This document shows positions 1-64,000 of a DNA stretch of 64,000 nucleotides, one piece after another (within the stretch, counting starts at the first letter, position 1; every line of letters begins with the position of its first letter). Source of the stretch: Diphasiastrum complanatum (taxonomy: Eukaryota; Streptophyta; Lycopodiopsida; Lycopodiales; Lycopodiaceae); assembly GCA_029204225.1 (NCBI GenBank), contig CM055113.1, forward strand, positions 26,864,995 to 26,928,994, given 5' to 3'. The notes under the pieces are model-generated. The model was not told the DNA's origin and searched no databases. It saw nothing but the letters and a program-made list of their open reading frames with translations. The position numbers and the translations under genes were made by a program.

Positions 1-558
1 AAATTTGTACTATGAGAATATTCTAAATCCATGGGAAGGCCAAACTAGATATGGAGCACAAGGCTTGGAGGCATTCCCAATCTATATTTGTAGAGATTGG
101 ACCTCTTTGTAAATGTAGATGTATTCAACTAGATAGCTTTTAGCATCTTCTATGCAACTAGACTTGTTATGCAACCGAACACATAGAGAGGTTGCTTGTT
201 TTAATAGCACAAGTAACTTACAATGCCAACCCCACAAAACACTGGAAGTGCTACTACAATGCAAGACCGGGTGTGAAAAGTACAACGATCATCCTTAGGT
301 GAAGGTGAATCTTCCATGTGGGCCATGCCTTATTATTACATTTCTCTTAGGTATGTTGTGAGATGTTTGTGTGAAAATGATTACAAGAATGACATAATTC
401 TGGTGGATTCTGAACTTCTTCTCTTGTTTTTCTTAAGAATCATTATTACAAGGAATGCTCTTCCAAGTCTCTAGAACATGACATCCTTAAAATAAGTACG
501 AATTCTGAATGATTGAACTCAATCCACACCTAGAGCCGGATCTCTCAACTCTACTTTG

Positions 559-566
559 TATATAAA
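559..566 (+). promoter_or_regulatory. Possible TATA box of membrane-protein gene copy 1
   Basis: TATATAAA lies about 220 bases before the ATG at 788. The spacing would put transcription start near 590-600 and give a leader of roughly 190 bases. There is no experimental support. Confidence 0.35.
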
Positions 567-787
567 CTTGGAAAGGATCTTATGCCTCGTAGTTCTGAAC
601 AAGAAAGACGTGCGTTTTTGTAGCTCAGAAGATTCGAGTTCTCGACTTCAGTACACTTCGGATTGTTGTCCAGTAGTGTCTAACGCCTGATTGTCGTACA
701 TCTTATTCCTGTCGTGAGTTATTGCAGATCTCGAGAAATCTAGTTTCTGTGAAGATCTTTGTTGGTTTCTGTTGTTTGTCAGTGACG

Positions 788-967
788 ATGGTGGATTTAT
801 CAGAAAATGAAGACAGATCGCGAGAAAATCAGCAGGTGAGCCTGTTGAAGCTGACGCAATGTACTTCAGAGGCCTACAACATGTTCTTTGCAACGGTGTT
901 CCTCCTTTTCTTCGTGGGCGCGGGGGTAACATTTGCTTCATTAACTGAAACCTCTATCTTATCGTGA
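788..967 (+). pseudogene. Small single-pass membrane protein, copy 1 (frameshifted)
   Basis: The frame from the ATG at 788 gives 59 aa: a polar N-terminus (ENEDRSRENQQ), then a conserved block KLTQCTSEAYNMFF and one hydrophobic span (FFATVFLLFFVGAGVTFAS). The copy at 43426 shows the same ATG, the same block, and mostly third-position or conservative changes (E/D, T/A, V/L), which argues that this frame was translated. Compared with that copy, a 2-base loss near 955 moves the frame to an immediate TGA. Beyond it the old frame continues recognisably (RDLC.LSQP..RN) to about 1077, so the ancestor was roughly 95-100 aa. Copy 1 also lacks ~12 codons near the N-terminus. I do not recognise the family. 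An in-frame ATG at 722 is not conserved in copy 2 and was not used. Confidence 0.55.
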
Positions 968-1554
968 TTTGTGCGATCTTTCTCAGCCGGAGACAAGAAA
1001 TGACGAAGATAATAATATGATGCAATCCAGCTTGCAGAACGTTGAATCTACTATGACGGCGGCGAACGATCAATAACAAGATGTCACAGCTATGAACTGA
1101 CGTAACAAGATGTCCCGGCGATGAACTGACATCGCGTTTATGGCAGAAAGACCAAATCCTTTTTTCTTCTTGTAATGAAGAGTATCTACTATCAGATGTC
1201 TGATGGATGTACAAAACTTCCAGATATAATGATATTTTAAACTGCTATATGTACTATAAATGGACTATCTGAAGACAATGTACTTGAGTTTTAGTTTCTA
1301 GTAATTGGTCCATATTACTCTTTCTAGCTATGTTAAACTTTAAAGTGGGTGCGTCTCATGTAAATATGGAGAGATAGACTTGATTTCTTCTATTTTTCTT
1401 TTGGCCCTCCATCATAGATGATAGGGGTATTACAATCAATCCCTCAAAAGCTGACTTGGCGTCTTAGAAAAATGTAAAATGTACTATGCTTTTTTAGTAC
1501 TAAAAAAATAGTTTTTGGATGAAATATTCTTTTAAAAAAAATTAACTAATTTTT

Positions 1555-1577
1555 TTTAAATTAATTAATTAATTAAT

Positions 1578-1623
<46 letters not shown>
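1555..1623. repeat. (AATT)n followed by (TC)n microsatellite
   Basis: A TTAA/AATT tetranucleotide run to 1580 is followed directly by 21 TC units (1582-1623). Confidence 0.95.
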
Positions 1624-1625
<2 letters not shown>

Positions 1626-1828
1626 GTCGACTACGTTCTCCATTGAAAAGAGGGACATGTTTGTGGGTTAAATCAAACCTATATAACACAGGTGGCTCAG
1701 TAATCTGCGTTTTTCATTGCAGATTTAGTCTTGTTTCTACCAAGACTTCATCTCAGCAGCCAACAATATTACGTTATTGTTGTTTCTACCAATGATATCA
1801 CTACTACACTTCTACTTCTAGTTCTTCT

Positions 1829-2200
1829 TTGATTGACAAGCTCAATGGAGAAAACTACCATCTCTGGAAGTTTAAGATGAAGGTCATTCTACTAGCCAAG
1901 GAACTATGGGACATAGTTGATAGTACCGAAATCAAGCCAGAGGCTGATGCAGCTAGCATCACCAAATGGAGGCAATGAAATGGCAAGGCTTTTGTCTTAA
2001 TCACTCTAAATATCAGAGCCTCCCAAACCAATCACTTCCGATCCGCACAAACAGCCAAGGATGTTTGGGACATCCTAGCTACACTCTATGACATCAGAGA
2101 TGTCACTTCTAAATTCCATTTGAGGAAGAAATTTTTCACTTTGAGAATGTCTGATGCAGACACTATTTCCAGCCATCTCAATACATTAAAAAAGAGCTGA
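1829..2200 (+). pseudogene. Ty1/copia gag fragment
   Basis: A single frame from LIDKLNGENYHLWKFKM to HLNTLKKS gives the N-terminal half of a copia Gag (UBN2/DUF4219-type: L.G.NY..W...M, then W...D......I...L, then AKD.WD.L...Y). It has one internal TGA at 1976-1978, probably a former Trp codon, and ends at TGA 2198-2200. No zinc knuckle, protease or pol follows, so this is a truncated relic. Confidence 0.75.
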
Positions 2201-2596
2201 AACTTTCTAGCTGCACCTTTCAATAATTTTCAATACTTTTCAGCACTTGAGATGGGTAATTTTAGATAAACATATCTATTTCTACATAACTCCAAATTGA
2301 AAAAAATTTGAGAGACATTTTTCTACACAAATTGAAAGAATATTGTTAAAATCCTACTATTATACACTCATGTATGATATTTCTAGTTTTGGTGATTTTT
2401 ATCAACACTTAAAAGGGTAACTTTGAATGCATGTATCTATATCTATAGATGTCCAAATTCAATTTGTTTTAATAGACATGTTTCTATAATCATACAAGAT
2501 TTTTAAGAATAGTCAGGATACAAATTGAATGTGAAATTCACAACAATGTAGTCCCATATATGAAAATATCAAAGTTGCATCAGTACCCCCACATGT

Positions 2597-3920
2597 TTGA
2601 CAAATCATATCAAGTTGCTGATAATGAAAAATATAGCTTCCTTGATGGATTCTCCGGCTAACCACGTATATATCAGAGAAGAGGACCAGTCCAAAACAAC
2701 TAACACAATTGATTGGGGTACTTATGCCTATCAGAAGATGCCGTTCGGACTTTGTAACGCGCCAGCCACATTCAAGAAAATGATGACTGTCATTTTTCAA
2801 GAATATCTACGCGTATTCCTAGAAATCTTTATGGATGACTTCTGTGTTTATAGCTCAGAAGCCACTCATCTTTCGAAGTTGTGGAAGACATTGCAGAGGT
2901 GCAGAGAGACTTCACTGTGTCTACATTATGAGAAGTGTTATTTTGGTATGCCAAAAGGAATACTACTCGGACACAAAATATCAAAAAGAGGAATTGAAGT
3001 CAATAAAGATAAATATGTGAGAACTCAAAGGATTTCTGAATCACGTTGGTTATTATAGAAGGTTCATTCAAGACCATGCATCTATTGCTGCACCACTGAC
3101 ACATTTGTTAAAGAAAGACATTTACTACGAATGGTCTGCTGATTGTCAATCATTTGAGTTACTGAAGCAAAAACTCTTGGATGCCCCAATTTTGAGACGA
3201 CATGATTGGGTAAGGACATTTTATGTTTATGTGTATGTTTTGTCATTCGCAATTGGATTACCCTAAGTCAGAAAAACGATGAAAAATGGGACTATCTTGT
3301 CTACTATGCTGTAAGCATCTCAGAAAAGAACTATTCGGTGACGGAAAGTGAAGGACTTGGAATGATTTTTTCAGTGAAGAAGTTTCGACATTATTTGCTG
3401 GGATATGCCTTTATCTTCCATGTTGACCACTAAAACATCTGGTAAATAAACTAGATCTTTTAAGCTGAATAATTAGATGGGTGCTCTTGTGCAGGAATTT
3501 GATTATCAAGTGGAGGTACGCCAAGGGAAGTATCACACTAACGTATACTATTTATCTCACTTAAATTTAGGATCCGTTACTGAGAATTTAAGTGATGAAT
3601 TTTCTGACGAGAATATTATGTTTTTATCTACCAAAAATTCGTTATATCTGAACATAATAGAGTACCTTCAAAATCAAAATTATCCTCTTCTTTTTGATCT
3701 TGAACAAAAGACGGTCTCCCAGCACAAGGTTGCACTGTATACAATAAGAAATAACGTAATTCATAAAATGGGACCTGATGAAGAGCTTCGCAGATGTCTT
3801 GAATTGATTGATATTCAGAAGGCTATCCGAGCCTTGCATTCAGAAGATGCAAGTGGACACTTTGCAGTAGTGAATAGTGTAAAGAAGATCTTAAATGCTA
3901 AGTACTGGTGGCCAATGATG
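2597..3920 (+). pseudogene. Ty3/gypsy pol relic (RT, RNase H, integrase start)
   Basis: Three consecutive plus-strand pieces give the order RT, RNase H, integrase that defines gypsy. RT: WGTYAYQKMPFGLCNAPATF and EIFMDDFCVYS, with the catalytic FMDD kept. RNase H: NYSVTESEGLGMIFSVKKFR and FHVDH. Integrase N-terminus: an H..H-type zinc region ending in KYWWP near 3910. Frameshifts and stops separate the pieces (3057, 3433), and the protease and RT fingers are missing. The integrase is cut at 3920/3921 by the LTR of a minus-strand copia element, so the gypsy is older than that insertion. Confidence 0.8.
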
Positions 3921-4733
3921 TGTCGCGAAAGCGAATCTGTTTCTTATTCGTTTTCGTTTTCGTATTCGCAAACGATTTTGTGTCTTTGAATTTTTTTTTT
4001 CGCGGAAGCTTCACAGGAACCTAGACACGTGACTGCACATCACAGAACACATTCTATTCTAGCTATCAAGACAAACGACGCAAGACAAGGAGATGCACGA
4101 TAATAGAGCAATTGTATTATGAGTTTAATTTTTAGAGCGAGATCGTAAGTGTCTCGCTCATTGGCGAAATGACACTGCTTTTTTCGCTGTGTTCTGCTCG
4201 TTGGCAGACTTTCATGCACAACTTTCATTTCTAGTATTTTTCTTTTCTGCTCTATTCGCTACGTCTCTCTCTGTTGCTTACAGAAATTCTGTCTATTCTC
4301 TTATATATTTATGATCCAGAAAGGATAGTTTATATCTCCATTGTGTGGAGTTTACAAGAAAGCTAAACGTAGGATCACAAGACTAGTTAACGCTAATCAA
4401 CTAATCAGTTACTCTCCATCATTGCCACTCGTTTTAGCTGGGCATGAAGTCTACGACTCCAAGCCTGTTGAGCTACTAGCTGGCAGTGTGAAAGATTTTC
4501 CTTCGTTTGTTTCGTTTCCTTCGTTTGCTTTCGCTCATTTCATTTCTTTCGTATCTTTTCGTTTGCGTCCCTTTGCGGTTTGCGGTCCTGGAGGTATGTT
4601 TACGATTCACGAATGATTCACGAATCGTTCGTCCTTCGAGTCAAGGCACGTTGCCTTTTGTGAATTGTTCTCGTTCGACATTCGCTTCATGTTTGTGTTG
4701 CAACAAAGTTGCAGCAATTCACCATTTCTGACA
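3921..4733 (-). mobile_element. 3' LTR of a minus-strand copia element
   Basis: In minus orientation the block starts TGTCAGAAATGG at 4733 and ends at 3921 (...CGCGACA). The same LTR family is present in plus orientation at 27223-27943; shared runs include the reverse complement of CACAGGAACCTAGACACGTG. It sits directly after the copia RNase H end (4734-5180), as a 3' LTR should, and its distal end abuts gypsy integrase sequence. It is rich in TTCGTTT-like pyrimidine repeats. Confidence 0.75.
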
Positions 4734-5180
4734 CTCCCTGCAGCTTTGCACGTTTAATCCAATTGTCTTTCTTTGCTTGGCAAAGAGTGGCTTCTGCAAT
4801 CATGTCTTCTGATTTTATATACTGGACCTGGAGCTCTACTTTTGAGATTAAATCTCGAATGTGATGGTACTTTAGAGGTATGTGTTTTGTCTTTGAATGG
4901 AAGACAGGATCCTGGGACAGATGGATGGCACTCTGAGAGTCCATCAACATCGTGCTTGGCCCTTCTTGTGGTATCCCGATTGCCTCCAGCATCATCTGCA
5001 GCCACACTACCTCATTCGCCACCTTTGAAGCTGCGACGTATTCAGCTTCGCAAGAGGATTGAGCCACCAAGGTTTGCTTTTTGCATATCCAGCTGATTGC
5101 AGCTCCACATGCTGTGGTACATCCTCCAGTTATGGACTTGCTGTCATCTTTGCAGCTCACCCAGCTCGCATAACTGTAGT
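4734..5180 (-). pseudogene. Copia RNase H C-terminal fragment
   Basis: The minus-strand reading contains DSKSITGG, ISWICKKQTLVAQSSCEAEY, the LMDSQSAIHL core (catalytic Asp region), a TKHIPLKYHHIRD stretch and a final IAEATL...KDNWI, which is the C-terminal RNase H and tail of a copia Pol. The frame runs open into the LTR at 4733. Upstream (above about 5180) the coding sequence is replaced by C-rich and GA repeat DNA, so the rest of the element is gone. Confidence 0.8.
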
Positions 5181-5224
5181 GGTGCAGCTCGAATCCTTTT
5201 TCTTTGTTTTCAGCTCTGTAGGTG

Positions 5225-5738
<514 letters not shown>

Positions 5739-5759
5739 CGCCTTGAGAGAAAATGATAG

Positions 5760-7760
5760 TCACATGGACACGAGATAGTCAAGTTTTATGTTATCATAAA
5801 TTTGATTAAAATTAATATAGACTAATTCAATGTTACAATCTCTATCGGTCATATGCTAAGACATCTTCATAGTACACAAATGAACTATTGCTCATAAGAG
5901 CATAGTCATGTTGAACAATTAATTAAATCAAACCTTATCTTGTGTCTCTTGGGGTAGTTTCGAATATATTCTATATTTGGACAACATAAGTACACCAAAG
6001 TAATTTGACTATGACTCTAATTTTTATATTTGTGAAAATGACATGAATATTAGAGCTTTCACCTTGAAAACTAAAATCATATGTTGAGATCTCTTTCAAA
6101 ATTAGAAAATAATTCACCACATACAACAACATGATTATTTATAATTGCAAGTTGTATGAGTCACTTACGTGTAATTAGTATAATATGCTACAACACCTAT
6201 TTTTTTATTTTTTCTAATGAAGACTCTATATATGAATATAAATACATTGCTTGCATGACGAAAATGTGGTTTGATTATCTAGAAAAATCAGCAAATAAGA
6301 GATATTATTATTGTAAGGTTTGTGCCATGGGTCCCTTGATATATAATATAAATTTTGCTTACATTTTTGGTAAGAGAATCTTTTGCTTTACCATTATTAG
6401 TGAGAGTTTAGACTTATTATCACACACCCTTCTTGTGAGATTTTGTCAAATTGTTACAGTATCTAAAATGCTACTAAGATACATTGAGAAATTCAAGAAT
6501 ACATAGGAGGATGAGAAAGACTTTGGTTGGGGGCTTGTCCACCAAGGTTTGAGTCTGTGCATGTACATGAGGACATATTTGGCTTCGATCAAAAAGATGG
6601 GTTTTGTGTCGAGTTGAATTGCACCTACTAGTACTTAGTAAATAAAACTTGCTTATAGTAGGCTTCGATCAAATTTATGACATGTCGTACTATAAAATGG
6701 CCGGGCCTACATAGCTTTCCCAAAATCATGACATGGTTGGCAACAAATTGTGTATTTGTTTGTAGTCATGTGTTATAAAGTTTTAGTTATGAATAAGTTA
6801 CATTGAGAAACTTTATGTAAAGAAAGTGACAAATTTTTTTTATGAATCATATTTAGTACAACATTACTACATCTGAGTTTTGAACTATAGATCCTATTTC
6901 AGCCAATTATTCAGATAGATTTTTAAAGCTGTTCAAATGATCAATCATTATTTCACTTTTTGACATTCGTAGTGAGAAGAATTTCTTTTGTAAAAATGAT
7001 TTAGCAAAAACATTTCTAACATCATAGAGAGTATTTAAAATATCTCATACTTTTTTGGAAGTATGGGCTCCACTTATATAATCAAGCAACGAATCTTGAA
7101 TTTTGAAAATTAGTAAAGCAAAGGCTTTTCCATTCTTTAATTTTTAGTTTAAATGCAAAATCTTATGAAATGAGAAATGGCGCAAGACCCGTTTTCTTTT
7201 CAACAAACTTATGATTTTTTAAAATTCAAGTAAATTTGAATCTTAAATTTAAAAATGAATTAATTAGTTTGCAAGATGCTACATTCTGCAAATATTTAAA
7301 ATTTGGACGGAGTATTGCAAAATATTTTTTAAATTTTATACTAAAATGGCTTAAAAAATAAAAACACTATTTGTGTGCAATTTGTAATTATGAAAATACT
7401 TTCAAAATTTTGCTAATAAAATGGCTTAAAAAATAAAAACATTATTTGTGTGCAATTTATATAAAATAAGTGATTGTTAAATTTTTAAAATTTAAAAAGA
7501 AAATCAGCAAAAAAGTATTCTAATATAAATTTGAAAACTTATTTGTGATTTGATATTTGTATTTTAACAATCAAGTAAACTAAACAAATCTAAAATTTAA
7601 ACATTTATGTTTAATTTCTAGCAAATATTATTCAACAATAAAATCATTTAACAAAAATATAATTAAAAAACATAAAAAACAAACATTTTTTACATAAATA
7701 TAATAATCTTTCAAATAAAAGAGATTTTTTTAAAAATAAAATCATGTAGTCAAAATTATC
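5760..7760. other. AT-rich stretch without recognised genes
   Basis: There are many short A/T tracts, including a near-repeat of AAATGGCTTAAAAAATAAAAAC at about 7343 and 7421. An open frame at 6156-6506 (116 aa, Ile/Phe/Tyr-rich) has no motif or paralog in the window and is not called a gene. This may be the intergenic 3' flank of the methyltransferase-like gene. Confidence 0.5.
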
Positions 7761-7766
7761 ATAGAG

Positions 7767-8006
7767 TCAAAAATTCTCAATCAGATCATTTGGATCTAGA
7801 GAAGCAGTCCTTCCAATCCTTGTATCTATTGGAGATGTTGTCGCATCCTGAATAACAATTTTTACAATTACATTATATCTTTGTTCAACCACCTCGGCCA
7901 GATCTCCTATGACCACCAACAATACCATTGGCAAGTGGTTGAGGCCCTTAACAAATGGAGTAATACCATCTTCACAGGGGCCCAACTTACTCACCTCTTG
8001 AAACTC
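7767..8006 (-). pseudogene. Methyltransferase-like gene, 3' part of exon 2 (beyond the insertion)
   Basis: This is the C-terminal end of the gene whose upstream part lies at 15357-15770. Removing the LTR element and one AACTC copy makes the two flanks read in one frame: ...VLPDEF from the right flank continues QEVSKLGPCEDG here and ends ...LDPNDLIENF, stop TGA at 7769-7767. The ~79 codons carry no motif I recognise. They follow the AdoMet-binding region and would be the family-specific tail. There is no stop or frameshift in this part. Confidence 0.6.
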
Positions 8007-9158
8007 TGTTGACAGATCCCCTGCTCCAGAGGACTTGTTGTCTACTTTTCTGCTTCTTGTTTACAGAACCGTTTCTGCCTGTTATCAGGCTTCATGGCAG
8101 TCGTTAGATGGTTTCTTGATTGATTTTACGATGCCAACCCAGGTAGACGGAAACAAAGTTTCGTTGTAGTATGTTTCTTTTGTCCTGCTTGTCAGAGGAC
8201 AACTCAGGGATTTCGCTCTTGAACGCACTTACATTCTACATGGATGCAAGCCAAGATTGCTCATTCACAGATCAACATACAAACCAATGAATGTTCTACA
8301 GATTCTACAGCTACCTACACTTAGAAAGGACTGAAATCAGAGCCTACACTACATTAACACTGAGCTACCTTGTATAACTTGACAAAAACAAGAAACAAAG
8401 CTAATCTACAACATGTTAGAAGTCCAAGAATCAAGAAACCAACCAGTCTATTGATTCTTGGACATCCCAAGAACATTGAGAACTGGATTGTACAGAGATA
8501 TGCAAGAATCACACCACAGATCCAGCCTATTTAGTTTACTTGAATGTTGGCTCCTACATTAATCCACAAGAAAACAAGAAATCTAATCCACAACTAGGAA
8601 AACAAGAAAACTAATCCACTCTAAATCCACAACCACACACAATATGAATGGAAGGGCATGATCATAGGGGCATCACTCAAGAAAACCATCATGATCAAGG
8701 AGCTTAGTGTAGTATCAAACTCATGAAAAATCTTCTTATTAAGCATGGAGTAGATACAATGCAAAAAGCTCCTCTTCACAAAGAGGGAGTCTCTTAAATA
8801 AGCAAGAGAGCTCCTTAGGTGGCATGTTAGTGGAATTTCCACATTTCACAAATTACAAGTGGAATATTGCTCTCCACTAGAGGTCACCATCAAAAGGTGG
8901 CTCACTCTACTTTCTTTAAGAGGGGTCTACTTGCATTTATTACATTTTTCTAGAAATACTAGCTCCTACATGGTCATTCCATCTTTCGAGATTCACCATG
9001 AGGCTTACACAGTTCTTGCATGTCTTTCCTAGCTAGTATTTCTCGGCTCTCACTCTTTATTAGTCTCGTCTTCTCAGAGACCTCCTCGGTCTAAGGTGAG
9101 AGGTGCTCTTGAGTTGCTCTGTCCAAGTATCTTGGGGATTCGTCAGAATCAGCCAACA
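8007..9158 (-). repeat. 3' LTR of the gag-only element
   Basis: 1152 bp, matching 14193-15356 from TGTTGACA to CAGCCAACA in plus sense. Confidence 0.9.
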
Positions 9159-9839
9159 TTATCCTACCCCTAAAGTGTTGCAGGACCCACTGCAACTCAT
9201 ATTGGACGATGTCGCTCTGCTTTGCAGTTTATGTCCCTTTTTTTTCCACTAGAGAGTTCTTGAACCACTTGTGATATATTTGGGGTGTTTATAATGATAA
9301 TTGTTACGTCCATGTCTTGCATGAAGGATTCGGAATAGTCCTTGACATGGATATTTGGTACTCTAGTGTACAAGATTATTAGTTACCCCACATCATTCTA
9401 GACTAGGCCAATAATGTAATTAATAAACTTGCGAGAAAAAGCGTAAATCCTAGTTCACTTACATAAAACCAAGTGCTTATTGTCGCCAGTCTTTATCACA
9501 AAAACTGTCTTTCACGAATTGCCACGATTGGATTAGAATGTCTTATTGCTATAGGTGGTTGACATTCTCAAATTTGGAAAGCTCCTAGCAACTTCATAAC
9601 TTGCATGCTCGAGTGCTTTCCTCATGTCTATTTGTTTAGTCACTTATATCTGCCATTGACGGTTTCATATTTGGTTTCTTGGCAGATTCCATCTTTGGTT
9701 TCTTCTGGGAGGTCTGTATCCTCCATTTGCCTCTGGGTATTTCCGTGGTTCTTCTCTCAGTTGAAGTTCCAGTCTTGTCGATGCTCTTTTCTGATAGGTA
9801 GCACAAATCTTGGTTATCAGTCTCAAGGGGATGGACTCA
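9159..9839. other. Internal region of the element, no clear coding
   Basis: From about 9294 the plus strand resembles, over ~140 bases, the start of the LTR at 52403 (TGTTAC.T.CATGTC, ACTCTAGT, TAATGTA.TTAAT). This may be a small diverged solo LTR nested in the element. No coding motif is visible in either strand. Confidence 0.35.
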
Positions 9840-10260
9840 TCATAAAAAATTGGGTGGTAGAAACAGTTTTGGCTGGACGGTTTGGTAATGGTGAGGAAAC
9901 ATGATGAAGGCTTGGTGACAAGGTGAAGAAACTGATAGTTCTACAATTGTAGCCTTGGACCCTTGCAATGTCGAGCTTCGACCACCACTTGCTGGGGCTT
10001 GCTTTATTTGCAGGTTCACGGATGTCTTCATCTTTCATTTTCTACAGCTCTTTCTTTTGATCCATTACTTTTGGATCTCTTTGGACTTCATAAGAGGGGA
10101 TTCAACTATCATCACTTCAGAGAGTTTTTTTTTTTATCAAGATCGATCTGACTCATCTGTTGCTTAAGTTTTGTCCTTTCCTCCTCAGCTTCCTAGATCT
10201 TTCTTTTTATTTCTTCTAGCTGCTTCGCCTGCTTTTGTAAGTCTTTTTCGGCTGAACAAC
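9840..10260 (-). pseudogene. Coiled-coil coding patch inside the gag-only element
   Basis: Minus-strand reading gives EKDLQKQAKQLEEIKRK, a TAG, then EAEEERTKLKQQMSQIDLD. This is a typical charged heptad-repeat coiled coil. After an A-run it continues in weaker frames to a 63-codon open stretch (10031-9840) rich in Ser/Thr/Gln. It does not resemble Pol. It may be an extra ORF of the element or a captured host fragment; the stops show it is dead. Confidence 0.4.
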
Positions 10261-10344
10261 CAATATAGGTGGTAGTTGGTCTCCACAAGACACTTGCAAT
10301 GATATATTGGCTGCTTCGATAAGACTATCAAAAACTGGAAATTT

Positions 10345-10787
10345 CTAAGAAGAACAGTAAACTGATGGTAAACAAACAGATGGAAGGGAGGGTGGTGGTG
10401 ACAACGGTAGATGGTGTGGACAATAGACATGAGAATGGGCGCAGAAGTATGGCAAGAGGTTGATTGAAGAAGGAGACTGATTTTCCAATGCTTGTGTTTC
10501 TCTTTCTGAAGGATCTTCATCGTGACTGGGGTACTTCTTCTGATCAAGTCGCTTTGGATTGCTCATCTGTCTTCTTAGCCTTGTCATTGTCAACTTTGGG
10601 TTTGTGACCTTGGATGTCGATCTTGCTGGTGTTGTTGCTGGCAGCGTAATTGCTCCAGTGGATCCAAGCAAATCCACTCTCTCCCCCCCCAAAAAAAAAT
10701 CAATTGGTGGAAATGTTGTTGTTGGTGATTGTTCATGCTCAGGATTGGATCGGCATGTAGAACACGTAGTTGAAACTCGTTGAACAT
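10345..10787 (-). other. Open stretch of uncertain coding status in the element
   Basis: Two overlapping minus frames cover this region. One reads TNPKLTMTRLRRQMSNPKRL then a charged SHDEDPSERETQALE segment. Low complexity (an AAC/CAA-rich stretch near 10700) and the absence of recognisable motifs leave its status open. Confidence 0.2.
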
Positions 10788-11669
10788 GTGGCTGGACTAA
10801 AGATTGAACAAATTTTAACTAAATTTGTTTCGATCTTGATGTAGTTGACTCAAAGAATAATATGGCAATGAGGTGCAAGAATCAACTCTAACTTGTCATG
10901 GATTTCTCATAGTTTTCAAAAATTTGAAACTACTGTACATGGTAATCTGAAGATGGATAGATGACTGAAAATGTGTTCTGGAGATGCTCTACATAAGACT
11001 CTCGTGCAGTAGCTATTCTTCATGCAAAAATCAATCACATAAAATAGGTGAAGAGAAACAAAGAAATAAACAAACATTACAGAGAGTGAGAACTGTATAG
11101 CACTTGTTGAACAAAACTGGCATTCATCAACATTGATAATGTACCTTGACAATTGCAATATTCCTCTTTTTTTGTCGAGTAATGTGACTTACTCTGACAT
11201 GCCCTTGTCAAAACAAGGTAGGGTGGATGACACTAAATCTATCATCATGGATAACAGATGTTGTAAGATACAACATGAGATGCAGGGATTATTGAGGTAT
11301 TACGTCCTGAGGACCTCTATGAACAAGAGAATCAGAACCAAATCTCTATCTGGATTTTCGAATCCGAGAAATATTATGTATTGGCACATTGGAAATCTTA
11401 TCAGCATATGGAAAGACAAATAGATTTGAGGTTGTAGAAGGGGAAAAAAATTGTCAATTCCCTATGGAGGTTGCTCTTGGTTGGACATTGTAGCAGATGA
11501 CGGAATATCAGTTTAACTTTCTTTCGACAAGGACTCATTTCATATTGTCTGTTTGCATTATGGTACTGGCGTATTGGACGGTGATGTAGGAGTTTACAAG
11601 AAAATTCTCGATCAAGCAGCAGGTTTAACTGCTAGTTGCTATGGTGCTCATGTTGTTGTCGTGAAGATC

Positions 11670-13133
11670 CTATTGTGATTCATAACTGATGTGACGGGCA
11701 GGTAGGATCTTAGCGTGTTGCTTTGGACAGTCTTTGAAATTGTGTTTTCTTATACAATCGGGACACTTAGGATGGTACTTGGTCTTGACTGGACAATCAA
11801 CCATGAAATGGCCAGTTTCACCACAGATGAAGCATCTGGTGTGCAGTGGCCCTTGCATTGCATAACCCTCTTGTATGGCTAGTGGGTCTGGACTTTCTGA
11901 TGGATAGTCTAGATAAGACAAGGCATTTCTAGATTGGGATGGGTGTTCTTCATATTGTTGAACTATATGTGCTTGGATAGGTCGATATGAAGGACAAGCA
12001 TCAATAGGATGCGTAGTCCGATAGTGTGGGCACCATATTGTTTTTTGTCTATAAGGTACCTGTGTAGGGTTTGACTGACCAGGCATACTGCCTTGGATAG
12101 ACTTCAGGGTATCTTGAAACTCATTGGTGAGTTTCTCCATCTGAAGTTGGTGTTTCTTATTAAGCAACGCCAGCTGTGATTTCCAAAGCTAATCTCGGGT
12201 GTCCTCGATCGGCTTCGACTCATGGACAGGAGCATGTGGTGCTTGCCTTTCCCTAGATTCGTCAATATCTGATCCTTCGTCTTCTTCCTTGATAGCATCA
12301 GACATAGCTAACTTTAGGCTCATATATTCATCATTGGATTTAAGCTCGCATCTAATCCATCTTGGAAGGCCGACTAAGAACCAGATGATGAGCATATGTT
12401 CAAAGGGCTGTTCTTGTACTTGACTTTTGAGACGTTTGAAACGCTCAATATAGTCTCATACTCGTTCGTCTTTTGTCATTTTGATAGTCCTTAGATTGAC
12501 AAAAGGGTTTTCTATCAAGCGAAATGGCTTGAAGCATTTGATAAAGGCCTCCTTCAAGAGTGACCAGTCACATTTATCTTCACGATCAAGGTTAAAAAAC
12601 CATTCTCGTGCTCAATCGATCATGGTCATCGAGAAGAGTTGAATCATGGTGTCGGGTGATGTCTCGCCATATACATCACATGCATTCTCAAAGATTTGCA
12701 AAAATCTTTGAGGGTACGCACTACCGTCAAACTTTGGTAGATCTAGCCTGGGTGTACGTCTTTCAAGATGAGCTCCGTGGGTAGTAGAGACTCCATTAAG
12801 GTTGGTTTTGGCCTGTGAGGGGTCAGCACCATAAAAACGGGGTCGTGCACATGAAGACTCAGCTCTATCAGGTTCTTGTCCATTGAACGGGTTTGTGGAT
12901 GGCTCTTGGAGTTTGGCTCTCATTCGATAGAACCTATGACGTCTTATTTGTTCAGCTATTGATATCATATGGATAATCTTCTGGGATTTCAGGATCTGTA
13001 TGCTGGTGGTGGTCCATTGGGTACTAGGGTATGAGTTTCTAGTATCGATGGTTTTTTGGAGTTTTTGATTTTTTAGGATTTTTTGTGTTTTTGGATATTT
13101 CTGAGTTTTTAAGGAAGTCAAGGGAAAACTCAA
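11670..13133 (-). pseudogene. Gag with zinc knuckle (gypsy type), three in-frame stops
   Basis: One minus frame holds the whole protein: a retrotransposon Gag core (LPKFDGSAYPQRFLQIF, AREWFFNL, DYIERFKRLK, GLPRWIRCEL), an acidic linker (IKEEDEGSDIDESRE), a helical MEKLTNEFQ region, a CPHYRTTHPIDACP motif and a CCHC knuckle CFICGETGHFMVDC. Stops are TGA at 12614-12612, TGA at 12458-12456 and TAG at 12191-12189, with no frameshift. The second falls where related Gags read Arg (V-R-DYIERF), consistent with CGA to TGA. The related Gag at 23711-24531 shows the same order of motifs. Confidence 0.8.
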
Positions 13134-13295
13134 TATGAAAAGAGCTTTCTATTGGTATGGGTGTTGTGTTTTGAAAAAAATTTGGTATTCATGCCCTTTG
13201 GTTTTTTTTTTTTTTTTTTTTCTAGTCTCGAAGGTGTTGTGAAGATGGTGGTTCAGTTGAAATGGCAACTAGAGGTGTTGATCAAAAGTTATGGT

Positions 13296-13960
13296 CCGGT
13301 CGAGATTGGGTGTTAATTACTTCGGTCGAGATTTGATCTGCTTGCTCTGGTCGAGATTTGATCTGATTGCTTCGGTTGAGATCTGATTGAATCCCTTTGG
13401 TCGAGATTTGATCGCTGCTCCAGTGAGATTGGACCTGATAGCTTCGGTTGAGATCTGATCGAATCCCTCTGGTCGCGATTGCTCTGGTCGAGATCACTTC
13501 GGCTTCGATCGAGATCTGAACGGCCACTTTGGTCGAGATTCCAGCGAGCAGTTCGGCTCCGGTCGAGATCTGAACGGCCACTTCGGTCAAGATTCCAGCG
13601 AGCAGTTCGGCTCCGGTCGAGATCTGAGCGGCCACTTCGGTCGAGATCTCAGCAAGCACTTCGGCTGAGATTCCAGCATGAGCTTCGGTTGAGATTTTAC
13701 TGAGAGCTCCGGTTGAGATGTGAGCATGAGCTCCGGTTGAGATTTTACTGAGAGCTCCGGTTGAGATGTGAGCATGAGCTCCGGTTGAGATTTTAATTTT
13801 TTTTTTTGTTTTTTTTTTTGATGCACCTGCGTTGCGTCGGTCAAGATGGTGAGAGAGAGGCTTGGCTGAGATGGAAGAGAAGGTGTTCGGTTGAGACGTG
13901 AGAGAAGGTGCTCGGCTGAGATGGAAGAGAAGGTGTTCGATTGAGACATGAGAGAGGGTG
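13296..13960. repeat. Minisatellite near the 5' LTR of the gag-only element
   Basis: All units share a core like TCGGTTGAGAT / CCGGTCGAGAT. The clearest part is three ~54-bp units at 13514-13672 (GATCTGAACGGCCACTTCGG...). A second part alternates GTGAGCATGAGCTCCGGTTGAGA with a TTTTACTGAGAG form (48-bp period, 13675-13795). The long frames here are repeats, not genes. Confidence 0.8.
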
Positions 13961-14192
13961 CTCGGTTGAGATGGTGACAGAGGGAGGTGGAGACGATGGG
14001 TAAGCTATGGGTAGAGGATGATGTAGAAGGAGATGAGGATGTATGTAGGGCGTGGGGATGGTGTGTGCAGGTCGTTCTGAGCTATGAACGGATCTGGAGA
14101 CATTTCAGATTGCGTGCATGGGTCCGATCAAAGATAGTCTTGCAACATATGCCATTTCAGAATGTGAGTGATGCAAGCGGCAAATGGTCAAA

Positions 14193-15356
14193 TGTTGACA
14201 TATCCCCTGCTCCAGAGGACCTATTGTTTACTTTTCTACTTCTTGTTTACAGAACCGTTTCTGCCTGTTATCAGGCTTCATGGCAGTCGTTAGATGGTTT
14301 CTTGATTGATTTTATGATGCCAACCCAGGCAGAAGGAAACAAAGTTTTGTTGTAGTATGTTTCTTTTGTCCTGCCTGTCAGAGGACAACTCAGGGACGTC
14401 GTTCTTGAACGCACTTACATTCTACATGGATGCAAGCCAAGAACGCTAATTCACAGATCAACATACAAACTAATGAACGTTCTACAGATTCTACAGCTAC
14501 CTACACTTAAAACGGACTGAAATCAGAGCCTACACTACATTAACACTGAGCTACCTTACATAACTTGACAAAAACAAGAAACAAAGCTAATCTACAACAT
14601 GTTAGAAGTCCAAGAATCAAGAAACCAACCAGTCTATTGATTCTTGGACATCCCAAGAACATCAAGAACTGGATTGTACAGAGATATGCAAGAATCACAC
14701 CACAGATCCAGCCTATTTAGTTTACTTGAGTGTTGGCTCCTACATTAATCCACAAGAAAACAAGAAATCTAATCCACAACTAGGAAAACAAGAAAACTAA
14801 TCCACTCTAAATCCACAACCACACACAATATGAATGGAAGGGCATGATCATAGGGGCATCACTCAAGAAAACCATCATGATCAAGGAGCTTAGTGTAGTA
14901 TCAAACTCATGGAAAATCTTCTTATTAAGCATGGAGTAGATACAATGCAAAAAGCTCCTCTTCACAAAGAGGGAGTCTTTTAAATAAGCAAGAGAGCTCC
15001 TTAGGTGGCATGCTAGTGGAATTTCCACATTTCACAAATTACAAGTGGAATATTGCTCTCCACTAGAGGTCACATCAAAAGGTGGCTCACTCTACTTTCT
15101 TTAAGAGGAGTCTACTTGCATTTATTACATTTTCCTAGAAATACTAGTTCCTACATGGTCATTCCATCTTTCGGGATTCACCATGAGGCTTACACACTTC
15201 TTGCATGTCTTTCCTAGCTAGTATTTCTCGGCTCTCATACTCGGCTCTCAGTCTTCATTAGTCTCGTCTTCTCGGAAACCTCCTCGGTCTAAGGTGAGAG
15301 GTGCTCTTGAGTTGCTCTGTCCGAGTATCTTGGGGATTCGTCAGAATCAGCCAACA
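14193..15356 (-). repeat. 5' LTR of the gag-only element
   Basis: 1164 bp. It carries a 12-bp local duplication (TCATACTCGGCTC region, ~15237) that is absent from the 3' LTR. Confidence 0.9.
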
Positions 15357-15770
15357 AACTCATCAGGCAAAACTAAAATGCCAGCTAACCTCATTTTAAT
15401 AGAACTTTCTAAACTCTCAACTAATTCTAAAGCCGCAACATGTTTGCCCTTTTGGACAACACTTGCACTAGTTGTGCGACTACCACTAAATAAATCTAAA
15501 ATCCAATCCGTAGGATGAGAAAACATTTCAATTAATTTATTTACAAGTTGTTGTGGTTTTTGACATGGGCAAGCCACAGAACCAGTCTTTGGAGTTTTTA
15601 GGTTTTTTGTCATTGTAGAAAAATTAAAATGATTTGCATAACTTGTGCTCCCTATAGTGTTGTAGTGCAACATGGATCTCTTTTCATTAGTAGAGAAGTA
15701 ACTGATGGTGATATATTCGATCTCATTATAGAGACGTGCACCACCAAAATTGTGCACATTTGGCTTGTAC
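15357..15770 (-). pseudogene. DNA amino-methyltransferase-like gene, exon 2 (5' part)
   Basis: Begins after acceptor TTTGTAG at 15770 and reads YKPNVHNFGGARLYNEIEYI, then a PCQKPQQLVNKLIEMFS segment, HPTDWILDLFSGSRTT, and KHVAALELVESLESSIKMRL. In N4/N6 amino-methyltransferases the pattern is W.KPN....G...E.I, then QKP..L...LI, then the AdoMet loop LD.F.GSGTT, then an acidic residue at the next strand (here LEL). This exon fits, except that the loop reads GSR where G is usual (GSRTT). The catalytic region comes first and the AdoMet loop last, the beta-class order. The exon is cut at 15356 by the LTR element and resumes at 8006. Target base and substrate cannot be told from sequence. Confidence 0.7.
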
Positions 15771-15872
15771 CTACAAACATTGAAAGCAAATAGTCAGACA
15801 AACAAATAACAAAAATGTTCAAATTAAAATCACTTGTAAATGTATACATATTTGGTTACAATCAATACTTAC
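15771..15872 (-). other. Intron of the methyltransferase-like gene
   Basis: 102 bp, starting GTAAGT and ending TTTGTAG on the minus strand. Exon 1 ends with TG (phase 2) and exon 2 starts with G, restoring a Trp codon, so that VIW-YKPN reads through. The splice-phase match is strong support for a real eukaryotic gene. Confidence 0.65.
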
Positions 15873-16153
15873 CAAATGACATTTTCTATCCATGTATTGC
15901 AGACTTCCAATAGGGCCTTGTGGACACCTACTTGTTGCCAACTGGAGTGAAATATTACTATCCTCCAAAGCGGAACTGTAGTGATCTTCAAAAAGACAAC
16001 AACAACGTCTTTGACTTATGTGTATTTAAATGGGCGATTATCATTCAGGGACTCTTCAAGCTTGAACCCGTATGGAATGCCAGTGATGCAAAGGATGTAA
16101 GGTCTTCTTTTTACAAACTTGGAGATCTCTCTGGCATCATTTTGTTGTATTGT
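15873..16153 (-). pseudogene. DNA amino-methyltransferase-like gene, exon 1 as found (one stop)
   Basis: After a TTTTTAG acceptor-like site the minus strand reads ISKFVKRRPYILCITGIPYG (G-IPYG aligns with the catalytic [DNS]PPY motif IV, here with a substituted first residue), then FKLEESLNDNRPFKYT, a TAA at 16018-16016, and ITTVPLWRIVIFHSSWQQVG followed by HKALLEVC and IENVIW at the donor. The order catalytic motif, VIF.S.W, viW.KPN is typical of these enzymes. The stop and the non-consensus motif IV suggest an inactive gene, unless the stop region is an unrecognised intron edge. The plus strand is also open over this stretch, so confidence rests on motifs and splice phase. Upstream exons were not found. 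Confidence 0.55.
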
Positions 16154-16199
16154 CTAAAAACAAGCTAGAAAGGAGCTCTCCATTGAGTATTCTTATGTA

Positions 16200-16330
16200 C
16201 AAACATTCAGACAAGTTAGTGCAATTATTTTTGTTGGGTTGATAGTTGAGGAAGCCAAGCTCCTTGTTTGGGATCACAACATCGACCAAGATTATAGATT
16301 GAAGATGGTTGTTAGACAATGAGTCAGATT
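16200..16330 (+). other. Coding-like patch of unknown protein
   Basis: The plus strand reads EEAKLLVWDHNIDQDYRLKM then VVRQ, TGA, VRFFHKE. The amphipathic, charged character looks protein-coding and better than the overlapping minus frame. It lies opposite to the methyltransferase exons. It may be an exon of a second gene continuing beyond the copia element (22734-23440). No family recognised. Confidence 0.3.
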
Positions 16331-16575
16331 TTTTCACAAGGAGTAGGCTTCACAAAGAAGGAGATAAAACATACATACAACTAAAGTGCCTTTGTGCACA
16401 GGAGACGAGACTATCATTTGATGAAAATAATCCAGCCTCTTCTCTTACAAAATATGATAATTCTTTTTAGCTGGCCTTTTGAAAAGGACATATAGTTTCA
16501 TGTTCAACTTTTTTATATTTTATTTTTTTAGATTAAAATGAAATTCTTTAACACAATTTTTTTTATTTTAGATTT

Positions 16576-17257
16576 TGTTAAAAATTCACAATTCTAGCTT
16601 GACTAGTTTTGGTCATATGACTTGTAAATAGTTAAATGGTCATGATGTGGCTTGTCACACGTGCCAAATAGCATAGGATTCCATTCATAAGGATGTTCTC
16701 AAGTAGACCTAAGTGTTAGAACCTTTGGAATGAGTCCAAATTATGCTTAGATACAAGGGAGAAAAAATAGGAGCTATTTTTGGTAATTTTTGCATTGTTG
16801 AGGGATCTCCAAGATTCCAACCCTAACTTGGTAGGGATGAAAGATCCACCAAAATTAGAATTAGGGATAGGTTTAGGGCTACTCATACCTGCCCAAAACC
16901 GTGATGGATCTTGTATATATAGGTGATGATATCTCACCAAAATCAATCAAGCAATTTCATGATTTTTCTCTCATAATGGTGCAATTGCTCTCTATGTTCA
17001 TAATTGTTTGAGTACTTGTGATTACTAATGATTATAGGATTGAATGTAGGTCTGGTGTACAGTACTCAGACTGTGGGAGGCCGTACTTTCACACGTGTTA
17101 AGCCTTCTTCAAGGATTTGGGCCATTTAGTGAGGTTCAAGCATAGATTTTTGATGGATTTTGATGGTTCAACTTGTGCTAATCTTATGAAATCATAATCT
17201 ATTGTTTCCCTCATCATTTCAAGTGTTTTAGGATCCTTATTTGCTGTAATTTTTACA
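16576..17257 (+). repeat. 5' LTR of the intact copia
   Basis: 682 bp, TGTTAAAAATTC...TTTTTACA. It contains a TATA-like GTATATATAG at 16913-16922 and a CACACGTG palindrome near 17090 beside GTAC motifs. Confidence 0.97.
16913..16922 (+). promoter_or_regulatory. LTR TATA box
   Basis: GTATATATAG in the 5' LTR, repeated at 22389-22398 in the 3' LTR. It is the only strong TATA-like site in the LTR and would start transcription around 16945-16955. Confidence 0.55.
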
Positions 17258-17269
17258 TGGTATCAGAGC
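17258..17269 (+). promoter_or_regulatory. Primer-binding site (initiator Met-tRNA)
   Basis: TGGTATCAGAGC directly follows the LTR end. This is the standard plant copia PBS, complementary to the 3' end of initiator methionine tRNA. Confidence 0.95.
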
Positions 17270-18068
17270 CTAAAGGCTGAAATGAGCTAAATCCTTGGTT
17301 TTCATTCAATTTGATCACAATTTTTGATCTAAATCTTGTGTAGATTGGATCTTAGCATCTAGTATTGATTCTAGAACTCAAAGTGAGTCAAATACATTGG
17401 AGATTGGTGTTGTGTGACTTCATTTGCAGGTGTTTAGGTGTCTAAAACCAGAGGCAAAGTTGAATTCAATTCACATTACCAAGATAGCAAGTTTTGCTTG
17501 CTCCAAGCATTGATTTCTAAGCGAGTTTTGGAGGTGATTTCATAGAGAAGGCTTTCTAGCATTCAAGGAGAGGGAAGATCAGAGTTTTGGGGACTCTTCA
17601 AGGCTGTTCTAAGGTGTAGTAGGCACCTCCTAAAGTGATTTAGGTTCAGTCCAACCATTGCTTGACTTATGCACCAAATTAGATCAATTTTTCATCAATT
17701 TTGATCATTTTTTGCTTGTGATTGGATAGTAGATTGTGTTGCATCCTCATTAAGTTCCATTTAGATCTTTTACAAGTGATTTTGGAAGTATATTAGGTTG
17801 CTGAAATTCACTCTTGATCAGATCATTTGGAATCTTTAATGTTCTTTATAGAAAGAGAGGCAATTCTACTAGTATTGTCTACTTCAATCAAGCAAGTGCA
17901 TTGTTTCTAGTATTCTATGATTTGATTTTGTTAGAGATCATTCTTAGATCTTTATAGGAAGTCTATTACTGATATTTTCAGGTCCCTAAGAAGTGGGATA
18001 AGGTAGACCTTCAATCAAATCAATAGAAGTAACCTTCATTTGTGTCAAGTCCTTGATTAGGAGACTAG
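17270..18068 (+). other. Untranslated leader of the intact copia
   Basis: About 800 bases between PBS and the gag ATG. No substantial open frame is seen in this strand. Confidence 0.8.
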
Positions 18069-21000
18069 ATGACATCTATAAATGCATATCTTTTGGATAC
18101 TAATGAAAGGCTCAACAAAACTAACTATTCCATATGGAAAGTTAGAATGGAATCTATCATGATCATGCAAGATCTGATGGAAATTGTAAATGGTAAGGAG
18201 GGTGAACCTATTCATCCTCAAGAAAAAGCCAAATACATCAAGAGGTGCAATGTTGCACTACATTGCATAAAAATGAATGTTGCAAATGAACTCTTAAGAG
18301 AGGTAGGAGATTGCACTTCAGCTCAAGATGCTTGGGAGACTTTGCAAAAGGTCTATGAATCCAAGAACCAAACTAGAATGTTAGCTTTGAAGAATCAAAT
18401 CTATAGAAGCTATCAAAAGAAAGGAGAGAGTGCACATACTTTTGTCCTAAGAGTAAAGGAATTGAACAAAGAGCTAGCCTTTATAGGTGACCCTATCAAG
18501 GATGAAGAGCTTGTTCAACTCATATTGAATGGACTAAGCTTTGAATTTGACAATTTGGTTCAGGGATATGCAATTATGGGTAAGCTACCCATACTTGAAG
18601 AACTCCAAGGCACACTCATGGCCGAGGAATCAAGAAGGAGCCAAATGCAAGAGAGGATGGATAGGCTTTCCATCCAAGGTGGAGATGACCAAGCTCTCTT
18701 CACCAAAGGCAAAGGCAAGTCCAAAGGCAAAGGATCAACATTCAAGAAGTCTACAAAGCTTGAGGATCAAGAAGGACCCTCAAAGGCATCTCCATCAACC
18801 ACCAAAGTCAAGAAGGACAAATCAAAGGTGAAGTGCTACTATTGTAGCAAGATGGGGCATTATGCCTCGGAATGCTTCAAGAGGAAGCAAGATCAAAGCC
18901 AAGCCAACATGAGCAAAGAGGAGGAGGAGGAGAGTTCACATGAGGACTCTCTCATGATGTCCATATTTTCCTCAACAAGCTTCAAAGGAGAAGATCCTTG
19001 GTGGATTGACTCGGGTGCTAGTTCACACATGACTAGTAAAAGGGAGTTTTTCTCTTCTCTCTTATCTTATGATGGACCTATAAAGTCTATCTATACAGCA
19101 AATGATGAAGCTTGTAAGATTGAAGGAGTTGGTAGAATTCCCCTTTGCTTAGGATCTTCCAAAAAGATCAACATAGAAGGTGTTTTGTACATTCCTACAA
19201 TAACAAAGAATCTACTAAGTGTTGGCCAAATGGTAGACAATGGTTTCAATGTTGACTTTGCTTCAAATGAATGTTTCATCAAGAAGAAGGGTAAGATAGT
19301 GGCTAAGGGCACTAGACTTGGCAAACTTTATAAGTTGGATGCATTTGTGGATACTAATGTTGTCATGTTGGCCGAGAAGAGCAAGATATCTACTTTTACT
19401 TTATGGCACAAAAGACTTGGACATGTCAACTCGGGTTCCATGGAGGCTATGATCAAGGAGGAGTATGCTTTAGGCCTACTAAGGTCTATTGGGAAGGAAG
19501 ACAAGGTTTGTGAAGTTTGTGCCTTATCCAAGGCACATAAGAAGGTGTTTCCTAACTCCATCACAAAGTCATCTCATCCTCTTGAACTCATACACTCGGA
19601 TGTGCACATTGCTAGCACCAAATCTAATGGAGGTTCATCCATGTTTTTAACCTTCATTGATGACTACTCAAGATATTGTTGGGTGTTCTTACTTTCCTTC
19701 AAGTCTCAAGTATTTGATACTTTTGTAAAGTTCAAGTTGTTTGTGGAAAAGCATCATAATCATAGCATCAAGATTCTTAGAAGTGACAATGGTGGACAAT
19801 TCATCTCCAATGAGTTCAAGGCCTTTTGTGAGGAGGAAGGGATCAAGAAAGAGACTTCTTGTCCTTACACTCCTCAAGAAAATGGAGTTGCTGAAAGAAG
19901 GAATAGAACATTATGTGAATGTTCTAAGGCTTTAAGATTAGATGCTTGTTTGCCCAAATCCTTTTGGGGTGAGTCTCTTGTATGTGCAAACTACTTGATG
20001 AATAGGGTGTCTTGCAAAGCAATTGAAGGCAAAACTCCTTATGAGATGTTGTATGGAAAGAAACCCAATCTTAATCACTTGAAAGTTTTTGGGTGTATAT
20101 GTTATGTGCATGTGCCATTGGAAACAAGAACCAAGGAGGATCCATCTTCCACAAGAGGGATCATGCTTGGATATGCAAGCTCAAGAAAGGGCTACAAAGT
20201 CTATCTCCCATCCTTGAACAAATTTGTTGTTTCAAGGGATGTCATCTTTGATGAACATCATATGCATATGCTTGAAGAAGGCTCAAGTGCTCCAACAATC
20301 AAGAAGAAGATGGCCGAGGATCAAGATCTTGGTTTTGAGGAGGAGCTCATGGAGGAGCAAGCACCAAACCCACCTATCACACCAAGGAGATCTTCAAGGG
20401 CAAAAGTGGAGCCATCAAGGCTCACATATCAAGGCAAAGGACAGCAAGTTGAGGGTATCTCATCCACTTCTTATGCTTTATCTAGTTTCAAAGAACCATC
20501 TAATGTTGAAGATGCATTGCACTCCAAAGAATGGTATAAAGCTATGTTGGATGAGTATGATGCCTTGATTGAGAATGAAACTTGGTTGCTTGTTGAGAGA
20601 CCTCAAAGGAATGTAATAGGATGCAAGTGGGTCTTCAAGCTTAAGTTGAATGCAAATGGGAGTGTTAACAAACATAAAGCAAGATTAGTTGCAAAAGGCT
20701 ATGCTCAAGAGAGAGGGATAGACTATGAGGAAAATTTTGCACCCGTGGCCAAGATGGTCACAATAAGACTAATCATTGCACTTGCATCACATTTTGGATG
20801 GATTCTATGTCAAATGGATGTCTCTAATGCTTTCTTGAATGGTTTTTTGGAAGAGGATATCTATATGGAGCAGCCACAAGGGTTCATCAAGCATGGAATG
20901 GAGAACAAAGTATGCCATCTCCAAAGAAGCATCTATGGCTTGAAGCAAGCCTCAAGATCTTGGAATTCAAGACTACATTGCTATCTTATTTCACTTTCTT

Positions 21001-22037
21001 TTGTTCAAAGTGAATATGATCCCACTCTTTACATTAAGTTTGATGATGTTGGTATTGTACTTTTACTCATTTATGTAGATGACATCATCATTAGTGGAAA
21101 TAGTGTTGATGGTATTGAAAAAATCAAGATAGATCTATCCTTAGAGTTCAAGATGGTAGATCTAGGGTGTCTTCACTTCATCTTAGGCATAGAAGTACTT
21201 AGAGGGTCTGATTTTATCTTTATAAGTCAAGTAAACTATGCTCAAAGTCTTTTGAAGAAGTTTAAGATGGAAGTATGCAAAAGTGTTGACACACCAATGG
21301 AGCAAGATGTAAAAGTGCCAAATGAAGATGATGAAAGATCCTTCATGGACATCACTTTGTTTAGGCAACTTATAGGTTCCTTAATGTGGATCACTATAAC
21401 TAGACCAGATCTTAGCTTTAGTGTATGTAGGTTGAGCCAATCCATGCAAAAGCCATTGAATATCCATTGGAAAAAGGCTAAGAGGATTCTAAGATACATC
21501 TCGGGTACATTGGATTTTGGGATTCTATATAGAGGAGATGTGATTAACCTTCATGCATTTAGTGATTCAGATTTTGCAGGGGACAAGAGGGATAGGAAAT
21601 CAACAAGTGCCTATTCAACTTTCATAGGAGAAGGTGTGGTTTCATGGCTTTCAAAAAAGCAAGAAACTATATCTCTATCTTCAACCGAGGCCGAGTACAA
21701 AGCTTTGACAACCACTACAAAGGAGGTACTTTGGATCAAGAGATTATTGGTGGAACTAAAGATCATGGATTCAGAGGAGGCACCAATCATCTACAATGAC
21801 AATATATCAGCCCAACACCTTGCATCTAACCCAATCTTCCATGCAAGATCTAAGCACATTGAGATATGCCATCACTTTGTGAGAGAAATGGTGCAAGCCA
21901 AGGAGATTGCTTTGGAGCATGTTCCAAGCAATGAATGTGTAGCTGATCTACTTACTAAACCACTTCAAAGGACACCTTTTATGAAGTTCAGATCATCACT
22001 TGGAGTGATTAGTAAAGCAATGATTGAACCAAGCTAG
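18069..22037 (+). CDS. Copia Gag-Pol polyprotein (1322 aa, intact)
   Basis: Encodes all proteins of a Ty1/copia element in one frame. Gag occupies roughly residues 1-290, with L..TNYS.WK.RM at the start and a CCHC zinc knuckle C256-C259-H264-C269 preceded by a Lys/Gly/Ser-rich basic stretch. Protease: WWIDSGASSHM with catalytic D314. Integrase: zinc-binding H447, H452, C481, C484 and core D511, D573, E609, exactly D35E spacing. Reverse transcriptase: about 850-1095 with YVDD at 1002-1005. RNase H: about 1160-1310 with D1166, E1207 (SSTEAEY) and D1244 (YNDN). The order integrase before RT defines copia. It acts in cytoplasmic virus-like particles and then in the nucleus to integrate cDNA. Length matches complete plant copia polyproteins, and no stop or frameshift is present. 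Expression would start from the LTR TATA. Confidence 0.97.
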   Translation: MTSINAYLLDTNERLNKTNYSIWKVRMESIMIMQDLMEIVNGKEGEPIHPQEKAKYIKRCNVALHCIKMNVANELLREVGDCTSAQDAWETLQKVYESKNQTRMLALKNQIYRSYQKKGESAHTFVLRVKELNKELAFIGDPIKDEELVQLILNGLSFEFDNLVQGYAIMGKLPILEELQGTLMAEESRRSQMQERMDRLSIQGGDDQALFTKGKGKSKGKGSTFKKSTKLEDQEGPSKASPSTTKVKKDKSKVKCYYCSKMGHYASECFKRKQDQSQANMSKEEEEESSHEDSLMMSIFSSTSFKGEDPWWIDSGASSHMTSKREFFSSLLSYDGPIKSIYTANDEACKIEGVGRIPLCLGSSKKINIEGVLYIPTITKNLLSVGQMVDNGFNVDFASNECFIKKKGKIVAKGTRLGKLYKLDAFVDTNVVMLAEKSKISTFTLWHKRLGHVNSGSMEAMIKEEYALGLLRSIGKEDKVCEVCALSKAHKKVFPNSITKSSHPLELIHSDVHIASTKSNGGSSMFLTFIDDYSRYCWVFLLSFKSQVFDTFVKFKLFVEKHHNHSIKILRSDNGGQFISNEFKAFCEEEGIKKETSCPYTPQENGVAERRNRTLCECSKALRLDACLPKSFWGESLVCANYLMNRVSCKAIEGKTPYEMLYGKKPNLNHLKVFGCICYVHVPLETRTKEDPSSTRGIMLGYASSRKGYKVYLPSLNKFVVSRDVIFDEHHMHMLEEGSSAPTIKKKMAEDQDLGFEEELMEEQAPNPPITPRRSSRAKVEPSRLTYQGKGQQVEGISSTSYALSSFKEPSNVEDALHSKEWYKAMLDEYDALIENETWLLVERPQRNVIGCKWVFKLKLNANGSVNKHKARLVAKGYAQERGIDYEENFAPVAKMVTIRLIIALASHFGWILCQMDVSNAFLNGFLEEDIYMEQPQGFIKHGMENKVCHLQRSIYGLKQASRSWNSRLHCYLISLSFVQSEYDPTLYIKFDDVGIVLLLIYVDDIIISGNSVDGIEKIKIDLSLEFKMVDLGCLHFILGIEVLRGSDFIFISQVNYAQSLLKKFKMEVCKSVDTPMEQDVKVPNEDDERSFMDITLFRQLIGSLMWITITRPDLSFSVCRLSQSMQKPLNIHWKKAKRILRYISGTLDFGILYRGDVINLHAFSDSDFAGDKRDRKSTSAYSTFIGEGVVSWLSKKQETISLSSTEAEYKALTTTTKEVLWIKRLLVELKIMDSEEAPIIYNDNISAQHLASNPIFHARSKHIEICHHFVREMVQAKEIALEHVPSNECVADLLTKPLQRTPFMKFRSSLGVISKAMIEPS

Positions 22038-22040
22038 ATA

Positions 22041-22051
22041 GTGAGGAGGAG
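22041..22051 (+). promoter_or_regulatory. Polypurine tract of the intact copia
   Basis: GTGAGGAGGAG immediately before the 3' LTR (TG at 22052). It primes plus-strand DNA synthesis. Confidence 0.85.
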
Positions 22052-22733
22052 TGTTAAAAATTCACAATTCTAGCTTGACTAGTTTTGGTCATATGACTTG
22101 TAAATAGTTAAATGGTCATGATGTGGCTTGTCACACGTGCCAAATAGCATAGGATTCCATTCATAAGGATGTTCTCAAGTAGACCTAAGTGTTAGAACCT
22201 TTGGAATGAGTCCAAATTATGCTTAGATACAAGGGAGAAAAAATAGGAGCTATTTTTGGTAATTTTTGCATTGTTGAGGGATCTCCAAGATTCCAACCCT
22301 AACTTGGTAGGGATGAAAGATCCACCAAAATTAGCATTAGGGATAGGTTTAGGGCTACTCATACCTGCCCAAAACCGTGATGGATCTTGTATATATAGGT
22401 GATGATATCTCACCAAAATCAATCAAGCAATTTCATGATTTTTCTCTCATAATGGTGCAATTGCTCTCTATGTTCATAATTGTTTGAGTACTTGTGATTA
22501 CTAATGATTATAGGATTGAATGTAGGTCTGGTGTACAGTACTCAGACTGTGGGAGGCCGTACTTTCACACGTGTGAAGCCTTCTTCAAGGATTTGGGCCA
22601 TTTAGTGAGGTTCAAGCATAGATTTTTGATGGATTTTGATGGTTCAACTTGTGCTAATCTTATGAAATCATAATCTATTGTTTCCCTCATCATTTCAAGT
22701 GTTTTAGCATCCTTATTTGCTGTAATTTTTACA
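22052..22733 (+). repeat. 3' LTR of the intact copia
   Basis: 682 bp, identical to 16576-17257 except three substitutions. Confidence 0.97.
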
Positions 22734-23440
22734 GATTTGGGACCTTGTAGATAAAACATTTGATAAATGGGATGTTTGAAATAAAAGGACAACTTTCAAA
22801 AGGGTCGTCCTCAACAAAAAAGAAAGAAACACAAACAACTCTTGGCCCCATCCCCCAAGATATGGGGAGATTGGAGAGGAAAAACATGCAAGGCATTCCT
22901 TCCAAGGATGTTGTTGCGAGTGTCCTGTCAAGAGTTGATGACGGACAAGAATTTCAAAGGTAATTTTAATTTTTAATTCTTTTGCAAAAAGCTTGAATCT
23001 AATCATTTATTTTATTCGGACACAAGCTTTTCATGAAGGTGCAAGAGGAAATAGTAAAGAGTCTCATCCTCAACTACAAGGATTGGAGATGCCAACATCT
23101 TTACCCAAACACTTCCTCTCTGTTGCAACAAGCTGGGTGCTGTAATGGGAAAGGAAACGGCTTTCAACACTCAAATCCAATTCCATTCCCCATTCTTGCG
23201 TAGATTAGTATAGCAATAGGCTGCAATCTGTATCACTGAGCCTTTTTTTGTCTCCTCTCCTTTATCTGCTATAGTTGCACCCAAGCTTTGTGTTCTATCG
23301 GTGGTTTTTTTTATTCTCGGCCTTTCCAGATTTAAGTCGCTATGCAGAGAGATTTGAAGAAGACGATGAAGAGGTAGAAGTCGCTGGAGAAGTGGCTGGT
23401 TGCAAGATCCATGATAGAGCTTCTGATGCTTTTCTGGTAA
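22734..23440 (+). other. Exon-like coding stretches of an unrecognised plus-strand gene
   Basis: Three stretches look like exons. (a) 22760-22961 reads INGMFEIKGQLSKGSS, then a Lys-rich part, GPIPQDMGRLERKN and DVVASVLSRVDDGQEF, ending at a GT donor (AAAG/GTAATT). (b) From ~23048, after AG, the phase-consistent frame reads SHPQLQGLEMPTSLPKHFLS. (c) From ~23331, after CTTTCCAG, it reads LSRYAERFEEDDEEVEVAGE, then KIHDRASDAFL at a GTAAAC donor. Frame (b) has a stop soon after, and the links are not proven. The intact copia lies immediately upstream, so this could be a host gene interrupted by it. No family recognised. Confidence 0.3.
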
Positions 23441-23710
23441 ACCATTATTTGGTATACATCCTACACGACCGATCTAACCTATTATCACATCACTACGTCT
23501 ATTTACTCACCAACCATTGGCAAAATAATCTTGCCACGTCTAGTTGGAATAAGCCATAGGCATATCTAGTAGGGTACCAGCCTTAGACATGACCTAGATG
23601 GAAGCCATAGACTAGGGAGAGACCTTTGCCCTCATCCATCCACCCAAACCTGGTCTTGTGATAATCTGTTCAGATCAACATGGCATGACCATCCCATCCA
23701 TTGCCCAAGT

Positions 23711-24531
23711 TAGAGAAAAGACTTCCTCAGATTGACACACCTAAATATGATGGCGAATCAAATTCGACACGATTTCTCCAAGATTTCAACAATGCTTGTA
23801 AATTTTATGAGGACAAATCTGACACTGAACAGGTATGTTTATTCCTCATGAATTGTTCAAACCCTCCAAACTGACGCAGAGTCCCTTCATCCAATTGACG
23901 CATATCAAGATGTGAAGTAAAGAATCAGTGCATACCTACATCGAGCGTTTCAAGCGTCTTAAAGTAGAGTGTGTCGATGATCATGTAACTGAGAAAATGG
24001 CCATCAAACTTTTTTTAGTTGGTTTACCCAAGGCCATTAGGAGAGAATTGAACCCGCACACTCGTACGAGCGATGGATGACGCCATCCGTGAAGAAGATG
24101 AAGGGTCTGACGAGGACCATGACTTTCGCGACAAGAGGGAAAAGGGGCTAGTTAAGTAGGAGACTTCCCGCGTGGAAGGATCGTTCTCATCTAGTGAGGT
24201 TGATATCCTTCAACACCTTGAGGGCTGGTAAAAAGCACAAAAAGCTCAGATGGAGAAGCTAACCTCGGAATTCGAAAAGGTATTGAAGGATGTTGCTGAA
24301 AAAACTTTTCCAGTCCGTGAGAATGTGTGGTGTCCTATTTGTTCTCAAAACCACACCGCCAATGAGTGCCCGCACGTAAGAACCTATTTCCAACAGGCGA
24401 CACGACCTATGCTTATAGGCCATTTGGACCTCAATAGTATGCACCAAATTACAATCCAACTTTTACATTCTCAACTAGAGTCTTCTTATCCACGATCGAT
24501 CGCTCCCCATCCAACACAACAGTCTTTGTAG
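23711..24531 (+). pseudogene. Gypsy gag relic
   Basis: Pieces in order: LPQIDTPKYDGESNSTRFLQ, then AYTYIERFKRLKVECVDDHV and LFLVGLPKAIRRELNP, an acidic segment (DEDHDFRDKREK), MEKLTSEFEKVLKDV and a cysteine motif WCPICSQNHTANECP. The order parallels the minus-strand Gag at 11670-13133, so it is a related family. Stops and frameshifts lie near 23872, 23960, 24060, 24160 and 24231. No pol follows. Confidence 0.75.
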
Positions 24532-24908
24532 TTTTAGTTTCACTCTTGAACTAAAAAACATAAGCCTCAAACTCTCTCTCAAGGATTTGTAGGTTTAATA
24601 AGCCTATAACACCATTTACTCATCAAATCTATGAAGGAAACAATGATTTTTCATAAGCACATCACTAGTTTCACTCTTCACAACTTGTTTGAAGCTCAAA
24701 TATTGAAAAAACACAAAGTTTTGGTGAAAGTACAAGTCCAGCAGCGTCTCACACGTGTGAGAAGTACATTTGAACTTTCCACACTAATATGAACCTCAAC
24801 GTTACAAGTAAACTATTAGAAAAGGTCGCCCTCCTTCAAAATGAATCTAGCACCAATGCTTTAACCAAGATGAAGATTTTTGGATCATCGACTAAGCTTT
24901 TTGACTTG
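24532..24908. other. No gene recognised; probable leader of a minus-strand copia relic
   Basis: This sequence lies just inside the PBS at 24909-24920 on the minus strand. It contains TCACACGTGTGAGAAGTAC (24749-24767), a motif otherwise seen in copia LTRs in this window. Confidence 0.35.
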
Positions 24909-24920
24909 GCTCTGATACCA
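24909..24920 (-). promoter_or_regulatory. Copia primer-binding site relic
   Basis: GCTCTGATACCA on the plus strand is the complement of TGGTATCAGAGC. It is followed by TGTCAAATTT at 24921, the expected LTR end. Confidence 0.75.
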
Positions 24921-25228
24921 TGTCAAATTTCAGAGTAAAGGACTGAATTTGATCTACAAATGATCACAAAGAGTGATTGGTAGCTTGGGATCTTGATCTA
25001 TATCAAGACTAGCTTCCAAATCTAGCTTCTACTTGACAATCTTTGTGTTTTCAAGCAAGAACAATAAAAAATGATGACCCACGGCTTCACACGTGCGAAT
25101 TACAGTTACTGTACGACCTAATAACAGATAAATAGTTTACTAAACATTTACTTAGCATTCATCCACAAAGAAAGTGCTTAAGAGAGTGTAAACTCCAAGA
25201 TTGCTTCACAAACCAATGTTTCTCATCA
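24921..25228 (-). mobile_element. Minus-strand copia LTR relic
   Basis: Follows the PBS complement and carries the TTCACACGTG motif at about 25087 that is typical of this LTR superfamily. The far boundary is not determined. Confidence 0.5.
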
Positions 25229-25516
25229 TTAGCTCAATAATGGATTGTGTGTCAAGTGTTGATACTGCACACATGTCTGCACAGATGTAGGCAGTTGAAT
25301 TTCCATGATTTGGTCTTTCTTCGCCCATCTTTGAGCTTTCTGGCTCTTCGACGTAGGACAAACTGCCTTGCTTAAAGTTTGCAACAGTTTTTCTGAGTCT
25401 AGGGTGTCCTCACTATTAGGTGAGGCCGGCTGAATTTTCGTATTTCCACCATCACTTCTTGGTGATGCCGGGTGAATCTCGGTACCACCCTCCTCCAAAA
25501 TTTCATCAGTATCCAT
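25229..25516 (-). CDS. Hypothetical 95-aa open frame
   Basis: ATG at 25516; reads MDTDEILEEGGTEIHPASP then a near-repeat (HPASPRSDGGNTKI / QPASPNSEDTLDS), a Ser/Lys-rich middle and no transmembrane segment. The acidic N-terminus and internal EIHPASP/KIQPASP repeat look protein-like rather than random. No family is recognised. It could be an N-terminal exon of a host gene; there is no donor evidence I trust. Confidence 0.25.
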   Translation of the reverse strand: MDTDEILEEGGTEIHPASPRSDGGNTKIQPASPNSEDTLDSEKLLQTLSKAVCPTSKSQKAQRWAKKDQIMEIQLPTSVQTCVQYQHLTHNPLLS

Positions 25517-25925
25517 GTGCTTGCCAACTGAAAATTAAAAAATAATTCCATTTAGTTAACACATTCATGACGGGTATAATGGTTACTAAACCAAGCAACG
25601 TCTACAAAAAACCAATTCACAGACTACACGTGCTTTCATTTACAAATTATACCAATGAATCGGCAAATGGGTTCTAAGCAATAAAAAATCAGAATTAACT
25701 ATCAATTCCAAAAAATCCTTAACAGCTACTCAAGCTGCTATATACAACTACAAAATTGAAACATCAGTTTTTAAAAACTGAAAAACCCATGTCAAGAACG
25801 ACATCCATAAATATTGAAAAACATCCCAACCAAGCACCATTTTCCCTTGTACCCTCCAAAAACCTATTACGCATGGCCACTCAAGTTCACCTAAAATAAA
25901 ATTTAAGGTGAACTTGTCATGACAA

Positions 25926-25938
25926 CCCCCCCCCCCCC
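25926..25938. repeat. Poly-C run
   Basis: 13 consecutive C residues. Confidence 0.9.
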
Positions 25939-26016
25939 TTTCATATTATCTCCTCTCCACGGGCCTCAATCGGGTCCCTCCACACGTGAGCAGCATATGC
26001 TCCTCGGGCCACTGAG

Positions 26017-26249
<233 letters not shown>

Positions 26250-26579
26250 CGTTCATATTTCTGTCTATCTGTATCTGTGTATATTTTGGTGCATCTAGCA
26301 ATTGCATATATTCAAAGTAATATCTTGATTAGATAGATTAAACAATCTAAGACTAATCATAGATTACAAGAGCGGCGTATTAGGCACGTCCTAATGCTCT
26401 TCTGTTGACGTCATTATTTCATATCAGGAATTTGTACTTTACGGTACTTTTTTGATCTTCTCGGTCCTTTCGAGTGTGAGGTGTCGAAAGTATTCGACCT
26501 TCGGGTGTCTCGAACATTTTTGTCTTGCATCGTTCAACCTTCTCCTATTGTTCGCAAACATTTCGTCTTTGAGATCTTA

Positions 26580-27011
26580 ATTTTTGAGGTCTTCGAGATC
26601 TTTTTTTTTGAGGTCTTTGAGATCTGCGAGATATTCATCAAGTTGGGAGTCGAGAGCTAGCAGAGCTTTGGTAACAAAAACATTTTTTTTCTTCAGTTTT
26701 GCTTGCCAATCTTGTTGCAAAACAGTTGTCCACATAGTAAATTATGAGGCCACCATCGATGATTTTCTCGAAACCATCGAAATTGCAAGTTTCTCCGGAA
26801 TTTTCTCTAGAATCCCCTTACAACGATCGTTATGATCTTCCCCGAAGCTCCAATCGAAAGAACTTTTATGTCTCCTACCATTTGGACTGCCGATACTTGT
26901 ATGGAGTCCTCTCTCCTGAGATGCTTCTTGTGTCATTTTTCCTGGTGAAAGATGCTGATGACAGCTCCATTGGATCGTACATACCTACAACACCCTGCTG
27001 CTCTGATACCA
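26580..27011 (-). pseudogene. Copia gag start and leader relic with PBS
   Basis: The PBS complement GCTCTGATACCA lies at 27000-27011. Downstream on the minus strand a Gag-like frame reads FTMWTTVLQQDWQAKLKKKN, then ALLALDSQLDEYLADLKDL, after a TAA that follows MVAS. The pattern F..W...L, then a Lys-rich helix, resembles the start of some copia Gags. It runs out in GA-rich DNA near 26580. There is no pol. Confidence 0.4.
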
Positions 27012-27014
27012 ATT

Positions 27015-27222
27015 TGAAATTCTGATAGAATCTTGTGCAATATGCAGATTGTTGAAAGAGGCATGAACTGAAAGATAACTAAAAAAGAAACAAACACGAA
27101 AAGAAGCGAACTCGAAACTCGAAAAAAAAAATGAACTCGAATGGAAAATGTTTGTGCATAGCGGAATAAGCTATCTCACTCTCTCCTCAAGCATGACTAC
27201 ACCTATCAGTCTTTGACTTGAG
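27015..27222 (-). other. Remainder of a minus-strand LTR, truncated
   Basis: Sequence after the PBS (from TGAAATTCTGATAG) is probably the end of that element's LTR. It is cut at 27222 by the plus-strand LTR that starts at 27223. Confidence 0.3.
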
Positions 27223-27943
27223 TGTCAGAAATGGTGAACTCCTACAACTTTGCCGCAACGCGAAAACTAAGCGAAGGTCGAATGGCAAACAATGTGCAAA
27301 AGTCAACGGACCTCGGAAACCTTAAGACACGAAGCAAAACAGAACTCAAATGTCAAATGATTCGCAAAAGTCAAACATGCCTCCAGGACTAGAAAGACAA
27401 AGACACGGCACGAAATGGAAGAAATGAAAGAAAATCTTTCGCGCTACTAGCTAGTAGCTCAATGGGCGTGGAGTCTTAAAATTCATGCCCAACTGAAATG
27501 ACTAGCAATAACGGAGAGCAATTGGTTAGTTGATTAGCATTAACTACTCTTGTAATTCTCTGTATAGCTATCTTGTCAACTCCACACAGTGGAGATATAA
27601 ACTATTTTTTTGGATCAAAATATATCCAATGAGACATAGAGAGTGTGTGCGAGTAGAGCAGAAAAGAAAAAGCATAGAAACGAAAAAGCTGTGTATGAAA
27701 GTCTGTGGCCAATGAGCAGAACACAGCGAAAGAGCAGAGCGTCAGGCCGCCAACGAGCGAGACATTGACCATCTTGCTCTAAAAATTAAACTAATAATTT
27801 GATTTCTCTATTTTGTGCATCTCCTTGTCTTCCGCTGTCTTGATTGCTAGAATGAAATCTGTTCTGTATTTGTAGTCGCGTGTCTAGGTTCCTGTGAGCT
27901 TCCACACAAAAGAAAATTCAAATAAACAAAACCGTTCGCAACA
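27223..27943 (+). mobile_element. 5' LTR of a plus-strand copia element
   Basis: 721 bp from TGTCAGAAATGG to CGCAACA, in the same family as the minus-strand LTR at 3921-4733. It is followed at once by a PBS variant, then a short Gag start at 28008. Confidence 0.75.
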
Positions 27944-27955
27944 TGTTATCAGAGT
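27944..27955 (+). promoter_or_regulatory. Primer-binding site variant
   Basis: TGTTATCAGAGT directly after the LTR; differs from TGGTATCAGAGC at two positions. The same variant recurs at 61203-61214. Confidence 0.7.
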
Positions 27956-28007
27956 CTACAAGTTATCACTACTGATATCTGAACAACGATTTTCTAGACA
28001 ACACAAT

Positions 28008-30063
28008 ATGGCTACAACGATCCAGACAAGAGTACCAATCAGTCTGGATGGCGCAAACTATAGGATATGGAAATTCAAAATCAAAACACTTCTGAAAGAC
28101 GTCTATCCAAATCTTCATGCAGAAAAAAGAAGATATCAAGAAATGAGGCAGTGGATTAAACATCTGCAAGAAGAAGAGAAGCTTGAAGCTGCTAGAGCAA
28201 CAACCAAAGTTCGTTCTTCACCATTGCAGTCACCGAAAAATTCACATACAAATATGAATGCTCAGTTGCATCATCATGAAGAACCTTTCAAGATGATTGA
28301 ACCGGAAGCACCACAAATAGAACTACTCATGAATATTTTGTCTAGTAAAATCAATACTTCGTTGGAAGAGTTTCTGAAGTTGGTGCCAAAAGCAAAAGAA
28401 GTATTAGTGCAAAAATTAACTCAAGCTGGACCAGAAGTCCATCAGGAGCCACTTTTTTGTGCTGGATTTGAAGAATCTAATGAAGTACTCCATGTCGGAG
28501 CAGCTTGGGAAAGTGAACAAAAAAATATCACTCTACCGACCAGCATACACAGTTTCCTAATGAAACAGCTGTGATAGATGGCGATTCGGGAGTTAACCTG
28601 ATTTCTACAAAGCTATGTGCAAAATGGGGCCTTACAAAAATAAAACTTGCGACTTTTGCCATTAAGCTAGCTGATCAAATGATAGTTCGTAAAGATATAT
28701 TTGTCAAAATTGTCGGAGTACAGTTTGTCATTACTTTCGTAGTAATGGACCTACCAGAAGCACCAAATGTCTATCGAGTCCTATTGGAACGCCCATGGTT
28801 ACGAGTTGTGCAAGAATTCAAAACTGGGGTACCGAGAAAATCACTTTTGAAAATCGTGAACATGCAGTCAAGGTTGATCCTGTAACTTGGACTATCAAAC
28901 TAGTGGTTCAAAAAGAGGATGATGATTAATTAACAATGGATCATACTTGTGACTAGTCAGTAAAAAATTTGGGAGTTCATTACGATTCTCAAACCGATAT
29001 TGTCAACTAAAATGAAGCTCTTGCAACGATTGACTGTACAGTAGGATATATGTGTCAAAAAGATGATTAGTCAAATTTGAGCGATATTTCATTATTGGAT
29101 CAAACCTTGGATACACCGATCACTTCTCCATTGAATGTGCTGAATGTAGCTTGGATATCAATGGAACCTATACCAGAGATGAACTCATTCCTATGAGTCA
29201 TGTCTTGACTTATGATGACAATGCAGAACTTATTGATGAGCAGATTCTAAATCATATAGATCCGACCAGATTTGGAGTGCATAATATTTCTGATGAACCA
29301 ACAACAAAACCGCCAAAAGCAGTTATATTGAAAGAAGACAGGATCACAGGGTCAATGACGAAGAAATAAGCCAAGCAACATTATAATATAGTCTTGAAAT
29401 TGGAAAATCCTCCTCAAAAGATTGATTCGAAGAATGTCCCATCCTTACTGGATAAAGGCAAAGGAAAAGTCAAGGATGATTCTACAAGTCAGAGTTCTAG
29501 CAAGACATCATCATCTAGGAAGTCTTCACCTTCGAAGAAGAGTTTATCTTCTCAGAAGTCATCACCTCCACGATCAATTCCTGCTAAAAAGGCTAAGGGA
29601 AGATCCAAGACAAGTCCTTTTGACAAAGAACAAGCAGATGTATTCCAGCATGATATGCCCGAATATTTTAAACGTTATAAACTGGATGATGTAATTATCA
29701 TGTTACCCAAAGCACATCGTGAATCCGAAGATTAGATGCCAGAATCAAAAGATCTTTGGCCCAACTAGGACACATGCTATGAATCTTGCCGAACCAGGAG
29801 AACCAGAAAAGATTGTACAAGTTGGATCACAACTTAATCTTGAACAGCTTCAAGCACTCCGAACATTACTTATTAAGTATCAAGATTGCTTTGCATGGAC
29901 TAATCAAGATCTCAAGGGTATTCCGACATCAGTTATTGAACACACCATACCTTTAGTACCTGATGCAGTTCCAAAGGTTACAAAGTTCTATCACTGTAAT
30001 CCTAATGTTGCGGATTTGATAAAGAAAGAACTTCAGAGACTGCTTGACGCTGGGAATAGGCTG
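28008..30063 (+). pseudogene. Copia gag start fused to a gypsy gag/protease/RT relic
   Basis: From ATG 28008 the first ~30 codons are copia Gag (MATTIQTRVPISLDGANYRI, WKFKIKTLL). After about 28098 the same open frame continues with gypsy-type sequence: a Gln/Glu-rich helix (KHLQEEEKLEAARATTK), then GAAWESEQ, a protease-like core VIDGDSGVNLISTKLCAKWG (28573 on) and VLLERPWLRV, a Ser/Lys-rich linker (29430-29620), and RT start KYQDCFAWTNQDLKGIPTSV with VIEHTIPL and ELQRLLDAG, ending near 30063. Stops occur at 28572, 28882, 28930, 29068, 29367 and 29733. The catalytic part of RT is absent. The fusion joins two superfamilies in frame. Confidence 0.75.
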
Positions 30064-30639
30064 TAATAGAAGCAAAAATACTCTAATCTGTTGACTGTTG
30101 AGTGTTGGTGATATTTGACAGGATTGCAAGGCTGCTTACTATGAATCACTGGTTTATGCTTTATTTTTCAGCAACCTAACAGTTGTTTGCAGGGTTAGGA
30201 GCTTGTAAAGTCATTCTGGAGGATGGTTGGGTTCAGATCTGATGACCATTTGTTAAACTAGTCGTTATAGCCTGCAAAACTAGGTTTCTGAAATTTTTTG
30301 GCAGCATAACGACTATTTTTTAAGCACAGTGATAGCAAAAACCCTGTAAATCTTGTCTTAGAACCATTGCTTATGCTGGAAACAAGTTAATACATGTAAA
30401 GCAATCTGTAAACAACTTCTAAAACAGAGGTAATCTGCAAAGAACAGCAGATGTATGTGTCTTGCTGCTTTCGGCAATCAAAAGCTTGAAAAACTGTGTT
30501 TTAAATCCCTAAAAGATAGTACTGGCATGTTGCTGGTCACTGTCCTCCAACGCACCCTGAAACATGCAAATGTTAAGCATTGTGTGTGTGGTGATGGTGG
30601 GCGTTTTCTCTGCCCTCATCCCCCACTTGTTTGCGCCTC
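30064..30639. other. Non-coding insert or gypsy leader
   Basis: The gypsy RT breaks off at 30063 and a different gypsy Gag starts near 30640. The DNA between has no motif I recognise and is probably the leader or LTR remnant of the second element. Confidence 0.35.
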
Positions 30640-33157
30640 CATAGAACTTCATGAGAGCAATAAACAACGAGATAAACAAATGCAAAATCTATCTAATCAA
30701 CTACAAGCTATTATTTCTAACAACTTGGGCTACCAGTCAGAAATATTTTTCGGTGATTAAAAGTTTAAATGCCCGAAAGTTGTTGAAGACTAGATAAACC
30801 ATTGGAAAAGCTATTTTAGCTTGCACAATGTCCCAGAAGATAAAAGAATATCATCGGTTCTATTATTTCTGGAAGGTACAGCCTCTTCTTGGTGGAGGGA
30901 ACTTTCCATGGAACCGGTGACTTGGGCTGGATTCCTGACGGAATTCTAGAAAGCTTTTGTCACGATAGACGATTCTGAACTATATATTTGGTATATCAAC
31001 TGCAAAATGGCCAAGAGTTCTTGGACTCTTTGGCCAAGGTGCCGCTATTTGATCATAAGTTAGCACAGTGGCAATTTATTGCCGGACTGCCAACTGACTA
31101 TCAAAATGAATGCAAACGAAATATCCTTAACTCACTAAAGGATGCCATCCATGTGGCGAAAGCCTATGATAGTACAGTTGTTGCATCACGAAAAAGTGTG
31201 CATGGCCAAATGGCCCTGAAACCCAAGCAAGAAAAATCTAACAAGCGTAAGAAGTAGTTTTTTGATGAGCTGGAAGCAGAACCGTACCAACACCCAACGA
31301 AGAAAAAGAATAAGAAAAAACTGGTGGTCAAAGACAAAGCACGGTTGGCGGCGCTTAAACAGAATCTGTGTTTTCTCTGCAATAAACCCGGGCACCGTGC
31401 CAAATAGTGTCCCGAACAGAAAGCAAAGTCATCAAGTTTCATGTCTGTGGATTTATCGACAGATAAATTGGAAGTCAATTTGTCGAATAATTGTGACTGT
31501 ACTTGTAACTCTAGTGCACTCTCTTTCAAGCCTATTGAATAGTTTCGTGTGAGAGGCAATATTTTAGGGAAAGACATGAATGTGCTATTTTAATCAGGTA
31601 GTACTCACAATTTTTTGAATGCTCGACTTGTGTAGAATCTCCGAGTGCCCACCATGGCCAGTGACCACCGTTACGTGGTCCGTCTTGCCTCAGGGTTGGA
31701 CACTAAGATTTGGGATGTCAAAGTCTCCAACTTAGAGCTTCGGATGCAGGACTATGTTGAGCCGTTGGATTTCCATGTCATGAATCTGGCTCGGACTGAT
31801 GTGATTTTGAGCTATGAATGGTTTTTTTGCAAATCAGACTCTTAGAGATATATTTTAAAAATCATTCTATGGTATTTAAAGATAAGTTTGATCATATTGT
31901 CTCTATTTCTGGAGAGATCGATGTACTTCCATCGTCGATGATTTTCTCAGCTGAATTAATTGAGAAACTTCATGATTTTGAGTATGAACTCTTTCACTTG
32001 CTTTTGAAATCTCGTATGCATTGTAATGTTGAGGATGTGAATGTGTTTTCATGCTTTAACATCGAAAATTTGCATAAGGAACAATAGCTTTTGCAAGATT
32101 TAGAGCAAGAGTTTAGTGAAGTTTTTCCGGAGCAGTTACCTTATCGACTACAGCCCACTCGGTCAGTGGATCATAAGATAGATCTTTTGCCCGATAGTCG
32201 TCCTATCTTCAGACAACCATATCAGTTTAGTCAGAAGGAAGAGGAGGAATTGGCTAGGCAGATCGAGGAGTATCTCAGGATGGGACACATAAGACCAAGT
32301 AAATCTCCATGGGGAGCACCTGTCCTTCTTAAGAGTAAGAAAGATGGGAGTTTCCGGCTATGTGTAGATTACAAGGCTCTGAACAAACTTACAGTTAAAA
32401 ATAAATACCTGTTGCCTGGGATGGACGATCTCATAAATCGATTGAATGCAGCTAAATACTTTACGAAAATTGATCTACGTATGGGATACCATCAGATTAG
32501 GATACATTTGAAAGATGTATCTAAAACCGATTTTAGGACCAGGTTTGGCCACTACGAGTTTCTTGTATTGCCCTTTGGTTTGACAAATGCTCCGTCTACT
32601 TTCCAGCAAATGATGAACAATTTACTTCATCCATATTTGGGGAAGTTCGTAGTAGTGTTTCTGAACAATATTCTGATCTATAACAGAACACTCAAAGAGC
32701 ATGCTAAGCATCTCCGTATTGTCTTATGTATTTTAAGACAAGAGAAGCTTTATGCAAAAGAATCAAAGTGCGAATTCTTTAAGAAGGAACTTCTTTACCT
32801 TGGTCATAAGAATACCTTTTTTGGAATCAAGATTGACGAAGAAAAGACAAAGACGGTAGTGGAATGGCCAATCCCTAAAACGGTGCATGAACTTAAGTCA
32901 TTCTTAGATTTCATTGAAGGTACACCACTCAGGAAAAAGAGCTTTTTGCTGTACTTCATGCTTTGAAATCATGGAGGCATTACATGTACGGTAATAAATT
33001 TGTGGTTAATATGGATCATCAACCTTTAAGGTATTTTGTTAATCAAAATGACTTGCGAGATCATAAGGCCAAATGGGCAGAACTCATGCAAGAATTTGAC
33101 TTTGAAGTGCGGTATATTAAGGGCTCATCTAATCAGGTGGCTGATGCACTTAGTTGA
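30640..33157 (+). pseudogene. Ty3/gypsy gag-pol relic with mutated RT active site
   Basis: Gag: ESNKQRDKQMQNLSNQLQAI, then GTASSWWRELSMEPVTW and QWQFIAGLPTDYQNECKRN. Zinc knuckle CFLCNKPGHRAK.CP with a TAG inside (near 31407). Protease remnant SGSTHNFLNARLV. RT (32091 on): PTRSVDHKIDLLPDSRPIFR, KSKKDGSFRLCVDYKALNK, FTKIDLRMGYHQIRI, and the catalytic site reads FLNN in place of FLDD (32658-32669). RT then jumps (near 32918) straight into the end of RNase H (YMYGNKFVVNMDHQPLRYFV, ending NQVADALS), losing most of the connection. Integrase is absent. Several stops are present. The gypsy at 62466-64000 is a relative. Confidence 0.85.
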
Positions 33158-33460
33158 ATTGATAAAGTGAATGAACTTCACTGAGATCAGTATGGACTTT
33201 TATCTCTCCTTGAGAGGTATTTATGAGAAAGACCCACATTTTGGACCAATCTAAAATAGGGTTCTAGTAATGTCATCAAGCGGGATTGATAATCATGGTG
33301 ATCAATCTGGGGGGAAGGCTATAAAGGGTACTAATGACTTCTCTATCCATAATGAACTTTTGTTCAGGAAAGAGAAGGTGTATTAAAGTAAGTCCACTTC
33401 TAAGGTTCTAACCCTAAGAAGGAAAATCTTCCAAAGTAGCCAAAAGGAAGGGAAAAGTAT
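33158..33460. other. Short non-coding interval
   Basis: Contains GATCAATCTGGGGGGAAGG (33301-33319), purine-rich like the end of a gypsy element, but no matching LTR was identified. Confidence 0.3.
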
Positions 33461-33695
33461 TGTTAGAAACCAATGATAAACTTGTTACTGTTTACAATCT
33501 ACTATTGACAACTGTTACCAGCTGTAAGTAGTTGTAGGCTAGTCTATAGTCAACTACTATTTTTTTTTCTCTCTCTTTCTCTCTACATATATTCAGGGTT
33601 TATTGTACTCTCTTTCATTCAGTGTGATATAGTGTGATGGTGTGTTTTTCCTCTTTATCTTGGTGATTGCTTATGGTTATTGATTGATAGTGCTC
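33461..33695 (+). repeat. 5' LTR
   Basis: 235 bp; the CT-rich tract is longer than in the 3' copy. Confidence 0.85.
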
Positions 33696-33960
33696 GGGCG
33701 AAATGCCTAGCTTGCTGTCCAAAACGCCCGAGGGGAGGCCCAGGAGTCGTGCGACAAATAGCTCTAAAAACATAGCGTCTGCAGGGGTTGGGTCCCCTTA
33801 CAAACACAAAAAGTGAGAGCGCATGTGTGGATGAATGCCACATGTCAAAGGCAAAAAACAAGCTGATATGGACCATAGATCTTGCACAGATCCGACGGCC
33901 AGAAATTCATTGAAGTTTTCCTTCATCTCTCTTCAACTTCAACTGAAATTTTGAAAGGGC
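33696..33960. other. Foreign-looking GC-richer insert after the 5' LTR
   Basis: Starts GGGCGAAATGCCTAGC and contains CCCGAGGGGAGGCCCAGG. It replaces the expected PBS and start of gag. Unlike anything else in the window. Confidence 0.4.
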
Positions 33961-34039
33961 CCTTAACATTGGTACTGGACCACTTTTGTTTAAGGTTTGT
34001 CCTTTAGGTTTGAAGGAAAAGGAGAAAACAGAGTGATAT

Positions 34040-37000
34040 TTTGACCTATTGAAGGTAAAGGAGATCCGTGATCAACTAGCTGCCGTTGGAGAGCAAGTAC
34101 AAGATTGCGAGATCGTTCAATTGACATTGAACAACTTGAGTGAGTCACATCAGATGTTTGTGAGAAGCATTGCCACACGGGAGAATCTTCCAACCTATGA
34201 AGGGCTAGGTGGATTACTTTTGTAGGAAGAGCAATGTCAAGATAACAGGGACTATGATCAAGCTCTTGCAGTTAGAGGACGAGGCGAAAGATTTGGTCGT
34301 GGTAGGTATCAATCGAGAGGAGGAAACTCAAGCCGGGGATCATTTCAACAATTTCATGAGCAAGCTAATGATAGCCCGAATCGAGGCAATTGGAATCAAG
34401 GCCAAGGTCAAGGATGTGGCTATTCCAGGCAAAATAAACTTGGAAATTGTAGGTACTACAACAAAGCTGGCCATTGGGAGCGTGAATGCTTCAAGAAACA
34501 AAAGGAGATAGCACAAAGAAAAGGCAAATTATGCTGATTAACATCAATTTGATGATGATCATTATGAAGACAATTATATTAATCAACATCAATTCAATGA
34601 TGATCAATATGAAGATGATACAGGTGAAAGCTCAAACTTGTTCATTATGGCGCTAATGACAAGTGACGAAGCAAAGGATACCTGGTACATTGACAGTAGA
34701 GCGTCTAAGAACATGACTTTGAGGAAGGAGTGGTTTTCGAAATTCAAGAAAATCCACAATGGCGATGAAGTTGGACAAGCTGATGGCCAATTGCTACCTG
34801 TGAAAGGATTTGGAGTGGTACCACTGAAGCTAGCCAGCGAAATGATAAAGCGGATAAGCAATGTGCAATATGTTCCTGGTTTAGCCAACAATTTACTATC
34901 AGTTGGGATGATGGCTGATCAATAATTCAAGGTTGAGTTTGATAGCAACAAATGTCTCATTAAGGACATCAAGAATCACTACAAAGTGATTGCTACAGGA
35001 GCTAGAGTCAACGGAAATTGACTCTACAAACTGAATGCGAGATCTTTTACTCAAGCTATGGTAAGCATTGTTGATAGTCGAAGTGATCTTTGGCATCAAC
35101 GATTTGGTCATATCAGTGCTCAAAGTTTACAAATTCTGAAAAGAGGTAATCTAGTTACTGGATTGCCTGATATTTCTTTTGAAGGAAAAATCTATGAAGG
35201 TTGCATTTTGGTAAAACAACACAGAGAAAGGTTTCCCAAAAGTGGAGGAAGGAGAGCCAGTGGCATCCTAGATCTTGTCCACAGTGATATATGTGGACCA
35301 ATGCAAACTAGATCTCTTAGTGGCTGCTATTACTTTATTACCTTTATTGATGATTATAGCAGATGCATTTGGATTTATTTCATAAGCAAGAAATCAGACG
35401 CTTTTGCTAAGTTCAAGGAATTCAAGGCATTAGTTGAAAAGCAAACAAGAAGCTACATCAAGACCTTGAGAACTGATGGAGGTGGTGAGTATTTTTCGAC
35501 AGAATTTATTGATTTTTGCAAAGATCAAGGGATCAAGAGACAGACTACAACACCTTATTCACTGCAGCAAAACGGAGTTGTAGAGCGAAAGAATAGATCC
35601 ATTGTTGAGATGGCCAGAGCAATGCTCAAAAGCAAGGGTATGCCAAACACCTTTTGGGCAGAAGCTTGCAGCACAGCTACGCACATTTTGAATCAATGTC
35701 CTACGAAATCTGTGGAAGGTAAGACACCTCATGAAGCTTTTACTGGAAAGAAACCTAATATTTCTCTTTTGAGAGTATTTGGTTGTGATGCTTATGCTCA
35801 TATTCCTGATGAGAAATGAAAAAAATTGGATGCAAAAGCTGTCAAGTGTATTTTCCTCGGATATGATGAGAAGGCCAAGGCATATAGAATGTATGATACA
35901 AATGCACAGAAGCTTGTGATTTCTAGGGATGCTACATTTGACGAGATGGGTCAACAAGGTGAACAATATGAAGAAATCACTAAACCTTTTGATGAGGGAG
36001 CGAAAGTACAGGTAAAAAAAGAAGTGGACTTTGATGCAGAAGACCCAATGGAAAAAGATAAGTTTGAAGCTAAAATCCCTAAGAGAGTACCTAAATGGTA
36101 CTTATCAGTCACAGGTGATGCTAAGAAGGGAGATACTCCCGAATCTAGCGAACAAGGAGAGCTTAGAAAGTCAAGCAAAAATTGAAAACCTTCTGCAAGG
36201 TTAGAAATAAATCTAGCCCTAATGGGTTTTGTGCTAAAGGCTCAAGAACCAAAAACCTTTCATGAAGCAAAGGAGCACAAGGAGTGGCGTGCAGCAATGG
36301 AAACAGAAATGGAGGCCATATCAAAAAATAGGACATGGAAGTTGGTTGAGCTACCTGAGGGTAAGATGCCTATCATTTGCAAATGGATTTATAAGATCAA
36401 ATATGGAGCAGATGGGCAACTCAACAAGTACAAAGCACGGTTGGTTGCAAGATGATTTGAGTAGTAGGAAGGATTGATTTTGAGGAAACCTTCGCACCCG
36501 TAGCTAAGATGGTAACTATACGTTCTATCATTGCTATTTCTACTTTTCATGGCTGGAAGATCCAGCAATTGGACGTTAAATCTACCTTTCTTAATGGAGT
36601 GCTGGATGAAGAGGTGTATTTAGTACAACCTCAAGGATTTGTTGAGCCAGGGAGAGAGAATCTTGTTTGTAAGCTCAACAAAGCTATCTATGGATTGAAG
36701 CAAGCACCACGAGCGTGGTACTCTTGCATTGATGAACACTTCAAGTGAAGGGGAATGGTAAAGAGTAAGGCTGATTCTAATCTTTACATTCTAAAGCAAG
36801 ATTCAGATATAGTGTTCACTGTTCTATACGTGGATGATTTGATTATTACAGGAAGTAATGAGATCTTAATTGATGAAATCAAATCAAATCTTTCCAATTC
36901 CTTTGACATGAGCAATCTAGGATTGATGCACTATTGTCTTGGCATTGAAGTATGGCAAAAGGAAGAGGTTGTCTTTCTTACACAAAGCAAGTATGCACGA

Positions 37001-37787
37001 GATTTGCTTTATAAGTTTCATATCATGATTGTAAGCCTTTGAGTACACCGATGGATGTCAACATGAAGCTTACTGCATATGATGAATCTGAGAAAGTAGA
37101 TGATTACTTGTACAGGCATTTGGTGGGTAGTTTGATCTATTTGACACACACACGGCCTAATATTTCTAATGTTGTTGGTGTTGTTAGTCAATTTATGCAA
37201 AATCCTAGTCAAGCACACTGGAAGTCTGCTAAACGTATTCTCAGGTACATTTGAGGGACATTGAATTTTGGTTTGAAGTATGATCAGCCTGAAGCGCCAA
37301 TGTTGGTAGGTTACATAAATGCTGATTGGGTAGGTAATATTGATGATAGAAGATCTACCAGTGGTCATACGTTCAGTTATGGTACAGTTGCAGTGTCATG
37401 GAGCAACAAAAAACAATCTACAGTAGGCTTATCTTCGACGGAAGCTGAATATCATGCACGCAGAAATGCTACACAGGAAGCAATATGGCTACAAAGATTA
37501 CTTGTTGATTTAGGTCAATCACAGGTGGATGCGACTACTATTTCTTGCGACAACCAAAGTTGCATTCACCTTGCCAAAAATCTCGTTGTACATGCTCGAA
37601 CCAAGCACATCAAAATACATTATCACTTTGTTTGAGAGAAAAAACTTGATGGAACTATTGATCTTGTTTTTTGTAAATCTGAAGATCAAATGGCAGATAT
37701 TTTTACTAAGTCATTAGGTAGATGTAAATTTGAAAAGTTTCATATTTTATTAGGAATAGAAGAATGTAATTTATCATTGAGGGAGAG
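34040..37787 (+). pseudogene. Copia gag-pol of the decayed element
   Basis: Gag end with IRDQLAAVGEQVQDCEIVQL, an Arg/Gly-rich patch (GRGERFGRGRYQSRGG) and a zinc-knuckle remnant (~34450). Protease WYIDSRASKNM has DSR in place of DSG (~34684). Integrase (35058-35819) has WHQRFGH, SDICGP, DGGGEYFS and QQNGVVERKNRS. RT runs from about 36222 with YVDD near 36830 and a break by frameshift near 36455. RNase H 37261-37730 has NADWVGNIDDRRST, SSTEAEY and DNQSCIHLAK. Stops occur among others at 34924, 35817, 36183, 36747 and 37254. The family differs from the intact copia at 16576. Confidence 0.85.
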
Positions 37788-38008
37788 TGTTAGAAACCAA
37801 TGATAAACTTGTTACTGTTTATGATTTACTATTGATAGCTGTTACCAGCTGTAAGTAGTTATAGGCTAGTCTATAGTCAACTACTAGTTTTCTCTCTCTA
37901 TATATTCAGGGTTTATTGTACTCTCTTTCATTCAGTGTGATATAGTATGATGGTGTGTTCTTCCTCTTTTTCTTGGTGATTTCTTATGGTGATTTATTTA
38001 TAGTGCTC
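37788..38008 (+). repeat. 3' LTR
   Basis: 221 bp, matching 33461-33695. Confidence 0.85.
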
Positions 38009-40760
38009 ATCAAATTATTGACAAGTACTCATACCTTTATTTTAAGAGTCAAAGGCTTAAATGATGATCTTGCATGTATTGATGATAGTATTAAAAATGT
38101 AGAGCTTGTACAAGGAATGCTCAATGGATTGTTGGACAATGATGCTAAGCTTGTGCAAAGTGTTTCTATTCAAAAGACATTGCCAATTTTGGAGGACTTG
38201 CAAGAGGTCTTAGTGGCTGAAGAAAATAGGCTACAAGCAAGAGGAGGCGTCACTTCTACTCGAGGAGGAGAAGATGCATTGTTCTCAAAGGGCAAATTCA
38301 AAGGCAAAGGCAAAGGTAAGGGATTCAAGAAACAAGGGAACTTGGATCAAGGTGAGGCATCTTCCTTTGGTGGTAGGAAGAAGGATGAATTTAAGGTTAT
38401 GTTTTTCTATTGTGGATTGAAAGGACACTTGCTAGTGATTTTTTTAAGAAAAAGAGATATCAAGGAAATCTCACTCTAGATGATGATGATGATGATGAAT
38501 ATAATGGTAATGATTCCTTTGTAATGTCTTCAAATTTGTTGTCAAGTGAAGGATATCAATCCATGGTGGATTGATTTTGGGGCAAGTTCTTATATGACAA
38601 GTCATAAAGAGTATTATTTTTGTTTGATGAATAGGAAAATCAACTTGAAGAATCTTCTTAGAATAAGTTTTGTTCATACCATCTATAACTAAGAATCTTC
38701 TTAGAGTAAGTCAAATGGTTGATAAGGTCTAGAAGTGGAGTTAGTTAAAAATACTTGCTTGATCAAAATGAAAGAAATCTTGATTGCAAGAGGGAAAAGG
38801 CAAGGTAGATTGTTCAAAATTGATGCTTGTGTTGTTGCTAACCAAGATGGATTTGTGGCAAGGGAGCAATTGACAAGTCAAGAGGTCTAGCATAAAATGT
38901 CGGGGCATCTCAACTTTGGAACTGATGGCAAAAAGGAAAGTAGTCATTGGTCTTTCTAAATCTCTTACTAGCATCAATCATGGAAGTGAACATTGTGCTT
39001 TATCTAAGTCACATAGACTACTTACAATAGATCTAACTCAAGATCTAGTAAGCCCTTTTAACTTGTACATTTAGACATACATAATATAAGTACGATTAGA
39101 AATGGTGGTGATAAGATGTATGTCACATTTATTGATGAATTTAGTAGATTTACTTGGGTATATCTTCTAAAGAGCAAAGATGAGGTGTTTGATGTTTTTG
39201 TGAAGTTCAAGAATTCAAGGGAGAACCAATTCAACACCAAGATCAAGTCCTTGATGGTGGTGAGTACATTCCGACCAATTCAAGGAGTATTTTGATGCAC
39301 ATGGGATCAAGAGGGAGCTATCAAGCCCAAGGACTCCACATAAACAAAATGTAGTGGCCGAGAGGAAGAATCAAATTTTTTTAGAAGGTGCCAAATCTAT
39401 GAGATCAAGTGCCAATCTTCCTAAGTCGTTTTTGGGCATGTGCAAATTATCTTTGTAATAGGTGGCCGAGTGTACCATTGGATGGTAGGACATCTTTTGA
39501 AGCTCTTTTTGGTAGGAGGCTCAGTGTCAACTATTTTAAAATCTTTGATCTACTTGCTATGTCAACATTGGCACTTGATGATAGGGCTAAAGAGGATCCT
39601 TCATCAAAGAAAGGCATTTTTTTTTTTGGATATAGTGAAGTAAGTAAAGCATATACAGTTTACATTCTTTCAAAAAGAAAAGTGTTCACAAGTAGGAATG
39701 CCATATTTTATGAAGGAAATGTTCCAAAGGTTGATGTTGATGGTGGTGTTGATGATGGATCTAACATTTTTGATGATGTTTATGGTTCTTTGGATGGTGG
39801 TGATGGAGAGAAATCTACAAGTCAAAACTCTAGGAGGACATCAAGGCAAAGGCAAAAACCATCAAGGCTCACATATGATGAGCAGGGTAAACAAATTGTT
39901 GAGGGTACAAATTTTGATTTCCTAACTTCTTTAGATGAACCTAGTTGTGTAGAGGAAGCAAGGCAAAAGAAGGAGTGGATCCAAGCAATGGATCTTGAGT
40001 ATCAAGCTCTTTTGAAGAACAACACTTGGAGGTTGGTGAAGCTTCCACAAGAAAGGAAGGCAATTGGGTTCAAATGGATCTTCAAGGTGAAGACAAACCA
40101 AGGTGAATCTATCAACAAGTATAAAGCGAGCTACCTGGTGGTAAAAGGAATCCTAGCCTACTTTCCAACTATACAAATTTGGCAGACATGTAATTCGACT
40201 TGATAATCAAGATCAAACACAATGGATTATTTAGACATGTTTGATACATGAGCATAATTCAAATGACCAAGTCTGTAATGTCAAAGTGATTAGAGGTAGA
40301 ATAGCAATGACTTGATTTATACAAGTATCCTTGCCTCCTTCCGAGTGCTAGGATCTTGTTTGTATTATCGACTACTGTGCAAAAATGAGAGTAAATATGC
40401 AACAACATGAATGGAGCTAGATTAACATGGGATTTATGAGAGTGGAGAACTAAATACAACACTAACCATATTTTGTGACAACCTTTCAGCTCAAAGTTTG
40501 GCTAACAACCCATTTTTTCATGCAAGGAGCAAGCACATTGAGGTTGCACATCACTTTGTGAGGGATCATGTCTTGGTTTTTGTTTTAAAATCACTTAGTC
40601 ATGTAAAAATTTATCTTTTGCTTTACTTGGCAATTTTGGCCATTATGACTAGTTTAGGGCAAGTTTTGGATAAGCTAGGCCAAACCCATCTATTTGAAGG
40701 AGAGATAATCATCATTCTCTATTATAAATACCAGGTAGCTCATGGAGAATCTAGAACCTA
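38009..40760 (+). pseudogene. Decayed copia related to the intact element
   Basis: Gag (from 38027) reads HTFILRVKGLNDDLA and LPILEDLQEVLVAEENR, clearly parallel to HTFVLRVKELNKELAFIG and LPILEELQGTLMAEE in the intact copia, followed by a Lys/Gly-rich stretch (KGKFKGKGKGKGFKKQG) and a damaged zinc knuckle. Protease reads WWIDFGASSYM (DFG for DSG). Integrase scraps lie at 38890-39440, then a long open segment 39409-40203 covers the integrase end and RT start (ARQKKEWIQAMDLEYQALLK). RT is then lost, and only the RNase H tail (HARSKHIEVAHHFVRDH, 40518) remains. The 5' end is missing, and the sequence directly abuts the LTR ending at 38008. Confidence 0.85.
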
Positions 40761-41015
40761 ATAAGTATTTCCATTTTGGAAGCTTTGCACTTGTTAACAG
40801 AAGATTAACTCAGATCTCTTCATGTTTTGAATATCTTTTGATTATACCAAGTTATGTTGTGTAGATCTTGATCAAACTAGAAATTCCGTGTGTAGAATTG
40901 TCTACAAGTTTGACATTTTTTTTGTGCATCTTCACTTTTGGCTAGATATATATTTAGAATCATTTTGGATCTTAAATTTTCACAGGCCATGTCTTTGAGG
41001 ATGGTCCTAGAAGAA

Positions 41016-41165
41016 TGCCTATTTAGTGATGCACTCAAAATACATTAACTTGGAAAAAATGAGATCTTCTAATATCTAGATCCATATAATTGCCTATTTA
41101 GTGATGCACTCAAAATACATTAACTTGGAAAAAATGAGATCTTCTAATATCTAGATCCATATAAT
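41016..41165. repeat. Perfect 75-bp tandem duplication
   Basis: Copies 41016-41090 and 41091-41165 are identical, starting TGCCTATTTAGTGATGC. Identity implies a recent event. Confidence 0.95.
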
Positions 41166-41414
41166 TGACTGCAATTTCTTCGTGTCTCAAAAAATGATAA
41201 AGAGTAATAAATGTTTCACATAAGTGTACAAGGTCTACACATGTTTTGAACATATAAGGTGCCCACAAGTTTTGCTACTATGGAAAGATCCATTTTGCTT
41301 CACATGGTGAGATGTTTGTTGAAATGACAAGCTAAAACTTCCATATTCTTTAGCAAAAAAAAGTGTAGGATGTAATACAATATACTATAACCAATTTTTA
41401 GTTTTTTATTATGC

Positions 41415-41432
41415 GTGTGTGTGTGTGTGTGT
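41415..41432. repeat. (GT)9 microsatellite
   Basis: Uninterrupted GT run. Confidence 0.95.
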
Positions 41433-42229
41433 ATAACAAATACATCATTATATTGCTATGTTAGAGCGTTGTATAATTGAGACATTAGTCACAAAAACCC
41501 TGTGTGATTGCTACAAGCACACAAGTGAACCCATGTTGTATGTGTAACAAACTGTTTGTGAAGGACATGACACATTTCGAGGCCATTGTAGCTCTTTCAT
41601 CTTTGTTGTAAGACCAATTGAAATGTCAAGGTTGATGGGACGAGTTGGTTAAGAGGGAAATTGTTGCCACACTAATGCATGCTCAAACCTTGCCTACCAT
41701 GTTGTTGACATCTTGTGCTCTTCGGTTAGGTTCAGCATAGCATTGTACATTTGTGCATAAAAATGCTAGTCCGTTGTGATTGCATTAATGTGCCCATTAT
41801 AAAAAAGAGACCGTTTGAAATTAGTGAAATGATGTGTAAGACTAGTTTCCAAATTGCACCACTCAAGTCAAACTTGATTAAAATCATGTTTTAGACTAGT
41901 CACCTAATTGCACCACCATAATCGTGCCACATGTAAATAGGAATTCCATTGCTAGTAAGCTTCAAGTTTGCACATTTACGTCACTCAAGAAAAGTACACC
42001 ACTCGAAAAGTAAGTGCAATTGGTACAAGTATTTAAATTCAAATGTCTTAGAGCTCTCCTACCCACTTGCATCATTGTGTCATTTGTCAATAGGTACCCA
42101 TGTCATGCATCATATTTTAGGGCCATATAATTTTCCCTTAGTGTGATGTGCAATTTAAATAATGTAGCATAATATAAAATTATGGATTTTTTCTCTCACG
42201 ATAATAATTATTTGCACTATCATCAACTT

Positions 42230-43885
42230 ATGCACAATATGTACACTCTATATTTGTGGAAAAGCCAAGCCAATTATGAAGCACAAGGCTCCATTACACT
42301 GTATACCATAAAAACCATGATTCAAGCATTGACAACTCTTAGACAACTTGGCTACTATGAGGGATAAGATAACGAGACTTCATTGTTTTAATGGACCGAC
42401 TTCCAATGGGACCACCAGGGGATCATATGACCAAGCATGTTTGGAGTTTCTACCACAATGCAAAGCCCACCTGACAAGAGAAGGTGGTCTCGCGGGCTGT
42501 TTAGAGTCACCATGTGGGCCTTGCCTTTTTCTTATATATTTTGCAAGTCTATTGTTAGTAGATATTGGTGTGAACATGGTTAAAATAGAAACACATTCAT
42601 GGTGGAGTGTGAAATCCTCTCTTTGTTGTTTATAATGAATCCTCCTCCACATGAGAGTCAACACGGTGATTCAAAATATCATCAAAATTTTGTCATGTGG
42701 CTCAAGATCCATTCAAATAGTTAAAAGATAAATAAAACAATGATTGCAATTTTCAAAAATAAAATTTAGAAATAAAGTCTCATCTTATTGTATGGCCTCA
42801 AAATTTTGTGATCTTTTTAGTTTTGAGCGCACACGATACCCAAGTGCCACCACAATTTTCCATGGACCTCCACAACCACATCTACACAGAGATTTGTGGA
42901 GTGGAATGTAGAGGTTTTTTTTTATTATATATACGTGAAGGTTGTGGAGACTTTGTTAAATATATAAATAAAAGTTGTGGAGACTTGCCAACAACTTATA
43001 ATATAAAAAAATACATGTCAATTTTTAGCACACTAGGTCTTTGGGCAGCTTATTGGCAATCAAAATTTATATTCTTAAGAACAAACGTGTGACTGTGGAT
43101 GCCAAGGGGGCCAAAAGTGGGCATTCATGCAAATGAACTAAATTATATGCAATAATACTAGTCAACCCACCTCACCTATCATCTCTAGTTTCTATATAAT
43201 TTTCAACAAAGAAACTTCTCCTGAATCTCATCCAGGCTCCATCGTTTTGAACTATAAAGCCGTCCGCTTTGTAACTTCAAAGACAGAGGATCCCCACTTT
43301 AATACTTCCAATTGGCTTCTGGTATTGCCTAATCTTTGATCGACGGATTCCGATGTAGTAATCTATTGCAGATCTCGACACAGTTTTTGTTTCTGTGGAG
43401 ATCCTTGTGCGGTTTGTAAGTGAAGATGTTGGATTCATCAAGCGCAGCAGTGCGAGCCCTTCGTATCGATTATGCTGAAAATAAAGACAGATCATCGCAA
43501 AAGAATCAGCAGGGAAGCTTGGCGAAGCTGGTGCAATGTACTTCGGACGCCTACAACATGTTCTTTGCAACGCTATTCCTCCTTTTCTTCGTGGGCGCGG
43601 GTGTAGCATTTGCTTCTTTCAGTGAAAACTCTATAACTTATCGTGATTTGTGCCATCTTTCTCAGCCAAAAGCTAGAAACGGCGATGACCATCAAATGAG
43701 ACATTCCTGATCCAGTTTGGAGAAGGATGAACCCACTATATATGGTGGCAGGGTGATCAGTAAGAACATGTCAGGGCTATGAACTAACATCGCGTTAGAG
43801 GCATGAGTTATAAATGTTTTTTTCCTTCTTGTAATATGAAAAAGTATCAGACGTAACGTCTATGTGCAGATCTATGATATTGGGT
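42230..43885 (+). repeat. Segmental duplication, copy 2 (pairs with 1-1230)
   Basis: Collinear with 1-1230 in 5' flank, leader, reading frame and 3' flank. It is longer because of insertions in the 5' flank (about 42650-43150). Confidence 0.75.
43426..43710 (+). CDS. Small single-pass membrane protein, copy 2 (94 aa)
   Basis: ATG at 43426 aligns with the ATG of copy 1 and sits in a conserved leader. The N-terminus is ~45 residues and polar (MLDSSSAAVRALRIDYAENK, then DRSSQKNQQ), with the conserved KLVQCTSDAYNMFF block, one transmembrane span (FFATLFLLFFVGAGVAFASF) and a short basic/polar tail RDLCHLSQPKARN. There is no cleavable signal peptide pattern; a type II or tail-type single-pass topology is possible. 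It has 12 more codons near the N-terminus than copy 1, and an intact tail frame. Unknown family and function. The conserved block may be a binding site as well as a membrane anchor, but that is conjecture. A minus-strand frame over the same bases was rejected because the substitutions fit the plus frame. Confidence 0.6.
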   Translation: MLDSSSAAVRALRIDYAENKDRSSQKNQQGSLAKLVQCTSDAYNMFFATLFLLFFVGAGVAFASFSENSITYRDLCHLSQPKARNGDDHQMRHS

Positions 43886-44640
43886 GTCTGTTCTTCCTTT
43901 CTGACGAGAGAATCAGCAGCTGTAATCCGTGGGGATTTTTGTGAGAAGCGTTAAAACTTCAACGCAGTGTACAAAGTATTCAGTAGTAATTATACGTCTC
44001 TTATTGATTCTTCTTCTTCATGGTAGTGGTACTAATGCGGTTTGCGGTCTGTAGTGCAATTTTGAAGAGCTCCAGCCTGTGTAAGTGAAACTTCCAGGAT
44101 CAAACAAAATAAATTAGACCTGATTTGTTCTCGCATCTTCTTACAAACATGTATGAACTTATGATAATATAAGTTAAATTTTAGACATTTCACTACTTTT
44201 TTATTCACTCGATCAAAATTGATGAATTTTTATTGTAACCAAAATGTTGACCTGATTTCAGTTGTAACAAAACTCGTCCTAGTGACAGATGTGTTCTAGA
44301 AGGCTGATAGAGGACTGGCGAGTTATGTGTGAAATTCTTTGACTCCGTTGATGTGGTTTTCTGGCACTTGATCCATTTCTATAGTGAACGGAGATCTGAT
44401 CTCGTGATGGATCTTGAGACTGATTCTCTCTATTCTATTTATCACTGAACTTCCAAGCAATCATACTGAATCTAGAAGAAGAATTAAAATGGAACAATAA
44501 AAATAAAAACACACGACACTGGAACAAACGACAAAGGACTGGTACATGCATGCAGACACATAGAACAATGAATGTGATCAATACATTTCAAGATGAAAGC
44601 AGTGCTCATAATACTGCCTAAGTCAACTCCCATTCACTAT
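43886..44640. other. Interval without recognised genes
   Basis: No motif-bearing frame. Lies between the duplicated gene and the gypsy relic, and may be the gypsy's 3' untranslated/LTR remnant at its right end. Confidence 0.4.
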
Positions 44641-44649
44641 AGAATCTAA

Positions 44650-47600
44650 GGGAATGTCTTCTAGTGTTTTAAGACGGGCATATCCTGAAGAAAAGATCTG
44701 ATCAATAATGTATGGTCCTTGCCCTTATGTGCCTTAGCTTGGTAAATGAGTACCTTATCCCCCTCTTTAAGCTCCTTGAGCTTAATTAAACGATTATGCC
44801 AATCTTTTTGTCAATGCTTAAGAACATGTTGTGCATGGACACTAATGGTACGGGTTTCATAGAGCCTTCCAAGATGGAATAGATGGTTGGCTAAGATTTG
44901 TTTGGAATCTAATTGCAGATCATAGGCCAAGCGTAAAAATGGGACATAAAATTTAACTGGCATAACTGCTTCTCGGTCATAAGTCAACTGAAAAGAGGTA
45001 GATCCAGAAGATTTCTTGGGAGTTGTGCGATACACCCAAAGCATAGCATGCAATTTCAGTTCCCAATCAGATCTACTGGCCTCTATTGTTTTAGCGAGGA
45101 TTTTGCATAAAATCTTATTAGTGGACTCAGCTTGGCCATTATATCGAGGATAAGAAGGGGCACTTTTCCTTGTACCACTAGGAAGGTGGATAATAAGTGT
45201 TCGATTACTGCATTTAAGAAATGTGTTCCCCTATCACTAACAATTTTTAGTGGGAAACTGTAGCGCAGGCATCCCAAAGGGAGCCGGGAACCACGACTTA
45301 GCTTCCCAGCCTTCAACTCTTGCCATCCAAACCCACTTGACCTACAAGCAGCCAACTCGCCAACAACGATCAGACTTAACCAACTTGAAGTTCCGAAAAC
45401 CAACATTGAGATCCAACCTGGCGCCATGCCAGATTGGGGGTCCCGATGTGGGTGACTTCCCTCCAAGCAAGCCGCCCGACATACATCAAACTTGACCAAC
45501 TCGAAGCTTCGTTACAAAACGAGTAACATCCATTCCAAGCAAGCGGTCTGACTTACATCAGACTTAACCAACTGAAAGCTTCGTCACGAGCGCTGGAAGC
45601 CAACCTGGCGCCACGCCAGACTGGACAGCCATAAACAGGTAACTTCCACCCAAGCAAGCCATCCAACTCAACCGACAGGTTAGAGCCCGTTCCCCAAGAG
45701 CTTACCCCATTCACGTTCATGCAAGGAACACTCAGAACCACAAGCCGCGACAGATATGGAGACAACCAGTTCCTGGACCAAATGGTCCCGATAGCATACC
45801 GCCGGCGCCACGGACCGAATGGTCCCGACGGCATACCGCTGGCGTCCTAGGATACGACCCTTAGCTATGTGCCAACTTAAAAATTTGGAAGCGGCCTTAC
45901 AACTGGCGCTTTTACCGAACACTGAAACCCAGAAGGTAATTAGAGTCAGTTTGAGGAAAATCCCACTTTATTGATAAATCTGAGAAGGTTACATTTCAAG
46001 TGTGTGACCGACCCTAGTCTCCCGGGCGCTAGCATGCCAAGGCGAGAGCCATGACAACATTCCAGCAAGGGAGGCTGAGACTTGGTTGGAGCTCGCCCTA
46101 AGTCGCAAGCCGCACTCCCCTATAGTATTGGTGTGATTCGGCACCCCCCCTCATACCAAGCACTCTACCCAAGTTGGTAAAGCATGTTTTTCTCTCTCTA
46201 GAATTTTCTCTTTCTAGAAAGTCATTTTCTCTCTCTATATTTTATTGATCTCCAGGCTTCCTTTAATCATGCCTAGATCGTGTGAGGTGATTGCACATCG
46301 ATCTGAGCTCTCTGGACTCCGCTAGAACCGATCAAAGATTTTCAGCCATAGGAACTTGGTGCCGGTTGGATTCTGGTCACAGTGGCGCCGCTCCCGGCGC
46401 CGACGTCGGGAGCAGCAGGGGCGCTGCTGGTGCCGGGGACATAGCTGGCGCCAGAAGTAAATCTTGTAACAGCAACCAAAGCGCACTATAACCTGCTTGT
46501 AAAGGAATTTTGCAGTGGATTTTGCATCCGTAGATTCAACAACATGAGCTTCGGCCCACTTAGTGCAATAGTTGGTGGCTACGATAATATATATAGATTG
46601 TGTGAATCTTGCAGCTAGACTAATCGGTCTCACATAATCAATTTTCCATTCAAAGAATGCTTGTTCAAACAATATGGGATTTAATGGCATGTAATCCTTG
46701 AATTGAGGTCGTTTCCCTCGTTGGCATACATCGCATGCCATTACAAATTGATGTGTATCCTTAAATAATGGTGGCCACCAGAATCCTTTTGTGATGTTGT
46801 CTCAGAAGAGAAGTGTCCACCACCTCCACTTCCTTGATGAGTTAGGGACATGATGAGTGTTGTTTCTCCCTGAGACATCTACAAATGATTCTGTCTATCC
46901 CTTTTTTATATAGTTGTCTCAACAATGAGAGTGTAGGGAGCAGATTTGTAAATCAATGCTCGCTGAGCGGGTTTAGGTAGATTTGGATGGAGTAAGATAT
47001 TGAATAATTTCTCTGGCCCAAACTAGGGTGTAGTCTACCTGAAATAAGATGGCATCAGGAAGTCATCGTTAACACCTTTTGTTGGTTTGTCATTGCTAGG
47101 AATTCATGAAAGATGATCAACTAAAAAAAGTTGTGAACCCTTCTAACAACAACACGAAACTCAAATTCTCGAAGTAATAACAACTAGCGTTCTATACGTC
47201 CAGTTGTGCATGTCTTGTTCAAAAGATATGATAACACTTGATGATCGATATAAAACACAAAGGTTTTTTCTAAAAGATAATGATGAAACTTTTGAATAGC
47301 ATACACCATAGCAAGCGGCTTCCACTCGGTAGTAGTATAGTTCATCTCGGCCAGAATTAGTTGTCTACTCATGAATCAGATAGGATAATCCATGGAATCC
47401 TCACTTGGATGCATCAAGACAATGGCTAGATTATGATTGAGTTCCTTAAACGCATGGCCATGCTCGTCCACCCATTTTGGATCTATGACTAACCGGTACA
47501 TCCAACATGTCTTACTTGCAAAGTCACGTACTTGGCAACGATAGTAATTATTGTGAGATTAGGACCTCATGCACGGTTTTAGGTATGGGCATCTCTACAA

Positions 47601-48250
47601 TTACTCGAACCTTTTCAGGATCAGTAGCAATTCCATTCCGGGATATGATGTGTCCTAGAACAACACCATGAGTAATCCAGATTTGACATTTCTTGGGATT
47701 CAGGGAGATACCATACCGTTGGCACTAAATGTATAGTACAGCTAAATGTCTAGATGCTTCGAAGTGGACTCCTAGATAATCTAAATAGACTTCTAGTGTG
47801 TCTCCTATCAAGTCCATGAAGGCTGCTTGCATGCGGTGTTGGAAAGTATTAGGAGCATTACATAATCCAAAAGACATAACCTTCCAACAAAACGTCCCCC
47901 ATTCCATGGCAAAAGTAGTTTTGTGTTGATCTTCAAGTACTATTTCTATCATGTTATAACACCTAAAGCCGTCTAGGAAGGAATAGGCCTAAGATGGCTT
48001 CTCCAAATGGGATGGGAAAATGGTCACGTTTAGTGACTGTATTAAGCTTCTTAAAGTCAACATAGATTTGATGCTTCCCATTCTTCTTAGGTAGAATGAC
48101 GATGGGCGACACCCATTCCGTATGTTCAGCAATAGATGAACTTGGCCTCTAGTAGGCATTGTAATTCTTCCTTAATCTTGGCTCAGTATATGTGATTACA
48201 TCTGTATGTAGATGAAGAAAGCATCTTACATTGTGACCTAGAGGAAATTT
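44650..48250 (-). pseudogene. Ty3/gypsy pol relic (RT, RNase H, integrase), interrupted
   Basis: Read on the minus strand from right to left. RT (about 48250-47600): FAMEWGTFCWKVMSFGLCNA, and the catalytic box reads YLDY for YLDD (~47780). RNase H (47372-47184): NYTTTEWKPLAMVYAIQKFH and FYIDHQVLSYLL. Integrase: ACDVCQRGKRPQFKDYMP (46741 on) and DAKSTAKFLYKQVIVRFG, broken at 46472, resuming at 45258 with PLKIVSDRGTHFLNAVI, and ending with WVYRTTPKKSSGSTSFQLTY (45040 on) and a C-terminal tail to ~44811. Multiple stops are present. Confidence 0.85.
45259..46471. mobile_element. 1.2 kb insertion inside the gypsy integrase (LTR-like)
   Basis: Splits the integrase between VIVRFG and LKIVSDRG. The ends read TG (45259) and CA (46470-46471), with near-matching flanks GAAAC and GCAAC, as expected for a target duplication with one change. 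The inside is GC-richer and contains two similar stretches (ACCAACT.GAAGCTTCGT at about 45500 and 45570). It also holds a TTGGTGCCGGTTGG near 46350 that resembles a gypsy primer-binding site, so it may be an LTR plus some leader rather than a clean solo LTR. Confidence 0.6.
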
Positions 48251-48329
48251 CTGACTATATTAGACTACATGGGAGCACTTCCACAATGACTTATCCTGGA
48301 ATCTCCTAAACCATTATCGCCATTAGCAA

Positions 48330-49092
48330 TAGTAAGCAAGGTAAAGACTGAGCCTATTAAGACTTATCGTGTCAATAAACCTACCTTAGATTGAGACATC
48401 CATGAATCAAAATCATGTTTCGCATTGGATGAGTCTCTTCTACATGAGGTACCTGATCCTAGACCCCATACACGCAAAATGTACAGCCTTCATTTTCTAG
48501 TGATGCTTTGAAGAGAAAATTAGCTATGAAAGAGAAAATGAAACGTCATATCATATTGGAACCACCCAAGGATTGGATGCAGGTGTGTGACAATGCATCT
48601 ACTAGGCAAGCATCTCCACCATCATCTACCAAACCTTCCACATCCAATTCCACGAAGAAAATCAAGCCAAAAGTGCCTTATGCACTAGAAGGCCCTAATA
48701 TGTTGTAGTACTTCCACCATCAGCTACCAAACCTTCCAAATCCAAGTCCGTGAAAAAAATCAAGCCAAAAGTGTCTTATGCACCAGAAGGCTCCGACATG
48801 TCGCAGTACTATTTAGTTGCCCCAAGCCCAATGCAAACCACAAGGACATACCCCCTTTGATGGACCAGCCCAAATGGTCATGCTAAAGTTGGAAAACCCC
48901 GATGAAGACGAGGAAAAATTTGTCCATATTGAAGCTCACCTTAATCATGAGCAACGTAGAGCATTAGAGAAGTTGCTTTGACGCTACCAGCATGTTTTTG
49001 CATGGTCATACAAAGACATGAAAGGTGTGAGTCCCACAGTGGCCGTACACCCCATACCATTAAAACTCGATGCTACCCTGGTAGCTAGCTGA
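48330..49092 (+). pseudogene. Opposite-strand gypsy pol fragment (before RT)
   Basis: Plus strand reads VSKVKTEPIKTYRVNKPTLD, then ALDESLLHEVPDPRPHTRKM, EKMKRHIILEPPKDWMQVCD, then LENPDEDEEKFVHIEAHLNH and HVFAWSYKDMKGVSPTVAVH, the conserved N-terminal part of gypsy RT (FAWSYKDM.G). It ends at LKLDATLV near 49090. Minus-strand gypsy pieces flank it on both sides, so either part of the element is inverted or a second gypsy was inserted. Stops and a 98-bp internal tandem duplication disrupt it. Confidence 0.75.
48614..48809. repeat. About 98-bp tandem duplication in the gypsy fragment
   Basis: Copies start near 48614 and 48712 (both CCACCATC.CTACCAAACC) and share AATCAAGCCAAAAGTG. The unit is not a multiple of three, so it shifts the frame. 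Confidence 0.8.
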
Positions 49093-49317
49093 CCCTGATT
49101 CATTAGTCGATAGCCAAGCAACGTTTAACAAATCATCATTGTGCAGGAGAATCTCAATAAGTCGAACATTAAAGATGGGAGTATTCAAAGTGATTGATGG
49201 TTCATCTGGCCCTTTTTCATTATCTGAGTTACAAGTATTTAAAGCATAGTATTCTGCGTTGACACAATTGATCGTTGCTAAACTATGACTCTAGTTGATG
49301 ATATTAGTAGGCTATGT

Positions 49318-49877
49318 CTAGTGCCTCATTTCTTGAGTTTCATGGTGTGGTTCCAATAGAGAGTCGGTAGTGGATGGTCCATTATCCATTATGCATGCAG
49401 GCTTGATCTTTCCTGTGGAATCAATGGTCACAGACTGGTCTTGATTACTAAATGTGACTCGTCCTTTATTCCAGTTGTGTACTACGCGGGCATTAGAAAG
49501 CCAAAGGGGATTGAGCAAGACTTTGTAAGAGTAGGCATTATTGTTTGGAATATCCAAAACAACAAGGTTAAGTGTAAATTTCAACATGGCACTTGGTATC
49601 ACACCTTGTGGTTGAACCACACTTTGATCGGCCATTTAGAGTTGATAATTTGCCTATTTAAGTGATCTTGTAGTCCCCATTCTTTCACTAGTGAAGTGAA
49701 TATGATATTGACTCCAGATCCCCAATCCAATATAGTGGATACTACTCGTGAGTCAACATGGATGGTTGGAAGCTTAATATTCCCTTGCTCGCTGAATGGA
49801 TTTGTGAGGTGTAAGGTGACTTCAAGAAGCTCGGAAGCTAATTTTTGAGTCTTGTCCATATTGCGTGACTCCTGCAT
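49318..49877 (-). pseudogene. Gypsy protease region relic
   Basis: Minus strand: KLASELLEVTLHLTNPFSEQ, then LPTIHVDSRVVSTILDWGSG followed by VNII (aspartic protease core, DWGSG in place of D.GS). A second frame contains LNLVVLDIPNNNAYSYKVLL and NPLWLSNARVVHNW, the typical region after the protease. A frameshift near 49600-49660 separates the two. Belongs with the minus-strand gypsy pol at 44650-48250. Confidence 0.75.
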
Positions 49878-50516
49878 CCATTTTTATTATAATTAACAGT
49901 TCAACATAGAAAGAGACAAAAACTCGAATCTGAAAATCCGATAGTAAAGCCACTACATAAGATGATGGTGCTATCCAATCCGTGCACTCTGGAGAAGGGC
50001 TTCAATGGTGATCTTGAATAGACTTTGGATGACTGATCTACAATAAATAGAATGCTCCAACTACTAAGGAATGCTTCTCAATGTGGTAGTTATATAGTGG
50101 TGACCACCATCAGAGGGAGCGAATAGCCAAGTGTCAAAAGGGATGCAGTGTATTTTCGCATAAGGAGTCGGAAGGCCAAATGATGAAGAGGCCATACCGT
50201 TGAGAATGACCTTGCCGTTGAGAGGACCCTGCCATTGAGAGGACCCTGCCATTGGGGGGCTCTGCCCCGCAAACCCTCCGCTAGGAGGCTACTGCTCCCC
50301 GGACCCCTTGTTTCTTGAGGGGCTCCGTCCCCCAAAACCCCTAGACTTCCTGCTATGCAATCCAGCCATCTCTTAACCATCATGGTCTCACATTAGACCC
50401 CATACTAACAACTGTGCTCAATTATGGCTTCTCCTCATAATGGGGGCCTTACAGATTTGAGCTCATGGTTAACTAGTGACTACTAAACTAAGAGGTGAAT
50501 GTCTAGTTATGTCTAA
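49878..50516 (-). mobile_element. Probable 3' LTR of a minus-strand copia
   Basis: In minus sense, sequence after the purine tract begins TGTTAGACATAACTAG (50516). The inner end of the LTR is not found; low-order repeats (GAGAGGACCCTGCCATT twice, ~50220-50255) and CCCC-rich blocks occur. The left limit is set by the gypsy relic and is uncertain. Confidence 0.45.
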
Positions 50517-50569
50517 CACCCCACACCCCCCCCCCCCCCCCCCCCCCCCCCACCCCCCCTCAACATTCA
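50517..50569 (-). promoter_or_regulatory. Expanded polypurine tract (26-base C run on plus strand)
   Basis: Lies exactly between the copia RNase H end and the LTR start, where the polypurine tract belongs. On the minus strand it is almost pure G: GTTGAGGGGGGGTG, then 26 G (50551-50526), then TGTGGGG. Confidence 0.7.
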
Positions 50570-50582
50570 CCTGAAGGTAAAT

Positions 50583-51128
50583 CACTGTCTTGGTCCAAGA
50601 CCAATTTGAAGAAGATGACCAGAAAGTTGAACTGATCCCAAAGCTTTTGTAAAGATGTCAGTAGCATTCTCATTTGTTGGATAATACTCCAACTCAATGA
50701 CTCCATTCTCGATCAGCTCCCGAATATAGTGATAGTGTATTTCAACGTGTTTAATGAAACATGGGGTTCTTGGCTATAGCCATGCAACTTTGACCATCAC
50801 AATTTAGAATTGTAGCATCATGAACAAGTACACCTAGGTCCACTAAAATCCTCTGCATCCATACTGCCTCACAAGCTGCAACACAAGTTGCCTTGTATTT
50901 TGCTTCGGTAGAAGATAATGCCATGGTTGCTTGCTTATTACTATTCCAAGAAATAATTCCAGAACGAAGTGAGAAACAATATCCAGAAACTGGCCTTCGT
51001 GTATCGTAATCTCCAGCCCAATCAAAATCACAGTAACCTGCCAAGATTTCTCCATGACCATAAGTAATACCATAGTTCAAAGTACCTTTAAGATATCTAA
51101 GAACTCTCATGCTTTGCTTCCAATGATT
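50583..51128 (-). pseudogene. Copia RNase H relic
   Basis: Minus strand: SMRVLRYLKGTLNYGI, DFDWAGDYDTRRPVSGYCFS, ATMALSSTEAKYKAT, ILNCDGQSCMAIAKNP; then, after a one-base frameshift near 50750, KHVEIHYHYIRELIENGVIE and NENATDIFTKALGS, stop near 50597. All catalytic acidic positions of RNase H are visible (D, E, D). Upstream RT is missing. Confidence 0.85.
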
Positions 51129-51591
51129 TAAGTTTGCATCTCATTTATAGTGTAGATGTTGGTTTTTCTACATTGGCAAGATTGGTGAGTTGCTTGCCTT
51201 TCTAACCAAAGATCAAAGGGATATTTTGGATCTTAATGATCTAAAATTAGTCACACTACCCACCTTCATTTGAATTCCAATAACTCTCTCAAAAAAACTC
51301 AATTTTACTTGTAATCAATTGCATCACAGACTCTATAGACTTCATACCATTCCAACAAGCTCTCATGTACTATATTTGGATATACTTTGGAGAAATACCA
51401 ACCATTTAAATTTAGGTGATCTCACACATGTAATAGTCAGTATAGTGATCAACATGGATAATCAATGAGGTTTTAGTCTCTCTTGATTCCAAATTTCCCT
51501 AGATTGCATCACGATCCTAGTAGTCTCTCAAATCCCAGTTTTTCAAGCAATTTTTCATCAAGCTTGATGCATGCAAATCATCCTTAGGCTA
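51129..51591. other. No coding motif; probable leader of a minus-strand copia
   Basis: Located inside the PBS at 51592-51603 in minus orientation. Confidence 0.35.
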
Positions 51592-51603
51592 GCTCTGATA
51601 CCA
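51592..51603 (-). promoter_or_regulatory. Copia primer-binding site relic
   Basis: GCTCTGATACCA, complement of TGGTATCAGAGC, followed by LTR-like TGTCAAC at 51604. Confidence 0.75.
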
Positions 51604-52390
51604 TGTCAACATTTTCACACATGTGGAGACTTCCCAAAAAATGTGATTGATCTTGTAAGGTGTGTGTGATTGCACATGATTCTATCTCTTGATTGATGCA
51701 AACAATCTAGCTTGACAATGTCAATGAAAGAGCACACAAGCATGCATTCCACCATCCAAAAACTGCCATTCAAATTAAGAGGATACTTGACGAAAAAACT
51801 AAGTATGAAAACTAAGAGGACACTTGATGAAAAAACTAAGAGGAGACTTGATGAAAAAACTAAGAGGACACTTGATGAAAAAACTAAGTATGAAAACTTG
51901 TTGCTCTCAAGTAGAGAGAGAAAATTACAAGCATTTGCTCTCAAGTAGAGAGAGAACATGAAATTTTTTCAAAGTGTTGAAGCTCAATTCTCATAAAAAA
52001 ACTAAGTGTCAATGCAAGCTATCAGTCTCTCATAGAGTGGCTCGAGATCCAAGAGAGGTGGAAACAAAGGTCAATGTTTGGACTACTCTCAAATCACCTC
52101 TTACAATGATAGGGCCACTCTCTAATTACCTTTTACTATGATTGGACTAGTTTGGTACACCTCTTGCTCCTATTGGTCCACATGGCAAAATAACATGATG
52201 AGGTGCAATCCTTGCTCTCTCTACCATCATAACAAGTGTAAGCAACCTATACTAACTCGAGCTAATCTAGGTCATAATTTGCTCAAATCACATATTTACA
52301 AGTGTACATGGAAGTGTGTGTAGACTAGCACACCCAAATCTCAAGATCCTAGATAGATAACTTTTACAATTCTTCACAAGGAGCAGTTCA
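51604..52390 (-). mobile_element. Minus-strand copia LTR relic with internal 24-bp repeats
   Basis: Begins after the PBS. The right limit is set by the next polypurine tract and is not proven. Contains CACACATGTGGAG near its end, similar in position to the CACACGTG motif of the other LTRs. Confidence 0.5.
51774..51882. repeat. 24-bp tandem repeat (four units)
   Basis: Units ACTAAGAGGACACTTGATGA(AAAA) at 51811, 51835 and 51859, with a diverged first unit at 51774 and a 13-base interruption. Length is a multiple of three, so a frame reading TKRTLDEK repeats; probably not coding. Confidence 0.85.
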
Positions 52391-52402
52391 AGGGGGGGAG
52401 AA
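52391..52402 (+). promoter_or_regulatory. Polypurine tract of a plus-strand element
   Basis: AGGGGGGGAGAA directly before TGTTACATGCATG, the expected LTR start. Confidence 0.6.
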
Positions 52403-52850
<448 letters not shown>

Positions 52851-55079
52851 TGTGGCTTAGGGGTGAGACTATTGGAGATTGATTAGTGACTTCTCGTAGG
52901 TTGGGTGGTTTTGCTCCATGGTGTGATCTCGTGTGTTTGTCTTCTAAGCAGGATCATTGGTTGTGAATCCTTTTATGGGAGGCACTTATTACTGACTTTT
53001 CATGGATTTAAATATTTTCATGTATCATCTCTTAGACTAATTTTTATAACAAATATAGAAATTTCTTCAAAAGGAAGGGTGAAGTAATGGGTAAAAGTCT
53101 TAAAAAAAAATGTATCAATTGTATAGTTTTTGAATGAGACCCAATTGTGGTATAGAAATGTGATTTTTTGAAAGTCTTTCTAGACAAATCTAGAGTAAGA
53201 TGGAACTTTTTGAATAAGATAAATTCTCTAGAGATTGTGTGGAACAATCTGGAACTATATGTGATTTGAAATTTGAATCATCGTTTATAAATAGTACAAG
53301 GAAAGGTCAAAAGTTACTAGTTCCATTTTGGTTGAAATAGGACTAAGCTTGATCGGAATATTGGACTTGGAATGTCTGTATTAGATCAACTTGATCCTAG
53401 TTTGAGTACTAGGATTAGGGAGATGTTGATTGAGTTGAAGAAATTATGTTGTAAGAGGTAAGTTGGGTTGGAAAACTCATGAGAGTGGATATGTTCTTCA
53501 TCTCAAAGGTTTCCTATATATGCTATTTACTCATGAGGAATAAGATTCTATGGTAGTTGAGCTACAAGATTCTCAATGAGATATGTGAGTAACATATGCA
53601 GATTTTGGAGGAATTTATGTACGAGATCATAGTGAGATTATTCTCATATGTGCATGATTAATCTTGTATGGATGAACTATGTATTCCTGGTTACTAGGTT
53701 TATTTGCTGCACTTAAATTAGTCGATGAACATAGACATATGATCAAGTATTGTTTGAAAAAATACTTGTTTAGTTGACAAATCTTTTTATGGAGATTTAT
53801 TTTTTAGCTTAGAAATGATTTGGATAAGAATCTAAATGTGTTGTTGTACTAGTACAATTGAGATTTGCACTTGGACATTTAAGATTTGTGAATCATTGGC
53901 AATTCGCTTGAGTAGCTGCATTACTCTAGCATAAAATTCATTTCTAGAATGATCATTGTGAAGATATTTCACCAAAAACTATTTGTTTTGAGTTATATTG
54001 CTTATAAGACGCATGATTTGCGAGTCTTTGGGATTCACTAGTAAAAATTATGTGCATAGGACAAGTAGCATTTTTGGTATAGAGTATTCCTCAGTTGAGG
54101 AGTATTAGTGATTATATCCCAGAGAGCTCAATCGAATATCAAATTTTAATGATTTCAAAAATGACAACTGAATTTATATTCAGCAGAGAACTTTGGGTTT
54201 CTAGATTCAGTTCTCTATGGTAATCTAAAGTTTTTTGTAGTTGAAGATGGTTATTAGTATCATTTGGTATGCTTTCTATCTTTAATTACCTATGGCATAT
54301 AGAACTTTAATATATTGCATTTTTTATTAAGAATTCAGTTTGGAGAATATCTTTCAAATCCAGTTTATTTTCCTAGTGAAAAACATTCTGGAATAATTCA
54401 TTAGAGGGATGTTCCAAATCCAAGAAAGACCCTATGAGGATTGCCACGTAGGCTACTTGAGTCATAAACTCGGGTAGCCAAGTATACTAAAACTAAAAAA
54501 ATATAGACCATAAATGTCAACAAAAAAAAAATAGTGTGAGAAGATTCTTAAAAAAACAAAATTAAAGTGGGAGCTATGAAGAATAGGAAAAATCTAGCTT
54601 GATCATTTTGCAGTTTCATGTAAATATTGATATCACACATGTGTTGATCATGTTCCTACATGTGGAGGGTAGGCATAATCACTTTAGTGCATTTATGTCA
54701 AGCTTGAACAATCCATAGGTCTTAAACTTGAGGTTTGGGAGTCCTCTATCAAAACCACTCATTGTACACTTGTAATTATGTGATTAGGCCAAAATTAGAC
54801 TTGGATTAGCTCATGATAGTGTAGGTTTCTTACACTTAGCTCGATGTAGAGGGCTAGTGACATTGCACCTCATAATCTCATTTGTCAATATGGACCAATC
54901 ATAGTGAAAGTGCAACAAAATGGTCGAATCAATATAAGAAATGGCATGTAAGTGGTTAGAGCAAATTTAGACTTGGATATCATCACATATGATTTTGCAA
55001 TTCATGCTAAAATTGTTACCATATTATTTGATATTATTGTTTTCCTTATCAATATTTAATATCTGACTTTTTGTTACAG
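52851..55079. other. Non-coding interval upstream of the DGNHR gene
   Basis: AT-rich, many stops in all frames, no element hallmarks. It may hold introns or earlier exons of the gene starting at 55080; I could not identify any. The last bases (TTTTTGTTACAG) form a good splice acceptor. Confidence 0.5.
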
Positions 55080-55744
55080 CAAGGAGAAACAATTTTTGAA
55101 GACTATTCTATGGGTGCAACTGAAGTTGGAGAGATATTGGATGTTGGTGGCACAGACCAAGATCATAGTGTGGCTGAGGTTGAGACTGAGGTAAAAAAGA
55201 GAGTCAAAGGGGTGAGACCAGATGAAATCGGTGCTTTTCCTTTGCCATTTCATTCGGATATTTTATCAACAACCCTTGCTTGTTTTAGAGTTCAACGTCA
55301 GTCTCCTCCACCACTAGTGCCATTGTGTTGCATTTTGGAACACAAAGCTATCAGAATTGTTGGAGGGCAATGTATGAAACTAAAGGAGATTTATGGGCAT
55401 GATGGCTATATCATGGAAAAGGGTGACTTCATGATATCTATCACAAGATCCAATGGCGAATCTGTTTACATGAAAGATCATTCAAAATCTCAATGGGATA
55501 ACATTTGGGAGAAAATAAGCTTGGACTTTGATGCCATGGTTTTGCTCGATCCCGAATGGAGTGATTTGCATGGCTGTATGTTTGTGTGTTGGGATGGAAA
55601 CCATAGGTTGTCGACATGGATGGAGGCGATACATGAGGAGTATGCCAATGATATAGGCAAGCATATACTAGTGCATGCCAGTTTCATTCAGCCGGATGCA
55701 GAGACTGGCATGACCCTGCTATCTTCTATGAACCGGATCAATAG
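55080..55744 (+). pseudogene. DGNHR (ParB/sulfiredoxin-like) gene, exon A
   Basis: Opens after acceptor TTTGTTACAG and runs 221 codons without a stop to a GT donor (AATAG/GTGACA), phase 2. An acidic/low-complexity start (VAEVETEVKKRVKG) is followed by ALPFHSDI-type sequence (GAFPLPFHSDILSTTLACFR), IRIVGGQCMKLKEIYGHDGY, GDFMISITRSNGESVYM and FVCWDGNHRLSTWMEAIHEE. A hydrophobic strand followed by DGNHR then a helix is the signature of ParB/sulfiredoxin-fold domains (D-G-x-H-R), which in known proteins bind or hydrolyse nucleotides and often accompany DNA methyltransferases. The assignment rests on this one motif. The open length and the splice sites show a former or present real gene. Confidence 0.5.
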
Positions 55745-55925
55745 GTGACATTTTTTTTATTTTTCTTGGATGCTTATTTGAGTTGGTGTTGTGTTTTCCA
55801 TGTCGCTACTCTCCATGTAATCTGTGTATTCTTAGGCTAAATGAAATTGGTGTAATAAAAATAGAGCTAGGAGACCAACTTTATAGTGTGCATCGACTAT
55901 GCGAGTGCAACATCGACTTCTTCAG

Positions 55926-56046
55926 GTAGAGGATCTCTCCCGCTGACCTCACTAAGGTGGAGAGAATTAGAGCAGTAGAACTCAAGAGGGGGAACATTAG
56001 GTGGTATCCCTTGATGAGATATATGCTGGCCTGCATATTGTATGAG
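55926..56046 (+). pseudogene. DGNHR gene, exon B (one stop)
   Basis: Acceptor CTTCTTCAG at 55925. One base completes the codon left by exon A, and the frame then meets TAG at 55927-55929 and reads RISPADLTKVERIRAVELKR, GNIRWYPLMRYMLACILYE, ending phase 0 at GAG/GTAATT. Both phases fit exons A and C, so the stop looks like a later mutation. Confidence 0.5.
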
Positions 56047-56144
56047 GTAATTTAGCATTTCATTAAGACATGTGCTACATTTTTTATGAAACATAGTATT
56101 GGTTTGAGCACTAATTGGGAAATAAATCTTTGTGTTTTGTACAG

Positions 56145-56411
56145 AATGACATAAATTCGGAGTTGGATAAAGCTAGAAACAAGTTTCAATCAGGGCAAGA
56201 TAAGGCCCACAAGACCTTGAAGGATGCTGACGGGGTGGAGTATGCCAGGTGGACCACCAAAATGGATAAGATATTTAGAGTTGTCAACCCATTGCTTGGT
56301 AAGGAGTGGTTTGAGCTTGTTACTAGCATAGAACATTCGGGCATGGGAATCTTCCTTGGCTTGGAAAAGTTGCATCACTTGTGTTGCTCCACAGTGTCCA
56401 ATGAAGTGTAA
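56145..56411 (+). pseudogene. DGNHR gene, exon C
   Basis: Starts after TTTTGTACAG, phase 0: NDINSELDKARNKFQSGQDK, then WTTKMDKIFRVVNPLLGKEW and FELVTSIEHSG, ending at TAA 56409-56411. A GTAAAT donor overlaps the stop. Mostly helical and charged; no catalytic motif. Its junction with exon D is unresolved. Confidence 0.45.
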
Positions 56412-56715
56412 ATGGCTGGGTTGGTGCATGGGACCCATATCCGGGCAGTTCGGAATCCCAAAGAGTGACAAGGATTTTAGGATATGGGTAATGGGGAGAC
56501 ATGGTTGGAGCACCTAAAGGACACATCCCTCAATGCTCTAATGGAATGTTTGGCTTTGAGTAGGTGTTTTAAAACAACTGACATTTTCGTGACATTTTTA
56601 TGCTACTCTTAAACTTTGCGTAGTTTCTATGTAACAAAGTTGGAGTGTGGACCCTTAACAGAATAATATATTAAAGTTGAATTCATATTGACTTGGATGT
56701 TGTATCATTTTTTAG

Positions 56716-56871
56716 GGCCAATGGATATTCAAGGATGTCCATCTATGGAGGAGTATTTTACTGATTTCAAACTTCTAAATCAAAAAAATGTTCCATGCCA
56801 TACAGAAAGACATGGAGTTGTCAAAGGGTGCGACAGAACAACCAGACATCCGTAGAGCTACAAAAAGGGTG
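56716..56871 (+). pseudogene. DGNHR gene, exon D (frameshift)
   Basis: After TTTTTTAG it reads PMDIQGCPSMEEYFTDFKLL, then a frame change at an A7 run (56782-56788), then MFHAIQKDMELSKGATEQPD and IRRATKRV at donor GTG/GTATGG (phase 0). The A7 run is a likely slippage site. Confidence 0.4.
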
Positions 56872-56936
56872 GTATGGAGGTTTTCTATTCATTCAACACT
56901 GATTATATTGTGGGTATTTTTTGGATTGGAATTTAG

Positions 56937-57466
56937 AAGCATATGCTCATAGCTATTGAAACACATGTATTATTCATATCTTGTATCACTAAAAAAGGTG
57001 GTGCAACTACCAGCCTTTTTAAACTATGGCTGAATAAAGATGACAAGGAGTCATTTATGTACTTTCATAACCAGAGAAATGATTGGGAGGTGCAAAATAA
57101 TCCTTGGTGGATTGATTTTCCTAGTGGGACATGCCCTTCCAAAGAGACAAAACTATTCAAACAACATCAGAGAGGTACATTGCGTGTAGAGCTGATTATT
57201 GTGGATGTGGGTATCACAGAGCTTGAGGAGAGTTCCACTCTTGAGACCCGACTCAATGATACAGGAGGGCAGGAGCCAATGGCCCCAAAATAGCGGTTCT
57301 TAAAGAGCAACGCAAGGGCAAAGAGATTGCGGTTGAGGAGATCATAGAGGATTTGCTAGATGATCTTCGGCCAAGTTCACTTCGTCCAGCGAAGCACACC
57401 GTGATTAGCTGAGAGGAGTACGAGTTCTTGACTCCCAAACCATATGGTGCGGCCCAAGGGATTAAG
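56937..57466 (+). pseudogene. DGNHR gene, exon E (frameshift and stop)
   Basis: After GGAATTTAG, phase 0: KHMLIAIETHVLFISCITKK, LWLNKDDKESFMYFHNQRND, NNPWWIDFPSGTCPSKETKL, RVELIIVDVGITELEE, TAG at 57291. The frame shifts near 57260-57290 and continues PKIAVLKEQRKGKEIAVEEI, then IEDLLDDLRPSSLRPAKH, TGA at 57410, EEYEFLTPKPYGAAQGIK at donor GTATGC. The opening KHMLIAIE resembles the post-motif-I strand of amino-methyltransferases (compare KHVAALE at the 15357-15770 locus), but the AdoMet loop itself is not present. A further helical stretch DATKTLSVALQEIVGHLKTI (about 57596-57657) may be another exon. Confidence 0.45.
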
Positions 57467-57709
57467 GTATGCCCTTGCCCTTGTTTTTTCCTATAGCATT
57501 GTAGTTTTAGTAGCCATGTTTTTGGTCTGCAATGTCATACTTACTCATGCTTGTTACTTAGTTGTTTACTTTGTGTGGAGATGTGTTGGAGATAGTAGTG
57601 ATGCAACAAAAACATTGTCTGTGGCATTACAAGAGATAGTGGGCCACCTGAAGACAATTTGTTCGGGTAATATGCCTCTTTTTATAGCATCTCATGCAAA
57701 AAAATAGCA

Positions 57710-58140
57710 ATCACCCTATCTTAATTGATGTATTTTGAAAGATTCAACTAGTTTAGTCATATATGCTATATTTGTTTATTTGGCAAATTGAGGCCAACTT
57801 TATATTAGACTTAGAGTTTGACTTTTCAAAGTTCATTAGTCTAAATATCATTTGAATAAACACTTTTTGAAAGTGTGGAAAAGTTAGAAGTTGAGTTTGA
57901 GTAGATTTAAATTTAAATGTTGATTTCGTGTGGACGACCTAGTAAAGGTTATCCAAGGCAATGTCTTTCCTATTAAAGGTCTTGCCCTTAATTACAAGGC
58001 AATTACTTAGGAGATAAATTCCCGAAAAATGACTTTAGGCTTAACCAGCTCATATCTTCATTTTCGAGTATATCATGCCATATTTATGTTGATATTCAAT
58101 ATTTAACAATAAGGTGGCATCACATATCCCCTTCCCCACA
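57710..58140. other. Interval with the first copy of a ~180-bp repeat
   Basis: No gene; see the repeat at 57923-58100. Confidence 0.6.
57923..58100 (+). repeat. Dispersed direct repeat, copy 1
   Basis: From ATTTCGTGTGGACGACCTAG to GTTGATATTCAAT; matches 62010-62204 almost base for base but lacks 17-20 bases (CTCTTCATGATTTATA region). Confidence 0.9.
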
Positions 58141-58181
58141 TGTGAAACGTCCTCGTGAACATAACATCTTCTTTTTGAGGA

Positions 58182-58568
58182 TTATTCACAAAACATTCTG
58201 TTCTTCAGATTTTTGTTAAGGCGAAAAGATATTTCTTCGTATATTTCGTCCTTTAGATATTTCTTCGTCCTAGATAATATGTGTCTTACTGTTTCTTTAA
58301 TTAAATAGGTTGTTTTGAGTTGAACTTTGAATTGTTGATGAAAATTGATAGTGAAGAATTGGCCTCGCACATGAACTTTGAAGTCCACCTCAGAAATTGA
58401 GTGGATGGAGTTCACAAATTCCGTGCTGACTTCAGATAAGATTATAGAAGGATCTAGTTTCAGATCACCCAACCTGCATTGATCCAAATAAGACTGGATG
58501 GATGCCAGGCGGATTCTTGCGCGTGCTTTCCAAATGATGGTAGAACTAGAACTTGATCTGGAAGCCAT
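58182..58568 (-). CDS. Unrecognised 128-aa open frame
   Basis: ATG at 58568, stop TAA at 58184-58182. Sequence starts MASRSSSSSTIIWKARARIR, has SIQSYLDQCRLGDLKLDPSI, FVNSIHSISEVDFKVHVRGQ and a basic C-terminus (RHILSRTKKYLKDEIYEEIS). No transmembrane segment; mixed alpha/beta character. It lies just beyond the LTR-like region of a minus-strand gypsy, so it may be an extra ORF of an element, a Gag N-terminus, or a host fragment. Intact frame and balanced composition argue for coding; no homolog known to me. Confidence 0.4.
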   Translation of the reverse strand: MASRSSSSSTIIWKARARIRLASIQSYLDQCRLGDLKLDPSIILSEVSTEFVNSIHSISEVDFKVHVRGQFFTINFHQQFKVQLKTTYLIKETVRHILSRTKKYLKDEIYEEISFRLNKNLKNRMFCE

Positions 58569-58904
58569 TGGTCGAATGTTTGACAACAGCTTCGTAGATC
58601 GCAATAGTTCGTATGAGTGAGCTTTGATCGCAAAGAGAATAAGCAGGAAAGCATGTAATTGCAGGCATAAAAGTGTAAGGAAGAAAAATGAAAAATAACT
58701 CTGATATGCAGTAGCGGTGTGGAAGGGATGATGACATGACATGGTGACATGACATTTGTCACTTCCATTTATGGAGGACATGCATGGCTCAGTGTTTGAA
58801 ACTATAATTTGACAGATCGATCTTTTATGACGGAAAACCGTTTGTGAAAACAAAAGAATTAAATTAAGAAGAAACAATATTAGTTTTGATATGTGAGCAT
58901 ACAC

Positions 58905-59323
58905 ACGTGTGAAAAATGATAATCACGTGGCCATCATCTTTAATGGAGGAATACAAAAAGTAGGTCGAGAGATTCTCAAGAGATTCTCAGAAATATGCTA
59001 GAAAGATTCTAAAAAAATTCTCGAAAATGATTTACGAAAATCTGATTAACAAGTTTAGTGTCGCAGAAAATTCTCGAAAATGCTTTAAAAATTATATTGA
59101 AAGATTGAGAGAAGTCAAGAAAAATTCTCGAAAATTTCACGAGACATTATGAAAAATGTTGGAAGGTGGTAGAAAATTTCACGAAAATTTCTAGAAAAGA
59201 TAAAAGAAAAGTCGCAAAAAATATTAGAAAACATTAAAAAAATTTGCGATTAATTCCATAAAAATACTAGAAAATAATAAGAATTAAAAAAATAAAAAAA
59301 TTCTGGTCAAAGGTAGTATTTCT
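58905..59323. repeat. AT-rich stretch with ATTCTCGAAAAT-like repeats
   Basis: Irregular repeats of ATTCTCGAAAAT / TTTCACGAAAATT / GATTCTCA cores fill 58960-59210. Lies at the 3' side of the minus-strand gypsy integrase. Confidence 0.6.
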
Positions 59324-59884
59324 TCAATCTGGACCCATTAATACGTGTAGGTTAAAGTTCACCTTCAAGTGATTGAAGTTGTCATTCTCAAAAACCTCTA
59401 TAACTTTATATGGTCCAAGCCATCTCATATGGAGTTTTCTAGGAAACTTTTGATGTCGACTGTCATATATCAGTGCAAAGTCATCAGTTTTCAGATCACA
59501 TTTCCTGATATGACTGTCATACTTCTTCTTTCTTTGTTCTTGGATTTCCTTCGTTAATTTTTGTGAAGTCACACAAGCTTCAGCTAGTTCTTCAATATTA
59601 GTCAACCTTTCGTTTATACATTCTACATCTGTTTGTTGAGCTTGAATACGAAAAGTTTTCACCTCAAATTCAATTGGCAAAATAGGATGCATACCATATG
59701 TAAGAAAATATGGTGTCTGCTTCGTCCTGATTTTCTCTGTGTTGCGATAAGTCCAGAGAACTGATGGTAGTTTTTTATCCCAATCCGTTGCATGTGCAAT
59801 AGTAATTTTGTTTAAGATCTTACATAAAATTCCATTAGCTCTTTCTGTCAACCCGTTTGCTGTCTCTTTCTTGTAGTTTTTCAC
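59324..59884 (-). pseudogene. Gypsy integrase C-terminal half
   Basis: 187 open codons on the minus strand: NGLTERANGILCKILNKITI, WDKKLPSVLWTYRNTEKIRT, TPYFLTYGMHPILPIEFEVK, a helical linker, then a chromodomain-like or GPY/F module with LRW-like MRWLGPYKVIEVF. The catalytic core upstream is lost at 59884, where a copia leader begins. The fragment itself has no stop. Confidence 0.85.
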
Positions 59885-60423
59885 TCAAATTAGATTTCTA
59901 ATCCAATAAATGGACTTATAATCTCAGTTCTAGCACTCCCTCACAAAGTTGGAATGAAGATAAGATGATGTGAAATCTACTTACAATCAAATCTTGCCAA
60001 ATTTGGCTATTTTTGGACAAAAAAATGACTTAATCTCTTTCTTCCTTCTTGGTGTACTTTCAAGACCTGTTTTTAACCTTAATAGGACTTGGACTCAGCC
60101 TAGATTAATTAGATTCCATGAAACAAATTCAAATCTAATCAATGGCAAATGATCTTGGTAGATTATCCTAGGATCTCCACCAAAAATTATACCAATAGCT
60201 CACAAATTGAATTTTTTTGGCTCAAATGAATACCATGCATTAAATGCAGGTTCAGAGGTGCCCACACATGTGGATAGTACGGATTTGGACCCCTACCAAG
60301 TTTGGGATCAAATCTCCTCACCAAAATCAAGATTCTAACTTGCCCTCTCAATACTAGCTTTTAGCACCAAAACTTGCTAAAAATGGATTTGCATTAGATC
60401 AATGGCTTATGCTCTTGTACTTG
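59885..60423 (-). other. Leader of a minus-strand copia relic
   Basis: Non-coding DNA inside the PBS at 60424-60435, matching in position the ~800-base leader of the intact copia. Confidence 0.45.
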
Positions 60424-60435
60424 GCTCTGATACCA
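60424..60435 (-). promoter_or_regulatory. Copia primer-binding site relic
   Basis: GCTCTGATACCA followed directly by TGTGAAAGTACTG, the LTR end in minus orientation. Confidence 0.8.
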
Positions 60436-61020
60436 TGTGAAAGTACTGTACTTTAGGACCATAAATGGATCTACAAAAGATCCACAAGAGTGATTGGATG
60501 CTTGCTTAACAATCTATCAAAAAACTAGACACAAAAAAGTTGATCTAGATTGGCAATTTGACAAACAACAAGCATTAACAATCAAAAGCATTGATAAACA
60601 TTGAAATCCGAGCCCACACGTGTGTACTACAGGCTGTAGTACGGCCTTCAACCTCAGAAACAAGTAGAAATTGATTTGGTTTCATTTGGATCACAGAAAC
60701 TCAATGTACATAGTGAACTAGCTCGAGATTGCTAATGAGCTCCAAAAATTTTCTTTTTTCTCACTATGGAGAGAGGGAATACATAGCAAATTCGACTTCC
60801 TTCTTGAAGTTAGGTGTATTTCCAGCATGTAATAAGGAAGTTAACTCACTCTCCTTGACCTAAAATGAAACCCTAGTCTATTTCCTAGAGTTATGCTTGG
60901 TAGGTGGCTAGTTGGTCAAATTTTCACCTTAAACTTAGGTGTAGGTCCTATAAAGTAGGGATGACCACCAAATAGACATGACCAACTCTCTTGACTTGAC
61001 CTAACCTACATTAGGATGGG
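60436..61020 (-). mobile_element. Minus-strand copia LTR relic
   Basis: Starts TGTGAAAGTACTGTAC and has CCCACACGTGTGTACTAC at 60614-60631, matching the layout of the intact copia LTR (CACACGTG next to GTAC and CGGCC). The right end is uncertain. Confidence 0.55.
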
Positions 61021-62009
61021 TTTCCCACATGGCATCATGGCCTCACATGTGTGGGACCCACTTGTGTACACAATTTGCACTATTCTACATGGTTTTTGAT
61101 CAAGCTAGATTTGCCAATTTTTGGCAATTCTTCACATTGATTATTTTCAGAACAACAATCTGGCCTCTATCAAATCAAATGAAACGCGTTCTACAGATGA
61201 GATGTTATCAGAGTAGTACAACAATACTACATTCTGGCTGATTAAGGTGTCAACAAAGAGTCTAGAAATGTTTGATGTATTCGCAATTGTACAGACAATT
61301 TATTAGTCACGTTCGCGAACTGTTTATTTCTAGAGATAAGTCCTCAACAACTAAAGTCCAAATTAATGGTTAAAGAACATGAATGGTCTTAGAGCATGTT
61401 AGAAACTTATGTCAGTGACAATTAGGAAAACAGATCAAAGACTCAATTTCTCAGATAGGGACTGCCATCTCATATGTATACATACAGCTTTATTCAATGA
61501 TCCTGCTAGACTATACCAAAGATAGTCGTTATTCGAGTGCCGAAAAGAAAGTATTCACGACAGACGAATAAGATAGTTTTAAGACAGTTCTTTAGAGTAT
61601 CCATGCATGCTTTATGGATACACATCAAATGAATGTAATGCAGTAGAGAGTTTGTCTGATCAGAGAGTAATTCATGTAATGCGTTAGAGATTGTTAGCAG
61701 GCTTAAGATCACTCACACTCAACAGTGCGGATAATAGAGATAAGAGAGAATAACTCACAAAACTCTATTCACTTCTTCAATCTCTTACATATGCATAAAC
61801 TCTTCTCTCTCGATGCTCAAGAATGAAGTGTGAGATCAATATATGTTCTACGGGACGAACAAACACACCTCTTAAACAATAGGTGCGTCGCTCCTACGAA
61901 AGAGTCTAGTTAACAATTAGACTGAAAATACGTTTAATTATACCATGAAAGGTATATTTAACTAAGAGTTAAAGTTACTCTAGTTTAACATGTCTTTTTG
62001 TATCTAGCC
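61021..62009. other. Interval without genes; PBS-like site
   Basis: TGTTATCAGAGT at 61203-61214 matches the PBS at 27944, so an LTR of that kind may end at 61202, but the preceding bases do not match that LTR clearly. Confidence 0.35.
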
Positions 62010-62204
62010 ATTTCGTGTGGACGACCTAGTAAAGGTTATCCAAGGCAATGTCTTTCCTATTAAAGGTCTTGCCCTTAATTACAAGGCAAGTACTTAGGAG
62101 ATATATTCCCGAAAAATGACTTTAGGCCTCTTCATGATTTATACTTAACCAGCTCATATCTTCATTTTTGAGTATATCATGCCATATTTATGTTGATATT
62201 CAAT
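62010..62204 (+). repeat. Dispersed direct repeat, copy 2
   Basis: Partner of 57923-58100, 4.1 kb downstream. Confidence 0.9.
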
Positions 62205-62205
62205 T

Positions 62206-62450
62206 TGCATCACAATATGCTAAGCTTAACACTTTTTTACTCTCAAAAGGCTTTGTTTTGAGTGAGTATGATCATTCACTTCATTATAGGTTTTCTAGTA
62301 ATGATGTTACCATCTTGCTAATCTATGTGGATGATATCATCTTGAGTGGTGGAGAGAGTCAAGATGTGGAGGATATCAAGTATGCTCTTAAGAAGGAGTT
62401 TGAGGTGCATGATCTTGGTATAATGAGATGGATATGTGTTTTCCTAGTTC
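62206..62450 (+). pseudogene. Copia reverse transcriptase scrap
   Basis: AKLNTFLLSKGFVLSEYDHS, then ILLIYVDDIILSGGESQDVE and FEVHDLGIM, containing an intact YVDD. It joins gypsy protease sequence at about 62460. Confidence 0.8.
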
Positions 62451-62465
62451 AATGTTTTACCTAAT

Positions 62466-64000
62466 GACCTGATTTGCATTAGAAGTAAAATTGGAGGACA
62501 TGTTGTTAATGTACTTTTTGACATGGGATCCACTCATAATCTTATAAATGCAAATTTTGTGCAGATGCTAAACCTTCCTATCAAAAAAAGTGAGAAGAAA
62601 TACTATGTGAAAATGGCATCTGGATGTAATTCTGAATCCATGGATTATGTGGTTCCTAATGTACCATTGCACATACAGGATTATTATGAAAAACTTGAAT
62701 TCCATGTCGTTAATTTGGCAAATGTGGATGTGGTTCTTGGGCAACAATGGCATTATGATAAGAATAAATCTTTAAAAATTGATTTTGTTGAAAAATCTTT
62801 AACTTTTATGCATGATTGTTCTTTAATAAAGATTAGTGCTAGTTTAAGTATTGATGCTACTAATATTAAATCTTACTCTAAGCATGAGCTTAATTCTTTA
62901 ATAGAGAATACATAGTATAAATTTTATTTATATTTTCACAAGAATTTAATTTGTTGCAATGATGAAATTCTTAAACTTAATGCCATTAATAAACCTAGTG
63001 AGAACACTCTTGAATTTGAAGCCTATAGTGAACTTAGGCAAGAATTCAATGAGCTTTTTCTGGATCTTCCTATAGGTTTACCAGCTAAAAGGTCTGTAGA
63101 TCACAAGATTGGCCTTTTACCTAGGTCAATTTTGATTGCACAACACCCTTATAGGATGAGTGCATCAGAAGAGGCTGAGGTACAAAGGCAATTAAAGGGT
63201 ATCTAGAGAAAGGGTGAATTAAATCTAGTAAGTCTCCTTGGGCATCACCAGTGGTTCTGGTCGCCAAGAAGGATGGGAGGACTATAAGGTTTTGCATAGA
63301 ACTATAAAAGTTGAACAAAATAACAATTAAGAATAGGTATCCACGACCGCAAATGGATAACCTGATAGATTATCTTGGTGGTACAAGGTACTTACCAAGA
63401 TAGAACTAAGATTAGGGTATCATCAGATTCGCATTAACGTAGATGATATACCTACGACGGATTTTCAAACTCGATTTGGACAATACAAGTTTTTGGTGCT
63501 TCCATTTGGTTGACCAACGCACCAGCAACTTTCCAACAAACGATTTTGGTGCATCCATTTGGTTTGACCAATGCACCAGTGACTTTCCAACAAACAATTT
63601 ATTCAGGCCATATTTGGGAAGATTCATAGTCGTATTTTTGGATGATATCTTGGTCTTTAGTAAGACTTTGGCTAAATATAAAGAGCGTCTTAAGATTGTC
63701 TTGGACATCTTAAGAAAGGAAAAGTTTTTTGCCAAAGAGTCTAAATGTGATTTTTTTGCTAAAGAGTTATCTTAACTGGGGCATAAAATTTTCGAACGTG
63801 GTATAAAAATAGAGGCCACTCATATCCGAAGGGTTATTGAATGGCCAATTCTTACTACGGTTTGAAAAATCAAGTCATTCTTGGGTTTCATGGGATTTTT
63901 ACGTCGACATATACCATATTTTGCTAGGATGGCATTTCCCCTCATTCAAGCTTTGAGAGGATTTAAAAAACTTAGTCGGAGGGCTAGGAGTCACTAGTGG
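62466..64000 (+). pseudogene. Ty3/gypsy relic running off the window
   Basis: Protease FDMGSTHNLINANFVQMLNL and FHVVNLANVDVVLGQQW, then RT SVDHKIGLLPRSILIAQHPY, LPFG followed by a 53-bp duplication (63493-63598), VVFLDDILVFSKT with FLDD kept, CDFFAKELS, TAA, LGHKIFERGIKIEATHIR and IKSFLGFMGFLRRHIPYFAR. Frameshifts and stops are frequent from 63205. Related to the gypsy at 30640-33157 (VVRLASGLDTKIWDVKV / YVKMASGCNSESMDYVV blocks). The end is cut by the window. Confidence 0.85.
63493..63598. repeat. 53-bp tandem duplication inside gypsy RT
   Basis: TTGGTGC.TCCATTTGGT...CCAACAAAC occurs at 63493 and again at 63546 with a few differences, duplicating the LPFG..NAP.TFQQ motif and shifting the frame. 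Confidence 0.85.

Follow-up and report, generated by a model that had tools for sequence, protein, structure and literature searches.

A probable beta-class DNA amino-methyltransferase pseudogene, split by an LTR element, in Diphasiastrum complanatum

A gene remnant lies on the minus strand of a 64,000-nucleotide stretch of the Diphasiastrum complanatum genome (contig CM055113.1), the whole of which was analyzed and is called the window here. Exon 1 (15873-16153, minus strand) contains the start of a catalytic domain (NDAREI), a motif IV region (IPYG), and a motif V/VI region, with a TAA in frame at 16018. The 5' part of exon 2 (15357-15770, minus strand) contains YKPN, QKP, LDLFSGSRTT (a decayed motif I), and KHVAALE. 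Between the two lies a spliceosomal-type intron of 102 nt (15771-15872, minus strand, GTAAGT..TTTGTAG), and the Trp codon that it splits confirms the proposal of an earlier note on this DNA that two minus-strand exons flank a GT..AG intron with matching phases. Removal of the intron yields IENVIW followed by YKPNVHNFGGARLYNEIEYI, which aligns with the Caulobacter adenine methyltransferase CcrM across the junction, where IW joined to YKPN corresponds to VWRKSN of CcrM.

Downstream, the gene is split by an LTR element (8007-15356), as had been claimed earlier; the element has paired LTRs (8007-9158 and 14193-15356) and is flanked by a target-site duplication, AACTC, at 8002-8006 on the left and 15357-15361 on the right. 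The LTRs are 1152 and 1164 bases long; 1151 of their sites align, with 31 transitions and 7 transversions, which gives a distance of 0.034. The element carries a minus-strand frame with a zinc knuckle, and reverse transcriptase was absent from the seven internal frames tested. Repeats of 24 bases stand in tandem within it at 13502-13819. Excision of 8007-15356 together with one AACTC opens the frame of exon 2 into 7767-8006, in agreement with the earlier note. Because both AACTC copies read in one frame, the 79 codons at 7767-8006 (minus strand), which end in a stop, continue exon 2 as a 3' coding tail. When mononucleotide shuffles were read in one chosen frame each, with no correction for that choice, 2 of 20000 left exon 2 open and 48 of 20000 left the tail open. 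Searched alone, the tail gave neither a Pfam match nor any other family match.

At the other end, the reading frame of exon 1 is open from 16153 on, immediately behind TTGTTTTTAG. These bases read as a plausible splice acceptor, and 16153 may therefore be the 5' border of an exon and not the start of the gene; for the same reason, an earlier exon probably existed, although none was recognized upstream of the remnant. Alternatively, a frameshift could account for this border, as another minus-strand frame that overlaps exon 1 and extends upstream of it is open from 16349 to 16140. That frame is either a coding remnant or a chance opening; a family search with it returned no match, and it may be chance. 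A frameshift at 16155 was not counted as an additional lesion because the preceding bases look like a splice acceptor. Upstream, 423 bases from the exon 1 border, starts a young Copia element (16576-22733, plus strand), absent from the earlier note, with LTRs at 16576-17257 and 22052-22733 and a GATTT duplication. Its LTRs are 682 bases each and differ at 3 sites, and its gag-pol frame (18069-22037) is uninterrupted over 1322 residues; the element was probably active recently. It may stand between the remnant and a promoter or additional 5' exons.

To identify the family, the spliced product, with X at the stop, was compared with Pfam. The joined exons matched N6_N4_Mtase (PF01555) at an E-value of 1.9e-13 (51.3 bits, against a gathering cut-off of 26.7), a significant outcome of the comparison that the earlier note had proposed; GCHY-1 was the sole other Pfam row and fell under its cut-off. 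Exon 2 by itself matched PF01555 at 1.1e-11, and exon 1 by itself had no Pfam match. The best PHROG was a DNA methyltransferase (E = 5.5e-11). The earlier note held that a better match for an overlapping plus-strand frame would overturn the assignment, and this challenge fails because the plus-strand frames at 15914-16168 and 15222-15515 give no Pfam match; both were rejected as real genes on that ground.

To test the assignment further, we built an HMM from 46 relatives found in phages, plasmids, and viral contigs, leaving the query out, and scanned with it every six-frame stop-to-stop segment of 20 residues or more that the window contains, 2016 in all. Exon 2 alone was significant (E = 7.9e-19). 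Second in rank, at a non-significant 0.18, came the opening part of exon 1, and the second part of that exon, at 24, was within noise; reversed control segments reached 0.027 at best. No further methyltransferase copy was significant among the 2016 segments. Most of the relatives had been retrieved with a pattern containing query residues, and the Pfam value is for that reason the more independent of the two.

These profile matches bear on the reading that takes the remnant for a bacterial contaminant or for a frame open by chance. Its domain is of bacterial type, as that reading expects, but E-values of 1.9e-13 (Pfam) and 7.9e-19 (blind HMM), the presence of an intron, the LTR elements within and next to the gene, both with target duplications, and the distance of the bacterial relatives seen make it extremely improbable.

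Motif IV precedes motif I in the remnant, the order found in 8 of 8 aligned prokaryote or phage relatives, which bears out the beta-class order described in the earlier note. From these results, we conclude that the remnant is very probably a pseudogene of a beta-class DNA amino-methyltransferase with the N6_N4_Mtase fold; counting against this explanation are the non-significance of exon 1 alone and a tail that lacks homology. In the intact parent enzyme, S-adenosylmethionine would have been bound through motif I (FSGSGTT type), and a DNA base would have been flipped out and its exocyclic amino group methylated through motif IV (xPPY type).

This copy has lost the features of an active enzyme, in which a catalytic xPPY and a G-rich SAM loop are expected. 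Its motif IV is GIPY, without an acidic or Ser residue, whereas motif-pattern scoring of 51 relatives gave DPPY in 38, SPPY in 7, DPPF in 4, and DIPY in 2. The SAM-binding loop is GSR here and GSG in all eight aligned relatives. The earlier note based its view that the gene is dead on the GSR loop and on the TAA at 16018, and both are present. Judged from its sequence, with an in-frame TAA, a decayed motif IV, and an Arg in the SAM loop, the copy is dead and would make no working enzyme. Motif IV is also too decayed to reveal either the target base or its own ancestral residue. At motif IV, two phage methyltransferases from viral contigs (L030 and L044) read DIPYG instead of DPPYG; their IPYG letters match those of the remnant, the tree groups neither with it, and both adjoin other methyltransferase frames in tandem.

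Among named families and solved structures, CcrM was the nearest. The best NCBIfam model was the CcrM equivalog (NF050803), whose curated cut-off of 830 bits lies far above the 43.6 bits of the remnant. The best structure was CcrM itself (PDB 6pbd, E = 1.2e-8), in an alignment that spans the splice junction and covers query residues 58-223, including VW.K.N..NF.G.R..N.E and QKP; the N4-cytosine enzyme PvuII matched at only 0.069 in the PDB search. The beta-class order is common to CcrM and the remnant. Unlike CcrM, the remnant has an intron, its motifs IV and I are decayed, and its score lies far under the CcrM model cut-off.

Searches of phage, plasmid, viral, and prokaryote sequences revealed no close relative, the plasmid and alignment-based viral scans being judged among the matches listed. 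At E <= 0.01, 36 phage records matched, the longest among the matches listed having 26% identity over 66% of the query. Plasmid matches came to at least 5000 records, the longest among those listed covering 72-74% of the query at ∼27% identity; shorter stretches among the listed matches reached 39% identity over 33% of the query in plasmids and 56% over 36 residues in a viral contig. One scan each of viral_contigs and genome_contigs with a back-translated peptide pattern found no close relative, and an alignment-based scan of viral_contigs found at least 45 viral loci, all distant. Identity to six aligned relatives was 20-25%.

For a tree, two of 53 loci (L036 and L040) were dropped for lack of a usable frame, and 46 passed a length and motif filter, giving 47 rows with the query; the same 46 made up the HMM. 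The query had the longest end branch (2.5). It paired with a viral row, L020 (98/90), the two grouped with the CcrM-like rows L001 and L007 and the viral row L010 (97/76), and the query fell outside a seven-row SPPY group (99/94). This placing is given little weight because the program flags long rows as unsure in place.

The Copia and other LTR elements, together with the intron, point to plant nuclear DNA. The intron of the remnant indicates that such a gene was present in the host line, and a horizontal or ancient origin in the plant is plausible. A bacterium or phage would have been the source from which the lineage came into the nuclear genome, early enough to gain an intron. The CcrM matches in NCBIfam and PDB, and the pairing with L020 beside CcrM-like and viral rows, speak for a gene transfer unconnected with the liverwort DN4MT1, the source being a CcrM-like or a phage enzyme. 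We hold this reading as possible but doubtful, since the branch is 2.5 long with its place flagged as unsure, leaving room for an artefact of decay, the fork to the CcrM-like rows is supported at 97/76, and identity to the six aligned relatives is 20-25%. Arrival with an endogenous large DNA virus is quite improbable: although chloroviruses are described in a passage of PMC7248222 as rich in DNA methyltransferases, the gene has an intron, two scans of viral_contigs found no close relative (the second among the matches listed), and retroelement parts were the sole viral genes recognized among the ORFs tested.

Captured 4mC enzymes are known in eukaryotes from Marchantia and bdelloid rotifers (sections of PMC8885841 and PMC12344493; for Marchantia also PMC8566409), and one of these three sources cites, for early-branching fungi, a prokaryotic 6mA enzyme. 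With these three groups as the cases named in those sections, prokaryote-type amino-methyltransferases seem rare in eukaryotes. The Marchantia proteins DN4MT1a/b, compared here by their description in parts of PMC8885841 and PMC8566409, are plant amino-methyltransferases of bacterial origin; unlike them, the gene found here is dead. That publication of a bacterially derived Marchantia 4mC methyltransferase, and the bacterial-type amino-methyltransferase domain of the remnant, are consistent with the remnant being a decayed member of the plant 4mC family exemplified by Marchantia DN4MT1, a family that plants whose sperm swim may have retained. Such kinship is, to the same degree as the separate transfer, possible but doubtful, as the profile and the structure that come nearest among named ones belong to CcrM-type 6mA enzymes, the tree places the remnant outside the SPPY group (weakly, on a very long branch), and the decayed motif IV gives no decision on the target base. 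The bdelloid rotifer N4CMT, as described in portions of PMC8885841, resembles the remnant in being eukaryotic, in having introns, and in its PF01555 domain. It has SPPY where the remnant has GIPY, and a C-terminal chromodomain where the 79-codon tail of the remnant has no Pfam match.

Whichever its origin, the remnant is an ordinary pseudogene of a kind of gene that is uncommon in eukaryotes. It is functionless itself, and its significance is that the host line once held such a gene; it hints at an intact parent. We consider it unlikely, though conceivable, that it marks a second, independent CcrM-like capture in a non-liverwort plant lineage, and that intact copies bearing introns exist elsewhere in the genome and write 6mA or 4mC.

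Elsewhere in the window, a run of exon-like open frames extends over 55032-57500 on the plus strand, including a 238-residue ORF with a DGNHRL motif and others at 56115-56411 and 56937-57293. Searches of Pfam, of PHROG with the first ORF, and of PDB with one piece gave no significant match. The frames also had no match to an HMM of eight ParB-methyltransferase fusions from viral contigs, and their similarity to the remaining window was limited to chance-level pieces. On these results, the idea was dropped that the methyltransferase gene had an N-terminal ParB-like part in the frames at 55.0-57.6 kb; they are possibly an unknown or decayed gene. Rfam and tRNA scans of the whole window gave no match. 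Three GA/CT dinucleotide arrays, each longer than 130 bases, lie at 5439-5572, 26022-26247, and 52714-52845.
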